Origin: Phycisphaerae bacterium
GTDB lineage: Bacteria; Planctomycetota; Phycisphaerae; SM23-33
Reading direction: 5' to 3'
Assembly (NCBI GenBank): GCA_011050235.1
Contig: DRGC01000017.1
Coordinates: forward strand, 1-64,000
DNA length: 64,000 bases
This document shows positions 1-64,000 of this stretch, one piece after another; within the stretch, counting starts at the first letter, position 1; each line of letters begins with the position of its first letter. The notes beneath the pieces are model-generated. The model was not told the origin of the DNA, did not search any database, and saw only the letters and a list, made by a program, of their open reading frames with translations. A program made the translations under genes and the position numbers.

Positions 1-175
1 GTCTCAGCCGGAACAGCCGCGATGTGCTCGCACGCGAGGCCAGCAGAAGGCGCGTCGTCGGAAAGACAATCCGCCGCCGGGCCCGCCTACTCAGCAGGTG
101 GGCCAGGATCGGCAGACCCATCAGGCCCGCTCCGGCAAGCATCCACGGCGATAGCAGTGATATCGCGCCCAACAC
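1..175 (-). CDS. BatA-type aerotolerance/vWA protein, N-terminal fragment (cut by window edge)
   Basis: This is the third gene of a minus-strand operon and runs off the left edge, so only about 58 residues are visible. The chosen start is GTG at 175, preceded by AGAGG about 7 nt upstream and lying 23 nt after the stop of the DUF58 gene. The protein opens with a hydrophobic helix (LLSPWMLAGAGLMGLPILAH) followed by LLSRRARRR and a FPTTRLLL segment. Membrane helix, then 'HLL.RR', then 'FP..R.L' is the hallmark of the BatA N-terminal domain that anchors von Willebrand factor A proteins in the membrane. Context (MoxR ATPase, DUF58, BatA) supports this. Whether a vWA domain follows cannot be seen. 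A TTG directly after the GTG is an alternative start. Confidence 0.75.
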   Translation of the reverse strand, partial: MLGAISLLSPWMLAGAGLMGLPILAHLLSRRARRRIVFPTTRLLLASRASTSRLFRLR

Positions 176-198
176 GATTCGCGCCTCTTCTTTCGGGC

Positions 199-1170
199 CT
201 AGGCGATACTGGCCCGCTTGAACAGATACTCGCTCAACGCCTCGGTGTAGTGTTGACTGGTCGGCACCAGGTTGTAGTCCATCCCTCGCCCCCTGCAGCC
301 GGCTGAGCAACGGGCGAGAAAGTGTTGCAGCTTCTCGTCGTAGGCGCTGCGGATGTCGGTAACATTCAGCCGAATGCGGCCGCCGTCTTCGCTATCGATA
401 AACATCGCGTCGGCGACGTCGGGGAGGCGCATTTCTTCGGCGTGCAGAACGTGGAAGATAATCACCTCGCCGCCGCGATGCATAAAGATCGACAGCGCGT
501 CGAACACGGCCGAAAGGTCATCTTCCAGCAGATCGGTGAAGACGATCAGCACGCCGCGACGGTTGATCATGCTGGCCAGTTGGTGCAGGGCATCGGCCAG
601 GTCCGCCTTCCCGCCGGGGCGAACGGCTTCCATCGTTCGCAGAAGTTGGACGAAATGCCTGAGGTCCCCCCGAGCAGGGAGAAACGAACTCAGCCCGTTC
701 TGCGCCAGGCAGAACGAGACCTTGTCCTGCTGCTTGGCGGTGAGAAAGCCGATCGCCGCCGCCATGCGGCAGGCGTGGTCGAACTTGCTGTGGCCTTTCC
801 CCTGGTGGCCGGCGTAGGTCATCGACGCCGAGCCATCCACCATCAGGTTGACGGTCATGTCCGACTGCTGTTCGAAGAGCTTGATGAACAGCCGGTCGCT
901 TCGGCCGAAAATCTTCCAGTCGATGTCGCCCAGCTCGTCGCCGGGCATATATTGGCGGTAGTCGCTGAACTCGACGCTGTGGCCCCGCATCGACGAGCAG
1001 TGTCGCCCGGCGTATTGGCCCTCAACGATTCGCCGGCTGGCGAAGAACAGGTCCCGCAGCCACCGAAGCTCTTCCAGCCGAAGGAACTTGCCCAGCACCC
1101 CGCTGTCGCCGTCGGCCCCGCCCTGTCCCGCCGGCAGCGCGGCGGAGGATTCCTGCTCGCGTGCACTCAT
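199..1170 (-). CDS. DUF58 domain protein (vWA-like), partner of MoxR ATPase
   Basis: A 323-residue DUF58 protein starting at ATG 1170 (MSAREQ). The longer upstream frame only overlaps moxR. The DUF58 core is visible as 'GRSDRLFIKLFEQQSDM' followed by a MIDAS-like DGSAS metal site, so it probably folds as a von Willebrand A domain. The preceding 'YRQYMPGDELGDIDWK' is also typical of the family. Proteins of this type are encoded next to MoxR AAA+ ATPases and are thought to act with them as chaperone or metal-insertion modules at the membrane. It follows moxR by 17 nt and precedes the BatA-like gene, so co-transcription is very likely. No membrane helix is evident, so the protein is probably cytoplasmic and recruited by its partners. 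The exact substrate is unknown. Confidence 0.9.
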   Translation of the reverse strand: MSAREQESSAALPAGQGGADGDSGVLGKFLRLEELRWLRDLFFASRRIVEGQYAGRHCSSMRGHSVEFSDYRQYMPGDELGDIDWKIFGRSDRLFIKLFEQQSDMTVNLMVDGSASMTYAGHQGKGHSKFDHACRMAAAIGFLTAKQQDKVSFCLAQNGLSSFLPARGDLRHFVQLLRTMEAVRPGGKADLADALHQLASMINRRGVLIVFTDLLEDDLSAVFDALSIFMHRGGEVIIFHVLHAEEMRLPDVADAMFIDSEDGGRIRLNVTDIRSAYDEKLQHFLARCSAGCRGRGMDYNLVPTSQHYTEALSEYLFKRASIA

Positions 1171-1187
1171 CAGACAGCCTCCCGAGA

Positions 1188-2210
1188 TCAGGCGTAGTCG
1201 GGTTCCTTGGTATCGGCCAGCACCCGATCGGTGATCTGCTGGGCCGTCACGCCGTCGCCGGTGGCGTTGTAGTTCGGCAGAATACGATGCCGCAGCACCA
1301 GCGGCGCCGCTTGTCGCACGTGCTTGGCCGAGACCGTCGGTTCCCCCTCGAACGCCGCCAACGACTTGGCCGCCAGCACCATGTACTGACTGGCCCGCAG
1401 CCCGGCGCCCCATTCCACGTAGCGCTTCACGTAATCACTGGCGGTGGGGCCTTGCGGACGGCTGGACCGGGCGATCGCCACAGCATAGCTCACCACGTGG
1501 CGCGAGACCGGAATCTGTAGCACCAACTCCTGGAACTGAGCCATCTCATCGCGGGTGAAGACATGCTGGATGTTCACATCCCGAGGCCCGGTCGTGCCCA
1601 GCACGATCTCCTCTTCCTCGTCCGTGGAGGGGTAATCTATCCACAGGCTGAACATGAACCGATCGAGCTGCGCCTCGGGCAGCGGATAGGTGCCTTCCTG
1701 CTCGATCGGGTTTTGCGTCGCGACCACAATGAAAGGCTGCTCGATGGGGTGGGTGTGTCCCATGCTGGTGACCTGGTATTCCTGCATCGCCTCCAACAGG
1801 GCCGACTGCGTCTTCGGCGGCGTGCGGTTGATCTCGTCGGCCAGGATAATGTTGGCGAAGATCGGCCCGCGCATGAACCGCCAGTCGCGGCGGCCGCTGG
1901 TCGGGTCGTCCTGGAGCAGTTCCATGCCGGTGATGTCGGCCGGCATCATGTCCGGCGTGAACTGGATGCGATTGAATGTCCAGCCCAGCGATTGGGCCAG
2001 CGTCTTGACCAGGAGCGTCTTGGCCAGGCCGGGCACGCCGATGACGAGCACGTGGCCCTGGCAGAAGATGGCCGCCAACAGGTCGCGGACGACGTCTTCC
2101 TGGCCGATGATGGCCTTGGCGATTTCGGTCCGAAGCTGCTGGTAGCCCGAGCTGATTCGCTCCAGCATCTTGATGTCGGCTTGGGCCAACGGCTGTACTT
2201 GATCCGCCAT
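1188..2210 (-). CDS. MoxR-family AAA+ ATPase
   Basis: A 340-residue MoxR ATPase starting at ATG 2210, with an AAGGAGT ribosome-binding site about 7 nt upstream; the longer open frame upstream has no such support. Walker A is GVPGLAKT near residue 58. Walker B plus the following helix read ILADEINRTPPKTQSALLEA, and sensor 1 is in ATQNPIEQEGTYPLPEAQLDRF. The C-terminal lid domain includes 'VSAKHVRQAAPLVLRHRI', typical of MoxR. MoxR proteins are ATP-driven chaperones that help assemble or load cofactors into vWA-containing complexes. Here it heads the operon with the DUF58 and BatA-like genes. It is divergent from the large secreted protein at 2755, leaving a shared upstream region of about 540 bp. 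Confidence 0.95.
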   Translation of the reverse strand: MADQVQPLAQADIKMLERISSGYQQLRTEIAKAIIGQEDVVRDLLAAIFCQGHVLVIGVPGLAKTLLVKTLAQSLGWTFNRIQFTPDMMPADITGMELLQDDPTSGRRDWRFMRGPIFANIILADEINRTPPKTQSALLEAMQEYQVTSMGHTHPIEQPFIVVATQNPIEQEGTYPLPEAQLDRFMFSLWIDYPSTDEEEEIVLGTTGPRDVNIQHVFTRDEMAQFQELVLQIPVSRHVVSYAVAIARSSRPQGPTASDYVKRYVEWGAGLRASQYMVLAAKSLAAFEGEPTVSAKHVRQAAPLVLRHRILPNYNATGDGVTAQQITDRVLADTKEPDYA

Positions 2211-2754
2211 GGAATGACTCCTTGAGGGTTGATCCCTTCGTGGGTTTCCATACGGGCGCCCCGCTGGCCAACGAGACTGCCGCCCGCTCAGTCCACCATT
2301 ATGTTGCCACACCCACGGCCCGCACACAAGGGTTTTCCCCGCCGACTTCGATTGCAGATCGCCGGCCGGCAAGTGTTCGACGCCCAGCGCGGCTGCGAAG
2401 CCCCTGAACCGCGAGGTGGGCTCTGACCCTTGGAGGGCATGATTTACAATGACGAAAACATCCATCCAGCATGGAACTCGTCGACCCAATCGGGGCTGAA
2501 TCGGTCGTGGCGCCGATGTAATAACTTTTCATATCTCATTATTATAGCAACCGTTACGCTGTATGGCCCAATAGAATCCCGACAGGGCTATTCCGCTGCG
2601 CTTCTGGCTGGGCTCCCACGGCCCCTAAAACATTTCAATTCTTTGGCGAACCATCTTGTGCGCAGAAGCGTCAAAATAAGGTACGGACATTAGATGGCGT
2701 ACGGTATCTTGCAGGATGAGGGCGTCCTGTTCGGGCCTTCTCGGGGAGTTGCTG
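2211..2754. other. Divergent intergenic region between moxR and the large secreted protein
   Basis: About 540 bp lie between two divergent start codons, so promoters for both directions should be here. The stretch 2515-2560 is clearly AT-richer than its surroundings and contains a TATTATAG block that could be a -10 element, but I see no convincing paired -35. No RNA gene or recognisable repeat is visible. Short frames in this stretch do not look coding. Confidence 0.5.
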
Positions 2755-5700
2755 TTGAAAAAGGTATTGTTGGTTAGTCTCGCATGCCTGGCGCTGATGC
2801 CGGTCGCCCTGTCCCAGGAGCCGGTCGGTCGGGTCGATGTCGTCCAGGCCATGCTCCAGCGGTCGCGCCTGCTGGAAGACGTCCAGGTCGAAATCCCCGC
2901 GATGCTCTGGCGGGAATACCTGCGCGACCGGGCCGGGCAGAGGCCGCCCGCCGACCCCGCCCCCGTCGCGATGATCGCCGATCTAGGCCTCTACCGCATC
3001 GGCGTCGACGACAAACACAAGGCGACGCTGAACGTCACCGTCCGTCTGCGTATCTTCAGCCCGCAGCAATGTCGCAATGTCGCCGTCCTATCCGCCCGGC
3101 GCGCCTGGGAGAATGTTTCCGTCAACGGCAAGGGGGCCAAGCTCGCCACACGGGACGGCTGGCTGCGGTTTTCGCCGGCAGAGCCCGGCGTCTACGAGAT
3201 CACCGCCAGCTCGCCGCTGCCCGACGCTGCGCCGCGCCGCGACAACACCATCAAGCTGCCGACCCCCAAGACGGTTCGCACGCTGGTGGAGTTCGATTCG
3301 CCGACGGCCTGGTCCGTCACCGCCACCGGTGCGACGGGACGATTGGTCGGGCTCGCCGATGAGGGCACGCACGGACAGTTCGCCCTTGCGGCGAAGGGCC
3401 CCGTGGAGGTGCGCTACGGCCCGGTGCGAGTCGAGCGCGACCGCCCGGCGCGGTATCGCCTGAGTGGGAATGTGGCCTGGAACCTCGACGCCGGCCGCCA
3501 GCAGATCGTCGCACGGATTCTGGTCCGTATCCTGGGCGGGCGCACGGACAAGTTGGTCCTGTCGCTGCCCGACGGCGCCGAGCGCACGGCCATTACGGGC
3601 CCGGACATCCGTGAGACCCGCATCAACGGACGGCAGGCCATCGTCTTTCTTCGCGGCGCGATCGCCGAGCAGACGTCGCTGCGACTGCAATACGACCTGC
3701 CCGCCGGCAAAGGGACGATCAAACGCTTCGCAGCCCCGACGATCCGCGACGGCTCCTGGTCGGGCGGCACGCTCACGGTCACCCACACGCTCGGCGGCAG
3801 TGAGCTTCTGGACGACTCGACCCAGGGCCTCGATGCCGTCGACCTTTGGCAGATTCCGCCGGAGGCCGCCGCACTGTTGGCCGGGCCGCCCGCGATGACC
3901 TACCGGATCACGGGGCGGGATTTCTCCGCATCGGTGGAGGTCCTGGACCTCGGCGAGTTCGCCCTGCGGGAGTCCCTGGTGGACCTGGCGCACTATGAGG
4001 TCTCTCTGACCCGCAGCGGCGCGATGATCTGCAAGGTGCGCTACGAGATCCGCAACCGCACGAAACAGTTCCTGCATCTGACGCTACCTGCCGGGGCAAA
4101 GGTGCTGCTGGCGAGCGTCAACGAAAAGCCGCGCCCGCTGACGCCGGTGGCCGCCGGGCCCGGCTCGCCCTCCCCCGCCAACGACGAGTATATCCTGCCG
4201 CTGGTGCGGTCCAAGGCGTCGATCAAGGGGCTGGTGAGCTTTCCGGTGGAGGTGGTGTACGTCCATCAGGTCCCCGCCCTCCAACGCCGCGGCGAGGTGG
4301 CCTTGCCGCTTCCGCGTGTGGATCTGCCCATCGCCTACGCCTGGAGCGAACTCTACGCCCCGCCCGAAATGCAGGTCAGCCGATGGGCCGGGCCGCTTCG
4401 CCCTGTGCAAGCCTATTCCAACGAAACGGCCGTCGCCCAGTTGGGCTACGGGAGCGGACAACTGGCCGAAGGATTCGCCGCCAGGTCGCGCATGACCCCC
4501 GGCGAGCGGCTCGAGCAGCCGTGGGCCCAGCCGAGAGGGACCGGCCTTCCAACCGCAGGAGTGATTGCAGGCGCGGAAATCGAACCGCTCCCCGCCGATG
4601 CGCCCTCCAACAAGCCGGACGGGGCCACGTACGGCGCACAATCGCTGGCGAAGAACTACTGGCGCGCGGGCAAGGATCACTACGACCGCGGCGAGTATGA
4701 CAAGGCCTCCGAAGCCTTCGGCAACGTGAAGAAGCTGGCCCCTAAGTCCGTGGAAGCTCGCAACGCGGCCCGGCTGCAATCGAACATCGACCTGATCGCG
4801 GGCAAACTCTCGCTGAAGGGGCGTTCGCAAAGGGTCGCCGGAGCGAAGGTGCGCAGCAAGATCGCCGCCGACAATCGCCGGCTGGCCGAGAAACAGCAGA
4901 CGTACCTGGTGAAATCCGCCCAGGCCGCCCAGGAAGGTCGTTACGAGGAGGCCGCGCGCCAGTACAAGGCCGCCGAGTCGCTCCGGGAAGCGCTGGTCTC
5001 GCGCGGCGAGGATGCCGGGCGACAGTCGGTTGTGCTGGCCAAAGGCAAGGCCGAGGTCGCCGTCGCCGAACAACAACTCAAGGCCCAGGCCAAAAGCCTG
5101 CGCGAACGCTACCAGACATTCCGTGCCGAGGGCAAGTTCGATCTGGCCCAGAAAGAACTCCGCAGGCTCCGCGACCTTGGCGAGGGGGACGAAGAACTCA
5201 GCAAGGAAATGGAAGAACTGGCCGTCCTGAGAGCAAGACACCATGCTCGTGACGCGACCGCGTCCCCAGCCCCGCGCCAACCTTCGTCCGAAACCCCGGC
5301 CAAAGACACCTACGGCGTTGCCGTGAGGCCCGATCCCACACGCATTACACGCATTCGTACTCGTCGTTCCCGATCTCTCAAACCAACCCCGCCAACCGAC
5401 CAGGCTGGCAAGCCAAGAGCGCCCTCGGTGACGTTCGCGGCAGGTAGCGGCAAGGGCGTGGCAACGGTGGCGACGATCGATCTGCCCGAAATTCATCTGA
5501 AGTCACCGGATGTCGACGGACCCTCTGAAGGCATCTCTGACGACCTCGATACAGACGAGGAATCAGCGGGCGGGATGGCTGGCGGCGAAGACGACAGCGA
5601 CACCTTCGTCATGAACGGCCATCCGGCTGGGCAAGCTCGCGCCCGTCATGCGGCGTTTCAGAGGGAAGAGCGGGCGTCGGCGAAGAGGATTGCCGCGCTG

Positions 5701-7224
5701 AGGGCGAAGAAGGTCGCCGCGCTGAGGGATTGGGCCGGGAAACTGATAGCTGAGCAGCGCTATGAACAGGCGGTGCAGATCCACGAGGAGATCGTAGCGT
5801 TGGACCCGAAGGACACCTCGGCCGCCGGGACGATCGATGCACTCAAACAGTTTATCCATATGCGACAGAGCGGCCGGGGGATGGACAGGAGCGTTGCCAT
5901 TGGCCGCAAGCTTCAACTCCTGACGGGACGGAGAAAAGCTCTTCTCGCTATTCCGGCTGCCGAGGCGCCGTGGCATGAGTCGCTGGCTTTTCCGGATAGC
6001 AGGAAGGGGATCCCTGATCGGCGCAGGCCCGCCGGCGCCGACGAAGATCTTGAGGGCGACGACTACGGGTATAGCGCGGAATCCATGGATGGGGGCCGCC
6101 GGCGAGAGACAATAACACGCGTCTACGACGTTAGCGACCTGATCGCCGGCGTTCAGGACGTCGCCGGTCCGCGCTTGGATGTCGCCGAAGCGGCCACCGA
6201 AAAGGGCGACGAGGAGGACTCATCCGCCAAAGAGAAGCTCATTGCGGACCTGACAAAGACGATCACCTCGACCATGTGGAGTGCGAGAACCGGCACCGGG
6301 ACAATCCGGCAGCAAGGCGGCCAGTTGATCATCACGCAGACGGCCGAGGGCCACAAGGAACTCATGTCGCTGCTCAGTCAGCTTCGCGAGGCGCGCGGGC
6401 CACAGGTGGAAACAGGTGCGAACATCGCTCAGCAGAGGGCGGCCATACGGTTTGAAACGACGACTGAGTTGGTCATAGACCGCACCTCCGTGCGTGCAGA
6501 CGGCGGGGTTTTCGTTAGCGGCCGGGACGTCGACACCCACTTTCAATTGGAATCGACGGTTGTCGACGACGACAAGAAAGAGCAAAGCAGGAAATTTGAT
6601 AAGTTCTACAGCCTCAACTACGGCTGGCGAGACGGTCGCCGCGGCGGCAAGAGGACGGCCGAGGAGGTCGCGCAGCGGGCAAGGTTCAACCTCGGACAGA
6701 AGGTCGGCGTGAGCAGCCTGAACGTCGGCGTCACTGCTGCCGTCGCCCGCGGCCTCAATGTGAAATTCGTGCAGGGCCGAAACGACCTCCGCTATGCCAT
6801 CGTCGACGAGGCGCAGGTCCGCACGTTGCGGCAACTGGCGAGCAAGGGACCCGCCGGCGCAACCAACGAGAACCCCCGCAACCAGGAGACCATCGTCGGC
6901 ACCGACGCGCTGCTGTCAAACGCCATGAAGCTCAACGTCACCTATGCCCGCGACCGCGGCAACCGGCTGGACATCCTCGACAACCCCATCGAGCTGTCTC
7001 AGGAGAAGTACATCCTGATCGACAACTATGGATACCTCACCGCCGTCAAGGCCGGCGCCATGCAGCACTGGACCGCTGTGACGGTGTTCGAGCCGCTGGC
7101 GGAGATCCCACAGACCATCGACGTGCCCCGCGCGGGGCAGCTTGTGAAACTCGAGAAGACGCTCGTAGACCCGGCCGACCGGCTGGAAATCCGAGCAACG
7201 TACAGACTTACGCCCGGCCAATAG
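2755..7224 (+). CDS. Very large secreted protein: beta-rich domain split by TPR, coiled-coil and secretin-N-like insert
   Basis: About 1,489 residues. I prefer TTG 2755 (GGGGAG upstream, giving a compact signal peptide beginning MKKVLLVSLACLALMPVAL) over ATG 2716, which has no useful ribosome-binding site and only extends the signal sequence. Residues to about 600 are beta-rich and end with a block (YEIRNRTKQFLHLTLPAGAK ... SFPVEVVYV) also found in the next gene. From about 630 there is a TPR-like unit (NYWRAGKDHYDRGEYDKASE), then long charged helical and coiled-coil segments to about 860, a low-complexity stretch, another helical repeat near 1000, and from about 1119 a segment starting RVYDVSDLI and containing GGQLIITQTAEGHKELMSLL. 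That last pattern resembles the short secretin/PulD N-domain of planctomycete secreted proteins. The extreme C-terminus again matches the next gene. Function unknown; probably an envelope assembly protein. Confidence 0.8.
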   Translation: MKKVLLVSLACLALMPVALSQEPVGRVDVVQAMLQRSRLLEDVQVEIPAMLWREYLRDRAGQRPPADPAPVAMIADLGLYRIGVDDKHKATLNVTVRLRIFSPQQCRNVAVLSARRAWENVSVNGKGAKLATRDGWLRFSPAEPGVYEITASSPLPDAAPRRDNTIKLPTPKTVRTLVEFDSPTAWSVTATGATGRLVGLADEGTHGQFALAAKGPVEVRYGPVRVERDRPARYRLSGNVAWNLDAGRQQIVARILVRILGGRTDKLVLSLPDGAERTAITGPDIRETRINGRQAIVFLRGAIAEQTSLRLQYDLPAGKGTIKRFAAPTIRDGSWSGGTLTVTHTLGGSELLDDSTQGLDAVDLWQIPPEAAALLAGPPAMTYRITGRDFSASVEVLDLGEFALRESLVDLAHYEVSLTRSGAMICKVRYEIRNRTKQFLHLTLPAGAKVLLASVNEKPRPLTPVAAGPGSPSPANDEYILPLVRSKASIKGLVSFPVEVVYVHQVPALQRRGEVALPLPRVDLPIAYAWSELYAPPEMQVSRWAGPLRPVQAYSNETAVAQLGYGSGQLAEGFAARSRMTPGERLEQPWAQPRGTGLPTAGVIAGAEIEPLPADAPSNKPDGATYGAQSLAKNYWRAGKDHYDRGEYDKASEAFGNVKKLAPKSVEARNAARLQSNIDLIAGKLSLKGRSQRVAGAKVRSKIAADNRRLAEKQQTYLVKSAQAAQEGRYEEAARQYKAAESLREALVSRGEDAGRQSVVLAKGKAEVAVAEQQLKAQAKSLRERYQTFRAEGKFDLAQKELRRLRDLGEGDEELSKEMEELAVLRARHHARDATASPAPRQPSSETPAKDTYGVAVRPDPTRITRIRTRRSRSLKPTPPTDQAGKPRAPSVTFAAGSGKGVATVATIDLPEIHLKSPDVDGPSEGISDDLDTDEESAGGMAGGEDDSDTFVMNGHPAGQARARHAAFQREERASAKRIAALRAKKVAALRDWAGKLIAEQRYEQAVQIHEEIVALDPKDTSAAGTIDALKQFIHMRQSGRGMDRSVAIGRKLQLLTGRRKALLAIPAAEAPWHESLAFPDSRKGIPDRRRPAGADEDLEGDDYGYSAESMDGGRRRETITRVYDVSDLIAGVQDVAGPRLDVAEAATEKGDEEDSSAKEKLIADLTKTITSTMWSARTGTGTIRQQGGQLIITQTAEGHKELMSLLSQLREARGPQVETGANIAQQRAAIRFETTTELVIDRTSVRADGGVFVSGRDVDTHFQLESTVVDDDKKEQSRKFDKFYSLNYGWRDGRRGGKRTAEEVAQRARFNLGQKVGVSSLNVGVTAAVARGLNVKFVQGRNDLRYAIVDEAQVRTLRQLASKGPAGATNENPRNQETIVGTDALLSNAMKLNVTYARDRGNRLDILDNPIELSQEKYILIDNYGYLTAVKAGAMQHWTAVTVFEPLAEIPQTIDVPRAGQLVKLEKTLVDPADRLEIRATYRLTPGQ

Positions 7225-7248
7225 GAAGGCCCGGAAAGGAGACGCATC

Positions 7249-9273
7249 ATGAAACGCACCGCTATCGTGAGTATGACAATGTTGGCCCTGCTGGTATCAA
7301 CGGCCGTAGCGGCCGATCCCGCCGCGCCGGCCCTCGGCGAGGGCAAGGGACTGGTGACCCTCACCTGGGATCAGTTCGTCAAGATCACCGGCTACGACCC
7401 GGCACAGAAAGGGGGCCAGGTCCTGACGATCCCGTGGGCGGAGGTCAAGGAACTCCTCGGCGAGGCTGCCCCAAAACTTGCCAAAGGCACAACGGTGGAG
7501 CTGCGATGGAGCGAGTTCAAGACGCTACTGGAGTGGTCCATCAAGCAGAAAAAGCCCAAGGACGACATTCCTCCGCCGACGGACTACATCATTACATCCA
7601 GCCAGTACGCCGGCACGCTCTCTGCAGACGGCGCGACGTTCACGCTGACACTCAAGCTCAACGTCCTGCGCAAGGAAGGATGGAAACGGATTCCCGTCCT
7701 GCCCAGCAACGTCGCCCTGACGAAGGTCACGCTCACCCCCGCCAAGGGTGTTTTCCTCAACAGCCAGGGCGGCCATTACGAGCTCCTGACCAACACGGAC
7801 GGCGCGATCGAGGCCAAGCTGGAGTTTTCCGTCTCGGTGCGGAAGTCTGCCGGAATCAACACGGTGACCTTCCCGCGCGTGGCGGCCGGGTCGAGCGTGC
7901 TGGACTTGACGATCGACCGCGAGAATGTGGATGTGAAAGTTGCCGGCGCGCAATCGCTGACGACCAAGACCGAAGGCAAGACGACCAAGACCGTCGCGGC
8001 CATCCCGGCCGGTGTTCCGGTGGGGATCTCGTGGGAACGGGCGCTTCCGAAGGTCGAGCCCGCGCCCGCCAAGCTCTACGCCGAGACGCGTACGCTGGTC
8101 GCCGTCGCCGACGGGCTGCTGCTCTGCCATGAGGTCATCAACTTCAACATCCTCCATTCGCCCGTGCGAGAGCTGAAGCTGGCCGTGCCCAAGGGCGTCA
8201 GCGTGCTGACCGTCTCGGGCCCAAGCCTGCAGGACTGGCGCGTGGACAGCAACGGAACGCTCGCGGTGGTCCTGCGCGGCGAGGTGGTGGGCGCCTACAG
8301 CCTGCGGGTCACCTACGAGACCAGCGCCGCCGAAACGGCGACAATCCCCGTCCTGCGGGCCCTCGGCGTCGAGCGCGAACGAGGCTATGTCGGCGTGGTC
8401 GCAGTGGCCAACGTCGAGATCGAGGCCGGTGAGGTGACCGGCGCGACGAAGATCGACGCCCGCCAGCTCCCTGCCGACATCGTAGCGATGACCAACCAGC
8501 CGGTCCTGTTGGCCTTCCGCTACGTGGGCGAAAAATTCACCGTTCCGCTGTCGATCAAGAAGCACGCGGAGGTGGATGTGCTGGTGACGATCGTCGACAC
8601 CAGCCTGTACACCGCGATGCAACTCAGCGACGGTCGGCGCATCACCAAGGTGCTCTACAACGTCCGCAACAACCGCAACCAGTTCCTCCGGCTGGTCATG
8701 CCCGCCGGGGCGGAAATCTGGTCGGTCGCGGTCAACGGCAACAACGTCTCGCCGGCAAAGGACGAGAGCGGCAACGTGCTGATCCCGCTGGTCCGCAGCG
8801 CGAGCCGGTCCAGCGAACTGGCGTCGTTCCCGGTGGAGATCGTTTACGTCGAGAAGCCCGCCGCCCCCGCGCCCGCGCGCGGCACGCTGACGGTGAAACT
8901 GCCCACGTGCGGCATGGGTGTGCCCGTGATGCACGTGATGTACAACTTCTACGCACCGGCCGAGGGCACCTACACGCTGGGCTGGGGCGCTTCGGGTTTT
9001 TCCGGCCCGCTTAGGTTGGTCGAGGAGTTCTCGACCCTGTCGACGGGCCCCGGCCCCGAGGCCGTCCGCCGCGACGCAGCCGCGCAGGTCGCCAATATGC
9101 AACAGCAGGTAGACACGCGCATGGATGCCCGGGCCCGCAAGCTCGGGGCGACGCCCATCCGCGTTCGCCTGCCGCTGAACGGGCAGCGGTTCCGCCTGGA
9201 GAAGATCCTCGCCCTGCCGAGTGACGATCTGTATTTCGTCGTGAAGTATCGCGACTGGAAGATCGCCGAATAG
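7249..9273 (+). CDS. Secreted beta-rich protein, shorter paralogue of the preceding gene
   Basis: 674 residues with a clear signal peptide (MKRTAIVSMTMLALLVSTAVAA). AAAGGAG lies 9 nt before the ATG and only 24 nt separate it from the preceding gene, so the two form an operon. The sequence is mostly beta-strand-like. The segment YNVRNNRNQFLRLVMPAGAE, then a 'LIPLVRSASRSSELASFPVE' block and IVYVEK aligns with the 1,489-aa neighbour. The C-terminal lines 'GQRFRLEKILALPSDDLYFV' and, in the neighbour, 'GQLVKLEKTLVDPADRLEI' also match. The shorter protein lacks the TPR/coiled-coil/secretin-like insert. No catalytic motif is visible. I infer a structural envelope or surface-complex component working with its larger paralogue. 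Function is unknown. Confidence 0.8.
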   Translation: MKRTAIVSMTMLALLVSTAVAADPAAPALGEGKGLVTLTWDQFVKITGYDPAQKGGQVLTIPWAEVKELLGEAAPKLAKGTTVELRWSEFKTLLEWSIKQKKPKDDIPPPTDYIITSSQYAGTLSADGATFTLTLKLNVLRKEGWKRIPVLPSNVALTKVTLTPAKGVFLNSQGGHYELLTNTDGAIEAKLEFSVSVRKSAGINTVTFPRVAAGSSVLDLTIDRENVDVKVAGAQSLTTKTEGKTTKTVAAIPAGVPVGISWERALPKVEPAPAKLYAETRTLVAVADGLLLCHEVINFNILHSPVRELKLAVPKGVSVLTVSGPSLQDWRVDSNGTLAVVLRGEVVGAYSLRVTYETSAAETATIPVLRALGVERERGYVGVVAVANVEIEAGEVTGATKIDARQLPADIVAMTNQPVLLAFRYVGEKFTVPLSIKKHAEVDVLVTIVDTSLYTAMQLSDGRRITKVLYNVRNNRNQFLRLVMPAGAEIWSVAVNGNNVSPAKDESGNVLIPLVRSASRSSELASFPVEIVYVEKPAAPAPARGTLTVKLPTCGMGVPVMHVMYNFYAPAEGTYTLGWGASGFSGPLRLVEEFSTLSTGPGPEAVRRDAAAQVANMQQQVDTRMDARARKLGATPIRVRLPLNGQRFRLEKILALPSDDLYFVVKYRDWKIAE

Positions 9274-9304
9274 TCCGTCCCGCGTAATCAGCATCGCGTG
9301 TCCT

Positions 9305-9341
9305 GGGCCCCGCCGGTTGCTGCACACCACCGGCGGGGCCC
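9305..9341 (+). terminator. Strong hairpin after the paralogue pair
   Basis: A perfect 13-bp inverted repeat (GGGCCCCGCCGGT at 9305-9317 and its complement at 9329-9341) with an 11-nt loop, followed by GTTCGTTTG. It lies 31 nt after the stop codon of the secreted paralogue, which fits a terminator with a weak T-tract. Confidence 0.65.
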
Positions 9342-9439
9342 GTTCGTTTGCGGCATCCGGGGTGGTCGCTGAGAGTGACCCCTTCCAAAATCACCCGATA
9401 AACAGTAACTAATACCTTCCCCCTGACCCGGAGTGACCG

Positions 9440-10501
9440 ATGAAGCCAGAAACGTATGAGATCCTCAACGACCCCGAACTCATCGCCATTCGCGATGACT
9501 ACTTCCGCCGCATGCAGGACGTCTACGACGGCTGCAACAACGGGCAGCCGGCCTTTGTGCTCTCGGGCCTGACGCCCCCCTGCGACGTGCCGGAAGGCGC
9601 ATCCCTCGAAGAGGAAATGCACCTGGGCTTCGACGCAATGGCCTCCGAAGCACACCTGATGCGTGACGATCGCATCTTCAGGCAGGTCGCCTCCGGCGCG
9701 TCGGGGCACGGGCTGGGCTGGGAGGACGACTTCTTCCCCCTGCCGGCTGAGCCTGACCCCGTAACCAAGCTTCGACGGATCGCCGAGCCGGTCGGCTGCC
9801 TGGAAATGCCCGACCTGGACAAGTGCCAAGGCTGGCAGAATATGAAACGCTCAACGGAGATCTTCCTGGAGGCCGACATCAAGCTGCCCCTGTTCACAGC
9901 CGTCGCCATGTCCGGGCCTATCGTCGAGGCGGTCAGTCTGTACGGCGCGGAGAAGTTCCTGCTGGCGATGCTCGACGATCCCGAGGCCGCGCGAAACGAC
10001 CTGCAGGTGCTCGCCAACATCGCCATCGAGATGCGCCAATGGTTCATAGACAACGTTCCCGAGCAGCAGCTCCAGGGCATCATCCACCGGCTTCGCGGCC
10101 AGCCGCCGGGCTACGGGCAAATCGACGGCTGCACCATCCAATTGCTCGGCCCCAACCACTACCGCGAGTTGGCCGGCCCCTGCGACGACGCGATCCTGAG
10201 CATCTACCCCAAAGGCGGCATGATCCACATCTGCGGCTACCACACGCACCACATTCCGTTCTGGCGCGAGATGAAATCGCTCAAGGTCCTGCAGCTTTCC
10301 GGCGACGCCATGACCGACCTGGCGATCTACCACAAGGAACTGCGTGACGACCAGCTCGTCTTCGTCAGCCCTCACGCGACGATGCTGTTGCCGCAGATCA
10401 TGGAAATCACCCAAGGCCGCCGCGTCATCATCGCCCTATACCCCAAGGACCTCGACAAGATCGAATCCGAAATCGACGCCTACGGGTTGGTGGGGGCTTA
10501 G
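9440..10501 (+). CDS. URO-D superfamily protein with HxCG zinc motif (corrinoid methyltransferase-like)
   Basis: 353 residues of the uroporphyrinogen-decarboxylase fold. Near residue 258 the sequence reads GGMIHICGYHTHHI. The H-x-C-G motif is the zinc-binding signature of MtaA/MtbA-type corrinoid-dependent methyltransferases in this superfamily, unlike true HemE. Other family-like features are the 'IEAVSLYGAEKFLLAMLDDPE' style helix and the C-terminal 'RRVIIALYPKDLDKIESEI'. It has its own upstream space of about 165 bp. The gene downstream is another URO-D family member in convergent orientation. No corrinoid protein or reductive activator is encoded nearby, so the methyl donor and acceptor are unknown. 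I am confident of the superfamily and less so of the methyltransferase role. Confidence 0.8.
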   Translation: MKPETYEILNDPELIAIRDDYFRRMQDVYDGCNNGQPAFVLSGLTPPCDVPEGASLEEEMHLGFDAMASEAHLMRDDRIFRQVASGASGHGLGWEDDFFPLPAEPDPVTKLRRIAEPVGCLEMPDLDKCQGWQNMKRSTEIFLEADIKLPLFTAVAMSGPIVEAVSLYGAEKFLLAMLDDPEAARNDLQVLANIAIEMRQWFIDNVPEQQLQGIIHRLRGQPPGYGQIDGCTIQLLGPNHYRELAGPCDDAILSIYPKGGMIHICGYHTHHIPFWREMKSLKVLQLSGDAMTDLAIYHKELRDDQLVFVSPHATMLLPQIMEITQGRRVIIALYPKDLDKIESEIDAYGLVGA

Positions 10502-10600
10502 CGGGCTGATTCATAGGGCAGGGCTACTTGACTGGATGATGCCGAGTTCCCAAGTGCTCACGTCTTCTCCTAGCTATGCCGCTAAACCTGTGCATCTCAA

Positions 10601-10692
10601 TGTCCAATTCCCAATGACCAATGACCAAAGAGAAACGGCCTCGTCCACCCGCGCGGCGGGCTTTTGGACATTGGTCATTGGACCTTGGTCAT
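10601..10692. repeat. Heptamer-repeat inverted element H1
   Basis: The left arm (10601-10628) is four 7-bp units TGTCCAA TTCCCAA TGACCAA TGACCAA. The right arm (10664-10691) is four units TTGGACA TTGGTCA TTGGACC TTGGTCA. The arms are imperfect reverse complements, with 13 bp perfectly paired (10611-10623 with 10669-10681), around a 35-nt spacer. The element sits between two convergent genes and could act as a bidirectional terminator. The same design recurs at 22813. Confidence 0.85.
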
Positions 10693-10698
10693 TTCTTG

Positions 10699-11805
10699 CT
10701 ACACCGCCAGGCCGCAGGTCTTGTCGATCAGGTCGGCGATCATGTCGATGCGCTGGATCTCGCAGGGCGCGGACAGTTCGTCCGAAACGCCCAGGATCAG
10801 CCGCGGGGCGAACATGTCGATCACGCGTTTGACGAAGTCCATCAGGTCGCCCACCGGGTAGTTGGGCAGGAAGTAGATCACGGGAATCATGTCCAGGACC
10901 ACGATCTGATCGCCGACGGCTTCCTTGATGCCTTCCAGCGTCATGTCGCCCATTGGCGCGACGGTCAGGGCCTCGACCGCGTGCAGGCCGGAATCTTTCA
11001 GGTAAGGCAGCAGGTGGCGGCTGTTGCCGTCCCAGTGGCTGTGGACATACCGGCCGCGGGCGGTCATGAGCTTGCTGATCTTCTTCCACCGCGGCATGCA
11101 GTAGCGTTCGAGGATCGGCGGCGGGGTGAACTCGTTGGTGGTGTGGTCGCCCAGGTTGAAGATGGAGCATGGGATATTGAAGATCTCCGCCAGCCACCGG
11201 TCGTCGCGGGCGTGACAGGTCTCGATGTAGGCGTCCATCTGCCTGGGACAGTCGGCCAGCAGATAGCACGCGTTCAGCAGCCCGCTCCAGCTCTTGATCA
11301 GGTCGGTGTAGGCATCGCTCTGGCACATAACCGTCGACGCGGCCCGGTCCCCCTGCTCGGCCTCGGACTCCGTGAAGGCGTTCGGCTCGATCTTGAACTG
11401 AACCGTCTCGGCCATCTTGGTCAAAATCGTCAACCCTTCGGCCGTGCTGACCGGGAACTCCTCGATCCGCTCGTTGACGACCTGGTCGCCTTCCCATACG
11501 CGCTTGGTCACGGTGCGCAGCTCGCCCCACGGCGTTTCGAGAATGCTCGCCACGTGGTTATGGTCGATCTCTTCCGTGCGGTGGCCGAACTCCTCCTCGC
11601 GCCACGACGACAGGCCGCTGGTGACGTTGTAGCGCGGCGAGCATCGCAGTTCGTCATATATCTCGAACCTGCCCATGCCCTTGAAGCGATCGGGCATGGT
11701 GTCGGTATTGCGGTGATGATCAGTCCACATCTCGATGCGAGGCTGCCACAGCACCTTGTCGGTCGTGCCTTGAAATATCGCCAGGTTCAGCTCTTTGCGT
11801 GTCAT
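10699..11805 (-). CDS. URO-D superfamily protein
   Basis: 368 residues. The overall pattern matches uroporphyrinogen-decarboxylase-like proteins common in anaerobes and Planctomycetota: an N-terminal 'RIEMWTDHHRNTDTMP' segment, the central 'GRYVHSHWDGNSRHLLPYL' segment with potential metal-ligand histidines at the end of a strand, and a later 'NYPVGDLMDFVKRVIDMFAP' barrel helix. It lacks the H-x-C-G motif seen in its convergent neighbour at 9440, so the two are different subfamilies. ATG 11805 is preceded by a purine-rich AAGGGATAC stretch. These proteins are not HemE. Methyl transfer or demethylation is the usual proposal, but no substrate can be assigned. About 65 bp separate it from the end of the FkbM gene, also on the minus strand. 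Confidence 0.8.
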   Translation of the reverse strand: MTRKELNLAIFQGTTDKVLWQPRIEMWTDHHRNTDTMPDRFKGMGRFEIYDELRCSPRYNVTSGLSSWREEEFGHRTEEIDHNHVASILETPWGELRTVTKRVWEGDQVVNERIEEFPVSTAEGLTILTKMAETVQFKIEPNAFTESEAEQGDRAASTVMCQSDAYTDLIKSWSGLLNACYLLADCPRQMDAYIETCHARDDRWLAEIFNIPCSIFNLGDHTTNEFTPPPILERYCMPRWKKISKLMTARGRYVHSHWDGNSRHLLPYLKDSGLHAVEALTVAPMGDMTLEGIKEAVGDQIVVLDMIPVIYFLPNYPVGDLMDFVKRVIDMFAPRLILGVSDELSAPCEIQRIDMIADLIDKTCGLAV

Positions 11806-11871
11806 TGAAAGTATCCCTTTGTTGGGGGGAGAGGTCGCCCTGCGGCAACGAATCGGGCCGAAGCGATGTCC

Positions 11872-12735
11872 CTAAGTCAGGGGCCGAAGCCAGACATTCC
11901 GGAGCTTGTTCGGCCGGTCAGCCAGCGCAGCCTTGAGCGTTTCGAGCGTTGCGGGCCGGATCTTGCGGCTCTTGACGAAGCGGATATCGTAGTCGCCCAC
12001 GTTGTCGAGCACCCAACTGACCAAATCGAGCGGGTGATAGCCGAAGGTCTTGCACGTGTTGGGGTTCAGCTCCATCAGAATGTGAGGCCGGGACGTCTTC
12101 AGCAGGCTTTCGGCGCCGCGAAGTGCAGCCAGTTCGGCCCCTTCCACGTCGAGCTTGATCGCCTTGATCGGCCGGTCGACCACATCCTCGATGCGAACGG
12201 CGGGGACGTCGAATTCCTGTTCGACCTGTAGGTCTTCGCGTTTGCCGAGCGAAACGGATCCGCTGTCGGCGTCGGCGAACCAGTACATCTTGGTCGTGAT
12301 GGCGCTGTCCCAGACGGCGCAGGCCTTCAGGTCGACATTGGCAAGGCTGTTCAGGCAGATGGTCTCTTCCAGGCGAGCGGCGGTTGGGGGCATGGGCTCG
12401 AAAGCGAACACCTTGCCCGTCGGTCCGACGCACCGCGATGCGAACAGTGTCAGAAAGCCCAGGTTGGCGCCGCCATCGACGTACACGTCGCCCGAGCCCA
12501 GCACGCGCCGAAGGATGCGGCGGAACATCAGTTCGTAGTTGTTCAGGTACATCCACCGTTCGGGCTCGTTGGCCAGGTCCAGGCGCATTCGGTAGGCGCC
12601 CTGAACGCCCGAATAGACGACCGGCCCGTCGTTTCGGGGCAGAGCTCTCCCGGCCCACTTGGCCAGTCGGTTCTTGTACCGGGTCCACGGGGCGACCTGA
12701 TTGAACCAACGAATCAGTCGAACCGGCGCCTGCAT
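11872..12735 (-). CDS. FkbM family SAM-dependent methyltransferase
   Basis: 287 residues starting at ATG 12735, with GGAGG about 7 nt upstream. Longer frames upstream lack support. The SAM-binding loop is YVDGGANLGFLTLFAS near residue 83. The family's second signature, KLDVEGAELAALRGAE, is near residue 190 and is followed by 'RPHILMELNP'. FkbM-type enzymes O-methylate sugars or polyketides. Being divergent from a glycosyltransferase and next to the dTDP-rhamnose genes, this one probably methylates a sugar in a surface polysaccharide. About 200 bp separate it from the divergent glycosyltransferase, so they may share a regulatory region. No signal peptide or membrane helix is visible, so it is cytoplasmic. 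Confidence 0.88.
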   Translation of the reverse strand: MQAPVRLIRWFNQVAPWTRYKNRLAKWAGRALPRNDGPVVYSGVQGAYRMRLDLANEPERWMYLNNYELMFRRILRRVLGSGDVYVDGGANLGFLTLFASRCVGPTGKVFAFEPMPPTAARLEETICLNSLANVDLKACAVWDSAITTKMYWFADADSGSVSLGKREDLQVEQEFDVPAVRIEDVVDRPIKAIKLDVEGAELAALRGAESLLKTSRPHILMELNPNTCKTFGYHPLDLVSWVLDNVGDYDIRFVKSRKIRPATLETLKAALADRPNKLRNVWLRPLT

Positions 12736-12939
12736 GAAATTCCTCCGCCGAACAAGCCCATCGGCAGCGGGGTTAGCGAAACGACAACAGGAGCGGCATT
12801 CTAGGGCTCGGCCGGGGCGTGAGCAAGCGAGCTTGTCGGGTGGACCTGGACCGATTGTCTGCCGGGAGCCCGAAGGGAGTTGTTCCGCACTTGAACGCCA
12901 AGTAACATCCTGCGTGCGTTCGAAGGAGCGCCGAGCGAC

Positions 12940-13923
12940 GTGAGCAACGCACTGGATCTGGCCATCATCATTGTGTCGTGGAATTGCAGTGACGCTTTGG
13001 CCGATTGTCTGCGCTCGCTGGCCGACGGCGCCCGTGAGGCCGACGATATGCTCAGCTATGAGACGGCCGTCGTCGACAATCGGTCCGCTGATGACACGGT
13101 CGAGCGTCTGCGCCGTGAGTTCCCGGACGTGCGCATAATCGCCAACGACAAGAACGTGGGATTCGCCGCGGCCAACAACCAAGGCATCGAGGCGACGACG
13201 GGGCGGCACGTCCTGCTGCTCAACCCCGACACGATCGTTGCTCCCGGGGCCCTGGTCACGCTGGTCCGAGCCCTGGAGGCCGATGCGACCATCGGGTGCC
13301 TGGGTCCGATGCTGCTCAATGCCGACGGGAGTCTTCAGCCTTCGGTTCGCCAACTGCCCACCGTGGCGGCGTTCTGTCATCGCTACACGCCGCTACGTAT
13401 GCTGAAGGTCTGCAAGGGCGCGTACGCTCGCTACAAGATGCGCGACTTTGACTACGACCGGGCAGCCGACGCTCCGTCGCTGGTCGGCGCGGCGATGTGC
13501 ATGCCGCGTCGCATCCTGCAACAGGTTGGGCTGATGGATGAACGGTTCTTCCTGTACTTCGAGGAAACCGATCTGTGTCGCCGGATCGCCGAGGCCGGCC
13601 ACCGCGTGTGCTATACGCCGGTCGCCCAAATCACCCACATTGGCAACGTCTCGGGCATCCAGAGCACGCCGGCGCTGCTGTATCGCCGGAGCATGCTGAA
13701 GTATGTGGCCAAATACGGGGGGGGGTGTGGGGGCATGAAAGCGTTTGGCCTGCTGGTCGGTATGTTCGTGCAGGAGTTGATGCAACTGACCTTCTGTGTG
13801 CCCGTGAGCGGCCTGATGTTTCTGTTCGGCCAGTGGCGGCCGGCCGCCAAGAAATGGCGACGAGCGGCCTACGCGGCGCGATTCCTTTTTCGCGACGGCT
13901 GGCAAATGCTCACGGGGAAGTGA
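12940..13923 (+). CDS. Family-2 glycosyltransferase (rhamnosyltransferase-like)
   Basis: 327 residues starting at GTG 12940, with AGGAG 12 nt upstream. It has the GT-A fold of GT2 enzymes: IIIVSWNCSDAL at the N-terminus, AVVDNRSADDT, LLLNPDT as the DxD-equivalent, and the acceptor-site block FFLYFEETDLCRRI, which is typical of the WbbL/rhamnosyltransferase branch. The C-terminus carries a hydrophobic segment (LVGMFVQELMQLTFCVPVSG) that probably lies at the membrane. It stands directly upstream of rmlACDB, so a natural role is transfer of L-rhamnose from dTDP-L-rhamnose onto a lipid-linked or cell-surface glycan. That donor assignment is inference from context. Confidence 0.88.
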   Translation: MSNALDLAIIIVSWNCSDALADCLRSLADGAREADDMLSYETAVVDNRSADDTVERLRREFPDVRIIANDKNVGFAAANNQGIEATTGRHVLLLNPDTIVAPGALVTLVRALEADATIGCLGPMLLNADGSLQPSVRQLPTVAAFCHRYTPLRMLKVCKGAYARYKMRDFDYDRAADAPSLVGAAMCMPRRILQQVGLMDERFFLYFEETDLCRRIAEAGHRVCYTPVAQITHIGNVSGIQSTPALLYRRSMLKYVAKYGGGCGGMKAFGLLVGMFVQELMQLTFCVPVSGLMFLFGQWRPAAKKWRRAAYAARFLFRDGWQMLTGK

Positions 13924-14034
13924 TCGCGCTAGGTCGGCGGCATGGCGTGGTCGCCGTCGACCCTCAGCTTGACTTGCCGATTCACCTTGCCGAGAATGCC
14001 TCTTTGGACACCTTCCTATAAGCGAGTAGGCGAT

Positions 14035-14916
14035 ATGAACTCCACCATGAAGGGCATTGTTCTTGCCGGTGGGCGGGGCACCCGGCTGCACCCGGTGACG
14101 CGCGCGGTGAGCAAGCAACTGCTTCCCGTGTACGACAAGCCGATGGTCTACTACCCCATCAGTTTGCTCATGCTGGCCGGCATCCGTGAGATTCTTGTGA
14201 TTTCCACGCCCGAGGATCTCCCGCAGTTCAGGAATCTCCTCGGTGACGGCCGTCGCCTGGGCGTGAGCTTCCACTACGCCGAACAGGCTCGCCCGGCCGG
14301 CCTGGCCGAAGCGTTCGTGATCGGCGCTCCGTTTATCGATGGCCATTCGGCCTGCCTGGTCCTGGGCGACAACATCTTGTTCGGCAACGGACTGACGGAA
14401 GTCCTTCGGCAGGGGGCGTCGATCAAGTCCGGCGCGTCGATTTTCGGCTACCGCGTCAGCAACCCGCAACGATACGGTGTGGTCGAGTTCAACGCCGCCG
14501 GCCAAGCCGTCAGCATCGAGGAAAAACCCGCCGAGCCCAAGAGCAAGTACGCCGTGCCGGGATTGTACTTCTATGATTCGCAAGTCGTCGAGCGAGCCCG
14601 ATCGCTAAAGCCCAGCGCACGCGGCGAGTTGGAAATTACCGACCTGAACCGTCTCTACATGGAGGCCGGCCAACTCGACGTGCAATTGCTGGGCCGGGGG
14701 ATCGCCTGGTTCGATACGGGCACGAACCGCAGCCTCCTGGAGGCGGGCAATTTTGTCGAAGCCATCGAAGAGCGACAGGGCATCAAGATCGCGTGTCTGG
14801 AGGAAATCGCGCTCGACCAGGGCTGGATCGACCTGTCGGACGTCCTGGCCGAGGCCGACACCATGGGCGACAGCGCCTACGCGCAGTACCTTCGTTCGCT
14901 GGCGGAGGATCGGTAA
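14035..14916 (+). CDS. rmlA: Glucose-1-phosphate thymidylyltransferase RmlA
   Basis: 293 residues from ATG 14035 (MNSTMKGIV); the second Met at 14047 is possible. It makes dTDP-glucose from glucose-1-phosphate and dTTP, the first step of dTDP-L-rhamnose synthesis. The signature [20 protein letters not shown] with [11 protein letters not shown] is at the N-terminus. VLGDNILFG supplies the metal-binding Asp, and SIEEKP and [12 protein letters not shown] match RmlA. The length is normal for the short RmlA form. The stop codon abuts the rmlC start, so A-C-D-B are clearly one operon. The ribosome-binding site is weak (GTAGG). Confidence 0.96.
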
Positions 14917-15486
14917 ATGATGCGCACCGACACCTCCCTGCCGGGCGTCTGCGTGCTCCAGCCGGTTGTTCATCCGGACGGCCGCGGTTACTTCCTGGAG
15001 ACCTATAACCAGCGGACATTCAACGATGTCGGCATCGAGAGTGTCTTCGTTCAGGACAATGAATCGTGCTCGCAAAAGGGCGTACTGCGGGGCCTGCATT
15101 ATCAGTTGGCCCACCCGCAAACAAAGCTGGTCCGCGTGCTGGCGGGGGAGATTTTCGACGTTGCCGTTGACGTTCGGCGCGGCAGCCCCACGTTCGGCCG
15201 GTGGGTGGGCGAAACACTTTCCGCCGAGAACAAGAAAATGCTGCTGGTCCCCGAGGGCTTCGCTCACGGCTTCCTGGTAATGCGCGACATGACTCAAGTT
15301 GCCTACAAATGCTCAGACTTCTACGCCCCGGCCGAAGAACGCGGCGTGATCTGGAACGATCCGGTGTTGGCCATTGCCTGGCCGTTGGAGGGCGATCCGA
15401 TCTTGTCAGACAAGGATCGGGCCTACGATAGGCTGGCCGATTGCGACCCCGAGCAGTTGCCCATTTTCGGTGAGGGCGGCTCATGA
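14917..15486 (+). CDS. rmlC: dTDP-4-dehydrorhamnose 3,5-epimerase RmlC
   Basis: 189 residues. It epimerises dTDP-4-keto-6-deoxyglucose at C3 and C5, step three of the rhamnose pathway. The cupin core is visible: FVQDNESCSQKGVLRGLHYQ with the catalytic His, KLVRVLAGEIFDVAVDVRRG, and PEGFAHGFLVMRD. The length is normal. It begins immediately after the rmlA stop codon and ends overlapping the rmlD start by 4 nt, so translation is probably coupled. In many bacteria rmlC follows rmlD; the order A-C-D-B is a common variant and not unusual in itself. Confidence 0.96.
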   Translation: MMRTDTSLPGVCVLQPVVHPDGRGYFLETYNQRTFNDVGIESVFVQDNESCSQKGVLRGLHYQLAHPQTKLVRVLAGEIFDVAVDVRRGSPTFGRWVGETLSAENKKMLLVPEGFAHGFLVMRDMTQVAYKCSDFYAPAEERGVIWNDPVLAIAWPLEGDPILSDKDRAYDRLADCDPEQLPIFGEGGS

Positions 15487-16325
15487 AGCTGCTGATCACC
15501 GGCGCCAAGGGGATGCTGGGCCGGACGCTGATGCGGCGGCTTGGCGAGCACGACTGTTGTGGTACGGATCTGGACGATTGTGATATCACCCGGGCCGATC
15601 AGGTGGACGCCGCCGTTGCGTCGTGGGAGCCAGACGTCGTGATCCACTGCGCCGCGATGACGGCGGTCGATGATTGCGAGATGCAATCGGACTTGGCGTT
15701 CGCGGTCAACGAAACGGGCTCGGCCAACGTGGCGGCCGCCTGCGGTCGCCACGGGGCGAGGCTCATCGCTATCTCCACGGACTACGTTTTCGCCGGCGAT
15801 CTGGATCGGCCGTATCTGGAGTCCGACCCCACCGGCCCGCGGACCGTGTATGGCGCGTCGAAATTGGCCGGTGAAGAGGCGATCCGCGCCGGATGTGCGG
15901 ATCATCTGATCTGTCGAGTGGCGTGGCTGTACGGGCCTGGCGGACCGAGCTTCCTGCACACCATGCTCAAGCTTGGCGCATCGGCGTCGGAATTGAAGAT
16001 CGTCGACGATCAGATCGGCAATCCGACATCGACCGACGCGGTGGCCGGTCACGTGCAGCTGTTATTGCGGGCGCCCGTTACGGGCGTTGCTCATCTCACT
16101 TGCGAGGGCGAAGCAACGTGGTACGCGTTCGCTCAGGAGATATTCCGGCTGGCGGACATGCCGGTCCCCCTGACCCCGTGCACGACGGCCGAGTTCCCGC
16201 GTCCGGCCCCGCGCCCGGCCAACTCACGGCTCGATAACGCCGCGCTTCGTCGGCACGACCTGCCTGCCATGCCGGACTGGCGGGCGGCTCTGGCCGACTT
16301 CATGCGAGAAAACCCCCATGGCTGA
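15483..16325 (+). CDS. rmlD: dTDP-4-dehydrorhamnose reductase RmlD
   Basis: 280 residues. It is an extended short-chain dehydrogenase that reduces dTDP-4-keto-L-rhamnose to dTDP-L-rhamnose. The nucleotide-binding loop is GAKGMLGRTL. The strand 'VVIHCAAMTAVDDCE' and the catalytic YGASKLAGE (Tyr and Lys) follow, then 'RVAWLYGPGGPSF', all typical of RmlD. It overlaps rmlC by 4 nt (ATGA) and rmlB by 8 nt, consistent with a translationally coupled operon. Confidence 0.95.
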   Translation: MKLLITGAKGMLGRTLMRRLGEHDCCGTDLDDCDITRADQVDAAVASWEPDVVIHCAAMTAVDDCEMQSDLAFAVNETGSANVAAACGRHGARLIAISTDYVFAGDLDRPYLESDPTGPRTVYGASKLAGEEAIRAGCADHLICRVAWLYGPGGPSFLHTMLKLGASASELKIVDDQIGNPTSTDAVAGHVQLLLRAPVTGVAHLTCEGEATWYAFAQEIFRLADMPVPLTPCTTAEFPRPAPRPANSRLDNAALRRHDLPAMPDWRAALADFMRENPHG

Positions 16326-17391
16326 AATATCTCACACCCCGAGAGTCGTCATGGTTACCGGCGGGGCGGGCTTCATCGGCAGCAATTTCGTTCGACACTT
16401 ATTGGCGGCCGACCCGGCGGTGCGGGTGATCAACTATGACGCCCTGACCTATGCGGGCACGTTGGCCAACCTCGAGGGCGTCGACGAGCAGTATGCGTCG
16501 CGCTATCGCTTTATCCAAGCCGACATCTGCGACGCCGACGCCGTTCGTGGCGTGATGACGGACGAGAACGTCGATACCCTTGTTCACCTCGCCGCCGAAA
16601 GCCACGTCGACCGGTCCATCGCCGAGCCGGGCGCATTCCTGCAGACAAACGTGATGGGCACCTACAATCTGCTCGAGGCCGCCCGGGAGGTCTGGAAGGG
16701 CCGGGACGATGTCCGGTTCCATCACGTGGGGACCGACGAGGTCTATGGCTCGTTGGAGCCGGAGGGGTACTTCACCGAAGAAACGCCCTATAATCCCAGC
16801 AGCCCTTACAGTGCGTCCAAGGCGGCGTCGGACCATTTGGTCAGCGCCTGGGCGCGCACCTACGGGGTGCCGGCGACGCTATCGTTGTGTTCGAACAACT
16901 ACGGCCCGTACCAATTCCCCGAGAAGCTGCTGCCCCTGATGATGTGCAACGCGCTGCTGGAGACCCCCCTACCGGTCTACGGGGACGGCAAGAACGTCCG
17001 CGACTGGCTGCACGTGGAAGACCACTGCAGGGCTTTGGACCTGATCGTCCGCCGAGGTGAACCCGGGCGCAGCTACAACATCGGCGGCAACAACGAGTGG
17101 CGAAACATCGACGTGGTCGAGTTGCTGTGTGATCTGCTTCAGAAGGCTCGGCCCCCCAAGCAGGTCAAGCACTACCGAGAGCTGATCACTTTCGTGCCGG
17201 ATCGCCCCGGGCACGACCGTCGTTACGCGATCGACGCCGAGAGAATCCGCAGCGAGTTGGGCTGGACGCCCGCATGGCAATTTGAGGATGGGCTGGCCCA
17301 GACGCTCCGGTGGTACTTGGACAACCAGCACTGGCTGGACCGAATCAGCCGCGAGAAATACGACGGCCGCCGATTGGGGCTGCTCGGCTAA
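16318..17391 (+). CDS. rmlB: dTDP-glucose 4,6-dehydratase RmlB
   Basis: 357 residues. It converts dTDP-glucose to dTDP-4-keto-6-deoxyglucose, step two of the rhamnose pathway. The NAD site reads GGAGFIGSNFVRHL. 'VHLAAESHVDRSI' and the catalytic YSASKAASDHLV follow. 'SNNYGPYQFPEKLLPLMMCN' and 'PVYGDGKNVRDWLHVEDHC' are hallmark RmlB segments. It overlaps the end of rmlD by 8 nt. It is the last gene of the operon; the next gene starts 162 bp later with its own candidate promoter. Confidence 0.96.
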   Translation: MAEISHTPRVVMVTGGAGFIGSNFVRHLLAADPAVRVINYDALTYAGTLANLEGVDEQYASRYRFIQADICDADAVRGVMTDENVDTLVHLAAESHVDRSIAEPGAFLQTNVMGTYNLLEAAREVWKGRDDVRFHHVGTDEVYGSLEPEGYFTEETPYNPSSPYSASKAASDHLVSAWARTYGVPATLSLCSNNYGPYQFPEKLLPLMMCNALLETPLPVYGDGKNVRDWLHVEDHCRALDLIVRRGEPGRSYNIGGNNEWRNIDVVELLCDLLQKARPPKQVKHYRELITFVPDRPGHDRRYAIDAERIRSELGWTPAWQFEDGLAQTLRWYLDNQHWLDRISREKYDGRRLGLLG

Positions 17392-17484
17392 CGGCGAATC
17401 GGTTGCCGCCGGTTCGGTGGGGTCCTCTGGGGAGGCCGACGGACGGCCATAGAATGTGCGGCGATCTGCGGGGCCGACCATGTT

Positions 17485-17514
17485 TTGCTTTTCGTGAACG
17501 CCCTTCGCTACACT
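17485..17514 (+). promoter_or_regulatory. Candidate sigma-70 promoter for malectin-sulfatase gene
   Basis: TTGCTT (17485-17490), an 18-bp spacer, then TACACT (17509-17514), about 40 bp before the ATG at 17554. The elements fit the consensus moderately well. Confidence 0.4.
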
Positions 17515-17553
17515 ACGGCCACTTACCTAACCAAGAGACCGGGAGCACAGGAC

Positions 17554-19362
17554 ATGGCAAGAAGCTCGACGACCAGCGGCAGCGGACAAGAATACGTCAT
17601 CCGAGTCAATGTCGGCGGCGAAGAAGTCTCCGACTGGACCGGAAGACTCTGGCACTCGGACCGGGAGTACGTCGCCGGCTCGTGGGGATGCCTGGATTCA
17701 GCGACCACCGACATCCTATCCACGAAAGAGAACGTCGCCTGCATCGAGATGATCGATCTCTTCCAATCGATGCGCCAGGGCGAACGGCTGCGGTATCGGT
17801 TCGACGTGCCCAACGGCAGCTATTACGTACGGCTGCTCTTTGCCGAGATCTACTGGACCTCCAGCGACGCCGAGAAACAGCAGGTCCGCGTCCAGGGCAA
17901 GACGGTCCTGAACCACTTCAACATCTTCGACGACGCCGGCAGGAACATCGAGTACGAGAAAGTCGTCACCGCCAAGGTCACCCGCGGACGGCTGGACGTG
18001 GAGTTCATCGGCCAATCGCTGCCCATGCACTCGGGGGCGCGGGTCTCGGCGATCGAGGTCTCCCGCATCGGCGGCGCGCCGCCCGCGACGAAGGCGGCGC
18101 CAAAAGCCAAGCCCAAACGCGCTGCCGCCAAAGGTCCGTACAACGTCGTGCTGGTCTCGTTGGACACGCAGCGACGCGACTACGTGCACGCATACGGCCA
18201 TCCGAAGAAACTCTCCCCGGTCATGGACGACCTGATCCGAAGCGGCGTGAAGTTCGACAACTGCGTGGTCAACTGCGGCTGGACGCTGCCGCAGCACACC
18301 ACGCTGATCACCGGCGCCTATCCGATCAAACACGGGCAGATATTCCTCTCCCGCATCCGGCGGCTGGATGAGCGTTTCACGACGCTGGCTGAAGTCTTCC
18401 AGAAAGCGGGCTATATGACGTACGGCTTCGGCAACCAGAACGGCTACGGCGGCGGGTGGGAGTACGGCTTTGACCGCGGCATGCGGAGCTACACCACCGC
18501 CTTCCCCTACAACAACATGATGGAGCTGACGCCCGAAGCCATCGGCAGCAGCCTGCGGGCGGCGGCCGGGACGCCGTTTTTCCTGTACCTGCACACCAAC
18601 GACACGCACGAGCCGTTCGCGGCAAGCGAGCCGTTCGGCACGATGTGGGGCGGCTCGTACATCAACAAGTACGAGGGCGAGGTCAGCTACGTCGACCACT
18701 GCCTGGGGAAGATCTTCGAGCAACTCGCCGAGCTGGACGTGCTGGACCGGACGCTGATCGTGGTGACGAGCGACCATGGCAGCGAGTTCGCCGAGCACGG
18801 CTTTTACGAGAAGAAGCTCAACCTCTACGACGAGATCGTCCGCATTCCGCTGATCATGTCGCTGCCCGGTGTGCTGCCCAAGCGGGCGACCGTGCCGGGG
18901 CTGTGTCAGACCAGCGACATCGCGGCGACGATCCTGGATATCTGCTCGCTTCCGATCCCCAAGTCCGCCGACGGGCCGAGCCTCCTGCCCCGCATCCAGG
19001 GCAAGCGCAAGCGCGGCTGGCCGATCGTGTTCGCCCACACGCATCATGAGAAGTGGTACAACTACGAGCATTTCTCAGCCACCACCGAGCGATTCAAATT
19101 CATCCGCTGCGCCCCGTTCAACAAGCGCCCGGAGCGATTGAAAGGCAACGTCGGCGAGCGCTTCGCACGGCTGCTGAAGGTCGCCCAGCTCCGCAACGGC
19201 TACTGTCGCGAACTCTACGACCTCAAAGCCGACCCCGCCGAGCAGAACAATATCGTCGCAACGTCCCCGAAAGTCGCCGCCGACCTGGAACAGCAGCTCA
19301 ACCAGTGGATCAAGAACTGCCGCTACAAGCCGGTCAAATCCGGCATGGCGAAGCGGCCGTAG
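17554..19362 (+). CDS. Malectin-like domain fused to a sulfatase/alkaline-phosphatase-superfamily hydrolase
   Basis: 602 residues starting at ATG 17554 (MARSSTT, GGGAG upstream). Residues about 15-175 resemble a malectin carbohydrate-binding domain (YVIRVNVGGEEVSDWTG at the start, RYRFDVPNGSYYVRLLFAEI in the middle). An Ala/Lys linker follows, then a sulfatase-fold domain from about 205: VVLVSLDTQRRDYV, 'LYLHTNDTHEPF' and 'VVTSDHGSEFAEHGFYEK'. At the position of the formylglycine motif C/S-x-P-x-R the sequence is T-L-P-Q-H (about residue 245), so the usual modifiable Cys and the Arg are both missing. It may be a Thr-nucleophile phospho- or sulfo-hydrolase of the same superfamily rather than a classical sulfatase. 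No signal peptide is seen, so it is predicted to be cytoplasmic. Confidence 0.85.
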   Translation: MARSSTTSGSGQEYVIRVNVGGEEVSDWTGRLWHSDREYVAGSWGCLDSATTDILSTKENVACIEMIDLFQSMRQGERLRYRFDVPNGSYYVRLLFAEIYWTSSDAEKQQVRVQGKTVLNHFNIFDDAGRNIEYEKVVTAKVTRGRLDVEFIGQSLPMHSGARVSAIEVSRIGGAPPATKAAPKAKPKRAAAKGPYNVVLVSLDTQRRDYVHAYGHPKKLSPVMDDLIRSGVKFDNCVVNCGWTLPQHTTLITGAYPIKHGQIFLSRIRRLDERFTTLAEVFQKAGYMTYGFGNQNGYGGGWEYGFDRGMRSYTTAFPYNNMMELTPEAIGSSLRAAAGTPFFLYLHTNDTHEPFAASEPFGTMWGGSYINKYEGEVSYVDHCLGKIFEQLAELDVLDRTLIVVTSDHGSEFAEHGFYEKKLNLYDEIVRIPLIMSLPGVLPKRATVPGLCQTSDIAATILDICSLPIPKSADGPSLLPRIQGKRKRGWPIVFAHTHHEKWYNYEHFSATTERFKFIRCAPFNKRPERLKGNVGERFARLLKVAQLRNGYCRELYDLKADPAEQNNIVATSPKVAADLEQQLNQWIKNCRYKPVKSGMAKRP

Positions 19363-19370
19363 AAGCAAAT

Positions 19371-19396
19371 CGCGGCGGGTCAGGAGACCCGCCGCG
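19371..19396. terminator. Bidirectional hairpin between convergent genes
   Basis: A perfect 11-bp stem (CGCGGCGGGTC, loop AGGA, GACCCGCCGCG) lies in the 66-bp gap between the convergent sulfatase (ends 19362) and oxidoreductase (ends 19429). There is no strong T-tract. The position favours a shared terminator. Confidence 0.6.
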
Positions 19397-19428
19397 CTTA
19401 CGTTGATCGGGACGCACCCTACCAATTG

Positions 19429-20529
19429 TCAGATCTTCACCGCTGTGGATTTCGATTCGGCCAGGACTTCGTCGGCGGTGACTTCTCGGCCTAGGCGGTC
19501 GGAGAGGTAGATGCCTTCGCTGATGAGCATGGTGGCCAGGGCAGTCTCGGCGGTCGGGAGCAGATCGACGTCGCCGCGGAGGGCGGCAATCCAGTGAGAC
19601 TGCGGGGAATCGTAGGCCGTCTGCATCTCGTCGAGCTGGCGCCACCGCCAGTCCGTGCCCTTGAGATCGAATCCGGCATCCATTTCCACGTCGTCAAGGG
19701 TGGTGTGAAAACTGAACGGACTCAGTCGAATGCCGCCTTGCGAGCCGACGATCGAACTTCCCTCGAAGCCGTCCAGATGAATGGCCCACGCTTCGATGAT
19801 ATCGAGCGTGATCCCATCGGAGAACTTGACGAACCCGAGGCCGAGCTCTTCGACGTCGTAGCCGCTGGATTCGCGGCGGGCGGTGTCCATGTCGGTTTCC
19901 TGGTACACCTTGCCGCTGATCCGCTGGACGGCCGGCAGGCCCAGCAGATGCAGCATGCGGGCGATGTGGTAGACGCCCATGTCATACAGCGCCCCGCCGG
20001 CGGCGACCTTCTTCTGCACGAACTGTTCCGTGCCGTAACCATCCACGAACGGACGGCCGCGGCGGCGGAAGCCCGTCGACCGAGCATGGAAGACCTTGCC
20101 GAGGCGGCCGGCGTCGATCAGGCGCCGGGCGACCTTGGTTTCCTTATCGAATAGCGTGCCGAGCTGAATGCTGAGCTTGCGGCCGCACGCTTTGGCGGTT
20201 TTGAGCATCTTGACCGCATCGACATAGGCCCCGGCCATAGGCTTTTCGCAGTAGACGTCCTTGCCGGCCTCGAGGGCGGCGACGGTAAAGGGCATGTGCA
20301 AATTGTTGTGCAGGCAGACGTCGACGGCGTCGATATCGTCGGCGGCGAGCAGCTCGCGGAAGTCCGTGGTGGTCCGCTCGATGCCAAAATTCTCGCTTGC
20401 TTCGGTCAGGGCGGCCTCGTCGAGGTCCGCAGCAGCCACGAACTTGACGCCCGGGATGTCCTTGTACTCGTTCAGGTGGATCTTGCCGATCTGCCCCACT
20501 CCAATGATGCCAAGACGAATTTCCTTCAT
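19429..20529 (-). CDS. Gfo/Idh/MocA family oxidoreductase (1)
   Basis: 366 residues. The N-terminal Rossmann domain starts [14 protein letters not shown] (GxGxxG). [16 protein letters not shown] contains the conserved EKP of the family, and the C-terminal alpha/beta sheet domain includes '[21 protein letters not shown]'. Members oxidise sugars, inositols or sugar acids with NAD(P). This is the last of three consecutive paralogues on the minus strand. It is separated from the middle one by 102 bp that hold a perfect 9-bp hairpin, so its expression may be partly uncoupled. The substrate cannot be read from sequence; the neighbouring TIM-barrel isomerase suggests a keto-sugar or inositol route. 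Confidence 0.88.
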
Positions 20530-20610
20530 GGTCGTTGTTCCTCATTCATTTCCGTAGGGCGGGTCCGCCACGGCGGATTGCCCGCGGGATCTTGATCCAC
20601 GTTCTAACGC

Positions 20611-20630
20611 GTGGGCAACAAGTTGCCCAC
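20611..20630. terminator. Short perfect hairpin downstream of oxidoreductase (2)
   Basis: GTGGGCAAC at 20611-20619 and GTTGCCCAC at 20622-20630 form a 9-bp stem with a 2-nt spacing, ending 1 nt from the stop codon of the gene at 20632. In the transcribed (minus) direction it would fold directly after the stop. A related GTAGGGTGGGCAAC string occurs at 30988. It could be an attenuator or part of a small repeat family. Confidence 0.45.
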
Positions 20631-20631
20631 C

Positions 20632-21690
20632 CTACAGCGGCAGTGTGACGGTCTTTCCGGTCTTGGCCGATTCGTATGATGCCAGGACCACTTCCAACAC
20701 GTCCCGCGCCCACTGGCCGGTGACGCGCGGGGTGCCCTCTTCGTTTTCGATCAGGTCGACGATGACTTCGACGGACGGCTTGCCTTCGGAAAGGTCCGGC
20801 TTGTGCCACGGATCGTCGCCCTCGCCCGGCAGCTTCGGGCTGTTGACCAGCAGCGGCCCGGCCGGGTCATCGAGGATAATCGTGCCCTCGGTGCCGTAGA
20901 TCGCGCTGTTGCTGCGGTCGGCCATGCGGGTGAAGCTCACGTCGGTGACGACCATCATGCCGCTTTCGAACTTGATCGTGGTCACCGAGTTGTCCTCGAC
21001 CTGGATGTCTTTGACCGGGAAATCGCCCAGTACCCGTTCTTTGAAGGCGATGCTCGTCATGCCGGATACTTCCTTCGCCGGCCCGAACAGAAACAGCGAG
21101 TCATAGATCGGGTGGACGCCCAGGTCCATCAGGGCCCCGCCGCCGGCCTTGGCCGGGTCGTAGAACCATGCCTCGAACGGGCTGTAGATCAGCCCTTCGT
21201 GGCCGGTATGGAAATGCGCCAACGTCGGCTTGCCGATGGCGCCGGAATCGATGATCTCCTTGACCTTGACTATCTCGGGCTTGGAGTCGTGGACGAACGG
21301 CGGGCAGATCAGTTTGACGCCCGCTTTGGCGGCTGCGGCGATCACCTTGTCCGCATCGGCCAGCGTCAGCGCGATGACCTTTTCCATGCAGATGTGCTTG
21401 CCCGCTTTGGCCGAGGCGGTTGCGAACTCGACATGCTGGCCGGTCTCCGACGAGATGCAGACCACGTCGATATCGTCGCGGGCGAGCATCTCGGCGGGGT
21501 CGGTGTAGAAGTCGGCAATGTGCTCCGCCTCGGGGCCGAGCATCCCCTTGGCGCGATCCATGTCGGGATCGGCGACGGCCTTCACGTCCGCCCAGGTCGA
21601 CTCCCGCAGTTCGTTGGCGTACCAGCCGGTGTGCACGTGGGCGCCGCCGAGGATGCCCACGCCGTATGTCTTGTCTCGTTTCGCGCTCAT
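20632..21690 (-). CDS. Gfo/Idh/MocA family oxidoreductase (2), divergent motifs
   Basis: 352 residues with the two-domain Gfo/Idh/MocA layout: Rossmann part 'YGVGILGGAHVHTGWYANEL', middle 'HICMEKVIALTLADADKV', and C-terminal 'GGGALMDLGVHPIYDSLFLF'. Two family signatures deviate. The GxGxxG loop reads GILGGAHVHTG, and the conserved EKP is EKV, so cofactor binding or catalysis may differ from its neighbours. It starts 14 nt after the stop of oxidoreductase (3), which means an operon. Substrate unknown. Confidence 0.85.
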   Translation of the reverse strand: MSAKRDKTYGVGILGGAHVHTGWYANELRESTWADVKAVADPDMDRAKGMLGPEAEHIADFYTDPAEMLARDDIDVVCISSETGQHVEFATASAKAGKHICMEKVIALTLADADKVIAAAAKAGVKLICPPFVHDSKPEIVKVKEIIDSGAIGKPTLAHFHTGHEGLIYSPFEAWFYDPAKAGGGALMDLGVHPIYDSLFLFGPAKEVSGMTSIAFKERVLGDFPVKDIQVEDNSVTTIKFESGMMVVTDVSFTRMADRSNSAIYGTEGTIILDDPAGPLLVNSPKLPGEGDDPWHKPDLSEGKPSVEVIVDLIENEEGTPRVTGQWARDVLEVVLASYESAKTGKTVTLPL

Positions 21691-21704
21691 GGTTCGTCTT
21701 TCCC

Positions 21705-22772
21705 TTATGAAAGCGGCAGTTCGATGGGCTTGCCTTCGGCGGCGGACCGATAGGCCGCTTCGATCAGTTGCACGGCGTCGCGGCCATCCTGGCCGGGCGT
21801 GATCGGCTGCGTGCCGTTTTGGATGCAGTCGACAAAATGCGCGATGCGGTCGAGGTAGATGTTGCTGCCCTCGTCAGCCGTGATCGGGTTCCAGCCCTTC
21901 TTGAAGTCGCCCTTGTCGGCCTTGAGGAAGATTCGCGGGCCGTCCGGGCCGCTCAGTTCGATCAGCCCGTCCGAGCCGAGGATCTCCTGCCGGTCGTGCC
22001 CGGTGGGCGAGACCCACGAGCAGTAGAGCACGCCGACGGCGCCGCTGTCGAAGCGGAGCATCATCGCGAGCGAGTCTTCCACGGTGGTCTCGGGCGCAGA
22101 GGTGATATTGACGTCCCATTCACCGTCGCCCCACCACTCGAAGACGGGGTGGTTCTTTTCGAACGTGTCGGTCAGGGCGTAGACGCTCTTGACCGGCCCC
22201 AGCCAGTACTGCCACATGTAGGCCGTGTAGATCACGATGTCCATGCCCGCCCCGCCGCCGGCGATGTCCTTGTCGTAGAACCACTCGGCGCCGACCATGT
22301 GATACATGCCGCCGACGTTGGCGATCTCGTAGGGCCGGCCGATCAGCCCGTCGTCGATGAGCTGTTTGATCTTGTTGTTCATCGGGCTGAAGCGATCGTG
22401 GTGGGTGACCATCAGGACCACGCCGGACTTCTTGGCCGCTGCGATCATGGCGTCGCATTCGGCCACGGTGCGGGCCATCGGCTTTTCGACCAGCACGTGC
22501 TTGCCGGCCTCTGCGGCGGCGATGGCGGCCGGGGCGTGCCATTTCGGCGGCGTGGTCACGTCGACCGCGTCGATATCGTCGCGGGCGATCAATTCGTTGA
22601 AGTCGGTGTACCAGGCCTCGGCCCCGTACTGCTCAGCCGTCTTGCGTGCCGATTCTTCGACAACGTCGGCCACCGCGACGATCTTCGCGCCTTCAAGACC
22701 GTCCCAATGCGGCAAATGCGCCGCCTGAGCAATCCCACCGCATCCGATAATGCCAACTCGTAGTTCTTTCAT
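21705..22772 (-). CDS. Gfo/Idh/MocA family oxidoreductase (3)
   Basis: 355 residues with canonical motifs: VGIIGCGGIAQAAHLPHW for the dinucleotide fold, VLVEKPMARTVAECD, and 'GGGAGMDIVIYTAYMWQYWL' in the C-terminal domain. It is the first of three tandem paralogues read on the minus strand. The upstream isomerase gene ends 211 bp away, across the heptamer-repeat element H2. I infer a sugar or polyol dehydrogenase; the three paralogues may act on successive intermediates or on different stereoisomers. Confidence 0.88.
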   Translation of the reverse strand: MKELRVGIIGCGGIAQAAHLPHWDGLEGAKIVAVADVVEESARKTAEQYGAEAWYTDFNELIARDDIDAVDVTTPPKWHAPAAIAAAEAGKHVLVEKPMARTVAECDAMIAAAKKSGVVLMVTHHDRFSPMNNKIKQLIDDGLIGRPYEIANVGGMYHMVGAEWFYDKDIAGGGAGMDIVIYTAYMWQYWLGPVKSVYALTDTFEKNHPVFEWWGDGEWDVNITSAPETTVEDSLAMMLRFDSGAVGVLYCSWVSPTGHDRQEILGSDGLIELSGPDGPRIFLKADKGDFKKGWNPITADEGSNIYLDRIAHFVDCIQNGTQPITPGQDGRDAVQLIEAAYRSAAEGKPIELPLS

Positions 22773-22812
22773 GGGTACCTCATTGTGTTTCGTTGCAGGG
22801 CAGTGGGCTAAA

Positions 22813-22941
22813 TTCGAAATCCGAAATACGAAATACGAAATACGAAACGTCTCATCCTGACACCGCGTGTAATCGAAGCTGTTTGGGATTTCGTGCTTCG
22901 AATTTGTTTCGAGCTTCGGGTTTCGGATTTCGAGTTTTCAA
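22813..22941. repeat. Heptamer-repeat inverted element H2
   Basis: The left arm 22813-22847 is five 7-bp units (TTCGAAA, TCCGAAA, then TACGAAA three times). The right arm 22889-22941 is a run of complementary units (TTTCGTG, CTTCGAA, a 4-nt break, TTTCGAG, CTTCGGG, TTTCGGA, TTTCGAG). The spacer is 41 nt. It has the same architecture as the element at 10601 but a different unit sequence. It lies in the 211-bp gap between two co-directional genes. Confidence 0.85.
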
Positions 22942-22983
22942 ATGCATCCGACGTCTTCTGCCGCCTGTGATCCTCGAACATGT

Positions 22984-23817
22984 CTATATATGGTCCGGCA
23001 TGCCGCCCGGTTCGCGGAGCTTCGGCTCGCGTAGCGGCTCGTCACAGGCTATGTCCGCCAGGGCGCGCTGAACGGCTGCGACCTGATAGGCCACCTCCGC
23101 ATATTCGTTGCGCCCCGTGTGATGTTCGACGCCCCAGTAGCCGTCGTAGCCCGCCTTTTGCAAGATGGCAATCGCATCGGCCAGGCGCGTTTCAGTCGTC
23201 TGGGCGTCCACGTGGGTGTGCATGCACCATGGCGCCAGCCGCCGGTCGCCCTCATCGCTGGAGACACCCTCCCAATGTCCCAGGTGGATCAGGATCCCGA
23301 AACCGGGATGGTCCACAGCCTTGGCCAGCCGCTCCATGTTGTCGGGGACGAGCTCCGGCCCCCAGTGGCTCTCGGGGCCGGCCTTGATGCCGTTGTCATG
23401 GGCGAACTGGGCGAACTCGCGCATGGTCGCTGCGATCGTGTCGAACTGCTCGTCGCTCCACTGGGTCCCCTTGCCGCCGGCGTCGATACGGACGGTCCTG
23501 GCCCCCATAGCGACGCCCGCTTGCAGTTGCCGCATCGCCACCTTGCGGGCATGCGCCCGCTCGTCGGCCGCGGGCCACCAGACATGACATCCGTCCACAC
23601 AATAGTTGGCGTGGACGAGTTCCCGCTCGTCCAGGCTGCGTCGGACGTTCGCCTGAAACGCCGGGTCGAATGCCTGCTCGTCCGGAGTGAACCCGTTCCA
23701 GATATCGACCGCGCGGAGGTCGTGGCGGAACCGCACGCTCTCCAGGCATCCGAAGATGTCCATCAACCCCTGTTCCAGCAACCCGTGATACGCATAGGTC
23801 GCAATCGAAACCTTCAT
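22984..23817 (-). CDS. Sugar phosphate isomerase/epimerase (AP-endonuclease-2-like TIM barrel)
   Basis: 277 residues starting at ATG 23817 (MKVSIATYAYHG), with GAGGAG 8 nt upstream. It belongs to the xylose-isomerase-like TIM-barrel superfamily. Metal-ligand candidates are on successive strands: 'GIKAGPESHWG', 'FGILIHLGHWEG', 'WCMHTHVDAQT' and 'GYWGVEHHTG'. Members isomerise or epimerise sugars or keto-inositols. It heads a minus-strand series with three Gfo/Idh/MocA dehydrogenases, a pairing typical of inositol or keto-glycoside catabolism. It is divergent from the his operon. Confidence 0.85.
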   Translation of the reverse strand: MKVSIATYAYHGLLEQGLMDIFGCLESVRFRHDLRAVDIWNGFTPDEQAFDPAFQANVRRSLDERELVHANYCVDGCHVWWPAADERAHARKVAMRQLQAGVAMGARTVRIDAGGKGTQWSDEQFDTIAATMREFAQFAHDNGIKAGPESHWGPELVPDNMERLAKAVDHPGFGILIHLGHWEGVSSDEGDRRLAPWCMHTHVDAQTTETRLADAIAILQKAGYDGYWGVEHHTGRNEYAEVAYQVAAVQRALADIACDEPLREPKLREPGGMPDHI

Positions 23818-23979
23818 ACGCACACTCCTCACACTGCCCAGCCGCCCACCGGCACACGGCCGCGCGGCATCGGGGGCCACCTTCATACCATATCCCCCCA
23901 CCGACTTGCACACCCCAAAATCCCCGCTTCGAAGCGATGGGGGTCCGGGGGAGCTTTGGAGACATACGAAAGCTCGCCG

Positions 23980-24008
23980 TTGACAGCTAACACCGCGCGC
24001 CCTATACT
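23980..24008 (+). promoter_or_regulatory. Near-consensus sigma-70 promoter of the his operon
   Basis: TTGACA (23980-23985), exactly 17 bp, then TATACT (24003-24008). The -35 is perfect and the -10 matches TATAAT at five of six positions. Predicted transcription starts near 24015, about 40 nt before the leader-peptide ATG. Confidence 0.85.
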
Positions 24009-24055
24009 TGTGTTGTCGATGCGGGCCATCGACAGATTGTGAGATTTCAGGACGA

Positions 24056-24124
24056 ATGAACGCGCGAACGTTTAACATGCACCATCATGCTCATTTGACC
24101 CGAAAGGGCCGGACGATGGTGTAG
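24056..24124 (+). CDS. hisL: Histidine operon leader peptide (HisL-like)
   Basis: A 22-codon frame starting at ATG 24056, with AGGA 4-5 nt upstream, and ending at TAG 24122-24124. Its core reads NMHHHAH, so four of five consecutive codons (24080-24094) are His. It sits between a strong promoter and an intrinsic terminator, upstream of hisG. By analogy with enterobacterial HisL, ribosome stalling at the His codons when charged tRNA-His is scarce would switch the RNA fold and allow readthrough. An in-frame start at 24077 is also possible. The sequence is unlike enterobacterial HisL apart from the His run. Confidence 0.85.
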   Translation: MNARTFNMHHHAHLTRKGRTMV

Positions 24125-24179
24125 TCTGCCGTTTGTGACACGACACCAACAACGCCGGCCTCCCGCCGGCGTTTTTTTT
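24080..24179 (+). promoter_or_regulatory. Transcription attenuator of the his operon
   Basis: Three alternative pairings are visible. (1) The His-codon region CACCATC (24080-24086) pairs with GATGGTG (24115-24121), enclosing an inner CCC-GAAA-GGG hairpin (24099-24108). (2) GGCCGG (24107-24112) can instead pair with CCGGCC (24155-24160), which overlaps the terminator's left arm, so this is the antiterminator. (3) The terminator stem ACGCCGGC/GCCGGCGT (24152-24159 with 24165-24172) is followed by eight T. This is the textbook arrangement for ribosome-mediated attenuation. Confidence 0.82.
24152..24179 (+). terminator. Intrinsic terminator within the his attenuator
   Basis: An 8-bp G+C-rich stem (9 with the flanking A-T pair), 5-nt loop CTCCC, then a run of eight T at 24172-24179. 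It lies about 39 nt before hisG, so it must be controlled rather than constitutive. Confidence 0.9.
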
Positions 24180-24217
24180 CGTTCATCGCCAGCTGTGGGG
24201 TCGCCGATTGGAGAAAC

Positions 24218-25090
24218 ATGATGAACGATGACACAACAGAGATCAGACTGGCCCTGCCCAAGGGTCGCATGCAGGCGGGGATTCTGGACTTGCTGGCGGG
24301 GGCCGGCATCCACATCACCGTCAGCGCCCGCGGGTATCGGCCTTCGCTGTCGTTGCCGGGCTTCGAGGCCAAGCTGCTCAAGCCGCAGAACGTCGTGGAA
24401 ATGCTGGCAGCCGGATCGCGCGACCTTGGCTTCGCCGGGGCGGACTGGGTGACCGAACTCGACGCCGATCTGGTCGAGCTGCTGGACACCGGCTTGGACT
24501 CGGTGGGGATCGTCGCAGCCGCTCCGGTCGATCTGGTCCAGGACGGCCAACTGCCCAAGCGGCATCTGGTCGTCGCCTCCGAACTCGAGCGGATCACCAC
24601 CGACTGGATTCGCTCGAAAGGTCTGGACGCCACGTTCGTGCGGACCTACGGCGCGACGGAAGTCTTCCCGCCCGAAGATGCCGATGTCATCGTCGACGTC
24701 ACGGCCACCGGCGAGACGCTCGAGGCCAACAAGCTGGTAATCGTTGAGGAACTGTTCCGCTCATCGACACGTCTGTTCGCCAGCCCGGGAGCGTTGGCCA
24801 ACCCCGCCAAGAAGGCGCGAATCGACGAGTTGCTGCTGCTGCTCACATCGGTGCTCGAAGCGCGGCGGCGGATGATGGTCGAGGTCAATGTGCCCGCGGA
24901 TATCCTGGAAGACGTCATCGCCATCCTGCCGGGCATGGGCGAACCGACGATGGCGCCGCTGCACGGCGGGACAGGTTATGCCGTCAAGGCGGCTGTGCTC
25001 AAGAAAGACCTGACCCGGATCATTCCGGAGATCAAACGCCGCGGCGGCACGGACATCGTCGTCACGGAACTCTCGCAGATCGTTCCATAG
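24218..25090 (+). CDS. hisG: ATP phosphoribosyltransferase HisG (long form)
   Basis: 290 residues. It catalyses the committed step of histidine synthesis (ATP + PRPP). Family segments include IRLALPKGRMQ at the N-terminus, 'DLGFAGADWV', and the PRPP loop DADVIVDVTATGETLEANKL. Beyond about residue 210 the sequence continues into a C-terminal regulatory domain (EVNVPADILEDVIAILPGM), so this is the long, self-sufficient HisG_L form with histidine feedback. No hisZ would be needed. The start is ATG 24218 or the adjacent ATG 24221, with GGAG upstream. It is the first structural gene after the attenuator. Confidence 0.96.
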   Translation: MMNDDTTEIRLALPKGRMQAGILDLLAGAGIHITVSARGYRPSLSLPGFEAKLLKPQNVVEMLAAGSRDLGFAGADWVTELDADLVELLDTGLDSVGIVAAAPVDLVQDGQLPKRHLVVASELERITTDWIRSKGLDATFVRTYGATEVFPPEDADVIVDVTATGETLEANKLVIVEELFRSSTRLFASPGALANPAKKARIDELLLLLTSVLEARRRMMVEVNVPADILEDVIAILPGMGEPTMAPLHGGTGYAVKAAVLKKDLTRIIPEIKRRGGTDIVVTELSQIVP

Positions 25091-25101
25091 GAACCCCACC
25101 C

Positions 25102-26475
25102 ATGAACGATAGACCGATCTCCCCGCAACCGTCACCTTTCGCCGCAGCGGTGAAGACCTATCGCCCGCCTGTCCCGCTGGCGCCCACGGACCTGCGCCTC
25201 AGCGGCAACGAGGGCTCACTGCTCATGACGAACTGGCTGGGTGTGCTGGGCGACCTGGCCCCGCAGACCATCAGCCGATATCCATCCGTCGCCGAGCTGG
25301 AGGGGGATATCGCCCGCGCGTTCGGCCTCCAGCGGCAGCAGGTGCTCGCCGGCACGGGCGGTGACGATGCGGTCGAACGGACGATTCGCGCGTACCTGTG
25401 TCCCGGACGTGAGATCATCCTGAACGAGCCGAGCTTTGTGATGCTCCAGCGATACGCGACGCTGGCCGGCGGCGACTGTGTGTTCGTGCCCTGGCTGGCC
25501 GGGCCGCTGCCGGTCGATGAGATGCTCGCCGCCGTCACCGAGAGGACGGTCATGATCACTGTGGTCTCGCCGAATAACCCCACCGGCCTGGTCGCCACGG
25601 TCGAAGACCTCCGACGCCTGCGCCGCGAGGCCCCGTCGGTGCTGCTGCTGGTGGACCTGGCCTACGGCGAGTTCGCCGACGACGACCTGACCGACGCGGC
25701 GCTGTCCCTGCCGAACACGGTCGTCATTCGCAGCTTCTCCAAGGCGTGGGGCCTGGCCGGTCTGCGGGTCGGCTGGGCGGCGGGGCCCGCCGACGTCATC
25801 GAACACCTGCGGGCGGTCGGCCATCCGTATCCGGTCTCGTCGCTGTCGATGGCGATCGTCTCGCACATGCTGCAGCACGGGCGGGAGGACGTCGAGACGT
25901 TCGTCGGCCAGGTGCGCACCAGCCGCCGCACGCTCTCGCAGACGCTGCAACGCGGCGGCGGCGAAGTGACGCCGTCGCAGGGCAACTTCGTGCTGGTCCG
26001 CTTCGATAATGCCGTCTGGGTCCGAGACGCCCTGGCGGGCATGGGCATCGCCGTCCGCGCCTTTCCCGAAGTCCCGGTCCTCCACGACCGGCTGCGGATC
26101 ACCGTCCCCGGCGAGAAGACCGTCCTGGGGAGACTTTGCGAAGCGCTCGAGACCGTCCTCCAGCCGGAAGCGATTCTGCTGGACGCCAAACTCGCCGATC
26201 ACCAGGAAACCGTCCGGCCCGCGTGCAAGGGCCTCGCCCTCGGCGTGGTTGCCGGGCCCGCCGCCGATGACATCCGGCAGACGTGCAGCCAGTTGGGCGT
26301 CGAGCGGGCGTGGATGCTGACAGCCGGCGCCGAAACCACCGGCGCGGCCCGACAGGCCGGGGTCCTGCCCGTTGCCGTCGCCACCGCGGACGGCTTGTCC
26401 GAGACCGACCTGCTGACAGCCGGCGCCGCCAAGGTCCTGAGCGACGTCGCGCAGATTAAGGAGCTCCTGCCATGA
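25102..26475 (+). CDS. hisC: Histidinol-phosphate aminotransferase-like protein with C-terminal HAD-like tail
   Basis: 457 residues. Residues 1 to about 355 form a class I/II PLP aminotransferase: SPNNPTGL, then the PLP lysine in SFSKAWGLAGLRVGW, and 'RITVPGEK' near the end, all as in HisC. About 100 further residues follow. The segment AGVLPVAVATADGLSETDLL, then AGAAKVLSDVAQIKELLP, resembles the C-terminal half of HAD phosphatases (AAGV.P.GV.....E..L..GA..V). The acidic loop usually before it (GD..D) is replaced by TAGAET, and no DxD nucleophile segment is present. The tail may be a degenerate or regulatory HAD remnant. No separate histidinol-phosphate phosphatase occurs in the operon. It overlaps hisB by 4 nt. 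Confidence 0.9.
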   Translation: MNDRPISPQPSPFAAAVKTYRPPVPLAPTDLRLSGNEGSLLMTNWLGVLGDLAPQTISRYPSVAELEGDIARAFGLQRQQVLAGTGGDDAVERTIRAYLCPGREIILNEPSFVMLQRYATLAGGDCVFVPWLAGPLPVDEMLAAVTERTVMITVVSPNNPTGLVATVEDLRRLRREAPSVLLLVDLAYGEFADDDLTDAALSLPNTVVIRSFSKAWGLAGLRVGWAAGPADVIEHLRAVGHPYPVSSLSMAIVSHMLQHGREDVETFVGQVRTSRRTLSQTLQRGGGEVTPSQGNFVLVRFDNAVWVRDALAGMGIAVRAFPEVPVLHDRLRITVPGEKTVLGRLCEALETVLQPEAILLDAKLADHQETVRPACKGLALGVVAGPAADDIRQTCSQLGVERAWMLTAGAETTGAARQAGVLPVAVATADGLSETDLLTAGAAKVLSDVAQIKELLP

Positions 26476-27062
26476 AAAAGCGGTCTGCAACTATCGAACG
26501 CAAGACGGCCGAAACCGACATCCGCCTGACGCTCAATCTGGATGGAACCGGCCAAGCCGACGTGAACACCGGCATCGGATTCTTGGATCACCTCCTGACA
26601 TCGCTAGCGCGACACGGACGGTTCGATCTGGAGCTTTCGTGCCAAGGCGATCTCCAGGTCGATGACCATCACACCGCGGAGGACTGCGCCATTGTCCTCG
26701 GCGAGGCGATCGACAAGGCCCTGGACCAGCGGCGCGGCATCAACCGCTTTGGCTGGGCCCTGGCGCCGTTGGACGAGGCGCTGGCCCGGGCCGCCGTGGA
26801 CCTGTCCGGCCGAGGCATGGCCGTGGTGCGCCTGGACCTCAGCGGCCAGCCGCTCGGAGATCTGCGGGCCGAGAACATCCCGCACGTCATTCGCTCCCTG
26901 GCCGCCTCGGCCAAGGCGACGATCCACCTCGACGTGCTGCGCGGCGACAACGATCACCACCGCGCTGAGTCGGCGTTCAAGGCCCTGGCGCTGGCGCTTC
27001 GCCAGGCCGTCGCCACCGACGGCACGGACCAGATCCCCAGCACGAAGGAAACACTGAAGTGA
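26472..27062 (+). CDS. hisB: Imidazoleglycerol-phosphate dehydratase HisB (monofunctional)
   Basis: 196 residues, the size of the stand-alone dehydratase. It dehydrates imidazole-glycerol phosphate. The two metal-binding motifs are visible as GIGFLDHLLTSLARHGRFD and DDHHTAEDCAIVLGEA in the first half, with the pseudo-symmetric counterparts 'NIPHVIRSLA' and 'GDNDHHRAESAFKALALALR' in the second. Unlike the enterobacterial HisB there is no N-terminal HAD phosphatase domain, so histidinol-phosphate dephosphorylation must be done elsewhere. It overlaps hisC (ATGA) and is followed by hisH with a 4-nt overlap. Confidence 0.95.
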   Translation: MKKRSATIERKTAETDIRLTLNLDGTGQADVNTGIGFLDHLLTSLARHGRFDLELSCQGDLQVDDHHTAEDCAIVLGEAIDKALDQRRGINRFGWALAPLDEALARAAVDLSGRGMAVVRLDLSGQPLGDLRAENIPHVIRSLAASAKATIHLDVLRGDNDHHRAESAFKALALALRQAVATDGTDQIPSTKETLK

Positions 27063-27682
27063 CAGGTCCGGATGTCATCGTCGTTCGTACCGGCACAGCC
27101 AACGTCGCCTCGATCCTGGCCGCCCTGGGCCGCCTTGGGGCGACCGGGCGGATCAGCAGCGATCCGCGGGAGGTCCAGCGGGCCGACCGCCTCGTCCTGC
27201 CGGGCGTGGGGACGTTCGGCGCGGCGATGGCGCGCCTGGACTCCGACGGCCTCGTCGGACCCCTTCGCAAACGCCTTGACGACGACCGACCGACACTGGC
27301 CGTCTGCGTCGGCATGCAGTTGCTGCTCGAAACCAGCGAGGAAAGCCCGGGCGCCGAGGGCCTGAGGGCCTTTGCCGGGACGCTTGAGCCGTTCTCCGGC
27401 GATATTCGCGTGCCGCAGATGGGCTGGAACAACGTGACGGCCTCAGCCGATTGCCGCATCCTGGCCTCCGGTTATCTGTACTTCGCCAATTCATACCGGT
27501 TGGCTGCGCCCCCGGATGGCTGCGCTGCGGCGACGGCCGACTACGGCGGCCGATTTGTCGCCGCGTTGGAGCGAGGCCATCTCGTAGCCTGCCAGTTTCA
27601 TCCGGAGCTGTCGGGCGTGTTGGGGCTGGACATCATGCGACGCTGGCTCAACGGCGCCGGCCAGGAGAGACCATCGTGCTGA
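27059..27682 (+). CDS. hisH: Imidazole glycerol phosphate synthase glutaminase subunit HisH
   Basis: 207 residues starting at GTG 27059, overlapping hisB by 4 nt. It is a class I glutamine amidotransferase supplying ammonia to HisF. The oxyanion strand LPGVGTFG, nucleophile Cys in AVCVGMQLLLETSEES, and the catalytic His-Glu in CQFHPELSG are all present. Compared with the usual CLGMQ the nucleophile motif reads CVGMQ, a mild variation. It overlaps hisF by 7 nt. Confidence 0.95.
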   Translation: MTGPDVIVVRTGTANVASILAALGRLGATGRISSDPREVQRADRLVLPGVGTFGAAMARLDSDGLVGPLRKRLDDDRPTLAVCVGMQLLLETSEESPGAEGLRAFAGTLEPFSGDIRVPQMGWNNVTASADCRILASGYLYFANSYRLAAPPDGCAAATADYGGRFVAALERGHLVACQFHPELSGVLGLDIMRRWLNGAGQERPSC

Positions 27683-28431
27683 CGGTGCGAGTGATTCCAT
27701 GTTTGGACGTCCGCGACGGACAGGTCGTCAAGGGCGTGCAGTTCCAGAATCTTCGGGCCGCCGGCGATCCGGCCGAACTGGCGGCTGAATATGAGCGACA
27801 GGGCGCCGACGAGCTGGCGCTGCTGGATATCTCCGCCACGCCCCAGGGCAAAAGGACGTGCGTCGAAACGATCCGGCGCGTGCGGGCGGCGCTGATGCTA
27901 CCGCTGCTCGTCGGCGGCGGCGTCCGCTCGGTCGACGACGCCGCGGCGCTTCTGGAAGCGGGCGCCGATAAGGTGTCCATCAACACCGCTGCGGTCGAGC
28001 GGCCGGAGCTGATCGACGAACTGGCCGACCGCTTCGGCCGACAGTGTATGGTCCTCGCAATCGATGCGGCGATGGCGACCGATGATAGGTTCGAAGTCGT
28101 CACGCGGTCAGGCAAATGCCGCACCGGGATCGATGCGGCCGTCTGGGCCGGCCAGGCCGCCCAGCGCGGCGCCGGTGAGATCCTGCTGACCTCGTGGGAT
28201 CGAGATGGGACCCTGGAGGGATATCACCTCGGGCTCATCACGCAGGTCGCCGGCGAAGTCGACGTGCCCATCATCGCATCGGGCGGGGCCCGCAGCGCCG
28301 AACACATGGCCGAGGCCGTCGCGGCCGGGGCGACCGGGTTGCTGGCGGCGTCGATCTTTCACTACCGCCAATGGACGGCCAGCCAGCTCAAGGATCAACT
28401 GGCGACCATGGGCGTGGAGGTCCGACCGTGA
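27676..28431 (+). CDS. hisF: Imidazole glycerol phosphate synthase cyclase subunit HisF
   Basis: 251 residues starting at GTG 27676, with AGGAG 8 nt upstream. It is a TIM barrel that closes the imidazole ring and releases AICAR. The catalytic Asp is in VIPCLDVRDGQVVKG and the second in 'LTSWDRDGTLEGY'. 'DKVSINTAAV' and 'IIASGGA' are the phosphate-binding loops. It partners with HisH immediately upstream. Its stop overlaps the GTG start of the HisA-HisI-HisE fusion. Confidence 0.96.
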   Translation: MLTVRVIPCLDVRDGQVVKGVQFQNLRAAGDPAELAAEYERQGADELALLDISATPQGKRTCVETIRRVRAALMLPLLVGGGVRSVDDAAALLEAGADKVSINTAAVERPELIDELADRFGRQCMVLAIDAAMATDDRFEVVTRSGKCRTGIDAAVWAGQAAQRGAGEILLTSWDRDGTLEGYHLGLITQVAGEVDVPIIASGGARSAEHMAEAVAAGATGLLAASIFHYRQWTASQLKDQLATMGVEVRP

Positions 28432-29696
28432 TCATTCCCTCGATCGACATCATGGACGGCTGCGCCGTGCAGCTTGTGGGCGGCAAGGACAAGGCCATCG
28501 ACGCCGGCGATCCGTTCCCCATCGCCGAGCGGTTCGCGCTGGCCGGCGAGATCGCCGTCATCGACCTCGATGCCGCCATCGGCAACGGCGACAATCGTGA
28601 CCTGATCGCCAGGCTGGTCGACCGATTCCCCTGCCGCGTCGGCGGGGGCATTCGCACGCGAGACAGGGCCCTGGAATGGCTGGACGCCGGCGCCAGGCGC
28701 ATCATCATCGGCACGGCCGCCGAGCCAGAGCTGCTTGAGGCCCTACCCCGCGAGCGCGTTGTCGTCGCCCTGGACGCTTACCATGGCGACGTCATGGTCG
28801 AGGGATGGCGCCGGCCAACCGGGCGGAACGTCCTGGACCGGATCGCCGAACTGAAGGGCCTCGCCGGGGGGTTCCTGGTCACCTGGATCGAGAAAGAGGG
28901 CCGACTGACCGGCGTCGACCTCGACAAGATCGCCGAGGTGGTCCGCGCCGCCGGCGACGTGCGTGTAACGGCGGCCGGCGGGATCACCACGACCGACGAA
29001 ATCGCCGAGATCGACCGCCTGGGCGCCGACGCACAGGTCGGCATGGCGCTCTATACGGAACAGATGGATTTCGCCGAGGCCATCGTCGCGCCGATGCGGT
29101 CCGATCGGCCGGACGGCCTCTGGCCCACCGTCATCGTCGACGAGCGCGGCTGCGCGCTGGGCCTGGCCTACTCCGACCTGGACAGCGTCAAAGCCGCCGT
29201 CACCGGCCGGGAAGGCGTGTACCATTCGCGCACCCGAGGCCTGTGGGTCAAAGGCCAAAGCTCCGGCAACACACAACAACTCTTGCGCATCGACCTCGAC
29301 TGCGACCGCGACACATTGCGCTTCATGGTCCGTCAGGCAGGTGAGGGATTCTGTCACCATGGATCGTGGACGTGTTGGGGCGACGACCGGGGCCTGGCCC
29401 GCCTGGCCCGGCGACTTCTCGCCCGCGCGGGCCAAGCGCCCGAGGGATCGTACACGAAGCGATTGCTCGATGACCCCGCCCTGCTGGCGGCCAAGCTGAC
29501 CGAAGAGGCCAACGAACTGATCGAGGCGGACACTCCCGATGACGTCGCCGCCGAGGCGGCCGATGTGATCTATTTCGCCTTGGTCGCGATGGCCCGTGCG
29601 GGCGTAGGTCTCGCCGAGATTGAGGATGTCCTCCAGCGGCGCGAATGGCGCGTGACTCGCCGCCCGGGCGACGCCAAGACGGAGACGAACGAATGA
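28428..29696 (+). CDS. hisA: Trifunctional HisA-HisI-HisE fusion protein
   Basis: 422 residues starting at GTG 28428, with GGAGG 7 nt upstream and a 4-nt overlap with hisF. Residues 1 to about 218 are a HisA-type barrel (ProFAR isomerase): IIPSIDIMDGCAVQLVGG with the catalytic Asp, CRVGGGIRTRD, and TAAGGITTTDEI. Residues about 228-320 are PRA-cyclohydrolase (HisI): YHSRTRGLWVKGQSSGNTQ, with zinc-ligand Cys at about 292, 309 and 316, spaced as in known HisI. Residues about 335-422 are PRA-pyrophosphohydrolase (HisE): GSYTKRLLDDP, KLTEEANELIEA and EAADVIYFALVAM. The protein therefore carries pathway steps 4, 3 and 2. HisI-HisE fusions are common; joining HisA in front is unusual to my knowledge. 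Confidence 0.93.
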   Translation: MIIPSIDIMDGCAVQLVGGKDKAIDAGDPFPIAERFALAGEIAVIDLDAAIGNGDNRDLIARLVDRFPCRVGGGIRTRDRALEWLDAGARRIIIGTAAEPELLEALPRERVVVALDAYHGDVMVEGWRRPTGRNVLDRIAELKGLAGGFLVTWIEKEGRLTGVDLDKIAEVVRAAGDVRVTAAGGITTTDEIAEIDRLGADAQVGMALYTEQMDFAEAIVAPMRSDRPDGLWPTVIVDERGCALGLAYSDLDSVKAAVTGREGVYHSRTRGLWVKGQSSGNTQQLLRIDLDCDRDTLRFMVRQAGEGFCHHGSWTCWGDDRGLARLARRLLARAGQAPEGSYTKRLLDDPALLAAKLTEEANELIEADTPDDVAAEAADVIYFALVAMARAGVGLAEIEDVLQRREWRVTRRPGDAKTETNE

Positions 29697-30979
29697 CCGC
29701 CGGCCCGCTCACACTCATCTCCGCCGCTGACCTGCCGCCCGCCCGCCGACAGGCGCTCGATGACGAGACCATCCGCACGGCCGGGCAGATCGTCCGGAAC
29801 GTGCAGACCGGCGGGGAGGCCGCACTGCGACAGCACGCCGAACGACTGGGCGATCTGCAGCCGGGCCAGCCGCTGGTGATCGGGAAAGCGGAACTCAACG
29901 AGGCCCTATCCCAGATCGACAGCGAGACACGGGCGCTGATGGAGCGTGTTGCCGAGCGGATCCGAGCCTTCGCCAACGCACAGTTGAACAGCCTCAGCGC
30001 GTTTGAGTTGCCGATCCCCGGCGGCGCGGCGACTCAGTGCATCGATCCGGTGGAACGTGCGGGCTGTTACGCCCCGGGCGGCCGACATCCGCTGCCGTCG
30101 TCGGTGCTGATGACGGCCATCACCGCGCGCGTCGCCGGCGTGAAAGAAGTGTGGGTCGCTTCGCCCACCCCCCCGCCGGAAACGCTAGCCGCCGCGGCGA
30201 TCTCCCGGGCCGATGGTCTCCTGGCCGTTGGCGGCGCGCAGGCCATCGCGGCGCTGGCCTTCGGCGCGGGCGTCCCCGCTTGTGACGTGATCGTCGGCCC
30301 GGGAAACCGCTTCGTCACAGCCGCCAAATACCTGGTCTCCGATCGCGTCGGAATCGACATGCTCGCGGGCCCGTCGGAACTGGTCGTCCTGGCCGACGAA
30401 TCCGCCGACGCGTCCATGATTGCCGCGGACCTGTTGGCCCAGGCCGAACACGACCCCGACGCGAGGGTCATCCTCGTGGCCACCAGCCGCTCCGCCATTG
30501 ACGCGGTCAACGAACACCTGGCCGCCCAACTGGAGGCATTGCCCACCGCGCCGGTCGCCCGACAAGCCCTCAGCAACGGCCTGGCCGTGCTCGCCGGCGA
30601 CATGGATGAGGCCGTCCGGGTCTGCGACGACATCGCGCCGGAGCACCTGGAGCTGCACGTTGGATCGCCGCAGCGCATCGCCGCGCGCGTGAAGCACTTC
30701 GGGGCGCTGTTCGTCGGCCCGGGCGCCGCCGTCGTGCTCGGCGACTACGGCGCGGGGCCAAACCACACGCTACCGACAGGCGGCACGGCCCGACAGACCG
30801 GCGGGCTGTCCGTATTCAACTTCCTTCGAGTCCGGACCTCCCTCCGCATCGACGACACAGCCGCCGCGGAGGAGATGTTCAAGGACGCCGAACGATTGGC
30901 CCGACTGGAAGGCCTGGAAGCCCACGCCCGAGCCGCCGCCATTCGCCGCCGCACCGCCGACGAACCACCCGGCGCCTGA
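29693..30979 (+). CDS. hisD: Histidinol dehydrogenase HisD
   Basis: 428 residues starting at ATG 29693, overlapping the fusion gene by 4 nt. It oxidises histidinol to histidine in two NAD-dependent steps with a zinc ion. Family landmarks are GCYAPGGRHPLPSSVLMTA, VGGAQAIAALAFGAG, VGPGNRFVTAAKYLV, the zinc-binding AQAEHDPDA, and the C-terminal 'GPNHTLPTGGTARQTGG'. It is the last gene of the his operon. About 30 bp later comes the end of a convergent gene. Confidence 0.96.
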   Translation: MTAGPLTLISAADLPPARRQALDDETIRTAGQIVRNVQTGGEAALRQHAERLGDLQPGQPLVIGKAELNEALSQIDSETRALMERVAERIRAFANAQLNSLSAFELPIPGGAATQCIDPVERAGCYAPGGRHPLPSSVLMTAITARVAGVKEVWVASPTPPPETLAAAAISRADGLLAVGGAQAIAALAFGAGVPACDVIVGPGNRFVTAAKYLVSDRVGIDMLAGPSELVVLADESADASMIAADLLAQAEHDPDARVILVATSRSAIDAVNEHLAAQLEALPTAPVARQALSNGLAVLAGDMDEAVRVCDDIAPEHLELHVGSPQRIAARVKHFGALFVGPGAAVVLGDYGAGPNHTLPTGGTARQTGGLSVFNFLRVRTSLRIDDTAAAEEMFKDAERLARLEGLEAHARAAAIRRRTADEPPGA

Positions 30980-31011
30980 CCAGTCGCGTAGGGTGGGCAA
31001 CGAATGATCCG

Positions 31012-33216
31012 TTATAGCCCGTGGTCGGTTCGGGCGATGACGGTGTCCTGCAGTTCGGGGGTGAGGTTGCAGAAGTATTCGCTGTAGCCGCCGACCCGCA
31101 CGATCAGGTCGCGGTGCTTGTCGGGCTCGGCCCGGGCGGCCAGGAGCTCGGCCCGGTTGAGCACGGAGACCTGTATCTGCATGCCGCCCTTGGCGAAGTA
31201 GGTGCGGACAAGGGAGGCGACCTTCTCCAGATCCTCGTCGCGCTCCATGATGGCCCGCTGCAGCCGGATGTTCAGCACGGGCGTGCCGACGGCCAGGTGG
31301 AGCGGGAGCTTGGTCACGGAGTTGAGCAGCGCGGTCGGGCCGTGCGTATCGTTGCCCTGGAATGCTCCGACCGAATCAGCCAACGGTTCGCCCGCCCGGC
31401 GGCCGTCGGGCGTGGCCCCGACGTAGGCGCCAGCGTATTCGTAGGTCACGAACAGGATGCAGGATGCGATGTAGCGTCCGCCTCGCGGGGGCTCGTAGGA
31501 ATACAACTCGCGCCAGGCGTAATCGATGATCTCGCGGCCGAGTAAGTCCACGCGATCGTCATCGTTGCCGAACTTCGGCGCCGCCAGCAGCGCATGGCGG
31601 ATGCCGTCGCAGCCGGCGAAGTCAGCGGCCAGGGCTGTCAGCAGATCGGCTCGGCTGATGGCGCCGTCCTGGTAGATGCACTTGCGAATCGCAGCCAGCG
31701 AATCGATGAGGTTGGCGATTCCCTGGTAGCTGACGACGCACCAGTTGTACCGCGCCCCGCCGGCCTCGAACGACTTGCGGCGGGCGATGCAGTCGCGCGT
31801 GAACAGCGTCCGGGCGAGCTTGGGGTCGCCCTGGGTGAATCGCTTCCTCAGTTGCTCGCAGTTCGACGCGGCGAACGAGGCGGTGAGGAATTGCACTTGG
31901 CCTTTGACGGCTGTGAGGAACTCGTCGAAGGACTCCATCTCCTCGAATCGGCCGGTGTGCGGGCCGCGCTGCTCGTGGGCATGGGGGTCGTAGCCGTCGG
32001 AGAGGGCCAGTTCCAGCGCCTTGGCGAGGTTGATCTCGCCCTCCAGGCTGCCCACGTTCGATAGCCCCGCGATCATGGTCTCGGTGCAGCCGCCAAAGCC
32101 GATCTCACAGGCGTCGGCATCGCTGAGGCCCATGTCCATGTCCCGCAGCGTCTGCACATAGAGATCGTCGTTATAGAGCGCCGGCCGCCCCGAGCCTTCG
32201 CGAAGAACCCGAAGCGCCTCCAGCAGCGCCGACTCGGGCGTGCGCGAGGTGATGCGGAAGGCGACGTTCGGCCGACGGAAGTGGTTCCGCCCGCAGGCGG
32301 CGATGAGCGCCAGCGTCAACGCGTTCGTGCCGTCCTCGCCTTCGGGCGTCCAGCCGCCGATCTGCAGGTTCCAGCCGTTGAAGATCTCGAAGTTCTCGAA
32401 CACTTCATCAAGCAGGCGGTCAGCGTGAGCCTTCTCCAGCCGTCCGGCGGCGAGGTCCGCTTCGTAGAGACTCCCGAGCACCTGGTCCGGCCGGCCGATG
32501 CTGTCACAGCCATCGATCATCCAGGCGAGGTTGACGGCAAGCAGGCCCTGGCAAAACGTCTTCGACGGCTGCATGAAGCACTGGCCCAGCGCTTCACCGA
32601 TCGCCACCAATTCCTCGCGCCGCTGCCCCGAAGCCGCTTCCGCCGCCGCGCCCACGGCCTCAAGCGTCCGCTCATAGAACGCCCGCACACCAATTGCGAA
32701 ATCTTCAACCGCCAGCAGCAATTCAAGCGTTTCCGGCTCGGCGTCGGGCCCTTCGGCCCGCGTGCGGGCGATGGCGTCGGCCAGTTCCGCCTCCATCGAC
32801 TCGAAGCCTTCATCCACCACCCGCCGCATGTCGGGGTTGCTGTGCGTGTAGCCGCCGAAGGAGATCAGCCGACGCTCGATGTCCGCAACCAGTTCGTCGA
32901 TGAACGCGGCGTGCTGCGGAAACGCCTGCTTCTTCTCCTCGGCCACGATCTCATTGAGCCGCATCCCGCAGTGGTGATCATGATCCAGGATCAGACTCGT
33001 AGCGGTCCAGACGCCGTCAGAGCGCCAGGTCTTGGCATTCGGCAACGACTCCATCGGGATCAGCCATCGCCCCTCGGGAACGCGAATCTCCATGTTCTCG
33101 TACAGCCGCCGATACGCCCGTCCGTACGACGCCGGCCAGGGCTGCCCGATGGCCTCGTAGAATCCCATCGCCGCCCACTCACCAAGCTCAGCTAAGATTG
33201 TCGCATTTATTACCAT
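31012..33216 (-). CDS. Glycyl-radical enzyme of the pyruvate formate-lyase family (orphan)
   Basis: 734 residues. The C-terminal glycyl-radical loop is RVGGYSEYF, with the radical Gly at about residue 710, followed by NLTPELQDTVIARTEH-like residues. The thiyl cysteine is in GFGGCTETM at about residue 377, with the following Glu conserved as in dehydratase and lyase members (GCxE) rather than the CC of PFL. It is therefore probably a dehydratase or C-X lyase acting anaerobically. No radical-SAM activase is encoded in the window, which is unusual since the pair is normally adjacent. The nearest co-directional genes are a fucosidase and sulfatases, so a product of deoxy-sugar breakdown is a possible substrate, but this is speculative. 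ATG 33216 has GGAGG rather far upstream (13 nt). Confidence 0.88.
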   Translation of the reverse strand: MVINATILAELGEWAAMGFYEAIGQPWPASYGRAYRRLYENMEIRVPEGRWLIPMESLPNAKTWRSDGVWTATSLILDHDHHCGMRLNEIVAEEKKQAFPQHAAFIDELVADIERRLISFGGYTHSNPDMRRVVDEGFESMEAELADAIARTRAEGPDAEPETLELLLAVEDFAIGVRAFYERTLEAVGAAAEAASGQRREELVAIGEALGQCFMQPSKTFCQGLLAVNLAWMIDGCDSIGRPDQVLGSLYEADLAAGRLEKAHADRLLDEVFENFEIFNGWNLQIGGWTPEGEDGTNALTLALIAACGRNHFRRPNVAFRITSRTPESALLEALRVLREGSGRPALYNDDLYVQTLRDMDMGLSDADACEIGFGGCTETMIAGLSNVGSLEGEINLAKALELALSDGYDPHAHEQRGPHTGRFEEMESFDEFLTAVKGQVQFLTASFAASNCEQLRKRFTQGDPKLARTLFTRDCIARRKSFEAGGARYNWCVVSYQGIANLIDSLAAIRKCIYQDGAISRADLLTALAADFAGCDGIRHALLAAPKFGNDDDRVDLLGREIIDYAWRELYSYEPPRGGRYIASCILFVTYEYAGAYVGATPDGRRAGEPLADSVGAFQGNDTHGPTALLNSVTKLPLHLAVGTPVLNIRLQRAIMERDEDLEKVASLVRTYFAKGGMQIQVSVLNRAELLAARAEPDKHRDLIVRVGGYSEYFCNLTPELQDTVIARTDHGL

Positions 33217-33279
33217 TGAGTCGGCCCTACCTCCAAATCGGCTTGATTCTACCGGATCATGCCTCTCGCGGCAGCGGAC

Positions 33280-34731
33280 TTATTTGATCCAGCTCGGCTG
33301 GGTGGGCTGGTCGCAGTGGGCCTGGAGGATATACGGGGCGGTCAATGCTTCGGGCTCTTGGGCGGGTAGGTCGATGGTGAGTGTCCCCCCGTCCTGGCGG
33401 AAGGTCAGCTCCGAGCCGCCTGTGGCGAGCGTTGCCGAGGCGCCTAGAAGCGCGACCTTCTCGACTTTCAGCGGTGCCGCGGTCTGGATCGGCTCGATCA
33501 CGGCGCGGCCGCCGGCGGGCCACTGGCGGATGATGATGTTCAGGACGTTGCCCTTGGTGGTGAATCGCGTTTCGCCGCAGGCGACCGGGCAGAAGGGCCG
33601 CGTGTCGTAGATGGCGTCGCCGTTGACGTCCATCCAGCGGCCGATCTCGGCGAGAAGATCGATCACGCGCTGTTCGAGCGTGCCGTCGGGCTTGGGCGGG
33701 ATGTTCAGCAGGAAGCAGCCGTTCTTGCTCACCACGTCGGTCATCAGGCTGAGGATCTCGGTAACCGAGTAAAGCTCGGCCGACGGGTTGTAGCTCCAAC
33801 AGGCGTCCTGAAGCACGGGGAAATCGCACTGCCATGGCTGATAGCGGATGTCGGGCAGGGAGCGGTGCTCGGAGTCCAGCGTGGCAATGGTCTCGATGAA
33901 CAATCCGCCCGCGAACGGCCCGTGCCAGTCGGACGTGTTCTTGATGAACAGGACGCTGTCCAACTCGCCGTGCCGCTCGATGCTGCGGTTGTAGTAATGC
34001 GCCAGCACGTCCAGGCCGGTCTGGAAGTTGTCCTCGCCGGTAAAGGGCACGGCCCCATCGAAGTACAGCAGGTCGGGGCCGTAGTTATCGATCAGGTCGA
34101 TCAGCCGGGCCTTCCAGTGATCCTGATGGGCCTTGGAGGACTGGTTTCCGCGCGCGGGGTCCAGCGGCGGGAAGTAGAAATCCCAATAGGCGGGGTCGTT
34201 GCCGTCGTAGGCGCCCCCGTCGTCGGAGTTCTTGTTGGTCTGGAACCAATGGTCCGAACGCGCCAGATGCGTCGTCACACCCCATCGCAGGCCGGCGCGG
34301 CTGGTCGCATTGCGGAACAGGCCAACGAGGTCCTTCTTCGGCCCCATGTTCACGGCGTTCCACTTGTGATGGCGGGAGTTCCACAGGTCGAAGTTATCGT
34401 GATGCACCGCGCACGTGCAGAAATACCTCGCCCCGGCCCGCTTGACGATATCCAGCATCGCATCGGGATCGAAGTGCTCCGCCCGCCACAGCGGAACCAT
34501 GTCCTTGTAGCCGAACGTCGACGGATGCCCGAACCGCTCGATGTGATACAGGTTGGCCGCGTGCCCGGGGATATACATGTTCCGCGGATACCACTCCTGC
34601 TGTCCAGCCAGCGAATAGACGCCCCAATGAGCATAGATGCCGAACTTCGCATCCCGAAACCACCCCGGCGCGCGGTATCCAAACCCCAACGACTGCAGAT
34701 TCGGCTCAAACACGGTTGGTGGGATCATCAT
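33280..34731 (-). CDS. GH29-like alpha-L-fucosidase
   Basis: 483 residues starting at ATG 34731 (MMIPPTVF), with GGAG just upstream; the second Met at 34728 has better spacing. The N-terminal domain reads WFRDAKFGIYAHWGVYS, the classic GH29 opening. 'YFCTCAVHHDNFDLWNS' is the substrate-binding His pair strand, and 'DLLYFDGA' carries the likely Asp nucleophile. 'VSKNGCFLLNIPPKPDGTL' is another GH29 hallmark, followed by a C-terminal beta domain. No signal peptide is visible, so it is predicted to be intracellular. It is 63 bp from the glycyl-radical enzyme gene on the same strand, so they could be co-transcribed. Confidence 0.9.
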   Translation of the reverse strand: MMIPPTVFEPNLQSLGFGYRAPGWFRDAKFGIYAHWGVYSLAGQQEWYPRNMYIPGHAANLYHIERFGHPSTFGYKDMVPLWRAEHFDPDAMLDIVKRAGARYFCTCAVHHDNFDLWNSRHHKWNAVNMGPKKDLVGLFRNATSRAGLRWGVTTHLARSDHWFQTNKNSDDGGAYDGNDPAYWDFYFPPLDPARGNQSSKAHQDHWKARLIDLIDNYGPDLLYFDGAVPFTGEDNFQTGLDVLAHYYNRSIERHGELDSVLFIKNTSDWHGPFAGGLFIETIATLDSEHRSLPDIRYQPWQCDFPVLQDACWSYNPSAELYSVTEILSLMTDVVSKNGCFLLNIPPKPDGTLEQRVIDLLAEIGRWMDVNGDAIYDTRPFCPVACGETRFTTKGNVLNIIIRQWPAGGRAVIEPIQTAAPLKVEKVALLGASATLATGGSELTFRQDGGTLTIDLPAQEPEALTAPYILQAHCDQPTQPSWIK

Positions 34732-34977
34732 CACTCCAGCGTATCGTCCGGCGGCACGTGCGGCACCTCTCAACTGGCGGCCGCCATCAGGTCCGCGGCA
34801 GGGGGGTGTCTTTGGTATCGGTCATGGGGAGACACCATACGGTCTCCAAACGCGCTTGTTAAGCCGCAAGGCTGTGGCATGGGCATCCCCGACAAGATCC
34901 GCGCCGTGAAGCTGATGGCTCGTTAGCCCCCCCCGCACGAAAGCTGAAGTCTTGCGCGGTGGGCGGGCGGGATCGCC

Positions 34978-36711
34978 TCAGGTTAGCCGTTCGACGTAGA
35001 CGTAGTAGGCCCCGCACTCATCGCCGGCGGAGGTGAACCAGGCGTCCAGCGTGGTTGTCTCCATCGCGGCCAGGTCGATCTCGAACGTCGCCTCGATATC
35101 TCCCGGCGCAATCTCGCACGTCCACTGCTGTCCGCTCACGCCCAGGCGGGCGCCCGTGGGGTGGATCGCGGCGCGGGCGCCCTCGGGCGAAGCGTAGATG
35201 TGTCGGCCGGCCTCCTGGTCGTCCACGTCGGCGTCGATGGCCAGGCCCAACTCCTTCGGCCAGCGGCGCAGGCGGAATCGATACCGCCCGTCGCGGGCGA
35301 CCCGCACCGTCCATCGGCCCGTGCTCTTGGTTGCCTGCACGATCTGCGTCTGGTTCCACGCCACGTCGCCCATCACATCCATCGCGTTGAGCCGCGTGGG
35401 GTTCTCCGACTCGTGACCGATGGCGATGGGGCAGTATTCCCGCATGCGGGGCGCCACAGCCTCGTACCAGCGATGGTACTCATCGCGGAGCCGCTCGACC
35501 ACGTCGGGGTGCTGCTCGGCGACATCCACGCGCTGCCCCGGATCGGCTTGGATGTCGTACAGCTCGCGCCCATGCACCAACCGCCAGCGGCGCGTCATCA
35601 CGGCGCTGGTCCACTTGTCCGGCGGCTGAGTGCCTTGGTCGTTGTGCAGGAAGTGCACGCGGTCCCCGTCCAGGCGGTCGGCCTGGCCGCGGAGTAGCGG
35701 GGCGAAGCTCACGCCGTCCGGCGGCGCGCCCTGTGGCGACGGCAGGCCGCACAGGTCCACGAACATCGGCAGCAGGTCCACGTCGAGGCACATCTCGGTC
35801 ACCGCCCGCGGTGCGGCTATCCCGCCGGCCGGCCAGCGGGCCAAGAATGGCACCTTATGCCCGCCGTCGTAGAAGCTGCCCTTCATGCCCCGCAACCCGG
35901 CGTTGTAGCCGCGCGTCTCGAAACCGCAATCGTCCAAGACGGCCGACCCACTGGAACCGTTGTCCGTCATGAAGATCAGGATCGTGTCGTCCTCGATGCC
36001 CAGTTCGGCGAGTGTCGCGCGCAGGCGGGCGAAGTTGTCGTCGATGTTCGTGATCATGCCGTAAAACGCCGGCTCGCAGATGTCCGGGTTGCCCTCGTAC
36101 ATCTTCCGGTACTCGTCGGCGACCAGGTAGGGGTCGTGCGGCGCGTTGGTGGCGAGGTAGCAGAAGAACGGCTCGGCCGCGGTGTCCTCGATCCACGAGA
36201 TCGCCTGGTCGAACCACACGTCGGTGCAGTAACCCGTGTGCTCGGTGGGCCGCCCGTTGTGGAAGTAGGTGTCGTCGAAGTAGTTGTTGCCCCAGAAGTC
36301 CGGCGTCTGACCGACGCCGCCGCCCTTGTGGGCCACAACGCGCTCGAAGCCCCGGTCCTGCGGGCGGTAGGGGTAGTTGTCGCCGAGGTGCCACTTGCCG
36401 AACATGCCCGTGCGGTAGCCGGCCTGGCTGAACAGGTCGGCTAGCGTCGTCTCGTTGGCGTCCAGCAGCGACCGGCCCCAGCACGTGGCCCATGCGCCGT
36501 TGGTGGCCGGCCGGCGCCCGCTCATGATCGCCCCGCGCGTGGGTGTGCACAGCGGCTGGACGTGAAAGTCCTCGCAGCGCACCGACTCGGAGGCGAACCG
36601 ATCGATGTGCGGCGTGCGAAGCCACGGGTTGCCCGTGCATCCGAGGTCCGGATAGCCTTGGTCGTCGGTGATCACGAGAACAACATTCGGCCGCCTGCCG
36701 CCATCGACCAT
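34978..36711 (-). CDS. Arylsulfatase A-type sulfatase (Cys-formylglycine)
   Basis: 577 residues. The N-terminal strand RPNVVLVITDDQGYPDLGC gives the paired metal Asp residues, and the formylglycine motif is LCTPTRGAIMSGR with Cys at about residue 55. A C-terminal region of about 100 residues beyond the catalytic fold may be a small beta domain. The type S1 sulfatase fold is clear. Modification of the Cys would need an anaerobic sulfatase-maturating enzyme or FGE, neither of which is in the window. No signal peptide is seen. Likely substrate: a sulfated sugar, given the fucosidase next to it. Confidence 0.92.
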   Translation of the reverse strand: MVDGGRRPNVVLVITDDQGYPDLGCTGNPWLRTPHIDRFASESVRCEDFHVQPLCTPTRGAIMSGRRPATNGAWATCWGRSLLDANETTLADLFSQAGYRTGMFGKWHLGDNYPYRPQDRGFERVVAHKGGGVGQTPDFWGNNYFDDTYFHNGRPTEHTGYCTDVWFDQAISWIEDTAAEPFFCYLATNAPHDPYLVADEYRKMYEGNPDICEPAFYGMITNIDDNFARLRATLAELGIEDDTILIFMTDNGSSGSAVLDDCGFETRGYNAGLRGMKGSFYDGGHKVPFLARWPAGGIAAPRAVTEMCLDVDLLPMFVDLCGLPSPQGAPPDGVSFAPLLRGQADRLDGDRVHFLHNDQGTQPPDKWTSAVMTRRWRLVHGRELYDIQADPGQRVDVAEQHPDVVERLRDEYHRWYEAVAPRMREYCPIAIGHESENPTRLNAMDVMGDVAWNQTQIVQATKSTGRWTVRVARDGRYRFRLRRWPKELGLAIDADVDDQEAGRHIYASPEGARAAIHPTGARLGVSGQQWTCEIAPGDIEATFEIDLAAMETTTLDAWFTSAGDECGAYYVYVERLT

Positions 36712-36918
36712 GGAAACACTCCTTCCGCGAAAAGATCGATCCTAAACGCTCGCAGTTCCGGCCACAATCGCGCACTTCGCTCCATAATTCGGGGGACACC
36801 ATTACTTATCTCTCGCAGCGGAATCAGGACTCAGGGGCACAACACCTATTTCCAATCCTTTCTTCCAGCCGGGCTTCTTTGGGTTGACCGTTCCTATTTG
36901 CTGATTTGCTAAAGCTCG
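36712..36918. other. Intergenic region with a repeat-like block
   Basis: 207 bp upstream of the sulfatase. It contains GGGGCACAACACCTATTTCC (36834-36853), which recurs in reverse orientation in diverged form in the promoter region at 44560-44586. No gene is seen. Confidence 0.4.
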
Positions 36919-37704
36919 TCAGCGAAGTCGGGCCGCCGCCAGGAACTCGTCGATCTCAGCCGGAGACTCGAAGGCGGGCAAGAGCACGTCCACGCAGTCC
37001 AGGCCGGCCACCCATTCGACGCTCTCGGCTCGTTGTGCGGCGTCGAACTTGCCTTGACCGAAGATCTTCATGGCGATGATGCCTTTGCCGTTGGCTTTGG
37101 CGCGCTGAAGGACCGGGACCACCCGGTCCGGCTCGGCGTCCATGGCCGGACCGAACGGGTTGATCCGCGCGTGGATCACGTCGACCCACGGCTCGTCGGC
37201 GGCCGTTTCCAGAGACGCAAGGGAATGGCACGAAACGCCGTGCGAGCGTATGGTCCCGCGCTCCTTGAGGGCGGCCATGGCCAGCATCTGACCGCGATGC
37301 TGATCGTTCCAGTCGGCGTCGAACACGCAATGGATCTGGAGCAAGTCGATGGTGTCGGTTTCGAGTTCACTCAGGAATCGTTCGATCGGGAGTTGGGGGG
37401 TGAGCATGTCCGGGCCGGGCTGCGAGCCGACGGGCAGTAATTTCGTAACCAACTGCCAGCTTTCCCGGGGCACATCTTTCAGGGCGCGCGCCACATGCCC
37501 GTGGGTGCCGTAGTCGTCGGCCGTATCGAAAAACCGGATACCCCGATCAAAGGCATACCGAAGCAGGTCCCCCAGGCGCTGATCGCCCAATCGTGTCTGG
37601 TTGGATTCCTTGCCGCCTGCGACCGTTCCCGTGCCGCAGCCGATCCTGCACAGCTCCAGGCCGCAATCCCCCAACCGCACGGTCTCTATGGGTGCCGAAC
37701 TCAT
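36919..37704 (-). CDS. Aldo/keto reductase family protein
   Basis: 261 residues of the AKR TIM barrel. The catalytic Asp and Tyr are in RFFDTADDYGTHGHVA, the Lys in QLVTKLLP, and the following His in LLQIHCVFD. 'KGIIAMKIFGQG' near the C-terminus matches the predicted-oxidoreductase branch of the family common in Planctomycetota. It lies between two sulfatase genes on the same strand and is 41 bp from the next one, so it is probably co-transcribed with them and acts on a sugar-derived aldehyde or ketone. The precise substrate is unknown. Confidence 0.87.
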   Translation of the reverse strand: MSSAPIETVRLGDCGLELCRIGCGTGTVAGGKESNQTRLGDQRLGDLLRYAFDRGIRFFDTADDYGTHGHVARALKDVPRESWQLVTKLLPVGSQPGPDMLTPQLPIERFLSELETDTIDLLQIHCVFDADWNDQHRGQMLAMAALKERGTIRSHGVSCHSLASLETAADEPWVDVIHARINPFGPAMDAEPDRVVPVLQRAKANGKGIIAMKIFGQGKFDAAQRAESVEWVAGLDCVDVLLPAFESPAEIDEFLAAARLR

Positions 37705-37745
37705 ACTCCGTCCTTCCTGTTTCTTCTCGTCGTCAGCGCCACCAT

Positions 37746-39179
37746 CTACCCAGCTGCCTCGCTGCGGTCAATCTGAGTTTGGAGCAGATGCTGGAACAAC
37801 TGGGCCCGCATGCGCTCGATCACCTCGGCGACGGCCGGGTCACCGGCACGGTTGACGGTTTCCTCGGGGTCGTTGACTTGGTCGAACATCAGATAGGGCT
37901 CGCCGCGGCGGTTGAAGACGAGCTTCCATTGACGATCCATGATCATCACTTCCCGGGCGATCTCGGAAACCGCAAACGGACGGTGTTCTTTTCCCGGGTC
38001 ATCGAGCACGGGCAGTAGGGAACGGGCGAACTGTTGGTGTTGCAACTCGCCGCCGGCCAGGTCGACGAGCGTGGGCCCGATGTCGAACCACTCCGCCGGC
38101 GACTGCGAAACCGCTCCCCCCTCGACTCCGCTCGGGACAGGGCCGCCGACGTTGCGGGCAGCCGTGGTGGCCGGGGTGCGGACCAGCAGCGGCACGCGCA
38201 CGGCGCCATTGAGGAATTGCATCTTGTAGATCAGGCCGTGATCGCCGTTCATCTCGCCGTGGTCGGAGGAGAAGACGATGACGGTGTTGTCCAGCTCGCC
38301 CCGGGCCTCGATCGCCCCGAGAATCTCGCCGATTTGGTCATCGATCAGCGTCACGTTGGCTGCGTAGTTGGCCCGCATGGCGGCAACATCTTCGGCCGAA
38401 AGCTGTTGGGGGGCATAGTGCTCCATCACGCGCCCGAGGCGCCCCTTGGCCGCATCATCGATCAGCGTCTGGCGGGAACCGACGGGCAGAGGCATATCTT
38501 CCGCGCGGTACATGCTGGCGTAGGGCTCGGGGGCGTCCCACGGCTCGTGAGGGCCGCCGAAGCTCACCCAGCAAAACCACGGCTGATCGCGGTCGTAGCT
38601 CTGGAGGTACCGCTTGGCCTGCTGTCCGACGTAGACGTCGGCGTATTCGGCCAGCGGCAAGACGGATGGACGCACGACCCACGGCTTGTTGGTGAATCGC
38701 TCGGCATAATCCCGCTTGTAGGCCTCCCACAGCCCTTTCGCCTCCCAGCGTGCCGTCATAGCGCAGGCGCACTCGGCGCTGGCGCGCGGGCCGGTAATTT
38801 CGTCAACGTCGTCCAAGCCGTAGGCGCGGATGAGGTGTTCACGATCCCGCAGGTCACCGCGGTGATGATGGAGGTGGGTCTTGCCGAACAGGCTGGTGCG
38901 GTAGCCGGCGTCGCGCACCGCCTGCATCCAGGTGGGCGTCTCGGGCGGCATGTCGTAGTCGAAGTTGTCCCAGACGGCCGTATTGTGGGGGTACAGGCCG
39001 GTCGCCAGCGAGACACGGGCGGGAATGCAGACCGGGCAATTGGTCACCGCATTGGCAAACCGCACGCCCTCAGCCGCGATGCGGTCCAAGTTGGGGGTCT
39101 TCACCCACCCGCCGTTGCACCCCATGGCGTCGGCCCGGTGTTGGTCTGTCATGATGAACAGCAGATTGGGCTGGGGCAT
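37746..39179 (-). CDS. Sulfatase (Cys-formylglycine), with an in-frame repeat insertion
   Basis: 477 residues. The N-terminus PNLLFIMTDQHRADAMGC supplies metal ligands, CPVCIPARVSLATG is the formylglycine motif with Cys at about residue 51, and 'VIVFSSDHGEMNGDHGL' is the second metal site. Near residue 350 the frame contains GGPVPSGVEGG, encoded by a low-complexity G+C-rich repeat (38117-38142) of a kind seen as interspersed repeats in other genomes. The rest of the fold is intact, so the enzyme is probably functional. No signal peptide. It is the first gene of the minus-strand series with the aldo/keto reductase. Confidence 0.92.
   Translation of the reverse strand: MPQPNLLFIMTDQHRADAMGCNGGWVKTPNLDRIAAEGVRFANAVTNCPVCIPARVSLATGLYPHNTAVWDNFDYDMPPETPTWMQAVRDAGYRTSLFGKTHLHHHRGDLRDREHLIRAYGLDDVDEITGPRASAECACAMTARWEAKGLWEAYKRDYAERFTNKPWVVRPSVLPLAEYADVYVGQQAKRYLQSYDRDQPWFCWVSFGGPHEPWDAPEPYASMYRAEDMPLPVGSRQTLIDDAAKGRLGRVMEHYAPQQLSAEDVAAMRANYAANVTLIDDQIGEILGAIEARGELDNTVIVFSSDHGEMNGDHGLIYKMQFLNGAVRVPLLVRTPATTAARNVGGPVPSGVEGGAVSQSPAEWFDIGPTLVDLAGGELQHQQFARSLLPVLDDPGKEHRPFAVSEIAREVMIMDRQWKLVFNRRGEPYLMFDQVNDPEETVNRAGDPAVAEVIERMRAQLFQHLLQTQIDRSEAAG
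38117..38142. repeat. G+C-rich repeat unit inside a sulfatase gene
   Basis: CCCCTCGACTCCGCTCGGGA followed by CAGG. It resembles the CTTCGACTNCGCTCAG-type interspersed repeat known from various bacterial genomes. Here it is in frame and adds about 9 residues to the sulfatase. Confidence 0.45.
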
Positions 39180-39340
39180 ACGGGTCGTCCTGCTGCGAGT
39201 TCATCATGAGTGTACCAGACTCGGCCAACAGGGACAGCCACCGGCAATCGGGGGACAAACAATTTAAACATGGTCTCCCCGATCCGGACCCCCACTGGAC
39301 CAGGTTGGACGGTGAATCAGAGGTCCTCCGACCACGGCAG

Positions 39341-39409
39341 GTGGCGCCGCAAGCATCAGATGACAATGCCCGTACCTGCGGGTAGCATACGGCCAGCGGC
39401 GTTTTCGAG
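39341..39409 (-). repeat. Dispersed repeat R1, copy a (reverse orientation)
   Basis: Read on the minus strand this matches the other R1 copies: GAAAAC, then a diverged ATACTACC-like block, then a CATTGTCATCTGATGC-like block. It lies 18 bp before the start of the sugar isomerase gene at 39427 and is the most diverged of the five copies. Confidence 0.6.
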
Positions 39410-39426
39410 GTAACAAGGACCGTCAA

Positions 39427-40245
39427 ATGAGCGTATGGACCGCGGATCGCATACGGGCGCAACTGGGAACTTCGACCATTGTCTTTCCCGCCGAGCAGCG
39501 GCTCGGCCGGGAGCAGATCGCCCGCGTGCGCGATGCCGGCATAGGCCGTCTCGAAGTCGGCGCGTTCAACGGGCTTGAGCATTATGACCACCATGACGAG
39601 GCTCAGGTCGAAGAGATCGCCCGGGCAGCTGAGGATTTGGGCGTTAAGGTGGCGTCGGTTCATTGTCCGCTGGTGGCTTATGACAATGCCGATGAAGACG
39701 CCCGCCGTCAGGTGAGCCGGGAGTCGATCACGGCCGCGAAGGCGGGCGAGCGCATGGGAGCGGGCCTGATCGTCTGCCATTTCCACAATCAGCCGCCGGC
39801 CGAGATCACCGCCCGCGAAATGCTGGAAGCCCTCGACGGCTTCAACATTCGGATCGCCACGGAAAACGGAATCAACCTCACGCCCTACACCGAGTTCGTG
39901 GACGGCCTCGGCTCCGAGCGGCTGGGGATTACGATTGATATCGGCCACACGCGCGTGCCGGCCGAGGACTGGCTGAACCCCTTCACCAAGCCCGGCCGAG
40001 CCAAGGCCATCGTGGATCTCTGCGACCACCGCCTGGTCCACATTCACCTGCACGACTACCACAACGACGAAGATCATCGCCCGCCGTTCGAAGGCGAGAT
40101 CGAGTGGGGCGACCTGTTCGACGCCCTCGACGGGATAGACTACCAAGGCGCCCTGATGTTCGAATCCCTCCCCGTCCAGTCCCCCGAAGACACGCTCCGG
40201 AAGGTAGGCGCCTTCCCCGAGGAGTTCGTCAGGCGCTACGGCTGA
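39427..40245 (+). CDS. Sugar phosphate isomerase/epimerase (TIM barrel)
   Basis: 272 residues of the AP-endonuclease-2-like TIM barrel. Candidate metal ligands are on 'VASVHCPL', 'LIVCHFHNQP', 'FNIRIATENG', 'LGITIDIGHTRVP', 'LVHIHLHDYHND' and 'GALMFES', the expected Glu/Asp/His pattern. It is similar in fold but not closely related to the isomerase at 22984. It stands alone between a divergent sulfatase and a lipoprotein gene, with an R1 repeat just upstream. Predicted to be cytoplasmic, acting on a sugar or polyol. Confidence 0.87.
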   Translation: MSVWTADRIRAQLGTSTIVFPAEQRLGREQIARVRDAGIGRLEVGAFNGLEHYDHHDEAQVEEIARAAEDLGVKVASVHCPLVAYDNADEDARRQVSRESITAAKAGERMGAGLIVCHFHNQPPAEITAREMLEALDGFNIRIATENGINLTPYTEFVDGLGSERLGITIDIGHTRVPAEDWLNPFTKPGRAKAIVDLCDHRLVHIHLHDYHNDEDHRPPFEGEIEWGDLFDALDGIDYQGALMFESLPVQSPEDTLRKVGAFPEEFVRRYG

Positions 40246-40474
40246 GCGGACCCGCCTCAACGCTCGCCTGGAAAATGGTAGCCGTCCCGGTTTGTCCCCC
40301 GGTTTGTCCACGTCCCGCTTTCCCTATGGGCTGGTCGGCACGAATTCAGTTGGTTTGGAACATTCGGGCAAGTTTGGCGTCTAATTCAATGACTGGCCTC
40401 GACGGCATATGTTCGCAGGTGCGACTGTAAACTGGGCATTACAGGTGTTCGAGCCAATCAGGAGACCACTTGAG
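40246..40474. other. Intergenic region with a short tandem motif
   Basis: 229 bp. At 40285-40311 the string CCCGGTTTGTCC occurs twice in near-tandem. A later part contains TTGGAACATTCG, but I cannot call a promoter with confidence. No gene is visible. Confidence 0.4.
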
Positions 40475-42418
40475 ATGAACAGACAAATCCAGACGGCGCT
40501 GATCCTGGCGTTGATCTTCATGATGCTTGGCTGCGAGAAGCATCAGGAGGAATCCGCCATCACGGCTTCAGCAGAGGAGACGCCGAAATCCCTGTCGTCC
40601 GAGCGAAGCGCTGATCTGCTTAAGACGGAGTGGAAAGGCCGCCAACTGATAGAGGCGTCGTCAGGTGCAACCCATGCCTCTGGCGATCCGGTCTGGTCCG
40701 CAGACGGCCGACGTGTTGCTTTCGAGCTGCCTCGGACCGGCTTTCGCAAGGGAGGCCGGCCTGGGTGGACCATGGGCATTCTGGATATCAGTACGGGGGA
40801 GTGCCTCACGATCCCCCTGCTACGTAGGCCTGTAGCCTGGCGCCCGGATGGCAAGGGCCTTCTGGCGATAGGTCCCGGCGGCCTCTGGGGCGTTGGACCT
40901 AACAGCGCCCACCGGGCGGAACTGTTGGCCGCCGGTGTGTTTCCGGTGAAGCTCTCCCCCGGCGGCAACTTCCTGCTTTGCAGGGCGATTACGACCGATA
41001 AAGGCTCGCGCTGGATGGTGCTGGACCGGGACGGCAATTCCCTTGCTGAGGTGGACCTTTCGGAAGTGTCGACATCGGTGTGGAGCAAAGATGGCAGACA
41101 GCTCTTCTGTGGAGGGAAAGGAATACGGCGCATTGATCTCCCCAGCGGCGAAGTCGAAGAGCTATTTACTGTAGAGGACTGTCCGAAGAGCGCATTCCCC
41201 GAAGCGACACTTCCGCCTGCGGCATCTCCTCCAGGAATGGGCGCGGGAGCTCCCGCTCTGCCATCGTGGCGACTGACGCCTCTTGTTGCCCTAGAGGATG
41301 GGCGGCTGGTCGCCAAGATCACCTACGGCCAAACGGGCGAGGTCTTCGTCTGGCGTCGCACCGATGACGGCGATGACTTCGAGAGCTTAGGGAAGATCTG
41401 GTGGCGGGGAGATTCATGCGTCGGCGACGTTGAGAGTTCCTCTTCCTTCGTTCCCATTGGGCGGTCTGGTCTGTTGCTGCACTGGAAGATAGCTGCCCAA
41501 AAGGATCGGAAGGAACTGAACGGGTCGGTGGTCATGCTGGACACTGCTACTGGCAAGCGTCTGGATCTGAATCTACCCCTGGAGCTGTACGCGAAGAGGA
41601 GTGTCCTGTCACCTGACGGCCGCTCCGCCGCTTTCGTATTGGGCAGCGATTTGATCGAACTGGATACGGTCACCGGGAAATCACGGACCGTTCGACTGCC
41701 AGTGAATGCAATGAGAGTTTCCTTCTCCCCCAATGGCGACCTCCTGGCGATCAACGGATACTTGAGCATCAGAGGCCTGGACAATGGCAACAACATGCCG
41801 GACAGGACGGGGAGCTTCTGGCTCTTCAATCGCCAGGGAGAGGGGGTGGCGTATCTGCCCATAAGCGGCGAGCCGGCCCAGACCACCGAGCCGCCCGTTG
41901 ACGTCGAGGTCGGCCTGCTTGTCGAGGAGGCACAGGATGCTCTGGCAGCCGTTACGTCGAATCGAACAGAGACAGAGGACGCGGGCGCCCGTCGGAAGCG
42001 CCTGCAGTGGACCAGCATTTGTATGTTGTACTGCGCCCAACGGCTTCAAGAGCTCGGTAAGGCCGATGAGGCTGACAGCATTCGCAAACAGGTGGACGGC
42101 TTTCTGAACAAAGACTCACGGGCCGCCATCATCGAGCATCTGGTGAAAAGCGGCCAATGGTCGATGGCCTACATCAAGACACACCTTTCCGCCGAAGGGT
42201 CCTTCCACGTCGAACGAAATCTGGTGCATAACCGCCATGTCGTGCGATGGAATGTCGAAGCTCTCGAACTGTTCGACGCTCATGCAGAGGCCGGACCACT
42301 GCGCGACATGATATCCGAAGCCGAGATACCCATCAAAGCCATGGTGGAGGCGCTAGCCAACGAGAGGGACAGGAAGATCAAGGACGCCTATGATCGTATG
42401 CTCCACCAGGCCAAATAG
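40475..42418 (+). CDS. Predicted lipoprotein with TolB-like beta-propeller
   Basis: 647 residues starting at ATG 40475, with AGGAG about 10 nt upstream; the longer frame from 40409 would bury the signal. A lipoprotein signal ends in the lipobox MLGC (Cys at about residue 24). Residues 50-500 contain repeated PVWSADGRRVAFEL, AWRPDGKGLLAI, KLSPGGNFLLCR, SVWSKDGRQLFCG, 'VLSPDGRSAAFV' and 'SFSPNGDLLAI' blades, the TolB/WD40-like (PD40) pattern. The last 150 residues are helical. It is probably anchored at the outer or inner membrane facing the periplasm. No enzyme motif is visible. Function unknown. Confidence 0.82.
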   Translation: MNRQIQTALILALIFMMLGCEKHQEESAITASAEETPKSLSSERSADLLKTEWKGRQLIEASSGATHASGDPVWSADGRRVAFELPRTGFRKGGRPGWTMGILDISTGECLTIPLLRRPVAWRPDGKGLLAIGPGGLWGVGPNSAHRAELLAAGVFPVKLSPGGNFLLCRAITTDKGSRWMVLDRDGNSLAEVDLSEVSTSVWSKDGRQLFCGGKGIRRIDLPSGEVEELFTVEDCPKSAFPEATLPPAASPPGMGAGAPALPSWRLTPLVALEDGRLVAKITYGQTGEVFVWRRTDDGDDFESLGKIWWRGDSCVGDVESSSSFVPIGRSGLLLHWKIAAQKDRKELNGSVVMLDTATGKRLDLNLPLELYAKRSVLSPDGRSAAFVLGSDLIELDTVTGKSRTVRLPVNAMRVSFSPNGDLLAINGYLSIRGLDNGNNMPDRTGSFWLFNRQGEGVAYLPISGEPAQTTEPPVDVEVGLLVEEAQDALAAVTSNRTETEDAGARRKRLQWTSICMLYCAQRLQELGKADEADSIRKQVDGFLNKDSRAAIIEHLVKSGQWSMAYIKTHLSAEGSFHVERNLVHNRHVVRWNVEALELFDAHAEAGPLRDMISEAEIPIKAMVEALANERDRKIKDAYDRMLHQAK

Positions 42419-42459
42419 ATGACACAGTACCTATCCCTGATCCTTGGTTCTCCGCGTGG

Positions 42460-43755
42460 CTATTGGCCCTCCAGGAAGCGATCGAGGTTGAATAGGTTCT
42501 TCGGGTTGTCGATGAAGACCCAGTTGGCGATTTCTTTGGCGCGGGTGAGGCTGAAGGTGCCGTCGGTTACTTTTTGCGCGAGCGACGCGGCGACGTTTTC
42601 ACGGGCCATGAGTTGGTGGCCGTAGACGCCGTCGATGAAGCAGTAGTCGCCGCCGAAGGCCATGATCTTGTTGGCCGGGACCGCGTCCAGCCACTCCACC
42701 AGCGCGTTTCGGGCTGCGGTCGGGCTGACGGCGTGGCCCCAGCACATGTCGATGAAGACGTTGCGGAAGTTCTTGGCCATATTGCCCAGTTCCAGCATGT
42801 AGGGGTAGCCCATGTGGAACAGGTCGAACCGAACGTTGCGGTACTCGATGATCAGGTTGGTCAGCAACGTGGGGTTGGAGTCGGTGATGAAATTGCCGTT
42901 GCCCTCCTGAATGCCCGTATGGAACTGATGGACGAGCTTGTTGTCGTCGGCGATGCGGCAGACGTGGTGCATCATGAAGTCTTCCAGCACCTTGGCGGCC
43001 TTGATGGGCGCCCGCCAGTCCGCCAGGTTGCGGTCTTCGAAGACCTCGTTGAAGGCGCGCTCGGCGTCGGCATAGGTGACCTTGTCGTAGCGCAGGTTCC
43101 GCATATAGGCTAGCGCGCTCTTGAGACAGACGACCCGCGTCTTGCCGTCCATGTGCGTCTCAATGGTCCGCCGCGCGGCCTCCATCCAGTCGGTGAGGCT
43201 GTGGATCTCCATTCCCACTTTGGCCCCGGCTGCCCGCATCTCGTTGTAGTGGGTCGGGCAGATAAAGTTGCCCATCTGCATCGTGAACACGAACGGGTCA
43301 TCGGTTTCCGTATACGGGTCGGGCATGGCGTCGCGGATGGACAAGGCGATGCCCGACTTCTCTTTGAGCACGAAGTTGTAGTGTCCGCCGCGGTCGCGGG
43401 CGGCTTTGAAGGCTTCGTTGAGTGGCTGGATCGTGTCGGCGTTGATTTCGTCGATGCCGTAGAGGTCCCGGGCCCCCAGGCTCAACGGCCGTCCGTAGCC
43501 CGTGCTCTCGGCGGCGTGCCAATAGGGCTCAATGATACGCCAACGCTCGAGGATGTCCCGGCGGCTGTCGCGAGCGGCGGCCAGCCCTTCGTCGCTCAGC
43601 CCGGCCGAGACCAGGTCGCTCGAGAAGTAGTGCGCCAACCACTCCTCAAGAACGTCCGTCTCCTTCGGCCGATCAGCCTCGAACGGCAAGTGCTCGTGGG
43701 TATCAATGATCTTCAGTGACTGAATGTGATCCAGCAACTCGGTGTACGTGCTCAT
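42460..43755 (-). CDS. Amidohydrolase family protein (uronate-isomerase-like/Amidohydro_2)
   Basis: 431 residues starting at ATG 43755 (MSTYTELL), with GGAG 8 nt upstream. IIDTHEHLPF near residue 16 supplies the first metal-binding His pair. 'LVHQFHTGIQEGN' is a further candidate ligand strand, and 'NKIMAFGGDYCFIDG' carries the terminal Asp. The overall pattern is that of amidohydrolase-superfamily proteins related to uronate isomerase and lactone hydrolases. Its gene ends 41 bp from the end of the convergent lipoprotein gene. It probably hydrolyses or isomerises a sugar-acid derivative, but this is inference from family and context. Confidence 0.82.
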   Translation of the reverse strand: MSTYTELLDHIQSLKIIDTHEHLPFEADRPKETDVLEEWLAHYFSSDLVSAGLSDEGLAAARDSRRDILERWRIIEPYWHAAESTGYGRPLSLGARDLYGIDEINADTIQPLNEAFKAARDRGGHYNFVLKEKSGIALSIRDAMPDPYTETDDPFVFTMQMGNFICPTHYNEMRAAGAKVGMEIHSLTDWMEAARRTIETHMDGKTRVVCLKSALAYMRNLRYDKVTYADAERAFNEVFEDRNLADWRAPIKAAKVLEDFMMHHVCRIADDNKLVHQFHTGIQEGNGNFITDSNPTLLTNLIIEYRNVRFDLFHMGYPYMLELGNMAKNFRNVFIDMCWGHAVSPTAARNALVEWLDAVPANKIMAFGGDYCFIDGVYGHQLMARENVAASLAQKVTDGTFSLTRAKEIANWVFIDNPKNLFNLDRFLEGQ

Positions 43756-43812
43756 TTCGTTCTCTCCGTCCTTCGCCAAACGGCGAAGGCCTTTGCCAAA
43801 CGTCAAGAAGGT

Positions 43813-43893
43813 CTGTCCCTCCCGACAATTCCGTCCGCCATATCCTACCAGCACTTACGGACATTGTCATCTGATGACTCCGGCGCTACCATG
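43813..43893 (+). repeat. Dispersed repeat R1, copy b
   Basis: Begins TGTCCCTCCCGACAATTCCG, then CCGCCATATCCTACCAGCAC, then a CATTGTCATCTGATGACTCC-like block. It closely matches copies at 54124, 56901 and 59853, and its first 15 nt match the reversed end of repeat R2. Confidence 0.8.
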
Positions 43894-43921
43894 TGCTGCC
43901 GTTCGCTGCCGGAGGACGTCT

Positions 43922-44112
43922 AATGATGGGCTTTGTTCGGGTCGTTGTGGTTCTCTTGAGAGCTTTCCTCTGCTCGCGATCACATCTCGTCGCAGAGAAT
44001 CCGGCCTCAGGCAGCAGTTGCTCGTCCTGCAGCGCACGGGCCAGCGGCCCAAGCTTCGCAGACGTGATCGAATCTTCTGGACGTGGTCGTCGCAGCTCTG
44101 GACAGGCGATCG
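43922..44112 (+). pseudogene. Remnant of an integrase-core transposase (N-terminus), frameshifted
   Basis: From ATG 43922 the frame reads FVRVVVVLLRAFLCSRSHL then VAEN. One base is missing near 44005. The continuing frame reads LRQQLLVLQRTGQRPKLRRR then DRIFWTWSSQLWTG. 'ENLALRQQLAVLQR...RPRLR..DR.FW..LS.LW' is the well-known N-terminus of integrase-catalytic-domain transposases common in Planctomycetota and other soil bacteria. The match stops at about 44112 and the DDE domain is absent, so this is a dead fragment. Confidence 0.7.
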
Positions 44113-44125
44113 ACTTAGACAAACT

Positions 44126-44352
44126 GGGACCTGGAGTTATCTCCAGGTCCCAATAGCGGGAGACCGATTCGCTACCGGAATCATCAGGAGGGCATTCTGG
44201 AAGCGGTTCCGTCGCGTAGCATGATCACCTGGTTCTCCGTCCCGATCCTATGCTTCTCAATCCCTTAACGATCGGATGAGCCTTGGGACCATACGATCTG
44301 GCCCATGATCCAGGGCCCAGTTCCGGCCCAGATGGAGTTTTCAGGAGGGACA
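44126..44352 (+). repeat. Dispersed repeat R2, copy 1, with hairpin
   Basis: It starts with an 11-bp stem GGGACCTGGAG, TTAT, CTCCAGGTCCC (44126-44151), then CAATAGCGGG, a GATTCGCTACC block, GCATGATCACCTGGTTCTCC, CGATCGGATGAGCCTTGG, ACCATACGATCTGGCCCATG, and ends GGAGTTTTCAGGAGGGACA. About 225 bp are shared with 62448-62676 at high identity outside the hairpin stem. Confidence 0.85.
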
Positions 44353-44437
44353 ACTCGCGGATCTGCGCCGCCGCGCCATTTATCACGCACCAAGTTCGAG
44401 GGGAACGACATTTTGGGCCTGCTCTGGCCCGCGCCAG

Positions 44438-44542
44438 CCGGCGCCACTGCTTCTGGAGCATTTAGCCAGCGAAGGAGAATACAACCAAGCCCGGGAATAT
44501 ATCTTCTCCGTGGGCAAAAGCCTCGGCCTGAGCTTTGAGTAG
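44438..44542 (+). pseudogene. C-terminal tail of a lost protein-coding gene
   Basis: The frame ending at TAG 44540-44542 encodes PAPLLLEHLASEGEYNQARE then YIFSVGKSLGLSFE, which has the composition of a helical (TPR-like) protein end. There is no start or upstream coding continuation, because repeat sequence lies directly before it. I read it as the leftover 3' end of a gene truncated by repeat insertion. It resembles no other protein in the window closely. Confidence 0.5.
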
Positions 44543-44550
44543 ATACGGCG

Positions 44551-44579
44551 GTGACGTATAGGTTGAAAATAGGTATTAT
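44551..44579 (+). promoter_or_regulatory. Candidate promoter of the sugar ABC operon
   Basis: GTGACG (44551-44556), 17-bp spacer, TATTAT (44574-44579), about 57 bp before the ATPase start at 44636. Four of six -35 bases and most -10 bases match consensus. Confidence 0.5.
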
Positions 44580-44635
44580 GGCCCTCGATTAGTACCGTTT
44601 CCACGAAGGAACGAGAAAGGTGAGGATCGCTCGAA

Positions 44636-45739
44636 ATGGCGAGAGTGGCCCTTGAGAATGTCAGCAAGCTGTACCCGGGCAACGTGAAGGCCGTCGATAA
44701 GCTCACTCTCGAGGTGCGCGACGGTGAGTTCGTGGTGCTTGTGGGGCCTTCAGGTTGCGGCAAATCGACCATTCTTCGAATGATAGCGGGACTCGAAGAC
44801 GTCACGTCCGGCACCGTGACCATAGGCCAGCGCGTGGTCAACGACGTGCAGCCGAAAGACCGCGATATTGCCATGGTCTTCCAGAACTACGCGCTCTATC
44901 CGCATATGACGGTGCGGCAGAACATGGCTTTCGCATTGAAGCTGCGCAAGGTGGGAAAAGAGGAAACTGAAAGCAGGATCCGGGCGACGGCGGATATGCT
45001 CGGCCTCAGCGAACTGCTGGATCGCCTCCCCAAGGCGTTGTCGGGCGGCCAGAGACAGCGTGTCGCAGTCGGACGCGCGATCGTCCGGCAACCTGCCGCG
45101 TTCCTGTTCGACGAGCCGCTCTCGAACCTCGACGCGAAGTTGCGCGTGCAGATGCGCCTCGAACTCGCGCGCCTCCACAACCGACTCGGCACCACCATGA
45201 TTTACGTAACACACGATCAAGCTGAGGCGATGACGCTGGGCGATCGGATTGTCGTCATGGACGACGGCGTGGTCAGGCAGATCGCCGCCCCCACGGAGTT
45301 GTACGACAGCCCGGCGGACCTGTTTGTCGCCGGTTTCATCGGTGTCCCTCAGATGAATTTCTTTGCCGGCACGATCGAAGCGTCGGCCACGGGGGTCTGC
45401 TTTCGGGCAGACGCCGGATTCGAGCTGCCGGTCTCCGCGGAAATGGCCGGAAGACTGACAGCCTATGCCGGCAAGCCGGTAACGCTGGGACTGCGACCCG
45501 AACACATCGGGGTGTCCGAGTCGGAGCAGCGCGGTTCTGGACTGCGTATACCGGCCGTTGTCGACGTTGTCGAGGCCATGGGTTCAGAATCTTACATCCA
45601 CCTGCACACCGGGAATACGTCGTTCGTGAGCCGTGTCGATGCGCACCGGCGGTTTGAACCAGGACAGGAATGTTTGCAGGCGGTGTTCGTAGAGAAGGCC
45701 CATTTTTTCGACACGGCAACGGAGCGGCGAATTGAGTGA
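44636..45739 (+). CDS. Sugar ABC importer ATPase (MalK/UgpC type)
   Basis: 367 residues. Walker A is GPSGCGKST, the Q-loop is in VFQNYALYPHMTVRQNM, the ABC signature is LSGGQRQRVAVGRAI, Walker B is FLFDEPLSNLDAKLR, and the H-loop is YVTHDQAEAMTLGDRIVVM. The C-terminal regulatory TOBE/OB domain (from about 240) includes LGLRPEHIGV, which is characteristic of the carbohydrate CUT1 importers. It is the first gene of a five-gene operon with a TPR lipoprotein, solute-binding protein and two permeases. It powers uptake of an oligosaccharide or glycerol-phosphate-like substrate; the exact sugar is unknown. Confidence 0.95.
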   Translation: MARVALENVSKLYPGNVKAVDKLTLEVRDGEFVVLVGPSGCGKSTILRMIAGLEDVTSGTVTIGQRVVNDVQPKDRDIAMVFQNYALYPHMTVRQNMAFALKLRKVGKEETESRIRATADMLGLSELLDRLPKALSGGQRQRVAVGRAIVRQPAAFLFDEPLSNLDAKLRVQMRLELARLHNRLGTTMIYVTHDQAEAMTLGDRIVVMDDGVVRQIAAPTELYDSPADLFVAGFIGVPQMNFFAGTIEASATGVCFRADAGFELPVSAEMAGRLTAYAGKPVTLGLRPEHIGVSESEQRGSGLRIPAVVDVVEAMGSESYIHLHTGNTSFVSRVDAHRRFEPGQECLQAVFVEKAHFFDTATERRIE

Positions 45740-45867
45740 GAGGGCCAGCAGATGACCCCATGCGACACATCATACCCAGGCAAGAGCGCCGTCCAACCTG
45801 ATCCGCGTCGATGCCTTTGGGCCTTCGACATTGACGGCGGGTCGGCGCGGCAACTGCAGAGGCATTC

Positions 45868-46773
45868 ATGTTGACCCGTCGTTACTCCTGCCTGCTGCTC
45901 TCGCTCCTGTTGTTTGCGAGCGGTTGTTCCCAACAGAACGAACGGGCTACGGACCGTGACAGTTTCCGCACCAGGGCCTGGCAGGAGGCCCGGCGTCTGA
46001 ACTTCCACAAATCGCGCCGGATGTTCGAGCGTCTCCGGTCGGAGGCGCAGCCACACTCGCAAGCCTGGATCGAGGCCACGCTCGGGCTCGCGGTCAGCTT
46101 GCACCACGCGCAGCCCGACGTTCGCGGGGACAAGGAGCGTGCAGGCGATCTTTACGACCAGGTGATAGCCACATGCACCGACCGGTCCGTGCTGCCACAG
46201 GCACTGCTCCTGCGCGCGCGACTTGCCGATCAGGTCGACTACTCCGGCGACACGCCGGACCCGGGGGCCGCCGGTGCGCTCTACGAACGCATCCGACGCG
46301 ACTTTGCCGACTCTCGCCAGGCCGGTGAGGCCACGCTTTACCTTGGCCACGCGGCGGCCATGAGCGGCGAGGCAGAAGCTGCAAGGTCCGCCATTCGTGA
46401 TCTGGAGCAGTGGATCGCTGCCCATCCCGATGGTCCACTCGTATCCCTGCAGTGGGAACTCGTCGGTCGTCTGAACATGTACCCGCTGGACAATCCCGCT
46501 GCCGCGGTCGAGGCATTCCTTAAGGCAGAGGCCGTCGGTCTTCCCCCGATGACACAGATGGATGCCTTCTTCTGGCGCGTCGCGAACCTCGCCGCCAGGG
46601 CCGGTGACCCGAAGACCGCCGCCAGGTATTTCAGGCGCATTATCCTGGAACAGCCGCGCAGCGGCTACGGGTACGAGGCCCAGCTGCGCCTGCGGGAACT
46701 CGGTGAGACGCCGCCCCCCCTCACAGACCCGTTCGAGTTCATCGTGGCGGCTCCGAAGGGAGGCGGGTCATGA
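45868..46773 (+). CDS. TPR-repeat lipoprotein in the sugar ABC operon
   Basis: 301 residues. The lipoprotein signal peptide ends LLLFASGC (Cys at about residue 20). The rest is all-helical with tetratricopeptide-like repeats, for example GAAGALYERIRRDFADSRQA, GEATLYLGHAAAMSGEAEAA, and 'DPKTAARYFRRIILEQPRSG'. It overlaps the solute-binding-protein gene by 4 nt, so it is translationally coupled to it. I infer a periplasm-facing accessory of the importer, perhaps docking the binding protein or cargo. Such a gene is not a standard part of CUT1 systems. Confidence 0.82.
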   Translation: MLTRRYSCLLLSLLLFASGCSQQNERATDRDSFRTRAWQEARRLNFHKSRRMFERLRSEAQPHSQAWIEATLGLAVSLHHAQPDVRGDKERAGDLYDQVIATCTDRSVLPQALLLRARLADQVDYSGDTPDPGAAGALYERIRRDFADSRQAGEATLYLGHAAAMSGEAEAARSAIRDLEQWIAAHPDGPLVSLQWELVGRLNMYPLDNPAAAVEAFLKAEAVGLPPMTQMDAFFWRVANLAARAGDPKTAARYFRRIILEQPRSGYGYEAQLRLRELGETPPPLTDPFEFIVAAPKGGGS

Positions 46774-48404
46774 CACTGCGCAAGGCCATCGGCAAGTACA
46801 TGGGACCGGCCGTGCTGGTCGCGACAATGCTCGCGGCCTCTGTGCAGGTACTCCTCGTACACGCCCGATACGAAGCGCCCGGCGTTGAAACCATCAGCAT
46901 CTGCCACTGGCAGCTCGAATCGGGATTCCGTGATGCGCTCGACGTGCTCATCGAGGAATACGAAGAACTCTACCATGCCCGCACCGGGAAACGCATCAAG
47001 ATCATCCAGGTACCGATCGGCGAGCGCGGCTACCGTCAGTTCGTGAACACAGGTCTGATTGGCGGCATGGCCCCCGACATCATCGAGCAGGGCAAGGCGA
47101 AGACGACGGAAGAGGACGGGTATATCGTTCGCTTCTACCTGCCACTGGGACAGTACATCAACGAGCCGAATCCATACAACGATCAGACCCCACACGAAGG
47201 TGTGCCGTGGAAGGACACCTTTGTTGACGGGCTGTCCGGATCATACCATCGCGGGTTGCGCGAGTACTACCAGATCCCGTTCTCGCTGTTTACGGTCCGC
47301 GTTTACTACAATCGGGACCTGCTCGAGCGCGCAACGGGGCGCACGACGCCGCCGAAAACGTATGGTGAACTGTTGGATATTTGCCGCGAAGTCCGTGAGT
47401 ATGCCGCCCGTGAGGGTATCGCCCTGGCGCCTATCGCGGCCAGCAAGCAGCAGGCCTATCCATTCGTCACGGCCTACGAGGACCCTTTCCTGTTCCCGTT
47501 GATTCGGCGCTTGGACCTGGATCTCAACGGGTCGATAGACCCCTTCGAGGCCTACCAGGGATACGCCCAGGGCGCCTGGAGCTTTCACTCACCGGAGTTC
47601 CTGACCGCGTGGCAGTGCCTGCAGGAAGTGACCGGTCAACTGCAGGATGGATGGCTGGCCGCCCAGCGCGACGATGCTGTCTTCATGTTCGCCCAGGGAC
47701 GGGCCGTGATGCATGCAACCGGATCCTGGGATGCCAAGGGCCTGTTCGACCAGGCCGGAAATCGCTTCCGTATCGGCGTGTTCGACCTGCCGATGCCTGG
47801 CGATCACCCGATCTACTCCCGGTTCGTGAAGGGCCCCGCCACCGAGGCCAACACGCGCGGCGGCATCCCATGGGTGATCAACCTAAGGACACGTCACCCG
47901 GAGCTGTGCATCGACTTCCTCCGTTTCTGCACGACCGCGGCGAACAACGCCCGGTTCAACCGCTCGATCACCTGGATTCCCGTTGTGCGGGGCGCCGCCA
48001 TGGCGCCGGAACTGGCGGCTTTCAAGCCGCGCATCCGGGGGTTCTACGGAAGCTTCAACTACCGCATTTCATCGGCGATCCGGCTGATCGGTGCCGGAGA
48101 GAAGTGGCAGTTGTACTCGGGAGATCTCTCACCGCGAGAGTATGCCGACAAACTGATGGAAGTCTACGAGCGGACAGCCGCCGAGGGATATCTCGATGAG
48201 ATGGCTCAGCAGCGCATGCACTACCGGGACCTGCAGCGTTCGCTTGCTGCACTGCAGGCCGCGGCATGTGTTGACGCGCTGACGCAGGATGCAGCAGAGC
48301 GTAAAGGGCTCCAGTTCCTGCAGTCATTGCAGGACCAGGCCTTGTACACGGCAAGCAACGCGGGACGCTTCCCCGGCAAGAGTGAGACCAACACGACGCC
48401 ATGA
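46770..48404 (+). CDS. Extracellular solute-binding protein, signal-anchored
   Basis: 544 residues of the family-1 solute-binding fold: ISICHWQLESGFRDALDVL, then 'GGMAPDIIEQGKAKTTEED', 'FSLFTVRVYYNRDLLERATG' and 'GRAVMHATGSWDAKGLFDQAG' with 'GGIPWVINLRTRHPELCIDF'. The N-terminus has one hydrophobic segment (AVLVATMLAASVQVLLVHA) without a lipobox, so it may be a membrane-anchored binding protein. About 100 residues at the C-terminus are extra helical sequence relative to typical members (about 430 aa). The gene overlaps both neighbours by 4 nt. Confidence 0.92.
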   Translation: MTLRKAIGKYMGPAVLVATMLAASVQVLLVHARYEAPGVETISICHWQLESGFRDALDVLIEEYEELYHARTGKRIKIIQVPIGERGYRQFVNTGLIGGMAPDIIEQGKAKTTEEDGYIVRFYLPLGQYINEPNPYNDQTPHEGVPWKDTFVDGLSGSYHRGLREYYQIPFSLFTVRVYYNRDLLERATGRTTPPKTYGELLDICREVREYAAREGIALAPIAASKQQAYPFVTAYEDPFLFPLIRRLDLDLNGSIDPFEAYQGYAQGAWSFHSPEFLTAWQCLQEVTGQLQDGWLAAQRDDAVFMFAQGRAVMHATGSWDAKGLFDQAGNRFRIGVFDLPMPGDHPIYSRFVKGPATEANTRGGIPWVINLRTRHPELCIDFLRFCTTAANNARFNRSITWIPVVRGAAMAPELAAFKPRIRGFYGSFNYRISSAIRLIGAGEKWQLYSGDLSPREYADKLMEVYERTAAEGYLDEMAQQRMHYRDLQRSLAALQAAACVDALTQDAAERKGLQFLQSLQDQALYTASNAGRFPGKSETNTTP

Positions 48405-49702
48405 AAGAGCAGCGCATAACCTGGCGCAATCTCAATCGCACCTGGGTTGTGTTCGCGATGCTCGCGCCGACGGTCGTCGGCGTGGCGATCTTTTCGTACA
48501 CGCCTGCAATCGAGGCCGTTCGCCACAGCTTCTATGAGTGGGACGGCCGATTCCTCGAGAACTTCAATGGGCTCGACAATTTCCGCAGGCTGCTTGGCGA
48601 TCTCGGACTGTGGGGACCCCTGTTGCTCTACGGATTCTTCGCCGGCCTTGCATCGCTGCTCAGCAGGCCTAGGCTGCGCCGCGCCTGTCGCGCGGTCGCG
48701 CTGGTCGCCCTGGCCGCGTTCGCACTCGCTGCCGGCGGTGATTTGGTCGCGGTCTGGCATGATGCCGACGCCGTGCAAACAACGCCGCTCTACACCGCTG
48801 CCGGCTTACTGTCTGTCGCCGCTCTGTGCGCACTTGGCGCCGTTCGCGGCCGCGTGGGACGCGGCGCTGCGTTCATGCGTTTCCTGGCATTGGCTTTGCC
48901 GTTTGTTGCCGGACTGACCTACATCATTTCCGTCCGTCGGCTTGGCGACTGGTTGCTCTGGAAGAGCTTCTCCCTCATCTTCGTTCTCGTGGCGGCCAAC
49001 ATGCTGAAGATGTGGCCCAGCATTTTCGTCGCCGTCTGTATCCACAGGCTTCGGTCCCAGCGGTGGCAATACGTCTACCGCGTGCTCTTCGTGATACCAT
49101 TGATCATCCCGCAGATGGTCGCCCTGCTGATCTGGAAGTTCTTCTATGACCCCAACGTTGGGCCCCTCAACAAATTCCTGACGGCCACGCACCTTGATTC
49201 GGTGCTGATCTGGCTGGACAAATGGGTATGGCACCTCGGCGTCTTCACCGAGCCCTTCAGGCCCGCCTGGCTGGCGGATCCGGAGCTGATCGTACCGGCA
49301 CTGATCTTCTGGGGGTTCCCCTGGGTTGGTGTCGTCGGCGTACTGATCTACCTTGCGGGCCTGCAGAATATCGGCAAGGAACTCTACGAGGCCGCGGAGC
49401 TGGACGGCGTCGGATCCTGGGGCAAATTCTGGCGTATCGAACTGCCGCTGATCATGACACAGGTACGGCTCAACCTGGTACTGTTGATCATCGGAACGTT
49501 CCAGGCCTATGGGTTCCAGCTTGTCCTGCTCGGCCCCGAGGGCGGGCCGCGCAACGTGGGCCTCACGCCCGGTCTCTACATGTACTTCCAGGGCTTCATC
49601 GAGCAGCGCTACGGCTATGCCTGTGCGATCGGCCTTCTGCTGTTCTGCATCATTCTCGTGCTCACCATCGTCAACCAGAAATACGTAAGGGTGGAGAAGT
49701 GA
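48401..49702 (+). CDS. Sugar ABC permease (MalF/UgpA type) with a large transmembrane insertion
   Basis: 433 residues, about 130 more than usual UgpA-type permeases. TM1 is WVVFAMLAPTVVGVAIF. After NFRRLLGDLGLW the sequence is interrupted by about 105 residues with four hydrophobic segments (roughly 72-88, 98-118, 130-148, 158-177). It then resumes with 'RRLGDWLLWKSFSLIF' and the normal permease core. The EAA coupling loop reads LYEAAELDGVGSWGKFWRIE. It pairs with the UgpE-type permease 22 bp downstream. The insertion could add helices or an accessory domain. Confidence 0.92.
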   Translation: MKEQRITWRNLNRTWVVFAMLAPTVVGVAIFSYTPAIEAVRHSFYEWDGRFLENFNGLDNFRRLLGDLGLWGPLLLYGFFAGLASLLSRPRLRRACRAVALVALAAFALAAGGDLVAVWHDADAVQTTPLYTAAGLLSVAALCALGAVRGRVGRGAAFMRFLALALPFVAGLTYIISVRRLGDWLLWKSFSLIFVLVAANMLKMWPSIFVAVCIHRLRSQRWQYVYRVLFVIPLIIPQMVALLIWKFFYDPNVGPLNKFLTATHLDSVLIWLDKWVWHLGVFTEPFRPAWLADPELIVPALIFWGFPWVGVVGVLIYLAGLQNIGKELYEAAELDGVGSWGKFWRIELPLIMTQVRLNLVLLIIGTFQAYGFQLVLLGPEGGPRNVGLTPGLYMYFQGFIEQRYGYACAIGLLLFCIILVLTIVNQKYVRVEK

Positions 49703-49724
49703 GCGAAGAAGGGATCCATGCCGG

Positions 49725-50552
49725 ATGAGTAGTAAGCAGGCAAAACGCGCCGAGATCGGAAAGCACACACTGGTCGTGCTGGTGCTCCTGTTTGCCTTCA
49801 TCCCGCTCTTGATTACGTTCGTCATCAGCTTCAAGAGCAACCAGCAGTTCGCGGTTGCGCCGCTGACGCCGACGTTCCCACTGCACTTCGAGAACTGGGC
49901 GATCGGCTGGGAGACGATCAGCGGCTACATCGCCAACAGCATCGTGATTTCCGTGCTCGCGGTGGTGCTGACCCTGGTGCCGGCACTCCTTTCCGCGTTC
50001 GTCTTTGCGCGCTTCCGTTTCCCGGGCAAGACCGTCCTCTGGTACGCGCTGCTCGGCCTGTTGTTCATGCCGGGCATCATGAATCTCGTGCCGCTCTTTA
50101 CGCTGCTGCGGGATCTCAACATGCTGAACTCCATGCTGGCCTTGTCCACGCTCTACGCCGTGGGCGGCCAGGTCTTCTGCGTATTCGTACTGCGCAACTT
50201 CATTGAGGACATGCCGCAGGATCTGTTCGAGGCTGCCCAGGTCGACGGCGCATCGCCGTTGCAGCAGATATGGTCGCTTGTCATCCCGATGAGCGGCAGC
50301 ATCCTGGGCACGCTCGCCATCCTCCGGTTCCTTGCCTCCTGGAACAGCTTCGTCATGCCGCTGGTCATGCTGAGCAGCCAGTACAAGCAGGTGATCCCCG
50401 TTGGCCTCATGCGGCTTGACGGCGAGTATATCAAGCTGTGGGGACCCATGATGGCCAGCTTCTCGATTGCCGCCATTCCGCTGGTCATCATCTTCCTGTT
50501 CACCATGCGGCTCTTTGTCAAGGGCCTTACCGCCGGAGCGGTGAAAGGATGA
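49725..50552 (+). CDS. Sugar ABC permease (MalG/UgpE type)
   Basis: 275 residues with six predicted membrane helices, the standard size for the second permease of CUT1 sugar importers. The N-terminal helix LVVLVLLFAFIPLLITFVIS is followed by a periplasmic loop, and the conserved coupling motif is DLFEAAQVDGASPLQQIWSL. It ends the operon. A repeat of the R3 type lies just after its stop. Confidence 0.94.
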   Translation: MSSKQAKRAEIGKHTLVVLVLLFAFIPLLITFVISFKSNQQFAVAPLTPTFPLHFENWAIGWETISGYIANSIVISVLAVVLTLVPALLSAFVFARFRFPGKTVLWYALLGLLFMPGIMNLVPLFTLLRDLNMLNSMLALSTLYAVGGQVFCVFVLRNFIEDMPQDLFEAAQVDGASPLQQIWSLVIPMSGSILGTLAILRFLASWNSFVMPLVMLSSQYKQVIPVGLMRLDGEYIKLWGPMMASFSIAAIPLVIIFLFTMRLFVKGLTAGAVKG

Positions 50553-50579
50553 CGGGATATGATTCCGCAGCGCATACAC

Positions 50580-50672
50580 ACCCCATCAATCCGCTTCTTT
50601 GCAGTCACTCAGGCTTCGGCTGAGTTTTGGGACCATACGGGAATGACATTCTGGGCCTGCCCCTGGCCCGCT
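50580..50672 (+). repeat. Dispersed repeat R3, copy a
   Basis: CCCCATCAATCCGCTTCTTT, then GCAGTCACTCAGGCTTCGGC, TGAGTTTTGGGACCATACGG, and GAATGACATTCTGGGCCTGC with CCCTGGCCCGC. It matches 54282-54345 in the first part and 44401-44437 in the last part. A short CTCAG/CTGAG stem (loop GCTTCGG) is present; in the other copy the stem changes to C-T-T-A-G/T-T-G-A-G with G-U pairs. Confidence 0.75.
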
Positions 50673-50704
50673 TCAACAGGTCCCCTGATTCATAATTCCA
50701 GACG

Positions 50705-53700
50705 CTATCGTGAGTCCGGGTCCTGTATCTTCTGGATCGCTTCCCGGGCGGCGTCGGCGATGCCTTGATACGGGTCATCGGTTGCTCTTCTCAGCATCTC
50801 CAGCGCCGGTTCAGCCCGGGGGCCGAGCGTGCCGAGCGACCGGATGGCGTATCGTCGGACGTCCCGCTCAGCGTCCTTCTCTGCGACGGTGGCCAGGGCC
50901 AAAACAATACGTTCGATGTCCGGGTGATCGGCGCGAAGCCCTCTGCCCAGGCTTGCCAGCTCCCGGGCGGACCGGCTGCGATACCGCTCGTTCGGGGATT
51001 CAGTCATCAGGTCAATCAGTCCGTCCACGACGTCTGGATGATCCGCCCCGATCTTCACAAGGGCGGCAAGGGCGTTGGGCCAGTGGCTATTGTGGATCGA
51101 CTCACCGGTCAGCCCATCGAACAGAAGCGGCACAACCGCTTGCCTCAGTTGCCCGGACGCCCTCTCACTTAAAGCCACCAGCGCCTCCAACGCGTACGTC
51201 CGGACCAATTCGTGATCGTCCTTTAACAGTGTGACCAGCACAGGGGGAACTTCCTCAACCGGCATGGCCCCGCAGGCGCTAGCAACGGTCATTCGAATGA
51301 TACGACTGTCCTCGGTGGCGTAGACCTCCAATTCCGGCAGGATCCTCGGTCCCCAGGCCCCCACCACCGGAGCGATCCGGTTCCAGTAGCGGAAACGGGA
51401 ATCCAATCGGACTGCCTTTATCAACACGTCCAGATTCTCCGGTCCCAGGCGGATCAGTCGGGCCTTGGCGGCCTTGGATAGCCGGCTGCTGTTGCTGGTC
51501 AGGTGGCTGATCAGCGTAATCAGTTGCTCATCTTCAATCCCGGCTTCTCGCAACAGGATTCCGGTGGCCAGTCCCGTCCGCCACAAGGCCTGTTCGATGG
51601 CGTGGGTCTGTGGGTGTTTCTTCGCACAGGCCAATAGCGCCGGCCAAGCGTCGACGCCGCGATCGCCCAGTTCCCCGATGGCGTAGGCGGCGGCGTCACG
51701 GACCTTCTCGCTGTCGTCATTCTCGATCGCATCGGCGATCGCCGCGATCATCGGTTCGGCGGCCAGACCTTGGGCGATTCCGAAGCGGTTGATCGCCAGG
51801 GCTCTCAGTTGACTCACAGCGGCGGCGCGAACGTTGGGGTCCGAGTGGGACCGTTGAAGCTCGATAAGCTTGGTGACCAGGATTGGCATGCCCCGGTAGG
51901 CCCGACCTAAGATGTTCGGCCCCATGACGCGAACGTCGGAGCTGGGATCGTCAAGGATGTCGGCGATCACGCCGGCGAGCGGATGATTCTCGGCCGGTCC
52001 GTTGGGCGTGATGCGGAGCAACACCTTGGCCGCTTCCAGGCGGATCTGGGGATCCTCGTCTTCCAGCAGGGATCGGATCAACGGAAGGGAGTCTTCCTTG
52101 CACTGCCTGAGCAGATGCTCCAGGGCGCGTTGGACGTGGCGGGAATGGCCTTGGCGATAGTGGGCCAGGAGCACCGGCAGGACCTCCAGGTCCATTTCCG
52201 AGAAGACTTCGCAGACGCCCGGCCCGATACCGTGGTCTTGTTCCCACGCCGCCAGCAGCGGGGCCACCGCGTCGGCCCCCATGGCCGAGAGCTGGAGAAC
52301 CAATTCCATGTCGATCCGATTGTGGGCGCGCATGCTTTCAGCCGTGGCGACCTTCAACTGTTCGATCAGCTCGGCTATGGACGGGCCGACCGGCGCGGAG
52401 TCCGGCCCTTGGCCAGGCGGTTGGCCCCAGACCCCTGATTCGGGAACGATCACCTTGTGGAGTTCGTAGCCGACCTCGGTGGTGAAGACGGACAGGTAGA
52501 TCGTCTCTCCGATGCGAGCGCCTCCTACGCCGCCTCGTCTAGATCGCCCCCCGATTCGCGTCATCCCTTCCAGGTTCCCCAGCCAGGCCTCACGGAGGCG
52601 GTCTCCTCCGCGCGTGGTCACGAGCACGTTCAGTAACAACGCGTCACCGAGAACATCGAACCTCCGGATCGTCCGGACGCAGCCGTCATCAACGGTATAA
52701 AGATCCGCCCGGCAGACCGTCCCTTCAGCCGTGCCGTCCGATTCCCACAATTGGCGCCCCGGATCCGCACCGGAATCGACGATCACCATCACCAACCGAT
52801 CCCCAAGACACTCCAGCCGCCCATCGGCCGCTGCCGATCCCTTCGGCCCCGGACGAATGTCCTTGACCAGCGTTGTTCCCTCAGCCGTGCCGTCGCTGCG
52901 CCACAATTCCGAACCGTGGACGCCGTCGTTGGCCAGAAACAGCAGTACGTCCCCCACCGCGGCCATGCCGTGTTGGGGGCCGGGCCCGGACAGATTGATG
53001 TCCTTGACCATGTAGGTACCCGCAGCTGTGCCGTCGGAGGCCCACAGCTCAGTACCTTGGCCGATGGTTAGAGCGTTGAAGAAGATCAGTCCCCCGGCCA
53101 CCACCTTTCGGCTTGGTTGCAGGCCCCGGGAGCCTCCGTTGTAGTCCAGCACGATGTGGGTGCCGGCGAAGGTCCCGTCAGTGACGAACAGCTCCGGCCC
53201 CACCTCCGAAAGCGAGGTGAAGTAGAGCTTTCCATTGTACTCCACGAAGTCATGAGGGTTGGCGCTTGCTCTGCCTGGCGCGGTTTCTCGGACGATGCCC
53301 GTGCCGATGACGGTTCCATCCGACTTCCAGAGCTCACACCCGATGGGCGGGTCCTGCTGATAGATGCGGAAGTACAACTCCCCGTTGAGAACCGCCAACG
53401 GAAGCATGGCGGTGGAGTTGGCCGACGGCGGCGCCACATCCGTCAGCGCAAACGTGCCGTCGGCGGTGCCGTCCGAACGCCAGAGCTGGCTGTCCGCGTG
53501 GCCTTTGCGAAGCTCGAAATAGAGCAATTCGCCGGCGCAAGTGAGGCGGTTAATGGTGCTGGACTCCGGGCCGGGAGTGAGATCCTTGACCATGTGGGTG
53601 CCCGCCTCCGTACCATCTGAAACCCACAACTCAACCCCGGCGGCGCTGGTTTGGCTTAAGAAGAAGACGCGCTCGCCCACCACGGTCAAGTTCGCGGCCC

Positions 53701-53821
53701 TGGCGCTCTCGGGCCCGGGCCCAATGTCCCGAACCAACTCAACGGTGCATTGCCCTCGGGCCACCTCGACAGTCATGATCATGATCGTCCCGACGATGGC
53801 GAGGCCAAATCGCATATTCAT
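50705..53821 (-). CDS. Large secreted protein: ELWxxDGT repeats followed by HEAT-like repeats
   Basis: 1,038 residues starting at ATG 53821 (MNMRFGLAIVGT, GGGAG upstream). A signal peptide is followed by at least seven repeats of the form ELWxSDGTxxGT (for example ELWVSDGTEAGT, QLWRSDGTADGT, ELWASDGTAAGT, ELWRSDGTAEGT), the hyalin-like beta-propeller units, to about residue 430. From about 470 the protein becomes helical with HEAT-type repeats (for example 'IRLEAAKVLLRITPNGP', 'VRDAAAYAIGELGDRG', 'VRRYAIRSLGTLGPRA'). It is probably an extracellular or periplasmic scaffold; no catalytic residues are recognised. Confidence 0.85.
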   Translation of the reverse strand: MNMRFGLAIVGTIMIMTVEVARGQCTVELVRDIGPGPESARAANLTVVGERVFFLSQTSAAGVELWVSDGTEAGTHMVKDLTPGPESSTINRLTCAGELLYFELRKGHADSQLWRSDGTADGTFALTDVAPPSANSTAMLPLAVLNGELYFRIYQQDPPIGCELWKSDGTVIGTGIVRETAPGRASANPHDFVEYNGKLYFTSLSEVGPELFVTDGTFAGTHIVLDYNGGSRGLQPSRKVVAGGLIFFNALTIGQGTELWASDGTAAGTYMVKDINLSGPGPQHGMAAVGDVLLFLANDGVHGSELWRSDGTAEGTTLVKDIRPGPKGSAAADGRLECLGDRLVMVIVDSGADPGRQLWESDGTAEGTVCRADLYTVDDGCVRTIRRFDVLGDALLLNVLVTTRGGDRLREAWLGNLEGMTRIGGRSRRGGVGGARIGETIYLSVFTTEVGYELHKVIVPESGVWGQPPGQGPDSAPVGPSIAELIEQLKVATAESMRAHNRIDMELVLQLSAMGADAVAPLLAAWEQDHGIGPGVCEVFSEMDLEVLPVLLAHYRQGHSRHVQRALEHLLRQCKEDSLPLIRSLLEDEDPQIRLEAAKVLLRITPNGPAENHPLAGVIADILDDPSSDVRVMGPNILGRAYRGMPILVTKLIELQRSHSDPNVRAAAVSQLRALAINRFGIAQGLAAEPMIAAIADAIENDDSEKVRDAAAYAIGELGDRGVDAWPALLACAKKHPQTHAIEQALWRTGLATGILLREAGIEDEQLITLISHLTSNSSRLSKAAKARLIRLGPENLDVLIKAVRLDSRFRYWNRIAPVVGAWGPRILPELEVYATEDSRIIRMTVASACGAMPVEEVPPVLVTLLKDDHELVRTYALEALVALSERASGQLRQAVVPLLFDGLTGESIHNSHWPNALAALVKIGADHPDVVDGLIDLMTESPNERYRSRSARELASLGRGLRADHPDIERIVLALATVAEKDAERDVRRYAIRSLGTLGPRAEPALEMLRRATDDPYQGIADAAREAIQKIQDPDSR

Positions 53822-54123
53822 GCTCGTCTCCCGATTCGGCCCCAACCCGACGCGGACGACAATCGGATCTCGCCGATGCGTTGCAGAGGTCCTTAGCCAC
53901 GTGACCGTTCAAGCTCCCGGCGTCGGCCCTCTTATGGGGCTACGTGGGTCCATTGTCAATCAGGCATCTGCAGGTCTCCACCTTGCTTAGGTCCATGGCC
54001 CGTCCACGTCCTTAACGCCAAGACGGCCCTGGACGCTCCGGCATCTCGCCTGCAGACCCGGACACCAGGATTTGGACGATCCAGTTCCCCGGAAGTTCCC
54101 AGTTCCCAGCGCCCGTGCCTACC

Positions 54124-54194
54124 GAAGACTCCGTCGGTCATATTCTACCGGCACTTACGAGCATTGTCATCTCATGCCTCCCGTATGGTTCCAG
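54124..54194 (+). repeat. Dispersed repeat R1, copy c
   Basis: GAAGACTCCGTCGGTCATAT, TCTACCGGCACTTACGAGCA, TTGTCATCTCATGCCTCC, followed by CCGTATGGTTCCA, which is the inverse of the TGGAACCATACGG box in R2 and R3. It has high similarity to copies b, d and e. Confidence 0.8.
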
Positions 54195-54281
54195 AACTCC
54201 GCCGACGGTCGCTCTACCCACCGGGTGGAATTCTAGTGTTCCAAAACACCGAAGAACAGGCTGAACACAGGCCCCAGTCTC

Positions 54282-54345
54282 CCCCATTAGTCCGCTTCTT
54301 TGCAGTCACTTAGGCTTCGGTTGAGCCTTGGAACCATACGGGGAC
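54282..54345 (+). repeat. Dispersed repeat R3, copy b
   Basis: CCCCATTAGTCCGCTTCTTT, GCAGTCACTTAGGCTTCGGT, then TGAGCCTTGGAACCATACGG. It matches 50580-50642 with scattered changes and lies 8 bp beyond the 3' end of the DUF362 gene. Confidence 0.75.
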
Positions 54346-54353
54346 AGGTTAAC

Positions 54354-55571
54354 TCAGCCCAGGAGGGGCTCGTAGACCTCGTAGTGTTCGCCTTCGGCGT
54401 CGTCGGGGTCGACGTACTTGAACAGCAGGGATTCGTCCGGCTTGTCGCCGGCCAAGATGCGGCGGCTTTGGTCCAGGCGGGGATTGGTGTCGTGCCAGAT
54501 GACCTGGCGGGCCTGCAGCAGGATGAACTGGCCGCGGTACGGCTCGAACAGCTTCGGGTTGTCCCGATAAAAAAGCGCCTGCGTGGCCATGGTCTGCCGC
54601 CACGAGGCCACCGTCTCGGGCGGATCGAGCCGCGCGGCAAAGAACTCACCTTCCGCTGCGGGATCGACGTCCGACTCGAAATCGATCGTCTCAAGATCGA
54701 CCGCCCCGTGCCCTCCTTCGGCCGCGATCAGCACGTGGTTTCGGTCGCGGACGAACGGCGGCGTGAGATAGTCGGCCGTCGGATCGTGCCCCATCAGCCG
54801 CATCGTGCACGCGTCGGTCGCGACGACGTTGTCGCCGGCGATGAGCGTGTCGGTCATCCGCGGCTCACTACCGCCATACCCCCACTCCGAGCCGGCGTGG
54901 GAGACGATCATGTCGCCGATGTTCAGGACCGGATCGAACAGTCGGCCGATGTCGGCCAGCACGTACGGCAGGCGGACCAGGTGGTGGTAATAGCTGCGAG
55001 GACGACCCGCAGGATAGGTCGGCATCAGGCCGAACAAGTTCTTCAGGCACGCCGTGACGCCGGTAAAGGCGTGGTTCTTGATCTTGGCGACGGACACGAC
55101 GCAGTCGGCGTCGGCCACGTCGCCCATCACCGCGTAGCGGCGGAACATCTGCCCGCCGCCGGGGACGTCCATCCAGCGAAACGGCGGCAGGTTGCCGCTG
55201 ACGTAGCCGATCCCATACTCATCCAGAATCCCCGCAATGCTGGTGGTCTCCTCCGGGCCGGGCTTGTCGGCCGGGGCGACCAGGCTGATGTCCCCGCAGA
55301 CTATTTCCGCATCCGTTCGGGCCCGCAGCAGTCGGCAGACGGCCCGAACGACAGCCTCGCTGACCAGATACTGCCGGTGTCCCTCGAAGGTGGCGATGGA
55401 GTCCAGCGCGCCGTCCTGATTGAACTTGACGACGATCCGTCGGGCCGATTCCAGCTTGTCCCACGATTGGGTCAGCGGCGCCGTGGCGCGCTCGAGGGCC
55501 TCGTAGACCGCTTCGTCGTTGGCGGTGTGATCGCAACGAACGGCTCTGACTGTGAAATCCTTACCCGACAC
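54354..55571 (-). CDS. DUF362 domain protein
   Basis: 405 residues starting at GTG 55571, with AGGAGAGG upstream. The DUF362 core is visible as VVKFNQDGALDSIATFEGHR, 'VSVAKIKNHAFTGVTACLKN' and 'NIGDMIVSHAGSEWG', the set of strand and loop signatures shared by these proteins. The family is widespread in anaerobes. Some members carry ferredoxin domains, but this one shows no CxxCxxC motif. Role unknown; association with iron-sulfur or radical chemistry is sometimes proposed. Confidence 0.86.
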   Translation of the reverse strand: MSGKDFTVRAVRCDHTANDEAVYEALERATAPLTQSWDKLESARRIVVKFNQDGALDSIATFEGHRQYLVSEAVVRAVCRLLRARTDAEIVCGDISLVAPADKPGPEETTSIAGILDEYGIGYVSGNLPPFRWMDVPGGGQMFRRYAVMGDVADADCVVSVAKIKNHAFTGVTACLKNLFGLMPTYPAGRPRSYYHHLVRLPYVLADIGRLFDPVLNIGDMIVSHAGSEWGYGGSEPRMTDTLIAGDNVVATDACTMRLMGHDPTADYLTPPFVRDRNHVLIAAEGGHGAVDLETIDFESDVDPAAEGEFFAARLDPPETVASWRQTMATQALFYRDNPKLFEPYRGQFILLQARQVIWHDTNPRLDQSRRILAGDKPDESLLFKYVDPDDAEGEHYEVYEPLLG

Positions 55572-55717
55572 GCCAAAGCCTCTCCTGTAAGTCCCAAGTG
55601 AAGGTCCTGCGACATTCTAGCACGAACGACCGGCAAGACCGTCGTATAGTTTTTCCGCATGCGTAGCACAGCTACGCGCCCTACCAATCTGCCGGTAGAG
55701 CACGTGGCATCCGGCAA

Positions 55718-56665
55718 TCAGTCCTGGCCCTGACGGCGGCGTCGCGACAGAAACCAAACGCACGCCCCCAATGGGGTCAGCGCTATCCCCAAGGCAGGCC
55801 ACATCGACAAGGATCGTGTCGTCTGCGACGATTCAGGCTCCTCGGCCGGAGCGGGTGCGGGTTCTTCGGCCGCGACAGGTTGGGGCCTGGCGGGGTTAGC
55901 GGCCAGGCCGAGTACTTGGTTGATAATGTAGGCGTTGGTCCCTCGGCCGTGGGAATAGCCTTGGACATGTGTCCTGCCGCCATGTGTTTCTACCTCAAAA
56001 TATCGCAGGTAATTCGCTCGCGGCGGCTCGCCATTAGGATCATCGTCCGAGTCGGTGATCCATATGCCGATCACCTGGTCCGTTTCGTCATCGACATTGA
56101 CACCCCAACAGGTAACCGTGTGCGAGAAGTTCACCTTTGGGTGCCGCAGGTTAATCCCCGAGACATACCCCTCAACGGTGTTCTTTCTGATCCGATCCAA
56201 CGCGCCCGCGGCACCCAAGTGTGGGCCGGACACGTAATCCCGGATGTTCAAGTCCGGATAGAAACCGCCACCGCCGGGCACGTTGCGCTTGGGGTAGCCT
56301 CTGTCGCCGCCACGGAACCACCAGATGATGGCGAATAGCGGGTGGCCGCCGCCGCTGACCCAGTGAGTCTGGAAGTACTCCCAGATTGCGTCTTCATCCG
56401 CCAGGTCAGTCCCCTCGTTCCAGCCGCCCCAGGCGAGCATGTTCGACGCCACCGCCGCCCAGCACATGAAGCCATCTTCATAGCCGCCGTCGGCATAGTC
56501 CTTCTCCGCATCGTGCCACCGCCCGCCGTGGAGTTCGAAAACCAGATACGTCGTCCCGCGCGGCTCGGCGTCGCTATTCAACGTCGGCGTAGCCGCCACC
56601 GCCTTCAAGCTGACGGCAAAGATCACGAACATCGCTAGAGAGAACCAACTCGTTGTAGCCTTCAT
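55718..56665 (-). CDS. IdeS/Mac-like cysteine peptidase with C-terminal membrane anchor
   Basis: 315 residues with an N-terminal signal peptide (WFSLAMFVIFAVSLKAVAA). The catalytic Cys is in FMCWAAVASNMLAWGG (Cys at about 68). The His is in FSHTVTCWG (about 182), and the Asp pair is in IWITDSDDD (about 205 and 207). Spacing between His and Asp (23 and 25) is close to that of IdeS. The C-terminus after a Pro/Glu/Ala linker is a hydrophobic segment (ALGIALTPLGACVWFLS) followed by RRRRQGQD, which looks like a surface anchor or sorting tail. It is probably a secreted protease displayed at the envelope. Its target cannot be IgG in this organism. Confidence 0.7.
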   Translation of the reverse strand: MKATTSWFSLAMFVIFAVSLKAVAATPTLNSDAEPRGTTYLVFELHGGRWHDAEKDYADGGYEDGFMCWAAVASNMLAWGGWNEGTDLADEDAIWEYFQTHWVSGGGHPLFAIIWWFRGGDRGYPKRNVPGGGGFYPDLNIRDYVSGPHLGAAGALDRIRKNTVEGYVSGINLRHPKVNFSHTVTCWGVNVDDETDQVIGIWITDSDDDPNGEPPRANYLRYFEVETHGGRTHVQGYSHGRGTNAYIINQVLGLAANPARPQPVAAEEPAPAPAEEPESSQTTRSLSMWPALGIALTPLGACVWFLSRRRRQGQD

Positions 56666-56751
56666 TGCAGCATCTCCGATTGCCTTGCCGTCCTACACCT
56701 TGTCTCCGCCCATAACAGGGCGCACGCGCCCCATATTACACTACTCCCAAC

Positions 56752-56829
56752 GCCTGTCTCTCTCGAAAACTCCATCCGGACCGGATTACGTAGCGAATCG
56801 AGGTGTCTCGGGCTTCTCTGGGACCTGCC
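56752..56829 (-). repeat. Partial inverted copy of R2
   Basis: Reverse-complement reading gives CAGGTCCCAGAGAAGCCC, CGATTCGCTACGTAATCCGG and CCGGATGGAGTTTTCGAGAG. These correspond to the hairpin's right arm, the CGATTCGCTAC box and the terminal box of R2. Middle parts of R2 are missing. Confidence 0.65.
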
Positions 56830-56900
56830 GACACGTCGCGACTTGCCTCATTTTGCCGCGTGCTGCAACGTTGTGGCGAAGCAGCCGGGCCGGACATGGG

Positions 56901-56970
56901 CGTATGGTTCCAAAACTCCGTCCGCCATATCCTACCAGCACTTGCGAACATCGTCAGCGCGGCCGCTCGC
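56901..56970 (+). repeat. Dispersed repeat R1, copy d
   Basis: CGTATGGTTCCAAAACTCCG, TCCGCCATATCCTACCAGCA, CTTGCGAACATCGTCAGC. Here the inverted CATACG box directly precedes R1, showing how the two modules combine. Confidence 0.8.
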
Positions 56971-57085
56971 CGCCATCGCCCATTCCGACCCGAATGGTGT
57001 TTTCAGGAGGGCATCGCGCCGGCGGCCAAGCTGGACGGATCCCGCGCCCTCTGCTATGGTGGCTCAAACACCCAGGAGGTGCCCT

Positions 57086-58489
57086 ATGAAGAACATCATT
57101 CTCATCATCAGCGACACGTTCAGATACGACAACCTGTTCGACCGCGCCGCCATGCCCGTCCGAACGCCTCAGCTCGATCGTTTTGCAGAACGGGCGGTGA
57201 GCGTTGAACGGATGTATACCGGCAGTTTCCCAACCATCCCCCAGAGGACCGACATGACCTCAGGCCGGCTCGGCTGGCCGTGGTTCCCCTGGCAGCATCG
57301 TACGTTGAGCAGTCAGAATCACATGCCTTCAATCCTCGGCCAAGCGGGATACGTCAGCCAGCTCATTTGCGACTGCCCGCACCTGTTCGGTGCCGGCATG
57401 GAGCACGGCTTTGACGGCTCGTGCGTGCTGAGAGGACAGGAAGGCGACATGTTCTTCCTACGGATGAACCGTAAGATCAAGTCGACCGGCCCCGCCTGGA
57501 AGACGCGGAGCGATCGATATTTCCGGAACAGGAACCTGCCCGATCTGGCCCGATGGATCAACCAGCTATGGTACCGCGAGGAGGACACCTTCCCCCCGCG
57601 CACGGCCGGCCTGGCCGTGGAATGGCTGGAGGAAAACTACCGTTTCAATCCGTTCTTCCTGTGGGTGGACTTCTTCGATCCGCACGAGCCCTGGGACGCA
57701 CCGGAGTACATGGTCCAGCGCTACGATCCTAACTACAAAGGCACCCCGATGATCCATCCCAACTATGGGAAGGCATCGGACCTGACCGCCGCGGAACTGA
57801 AGAACCTCCGCGCGCACTACTGCGCAGAGGCCGAACTCGTCGACCGCTGGATCGGCCGGGTGCTCCAGAAGATCGACGATCTGCAATTGTGGGACAACTC
57901 GGTCGTGGTCTTCACCACGGACCACGGCAAGAGCCTCGGCGAGCATAACCGTACGGGCAAATCCAACATCAACAAGCGCGACAGCCGAAACTGGCCGCTC
58001 TATCCGGAAGTCGCCCACATTCCGTTCATGGTGGCCGCGCCGGGACTGCCGGCGGGCAAGACCATAAAGTCCATCATGCAGCCCGTCGACATCCTCCCGA
58101 CGTTATTGGACCTCGCCGGCGCCAAAGTCAAACCCCCCGAGCCATTTCACGGCACTTCCTTTGCTCCGCTCCTGCGCGGACGCTCCCGGAAGCAGCCGCG
58201 GGATTTCGCCATATCCGGCAGCTACCTGCGGCTTGAGAATGGCAAGAGCCTCAGAAGGGCCGTAACGCCGGTGCTCTACACGAAAAGCTGGGCCTACGCA
58301 CCGATAGGCGCAACAGGCCGACGGGAACTGTACCGGTTGGGTGAAGACCCGTACTGCGAGACCAACGTGGCTGCCGCTCATCCGGGCATGGTGAAGAAGC
58401 TCGACCGGTTGTTCATGGACTGGCTGGAAGACGTGGGAGCACCCGACGACGCCGTTACCCCGTTTGCGCGGCCGCATCGCCGCGGTTGA
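57086..58489 (+). CDS. Sulfatase-fold hydrolase with Thr at the nucleophile position
   Basis: 467 residues starting at ATG 57086, with a perfect CCAGGAGGT upstream; the longer frame upstream reads through repeat sequence. Strand KNIILIISDTFRYDNLFD supplies the metal-binding Asp. The formylglycine position reads FPTIPQRTDMTSGR, T-x-P-x-R with Thr at about residue 50, so the usual Cys/Ser is replaced although the Arg is kept. The second metal site is VVFTTDHGKSLGEHNRTGK. It belongs to the sulfatase/alkaline-phosphatase superfamily and may use an unmodified Thr like phosphate-monoester or phosphonate hydrolases. No signal peptide is seen. Confidence 0.88.
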   Translation: MKNIILIISDTFRYDNLFDRAAMPVRTPQLDRFAERAVSVERMYTGSFPTIPQRTDMTSGRLGWPWFPWQHRTLSSQNHMPSILGQAGYVSQLICDCPHLFGAGMEHGFDGSCVLRGQEGDMFFLRMNRKIKSTGPAWKTRSDRYFRNRNLPDLARWINQLWYREEDTFPPRTAGLAVEWLEENYRFNPFFLWVDFFDPHEPWDAPEYMVQRYDPNYKGTPMIHPNYGKASDLTAAELKNLRAHYCAEAELVDRWIGRVLQKIDDLQLWDNSVVVFTTDHGKSLGEHNRTGKSNINKRDSRNWPLYPEVAHIPFMVAAPGLPAGKTIKSIMQPVDILPTLLDLAGAKVKPPEPFHGTSFAPLLRGRSRKQPRDFAISGSYLRLENGKSLRRAVTPVLYTKSWAYAPIGATGRRELYRLGEDPYCETNVAAAHPGMVKKLDRLFMDWLEDVGAPDDAVTPFARPHRRG

Positions 58490-58551
58490 GTCCAACTTCC
58501 GGGGCCGGATGCGGATTTCCCTGTGACGCGAACGAAGAGAGGACTCTCACA

Positions 58552-59856
58552 ATGGCTGACAAACTTGCCATCCTCGGTGGGCCCAAGGCAATGACCGTAC
58601 CGTGGCCCGACAATGGAACAATCGGACCCGACGAGATCGCCGCTGCAACCCGGACCGTCGCATCCGGGCAGATCTCCGACTGCGGTCGCGGCGAAACGGT
58701 CGCGGCAATGGAGGATGCCTTCGCCGCGCGATTCGCCGCCCGTCACGCGCTGAGTTTCAGCTCGGGCACGGCGTCGATCCACGGCGCCCTCTTCGCGGCC
58801 GGTGTGCGGCCCGGAACCGAGGTGCTCACCGCAAACCAAACCTGGGCGTCGGCAATCACCGCCATCTTCCACGCCGGGGGCACACCCGTGTTCTGCGATG
58901 TCGCGCGGGATTCGTTCCACATCGATCCGGCCGAACTCCAGCGCAAGTGCGGACCCGACACCCGCGCGGTGATTGTCACGCATCTGTGGGGCATCCCGGC
59001 GGATATGGATCCCATCCTCAAGGCGGCGCGCCTCCTCAACCTGAAGGTCATCGAGGATTGCTCGCACGCTCACGGCGCCGAGTACAAGGGGACACCCGTT
59101 GGCACACTCGGCGACATCGGGTGTTTCAGTCTCCAGGGCAGCAAGGCTATCGTGGCCGGGGAAGGCGGGATCCTGGTCACCAACAGCAGGCGCCTATACC
59201 AGAGGGCCATGATCCCGGGGCACCACGACATGCGTTTGTCGGTCGAACTCGTTTCCCCGGACCTGAAACCGTTCGCAGAATGTGGAGGCTACTGGAAGTA
59301 CCGGATCTCGCCGGTGGGCGCGGCGATTGCAACGGTGCAACTCGGGCGCATGGACGAACTGAACGGTAACCGCCAAGGGAATTTCGACATCCTGCACAGG
59401 CGACTCCGAAAGACCGCTGCGCTGCTGACGTGGCCGAAACTTAATCGCGGGTCCAGGCGGGGGTGGTACGGAACGCCCGCGCTCTACGAGGATCTCCACG
59501 GCCGCGTATCCCGCGACCTCTTCGCAGCAGCCTGTGCGGCCGAAGGCCTCTACGTCGGCAGAGCGTACAGCAACTGGTACCGCACCCCGGTCTTCCAGGA
59601 TTTGAAGCTCATGTCCCAGCTCTGGACGGTCGAGCATCCCAACGGCGTGAAGTATACGCCGCTCGGCGAGGGCGCCCTCCCGAACGACGAATCCGTCCGG
59701 CAAAGGCTCCTCGTGTTTCCCATTCCCCCGCTGGCGGCGCCGGAGTTCATGACCCAGGTCGCGGGGACCGTCGAAAAGGTGGCCGCCAACATGGCTTCCC
59801 TCTCACGCTTCGGTGCAGAGCACAAATCGAAAGGAGTGCCCGGTTGTGCGTACTGA
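58552..59856 (+). CDS. DegT/DnrJ/EryC1/StrS family aminotransferase
   Basis: 434 residues starting at ATG 58552 (MADKLAILGG, AGAGG upstream). It is a PLP-dependent sugar aminotransferase. SFSSGTASIHGALFAAGV is the cofactor phosphate loop. VIVTHLWGIPADMDPI and VIEDCSHAHGAEYKG (Asp for the pyridine N) follow, and the PLP Lys is in GCFSLQGSKAIVAGEGGI. It is 63 bp downstream of the sulfatase-like gene, so they may share an operon. The stop codon TGA (59854-59856) is the start of repeat R1 copy e, so the last residues are of uncertain origin. It is probably involved in amino-sugar metabolism. Confidence 0.9.
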   Translation: MADKLAILGGPKAMTVPWPDNGTIGPDEIAAATRTVASGQISDCGRGETVAAMEDAFAARFAARHALSFSSGTASIHGALFAAGVRPGTEVLTANQTWASAITAIFHAGGTPVFCDVARDSFHIDPAELQRKCGPDTRAVIVTHLWGIPADMDPILKAARLLNLKVIEDCSHAHGAEYKGTPVGTLGDIGCFSLQGSKAIVAGEGGILVTNSRRLYQRAMIPGHHDMRLSVELVSPDLKPFAECGGYWKYRISPVGAAIATVQLGRMDELNGNRQGNFDILHRRLRKTAALLTWPKLNRGSRRGWYGTPALYEDLHGRVSRDLFAAACAAEGLYVGRAYSNWYRTPVFQDLKLMSQLWTVEHPNGVKYTPLGEGALPNDESVRQRLLVFPIPPLAAPEFMTQVAGTVEKVAANMASLSRFGAEHKSKGVPGCAY

Positions 59857-59920
59857 AAACTCCGTCCGCCATATTCTACCGGCACTTACGAACATTGCCG
59901 TCTCATGCCTCCGGCGCTGC
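59853..59920 (+). repeat. Dispersed repeat R1, copy e
   Basis: CTGAAAACTCCGTCCGCCAT, ATTCTACCGGCACTTACGAA, CATTGCCGTCTCATGCCTCC, then GGCGCTGCC. It supplies the stop codon of the preceding aminotransferase gene. Confidence 0.85.
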
Positions 59921-60036
59921 CCAGCGCTGTCTCCGTAAGGGCTGTAGCCTGCGTTCGCGCAGAGGGCCAAGATCGCGCCCGCAATGGGTGTGACTTCTGT
60001 TGGTGCTTTGATATATATAAGTGACAGGAGAATGTT

Positions 60037-62160
60037 ATGTCAAAACCATGCGATGAATCCGCTCACTTCGTTCTCGGCAACGACAGAGCAGAGCTGAAGA
60101 TCGACAACAAGACCGGCTTCATACGGGACATCTTCAGCAAGGAAACGGGCCTCCACCACAAGACTGAGTTGTCCGGCATCTGGCCATTCGGTCTGAGGAT
60201 GGGTGACGGCTACGCCCCGGACCTGCTGCGTGTGCAGATCGATGCCTCGCAGGCGTGCGCTGACCAGGAGATGACGTACGAGATCGTGTCGACACACGGC
60301 GGCAGTGCGCTTCGCATGACCTACGACAACATGCTCACGACAGGGGGTTTCGCATCGGGAATCAAGCTCACCGTCAACATCGCCCTGGATGATGATGCGG
60401 ATTATTTCCTGATCACGGCCAACGTTGAGAACCACGGAAAGTACGACATCACCAACATCTTCTCGGGATGGGGTGGGCTGGTCGCGGGATCGTCCAGGGA
60501 GAAGGAGCACCTGGCGGTGCCGGAATGGAATATGGGTACGATCTACCACAATCCGGCCACGTTCTTTCCGGACCGGGAAGTCTTCGGATACCCGATTTAC
60601 GGCAGCCGGGGCGCCCTGACCGCGGGCTGGCTGGACCTTTACTCCGACGAGGGCGGCATTGGCATCGGGTATGTGAACAAGCAGCAGTTGATGATGTATT
60701 TCGTTGCTCAATCATGTCCGCGCATTCCAACCAAGCTGGGCGCGCCCAAGGAAGAGGGCCTTGCGTTCAACTGGCAACTGCTGAACCTGCTTCATGACAA
60801 GTCGACGGAGATGCTCGCCACGGTCGGCGGCGTATATCCGATCCGACCTGGCGAGAGCTTCAGCACCGACGCGTGGATCCTTGCCCCTCACACCGGCGAC
60901 TGGCACAGGATGGCCGATATTTACCGGGCAGAATACGAAAAGGCTTTTGCCGGCGACTTCACGAACTGGGAAGACACGAATGATGAGGCCAAGAAGATTG
61001 ATCTGTCCGTATTCCGTACGGTCCATGTCAAAGAGGAATCACCGGAAGGATTCCGGGCCGTGGCGCCGGCAGTGAAGGAGTTGATAGACACCTCCGGTGT
61101 TGCGCCGGAGAACCTGATGGTCTCACTGCTGGTCTTCTGGCAAGAAGCGCCTCTCTATTTCCCGGACCATTTCCCGTGCGGCCGGGCCAATGCCGACCAA
61201 GCAATCGCCGAGTTCAGGAAGACCGTTTCCGACATCCGCGCCATGGGTGTGCAGACGGTCATGCTTCTGACCCACCTGTTCTATAACCATCCCAAAGCCG
61301 TTGACTACGTTCCGGAGGCGGAGACCGATTATGACCACGCCAACACATCCTGGAACCAAATCGGGAACGTCGCCTGCGTTGAGCAGACTGAATGGCAGGA
61401 CCTGTGGACCAACAGCTACATCCCAGGCTTCTATTCGGTAGACGTCAGCGGGCTGCTGCTGGACCAGGGACCGGTTGCCCACCTGGTCTGTGCGAACCCG
61501 CACCATGTGCACGGGTCCGATACCGCCAAGATGCTCGGTTCGTTTTCTCGCGGGACGGACATGCAGATCAAGGCGCTGAGGGAGGGATTCGGGGACCGGG
61601 GTTGTTTTCTCTGGTCCGAGTGCTCGGGCGATATCCCCACGCGCAACGTAGACATGTGGGCTGCCAGCACCGGCGCGGCTGACGCAAAGGAGCCGGGGAC
61701 GGCCCGCACCATGGACATCGTGCGATACGCATTTCCGTACCGACTGTGTTCGTATGCAGCATTCCTGGAAAACTGGACCGCTGCGAATGTGAACGAGTGC
61801 CTGGTCAAGTCCTATGTCGCGGGTGGGTACTTCGGGTTCGACATCAAGACGGGCTGGCCGCGCGAGCTGGACGAAGCGATCTCGCAATACCTCAGGATAC
61901 GCAAGGAACTCCGCGACAAAGCGGCTCCCGGTTACCCGCAGGGCTTCAAGGACACGATAGGCCTCGCGGTGGGTGACGACGACCTGGTCGTGCGCGTTTA
62001 CGCCGGCCAAGACGGGCTGACTGTTGTCTACTATGCCAGGGAAGACGTCGACACCACGATCGAGGTCGAGATGGGTCTTCTGGGACTTCCGGATCGAACC
62101 GATAGGTTCTCCGTCAGCCTCAAGAAGGATGAGGCCGATTACAGGATTATCGGGGCCTGA
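60037..62160 (+). CDS. Large glycoside-hydrolase-like protein (DUF6259-like)
   Basis: 707 residues with CAGGAG just upstream of ATG 60037. The first 260 residues are beta-rich ('FVLGNDRAELKIDNKTGFIRD', 'KLTVNIALDDDADYFLI'), as in the N-terminal super-sandwich of many glycosidases. Residues about 270-600 have the pattern of a TIM barrel with 'GDWHRMADIYRAEYEKAF', 'MGVQTVMLLTHLFYNHPKAV' and 'RGCFLWSECSGDIPTRNVDM', where Glu and Asp are candidate acid/base and nucleophile. I think it resembles the DUF6259 family, but this is from memory of the pattern. There is no signal peptide, so its substrate would be internalised. It is preceded by an AT-rich TATATATAA stretch. Confidence 0.7.
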   Translation: MSKPCDESAHFVLGNDRAELKIDNKTGFIRDIFSKETGLHHKTELSGIWPFGLRMGDGYAPDLLRVQIDASQACADQEMTYEIVSTHGGSALRMTYDNMLTTGGFASGIKLTVNIALDDDADYFLITANVENHGKYDITNIFSGWGGLVAGSSREKEHLAVPEWNMGTIYHNPATFFPDREVFGYPIYGSRGALTAGWLDLYSDEGGIGIGYVNKQQLMMYFVAQSCPRIPTKLGAPKEEGLAFNWQLLNLLHDKSTEMLATVGGVYPIRPGESFSTDAWILAPHTGDWHRMADIYRAEYEKAFAGDFTNWEDTNDEAKKIDLSVFRTVHVKEESPEGFRAVAPAVKELIDTSGVAPENLMVSLLVFWQEAPLYFPDHFPCGRANADQAIAEFRKTVSDIRAMGVQTVMLLTHLFYNHPKAVDYVPEAETDYDHANTSWNQIGNVACVEQTEWQDLWTNSYIPGFYSVDVSGLLLDQGPVAHLVCANPHHVHGSDTAKMLGSFSRGTDMQIKALREGFGDRGCFLWSECSGDIPTRNVDMWAASTGAADAKEPGTARTMDIVRYAFPYRLCSYAAFLENWTAANVNECLVKSYVAGGYFGFDIKTGWPRELDEAISQYLRIRKELRDKAAPGYPQGFKDTIGLAVGDDDLVVRVYAGQDGLTVVYYAREDVDTTIEVEMGLLGLPDRTDRFSVSLKKDEADYRIIGA

Positions 62161-62441
62161 GGTAGTCGACTCCTTATACAAGGACTAGCTCTGCTTTCCT
62201 CAGCCGCCTTGTTCATCTCGTCCTCCAACAAGAATGAACGCCGATCCCATACGCGCATCCTTCTGCTCCTATCGTATCCAGATTCCTCAATCCAACCCTT
62301 GAGACGTTCTATCCGGCTAGCCAGTTCGTCGTGCGTCCCGGGGGTCCCCCAAACATACGTGACCTCGCTAGGGTGAAAATCTGGTGCTGCCGCTGTAACT
62401 TCCAGCGCCAGCCAGAGAGGCAAAGAAGGGGATGAGCGCAA
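62139..62441 (-). pseudogene. Protein-coding fragment cut off by repeat R2
   Basis: A 100-residue frame with protein-like composition (SLPLWLALEVTAAAPDFHP, TYVWGTPGTHDELASRIERL, 'MRVWDRRSFLLEDEMNKAAE'). The only start is TTG. The frame continues upstream into repeat R2, whose hairpin begins 7 bp away, so the 5' part of a gene seems to have been lost. It overlaps the end of the convergent glycosidase-like gene by 22 nt. It could also be a small real gene. Confidence 0.4.
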
Positions 62442-62816
62442 ACTAAAGGGCTCTGGAATCTTCTCCAGAGCCCAATAGCGGGGGTCCGATTCGCTACCCG
62501 TCTCATCAGGAGAGCGTTCTGGAAACGGTTCCGTCGCGCAGCATGATCACCTGGTTCTCCGTCCCGATCCTATGCTTCTCAATCCCTTAGCGATCGGATG
62601 AGCCTTGGAACCATACGATCTGGCCCATGATCCAGGACCCAGTTCCGGCCCGGATGGGGTCTTCGGGAGGGACAGGTGTTCCATGAACGAGTTGATGAAC
62701 GAAAGGCAAAAGGATGGTATTCTCCCAGGAGACCAGTTGCTCAATCCGGCTCCGGACGATAGGCCGAGACGAGCGTGGCCACTCATTGTGCCGAAGACCT
62801 GTTAGGAGTGGACAAC
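62161..62816. other. Intergenic region with gene fragment and repeat R2
   Basis: 656 bp. The first 280 bp hold the minus-strand coding fragment, then R2 copy 2 (62448-62676), then about 140 bp leading to the last complete gene. Short frames inside R2 are repeat-encoded and not genes. Confidence 0.6.
62448..62676 (+). repeat. Dispersed repeat R2, copy 2, with hairpin
   Basis: It begins with GGGCTCTGGA, a 6-nt loop, and TCCAGAGCCC (62448-62473), then CCAATAGCGGG, a GATTCGCTACC box, and the rest as in copy 1. The stem sequence differs from copy 1 (GGGACCTGGAG) but stays complementary. Confidence 0.85.
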
Positions 62817-63767
62817 ATGGGATTCTGGGAGCGTCTGCTGGTGGGTATGTACGACGAACTGGCGCGCCGGTGGCGGGCTAACAGTGCCCGACGCGACGCC
62901 GAGCGGGGATATCACTGGTCGGCCGCGTGTCAGTATAAGGATATTGGGCTCAAACGGGAGGCCTGTGAATGCTATCTGAAGGCCATCGAGAGCAGTTCGG
63001 ACTGGCCCTACGCGGCTGACGCAATCCGGCTTTTCGACGAACTTGGCGACGGCGTAGGCATCGGGCGCGCTGTGACCGCGTATCTGTCGAGATGCTCGTG
63101 CGCGCCTACGCTCCCGTCGAATGGCATACTCGCGCTCAGGAAATACGGCAAACTCCGGCAGTTTGTTGACGAGTTGAACGGGCCCCGTTTCGACGCGGCA
63201 TTTCCTGAGGTGTTCTCGGTCGTTGCTGACGAGTTGAGGAGGTCCGGCGAGCTTCGACTCGCAGTCCAGGTCTACATTCTAGCTAGTTCGCGTGCGTCAG
63301 GATTGCGGGACGACTCGTTTCGAAAGGTGCCGCTATGGCATGCGCTGGACTGTTGCTATGAGGACCGTGACCGGGTCAAGGCGCTGGAGATCGCCATAGA
63401 ACTGTTCCGGCTGGACGGTCTGTTTATCATTCACCTCGAAATGCTTCGGAGGCTTGGGATCCTAGAGCCGCTCGCAGAACATACCTGTGACGTGAACCCC
63501 GACCTCCTTCAGGACCTGCTTGGTCGCTTGCTCGAGTGGGTCGACCCATGCTATGAATTTGGTGGCTTCGACGCTGAAGCGCTGACAAGGCTCGGAGGCC
63601 CAACTGATCCGTTTGAGCAGTATGAAGATGTCATGGACCTCGCACTCCGTACCTACGAGAAGTCTCACGACCGGCCAGTGTACCTACTGGAGCAACTTCT
63701 ACACTGGTATGGGCGAATAGACAAGAAGGAGAAGATGGCCGAGATCGAGAAGATGCTCGACAATTGA
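62817..63767 (+). CDS. Helical-repeat protein of unknown function
   Basis: 316 residues starting at ATG 62817, with AGGAG 8 nt upstream. It is all-helical with TPR/SEL1-like pairs ('HWSAACQYKDIGLKREACEC YL', 'VKALEIAIELFRLDG') and several Cys. No signal peptide or catalytic motif is seen. The first helix MGFWERLLVGMYDELARRWR may bind a membrane or partner. The gene has R2 upstream and is followed by 126 bp to the end of a convergent ABC ATPase gene. I do not recognise the protein; its length and repeats suggest a scaffolding or bacterial defence-associated helper at most. Confidence 0.75.
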   Translation: MGFWERLLVGMYDELARRWRANSARRDAERGYHWSAACQYKDIGLKREACECYLKAIESSSDWPYAADAIRLFDELGDGVGIGRAVTAYLSRCSCAPTLPSNGILALRKYGKLRQFVDELNGPRFDAAFPEVFSVVADELRRSGELRLAVQVYILASSRASGLRDDSFRKVPLWHALDCCYEDRDRVKALEIAIELFRLDGLFIIHLEMLRRLGILEPLAEHTCDVNPDLLQDLLGRLLEWVDPCYEFGGFDAEALTRLGGPTDPFEQYEDVMDLALRTYEKSHDRPVYLLEQLLHWYGRIDKKEKMAEIEKMLDN

Positions 63768-63893
63768 CAGTGGTGACGACCGTCGATGTCAGTTGAGGCA
63801 CTGGCCCGTCAACCTGGAGCAGGTCTAGGGGAGCAGGTCAAGAACTGAGATCACAGGTTGTTTGAACTTGGTGATGGATGGAAATCATTGGCT

Positions 63894-64000
63894 CACAGGA
63901 AGAGGTCTTTGAGTTTCGCCTTGTCCTCCTTCAGTTCCTCTGGCTGGCCCTCGAACGCGATCTTGCCGAGCTTCATCGAGTAGACCCGGTGGCAGATATC
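63894..64000 (-). CDS. ABC ATPase C-terminus, LivF-like (cut by window edge)
   Basis: Only the last 35 residues are visible, ending at TGA 63896-63894. The sequence CHRVYSMKLGKIAFEGQPEE then LKEDKAKLKDLFL matches the C-terminal tail of branched-chain amino acid ABC transporter ATPases (LivF/LivG: 'R.YVME.G.I..EG...EL..D...R..YL'). The gene continues to the right. Confidence 0.72.

Follow-up and report, generated by a model that had tools for sequence, protein, structure and literature searches.

The region ahead of hisG at positions 23980-24217 (plus strand) of the window, meaning the whole 64,000-nucleotide stretch of DNA that was analysed, is very probably a classical ribosome-mediated transcription attenuator specific for histidine. 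It combines a leader open reading frame (ORF) rich in codons for histidine, the end product (four His codons, in a run kept at the codon level in relatives), an intrinsic terminator between this ORF and the first structural gene, an antiterminator that cannot coexist with this terminator and shares its upstream strand with the end of the leader ORF, and the cognate biosynthesis genes hisG, C, B, H, F, A-IE and D as the presumed target of control. The first-pass annotation had proposed a His-specific attenuator of this kind, and every part visible in sequence is indeed present, in the right order and with a complete his operon downstream. All of these parts, their conservation and the covariation of the two alternative helices are observed computationally. 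The window by itself would only suggest this reading; what decides the matter is that relatives conserve the element.

Transcription of the element would be driven by a promoter at 23980-24008 (plus strand), in which a -35 hexamer TTGACA (23980-23985) and a -10 hexamer TATACT (24003-24008) are separated by a 17-nt spacer, just as first annotated, and match the consensus at 11 of 12 positions. This is the best promoter-like site in the surrounding 19 kb, the sole other site there matching at 9 positions, and the control region is free because a divergent gene on the minus strand has its likely start, as judged from its translation, around 23818. The transcript is expected to start near 24015. 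At its expected 5′ end, folding predicts a hairpin (GUCGAUG CGGGC CAUCGAC, 24015-24033, plus strand) that buries an AUG at 24019, the position of the leaderless start in most relatives. This AUG opens a seven-codon ORF, MRAIDRL* (24019-24042), in a frame other than that of the His leader; the hairpin and the small ORF (24015-24042 of the window) could modulate translation of the His leader.

The leader ORF proper (24056-24124, plus strand) encodes a 22-residue peptide, MNARTFNMHHHAHLTRKGRTMV*, with the previously noted HHHAH motif, and has homologous His leaders in relatives. A Shine-Dalgarno-like AGGA (24049-24052, plus strand) lies close to its AUG. The His codons occupy 24080-24088 and 24092-24094 and number only four; shuffling the same 420 nt 2000 times yields at least four His codons within seven in a short ORF 15 times. 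With 47 nt between the -10 hexamer and the AUG, and AGGA ahead of the latter, the window copy appears to be derived and to initiate from a Shine-Dalgarno site.

Three alternative structures, all on the plus strand, follow from the leader. The pause hairpin 1:2 (24078-24123) pairs 24078-24086 with 24115-24123 in nine base pairs, so that the His codons pair with the leader stop region as initially described. The antiterminator 2:3 (24106-24161) pairs 24106-24112 and 24114-24115 with 24153-24161. It contains the GGCCGG/CCGGCC pairing recognized at first and is larger than this, adding a second helix of UGGUGU (24117-24122) with ACACCA (24143-24148). The intrinsic terminator 3:4 (24151-24179) has a 9-bp stem formed by 24151-24159 and 24165-24173, with a T8 tract at 24172-24179; the tract ends 38 nt before the hisG ATG at 24218, a distance given earlier as 39 nt. 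Structures 2:3 and 3:4 are mutually exclusive, since 24153-24159 are common to the antiterminator and the terminator stem. Against dinucleotide shuffles of strand 2, the antiterminator fold of the window is only marginally better than chance, beating 95.7% of them (p=0.043), and the window's pause hairpin beats 98.7% of shuffles (p=0.013); among relatives, the 1:2 hairpin reaches p<0.05 against shuffles in only 18 of 73.

From this layout, a transcript start, leader translation, ribosome stalling and a response to histidine can be inferred. RNA polymerase would start near 24015 and the leader ORF would be translated behind it. When charged His-tRNA is scarce, the ribosome would stall on the His codons (24080-24094) and cover strand 1, leaving strand 2 (24106-24122, where the leader ORF ends) to pair with strand 3 (24143-24161); with 2:3 formed, the terminator would not assemble and polymerase would read into hisG and the remaining operon. 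When His-tRNA is plentiful, the ribosome would reach the stop codon (24122-24124) and cover strand 2, strand 3 would pair with strand 4, and transcription would end at the T8 tract. If the leader is not translated, the 1:2 hairpin should form, 3:4 should again pair and the operon should stay off.

Folding with a modelled ribosome is consistent with this scheme when strand 4 has not yet been made. With the ribosome on the second His codon, seven of the nine strand-3 positions pair upstream (-24.6 kcal/mol); with the ribosome at the stop codon, two of nine do so (-0.2 kcal/mol). In equilibrium folding with a masked ribosome, the terminator of the window dominates at every ribosome position. The same equilibrium test applied to the proven his attenuator of E. 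coli also gives the terminator as winner (P>0.92 throughout), and this test is therefore non-discriminating. Because the terminator wins at equilibrium in every state, the switch must be kinetic, both in the window and in E. coli his. Switching even at equilibrium is seen in 31 of 73 relatives.

The downstream operon is complete and consists of seven mostly overlapping ORFs on the plus strand. Its first structural gene, hisG (24218-25090, plus strand; TIGR00070 and TIGR03455), is preceded by GGAG at 24210-24213. The rest of the regulated operon (25102-30979, plus strand) runs from hisC to hisD: hisC (25102-26475, a weak family match), hisB (26472-27062), hisH (27059-27682), hisF (27664-28431), a hisA-hisIE fusion in a single ORF (28428-29696) and hisD (29690-30979). 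The HisC protein (25102-26475) is 457 aa long, extends about 100 residues past its aminotransferase match and scores below the cut-off of the HisC model; its end contains a stretch recalling the tail of a HAD phosphatase.

Conservation in relatives had been set beforehand as the test that could refute the assignment, and in an alignment of 70 relatives the leaders, both alternative helices and the terminator prove to be kept and to covary. Of 79 related loci with upstream DNA, about 70 have a short ORF ahead of hisG that includes a His run (His/Tyr in the Candidatus Palauibacter group). The leader-bearing loci come from Planctomycetota, Gemmatimonadota, Acidimicrobiia and Spirochaetota and share homologous terminators and antiterminators. 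Among the 73 leaders with a terminator that were extracted, window included, the leader stop lies 20-47 nt from the terminator, apart from a single case at 13 nt. No His leader is present at 22 loci with a distant type of hisG from the window's own family, order and class, and eight loci, mostly from Proteobacteria and Myxococcota, carry the window type of hisG without a leader.

At the codon level, CAT and CAC are about equally frequent in the leaders (203 and 196). In the aligned His codons, positions 1 and 2 are nearly fixed and the third alternates freely between C and T; alignment column 33, for example, is a pyrimidine in 70 of 70 rows (39 T, 31 C). Free wobble positions next to near-fixed first and second positions point to selection on histidine, and not on RNA pairing alone. 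Outside the His run, the peptide is not conserved and its end follows the needs of RNA pairing.

Covariation was assessed on A1, a MAFFT alignment of 70 relatives not fitted to any structure, and by swapping strands among 49 non-redundant leaders (<80% similarity). In the latter set, strand 2 binds its own strand 3 better than swapped partners (z=-5.2, 0 of 20000 permutations). The strand-3 core is CCG[A/G]CC: where it carries A (CCGACC), the facing strand-2 base is U in nine of nine cases, and where it carries G, the facing base is C or U in 26 of 28. Double changes on A1 number 18 for the 2:3 antiterminator (8.1 when shuffled, 0/500) and 22 for the 3:4 terminator (6.7 when shuffled, 0/500), counts that are inflated by kinship among the alignment rows; sliding the pairing partners abolishes both signals. 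A stronger point than the pair counts is that both helices use the same columns with matching changes on both partners, as where an A in column 138 goes with U in both column 61 and column 155. Run on the full alignment, RNAalifold returns the terminator only, because the alternative structures are mutually exclusive and the antiterminator changes register between subgroups.

A further shared property is the position of the promoter. In 47 of 54 relatives with a scorable promoter (for example L003-L006 and L031-L107), 5-12 nt separate the end of the -10 hexamer from the leader start codon, a spacing at which transcription is expected to begin on the leader AUG or right beside it. When a fixed score cut-off is applied, 43 of 73 relatives have this spacing, as against 0.5% at shuffled and 2% at random anchors, and so do 17 of the 21 scorable cases among new covariance-model matches. 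The leader mRNA is thus probably leaderless in most relatives, with the window as an exception. In two relatives, Rfam also finds a tRNA gene ahead of the His leader, at a distance of a few hundred bases (L031, 2562-2635; L071, 2683-2773).

The wider distribution of the element was surveyed with R1, a covariance model built on A1 whose training set included the Spirochaetota records. At E<1e-6, R1 matches 25 of 298 Phycisphaerae genomes, and all 25 matches are the window, loci already read, or matches in which a His leader was read, mostly visibly before hisG. At E<1e-5, it matches 17 of 294 Planctomycetota genomes, a substantial minority of Gemmatimonadota genomes (42 of 249), and 12 of 198 genomes from the class of an Acidimicrobiia record. 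Among matches outside the training set (Gemmatimonadota, Acidimicrobiia), a leader ORF is present in 26 of 28 and in nearly all of these includes a His run. These homologous leaders in Planctomycetota, Gemmatimonadota, Acidimicrobiia and Spirochaetota extend His attenuation beyond the groups in which it has been reported, an extension that the first-pass annotation had raised for Planctomycetota. One Gemmatimonadota locus (L251, G367:C13) has two His leaders in a single his operon, one before hisG and another 2.9 kb further on before hisB. Loci submitted as Armatimonadetes, Cyanobacteria, Acidobacteria and Dehalococcoidia nest inside other groups in the hisG tree and may be mislabelled bins.

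Variation in the control codons is most pronounced in Candidatus Palauibacter, a member of Gemmatimonadota, and in its relatives (L069, L073, L075, L078, L085, L091, L093, L260, L271 and L273), whose hisG leader reads MTNTH(P/A/L)(F/Y)F(G/R)H(Y/H)(Y/F)(Y/F)HR..GGR. Here Tyr or Phe take the place of most of the His run. Tyr codons are one C-to-T step away from His codons, and L093 has an intermediate HHYYH. It is possible that this group records a natural change of the sensed amino acid.

Leaders of other specificities were also encountered in some Phycisphaerae. Thr-rich leader ORFs such as MMLVTTTTTTTTTTTTRPPAIG and MNTLTTTTTATTTTLTRGAGGL, with a terminator-like hairpin, lie before thrS in L159 (G233), L156/L214 (G058), L162 (G224) and L171 (G147), and are likely threonine attenuators of threonyl-tRNA synthetase. 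Phe/Tyr-rich leaders (MWNLLAADRRYFFSSFRAPRGRPVRA and MNMLLRAFCYYFNRFTNAVGPAAV) with terminators precede a chorismate mutase/prephenate dehydratase-like gene in L157 (G124) and L161 (G139) and are likely pheA attenuators. A general occurrence of Thr and Phe leaders in the class was considered and set aside: a search upstream of 30 thrS and 30 pheA genes returned one Thr leader only, and such leaders are sporadic in the class.

Could the His-rich ORF be incidental, lying in a plain 5′ UTR with a premature terminator that is constitutive or differently controlled, and with hisG driven mainly by other means? Short His runs can arise by chance in GC-rich DNA (at least three His in seven codons in 57 of 1460 shuffles, at least four in 4 of 1460), yet a chance run would not be expected to persist at the codon level in about 70 of 79 related loci with fixed first and second positions and free wobble, next to an antiterminator and a terminator that covary, while being absent from the 22 unrelated hisG loci of the same family, order and class. 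This makes an incidental ORF very improbable. Slightly less probable still is an element that acts mainly on translation, or as the source of a small RNA or a functional His-rich peptide, and not on termination of his transcription. His-rich peptides can bind metals, which would offer such a peptide a role. Moreover, the trpL leader RNA of Sinorhizobium acts in trans and its leader peptide has a function of its own (PMC7298713). A peptide function nevertheless fits poorly with a sequence that is unconserved beyond the His run, whose end tracks RNA pairing needs and whose run in Palauibacter is largely Tyr/Phe. A strong T8 terminator conserved in position likewise speaks against this alternative, and no predicted fold hides the hisG ribosome site. 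Histidine-specific attenuation of transcription remains the preferred reading.

The odd placement of the operon in its genome raises the separate question of whether the contig is a binning error and the element foreign to this planctomycete family. The window hisG is 60-68% identical to those of other Phycisphaerae families, Gemmatimonadota and Acidimicrobiia and only about 33% identical to those of its own family, and no hisG match above 35% identity was found in the other searched genomes of that family. Misbinning is nonetheless improbable: the tetranucleotide profiles of the contig flanks correlate at 0.54-0.85, mostly at least 0.7, with the compared contigs of the genome, much as those other contigs do among themselves, which makes the contig native by profile; no second hisG was found in the genome; and the same leader occurs in other Planctomycetota whatever the bin, including the isolate Planctomycetes bacterium Poly30, CP036434, whose leader stands at locus L094. 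Horizontal transfer would explain both the odd identities and the absence of another hisG. Since other genomes of the family carry a distant hisG without a leader, the simplest reading is that operon and attenuator probably arrived together by such transfer. In the hisG tree, the window falls inside the leader-bearing clade without a strongly supported sister.

An independent origin in planctomycetes, raised at first as an alternative, is outweighed by the homologous terminator, antiterminator and hisG type found across phyla, which favour shared ancestry, although support for the deep nodes of the hisG tree is poor; the window copy, seemingly a product of horizontal transfer, is a single example among many in a cross-phylum family. 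A more far-reaching proposal, for which the chances appear evenly balanced, is that a single old family of His-attenuator RNAs, leaderless in its basic form, has been passed between phyla with one type of his operon. It would then constitute a widespread leader-peptide attenuator family outside Proteobacteria, in which the Palauibacter control codons, changed largely from His to Tyr/Phe, would represent a natural change of sensed amino acid.

The mechanism itself is the known one of trp/his attenuation; what is new is a homologous His attenuator in several phyla that lack a prior report in the literature searched. It implies that tight transcription-translation coupling is used for regulation in little-studied phyla, Planctomycetota included, and the element offers a simple reporter for testing such coupling. 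Operon and switch seemingly move together and so provide a useful case of horizontal transfer of regulation. Of greatest interest are the probable leaderless start, the spread of the element among phyla together with its operon, and the replacement of His by Tyr/Phe codons in Palauibacter.

A broad survey found amino-acid leader attenuators to be mainly gamma-proteobacterial and placed their possible origin in Gammaproteobacteria, with transfer elsewhere judged very rare (PMC3766115). The earlier statement that His attenuation is best known from this class needs a qualification, since it has already been reported outside it, in Firmicutes: His-leader attenuators occur in the Bacillus cereus group, the C. 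difficile group and Erysipelotrichales (PMC9413887), together with hisS/hisZ leaders (PMC2965389). Other finds of amino-acid leader attenuators come from Firmicutes and Actinobacteria. A 2005 survey of Actinobacteria saw no RNA structure conserved ahead of his genes in the members it covered (PMC1262725), and a 2015 Russian conference paper, as far as its citation in PMC4833913 conveys, describes His leader peptides in Actinobacteria; actinobacterial cases may therefore already be partly known. For Planctomycetota, Gemmatimonadota, Phycisphaerae and Acidimicrobiia, the literature searched, which leaves out most subscription papers, contained no leader-peptide or attenuator report on point.

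The His_leader model of Rfam (RF00514), proposed as a check, gave no match at gathering score in the window or the whole genome, with the E. coli positive control matched, nor in 17 related loci, and none at E<=10 in the 1.7 kb around the leader. Rfam as a whole, at gathering score and at E<=10, produced only weak generic terminator-like sRNA matches in the window. Because RF00514 does not match, the element is, judged by its sequence, a separate and undescribed RNA family with a classical mechanism, missing from Rfam. It resembles hisL of E. coli and relatives (RF00514) in having a His-codon run in a short leader ORF, alternative hairpins, an intrinsic terminator and hisG downstream, and in its behaviour in equilibrium folding. 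It differs from hisL in leader peptide, strand sequences and spacing, and its terminator core, CGCCGGCC/GGCCGGCG, is specific to the window's group. In addition, E. coli hisL is not leaderless, whereas most relatives of the window appear to be. The Firmicutes His leaders, compared by description, are alike in their His-codon run (3-5 in a row there), their terminator and antiterminator and their escape from RF00514 (PMC9413887), but belong to another phylum and are each narrow in range. A parallel for the start of the transcript is the leaderless trpL of Sinorhizobium meliloti (PMC7298713), whose first nucleotides are the leader ATG, as also seems to be the case in most relatives of the window element; it senses Trp instead of His and belongs to Alphaproteobacteria, and the window copy itself is not leaderless. 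Finally, the trp and leuS/trpS attenuators of Corynebacterium and Streptomyces (PMC1262725) share with the element a GC-rich complementary triple common to antiterminator and terminator.
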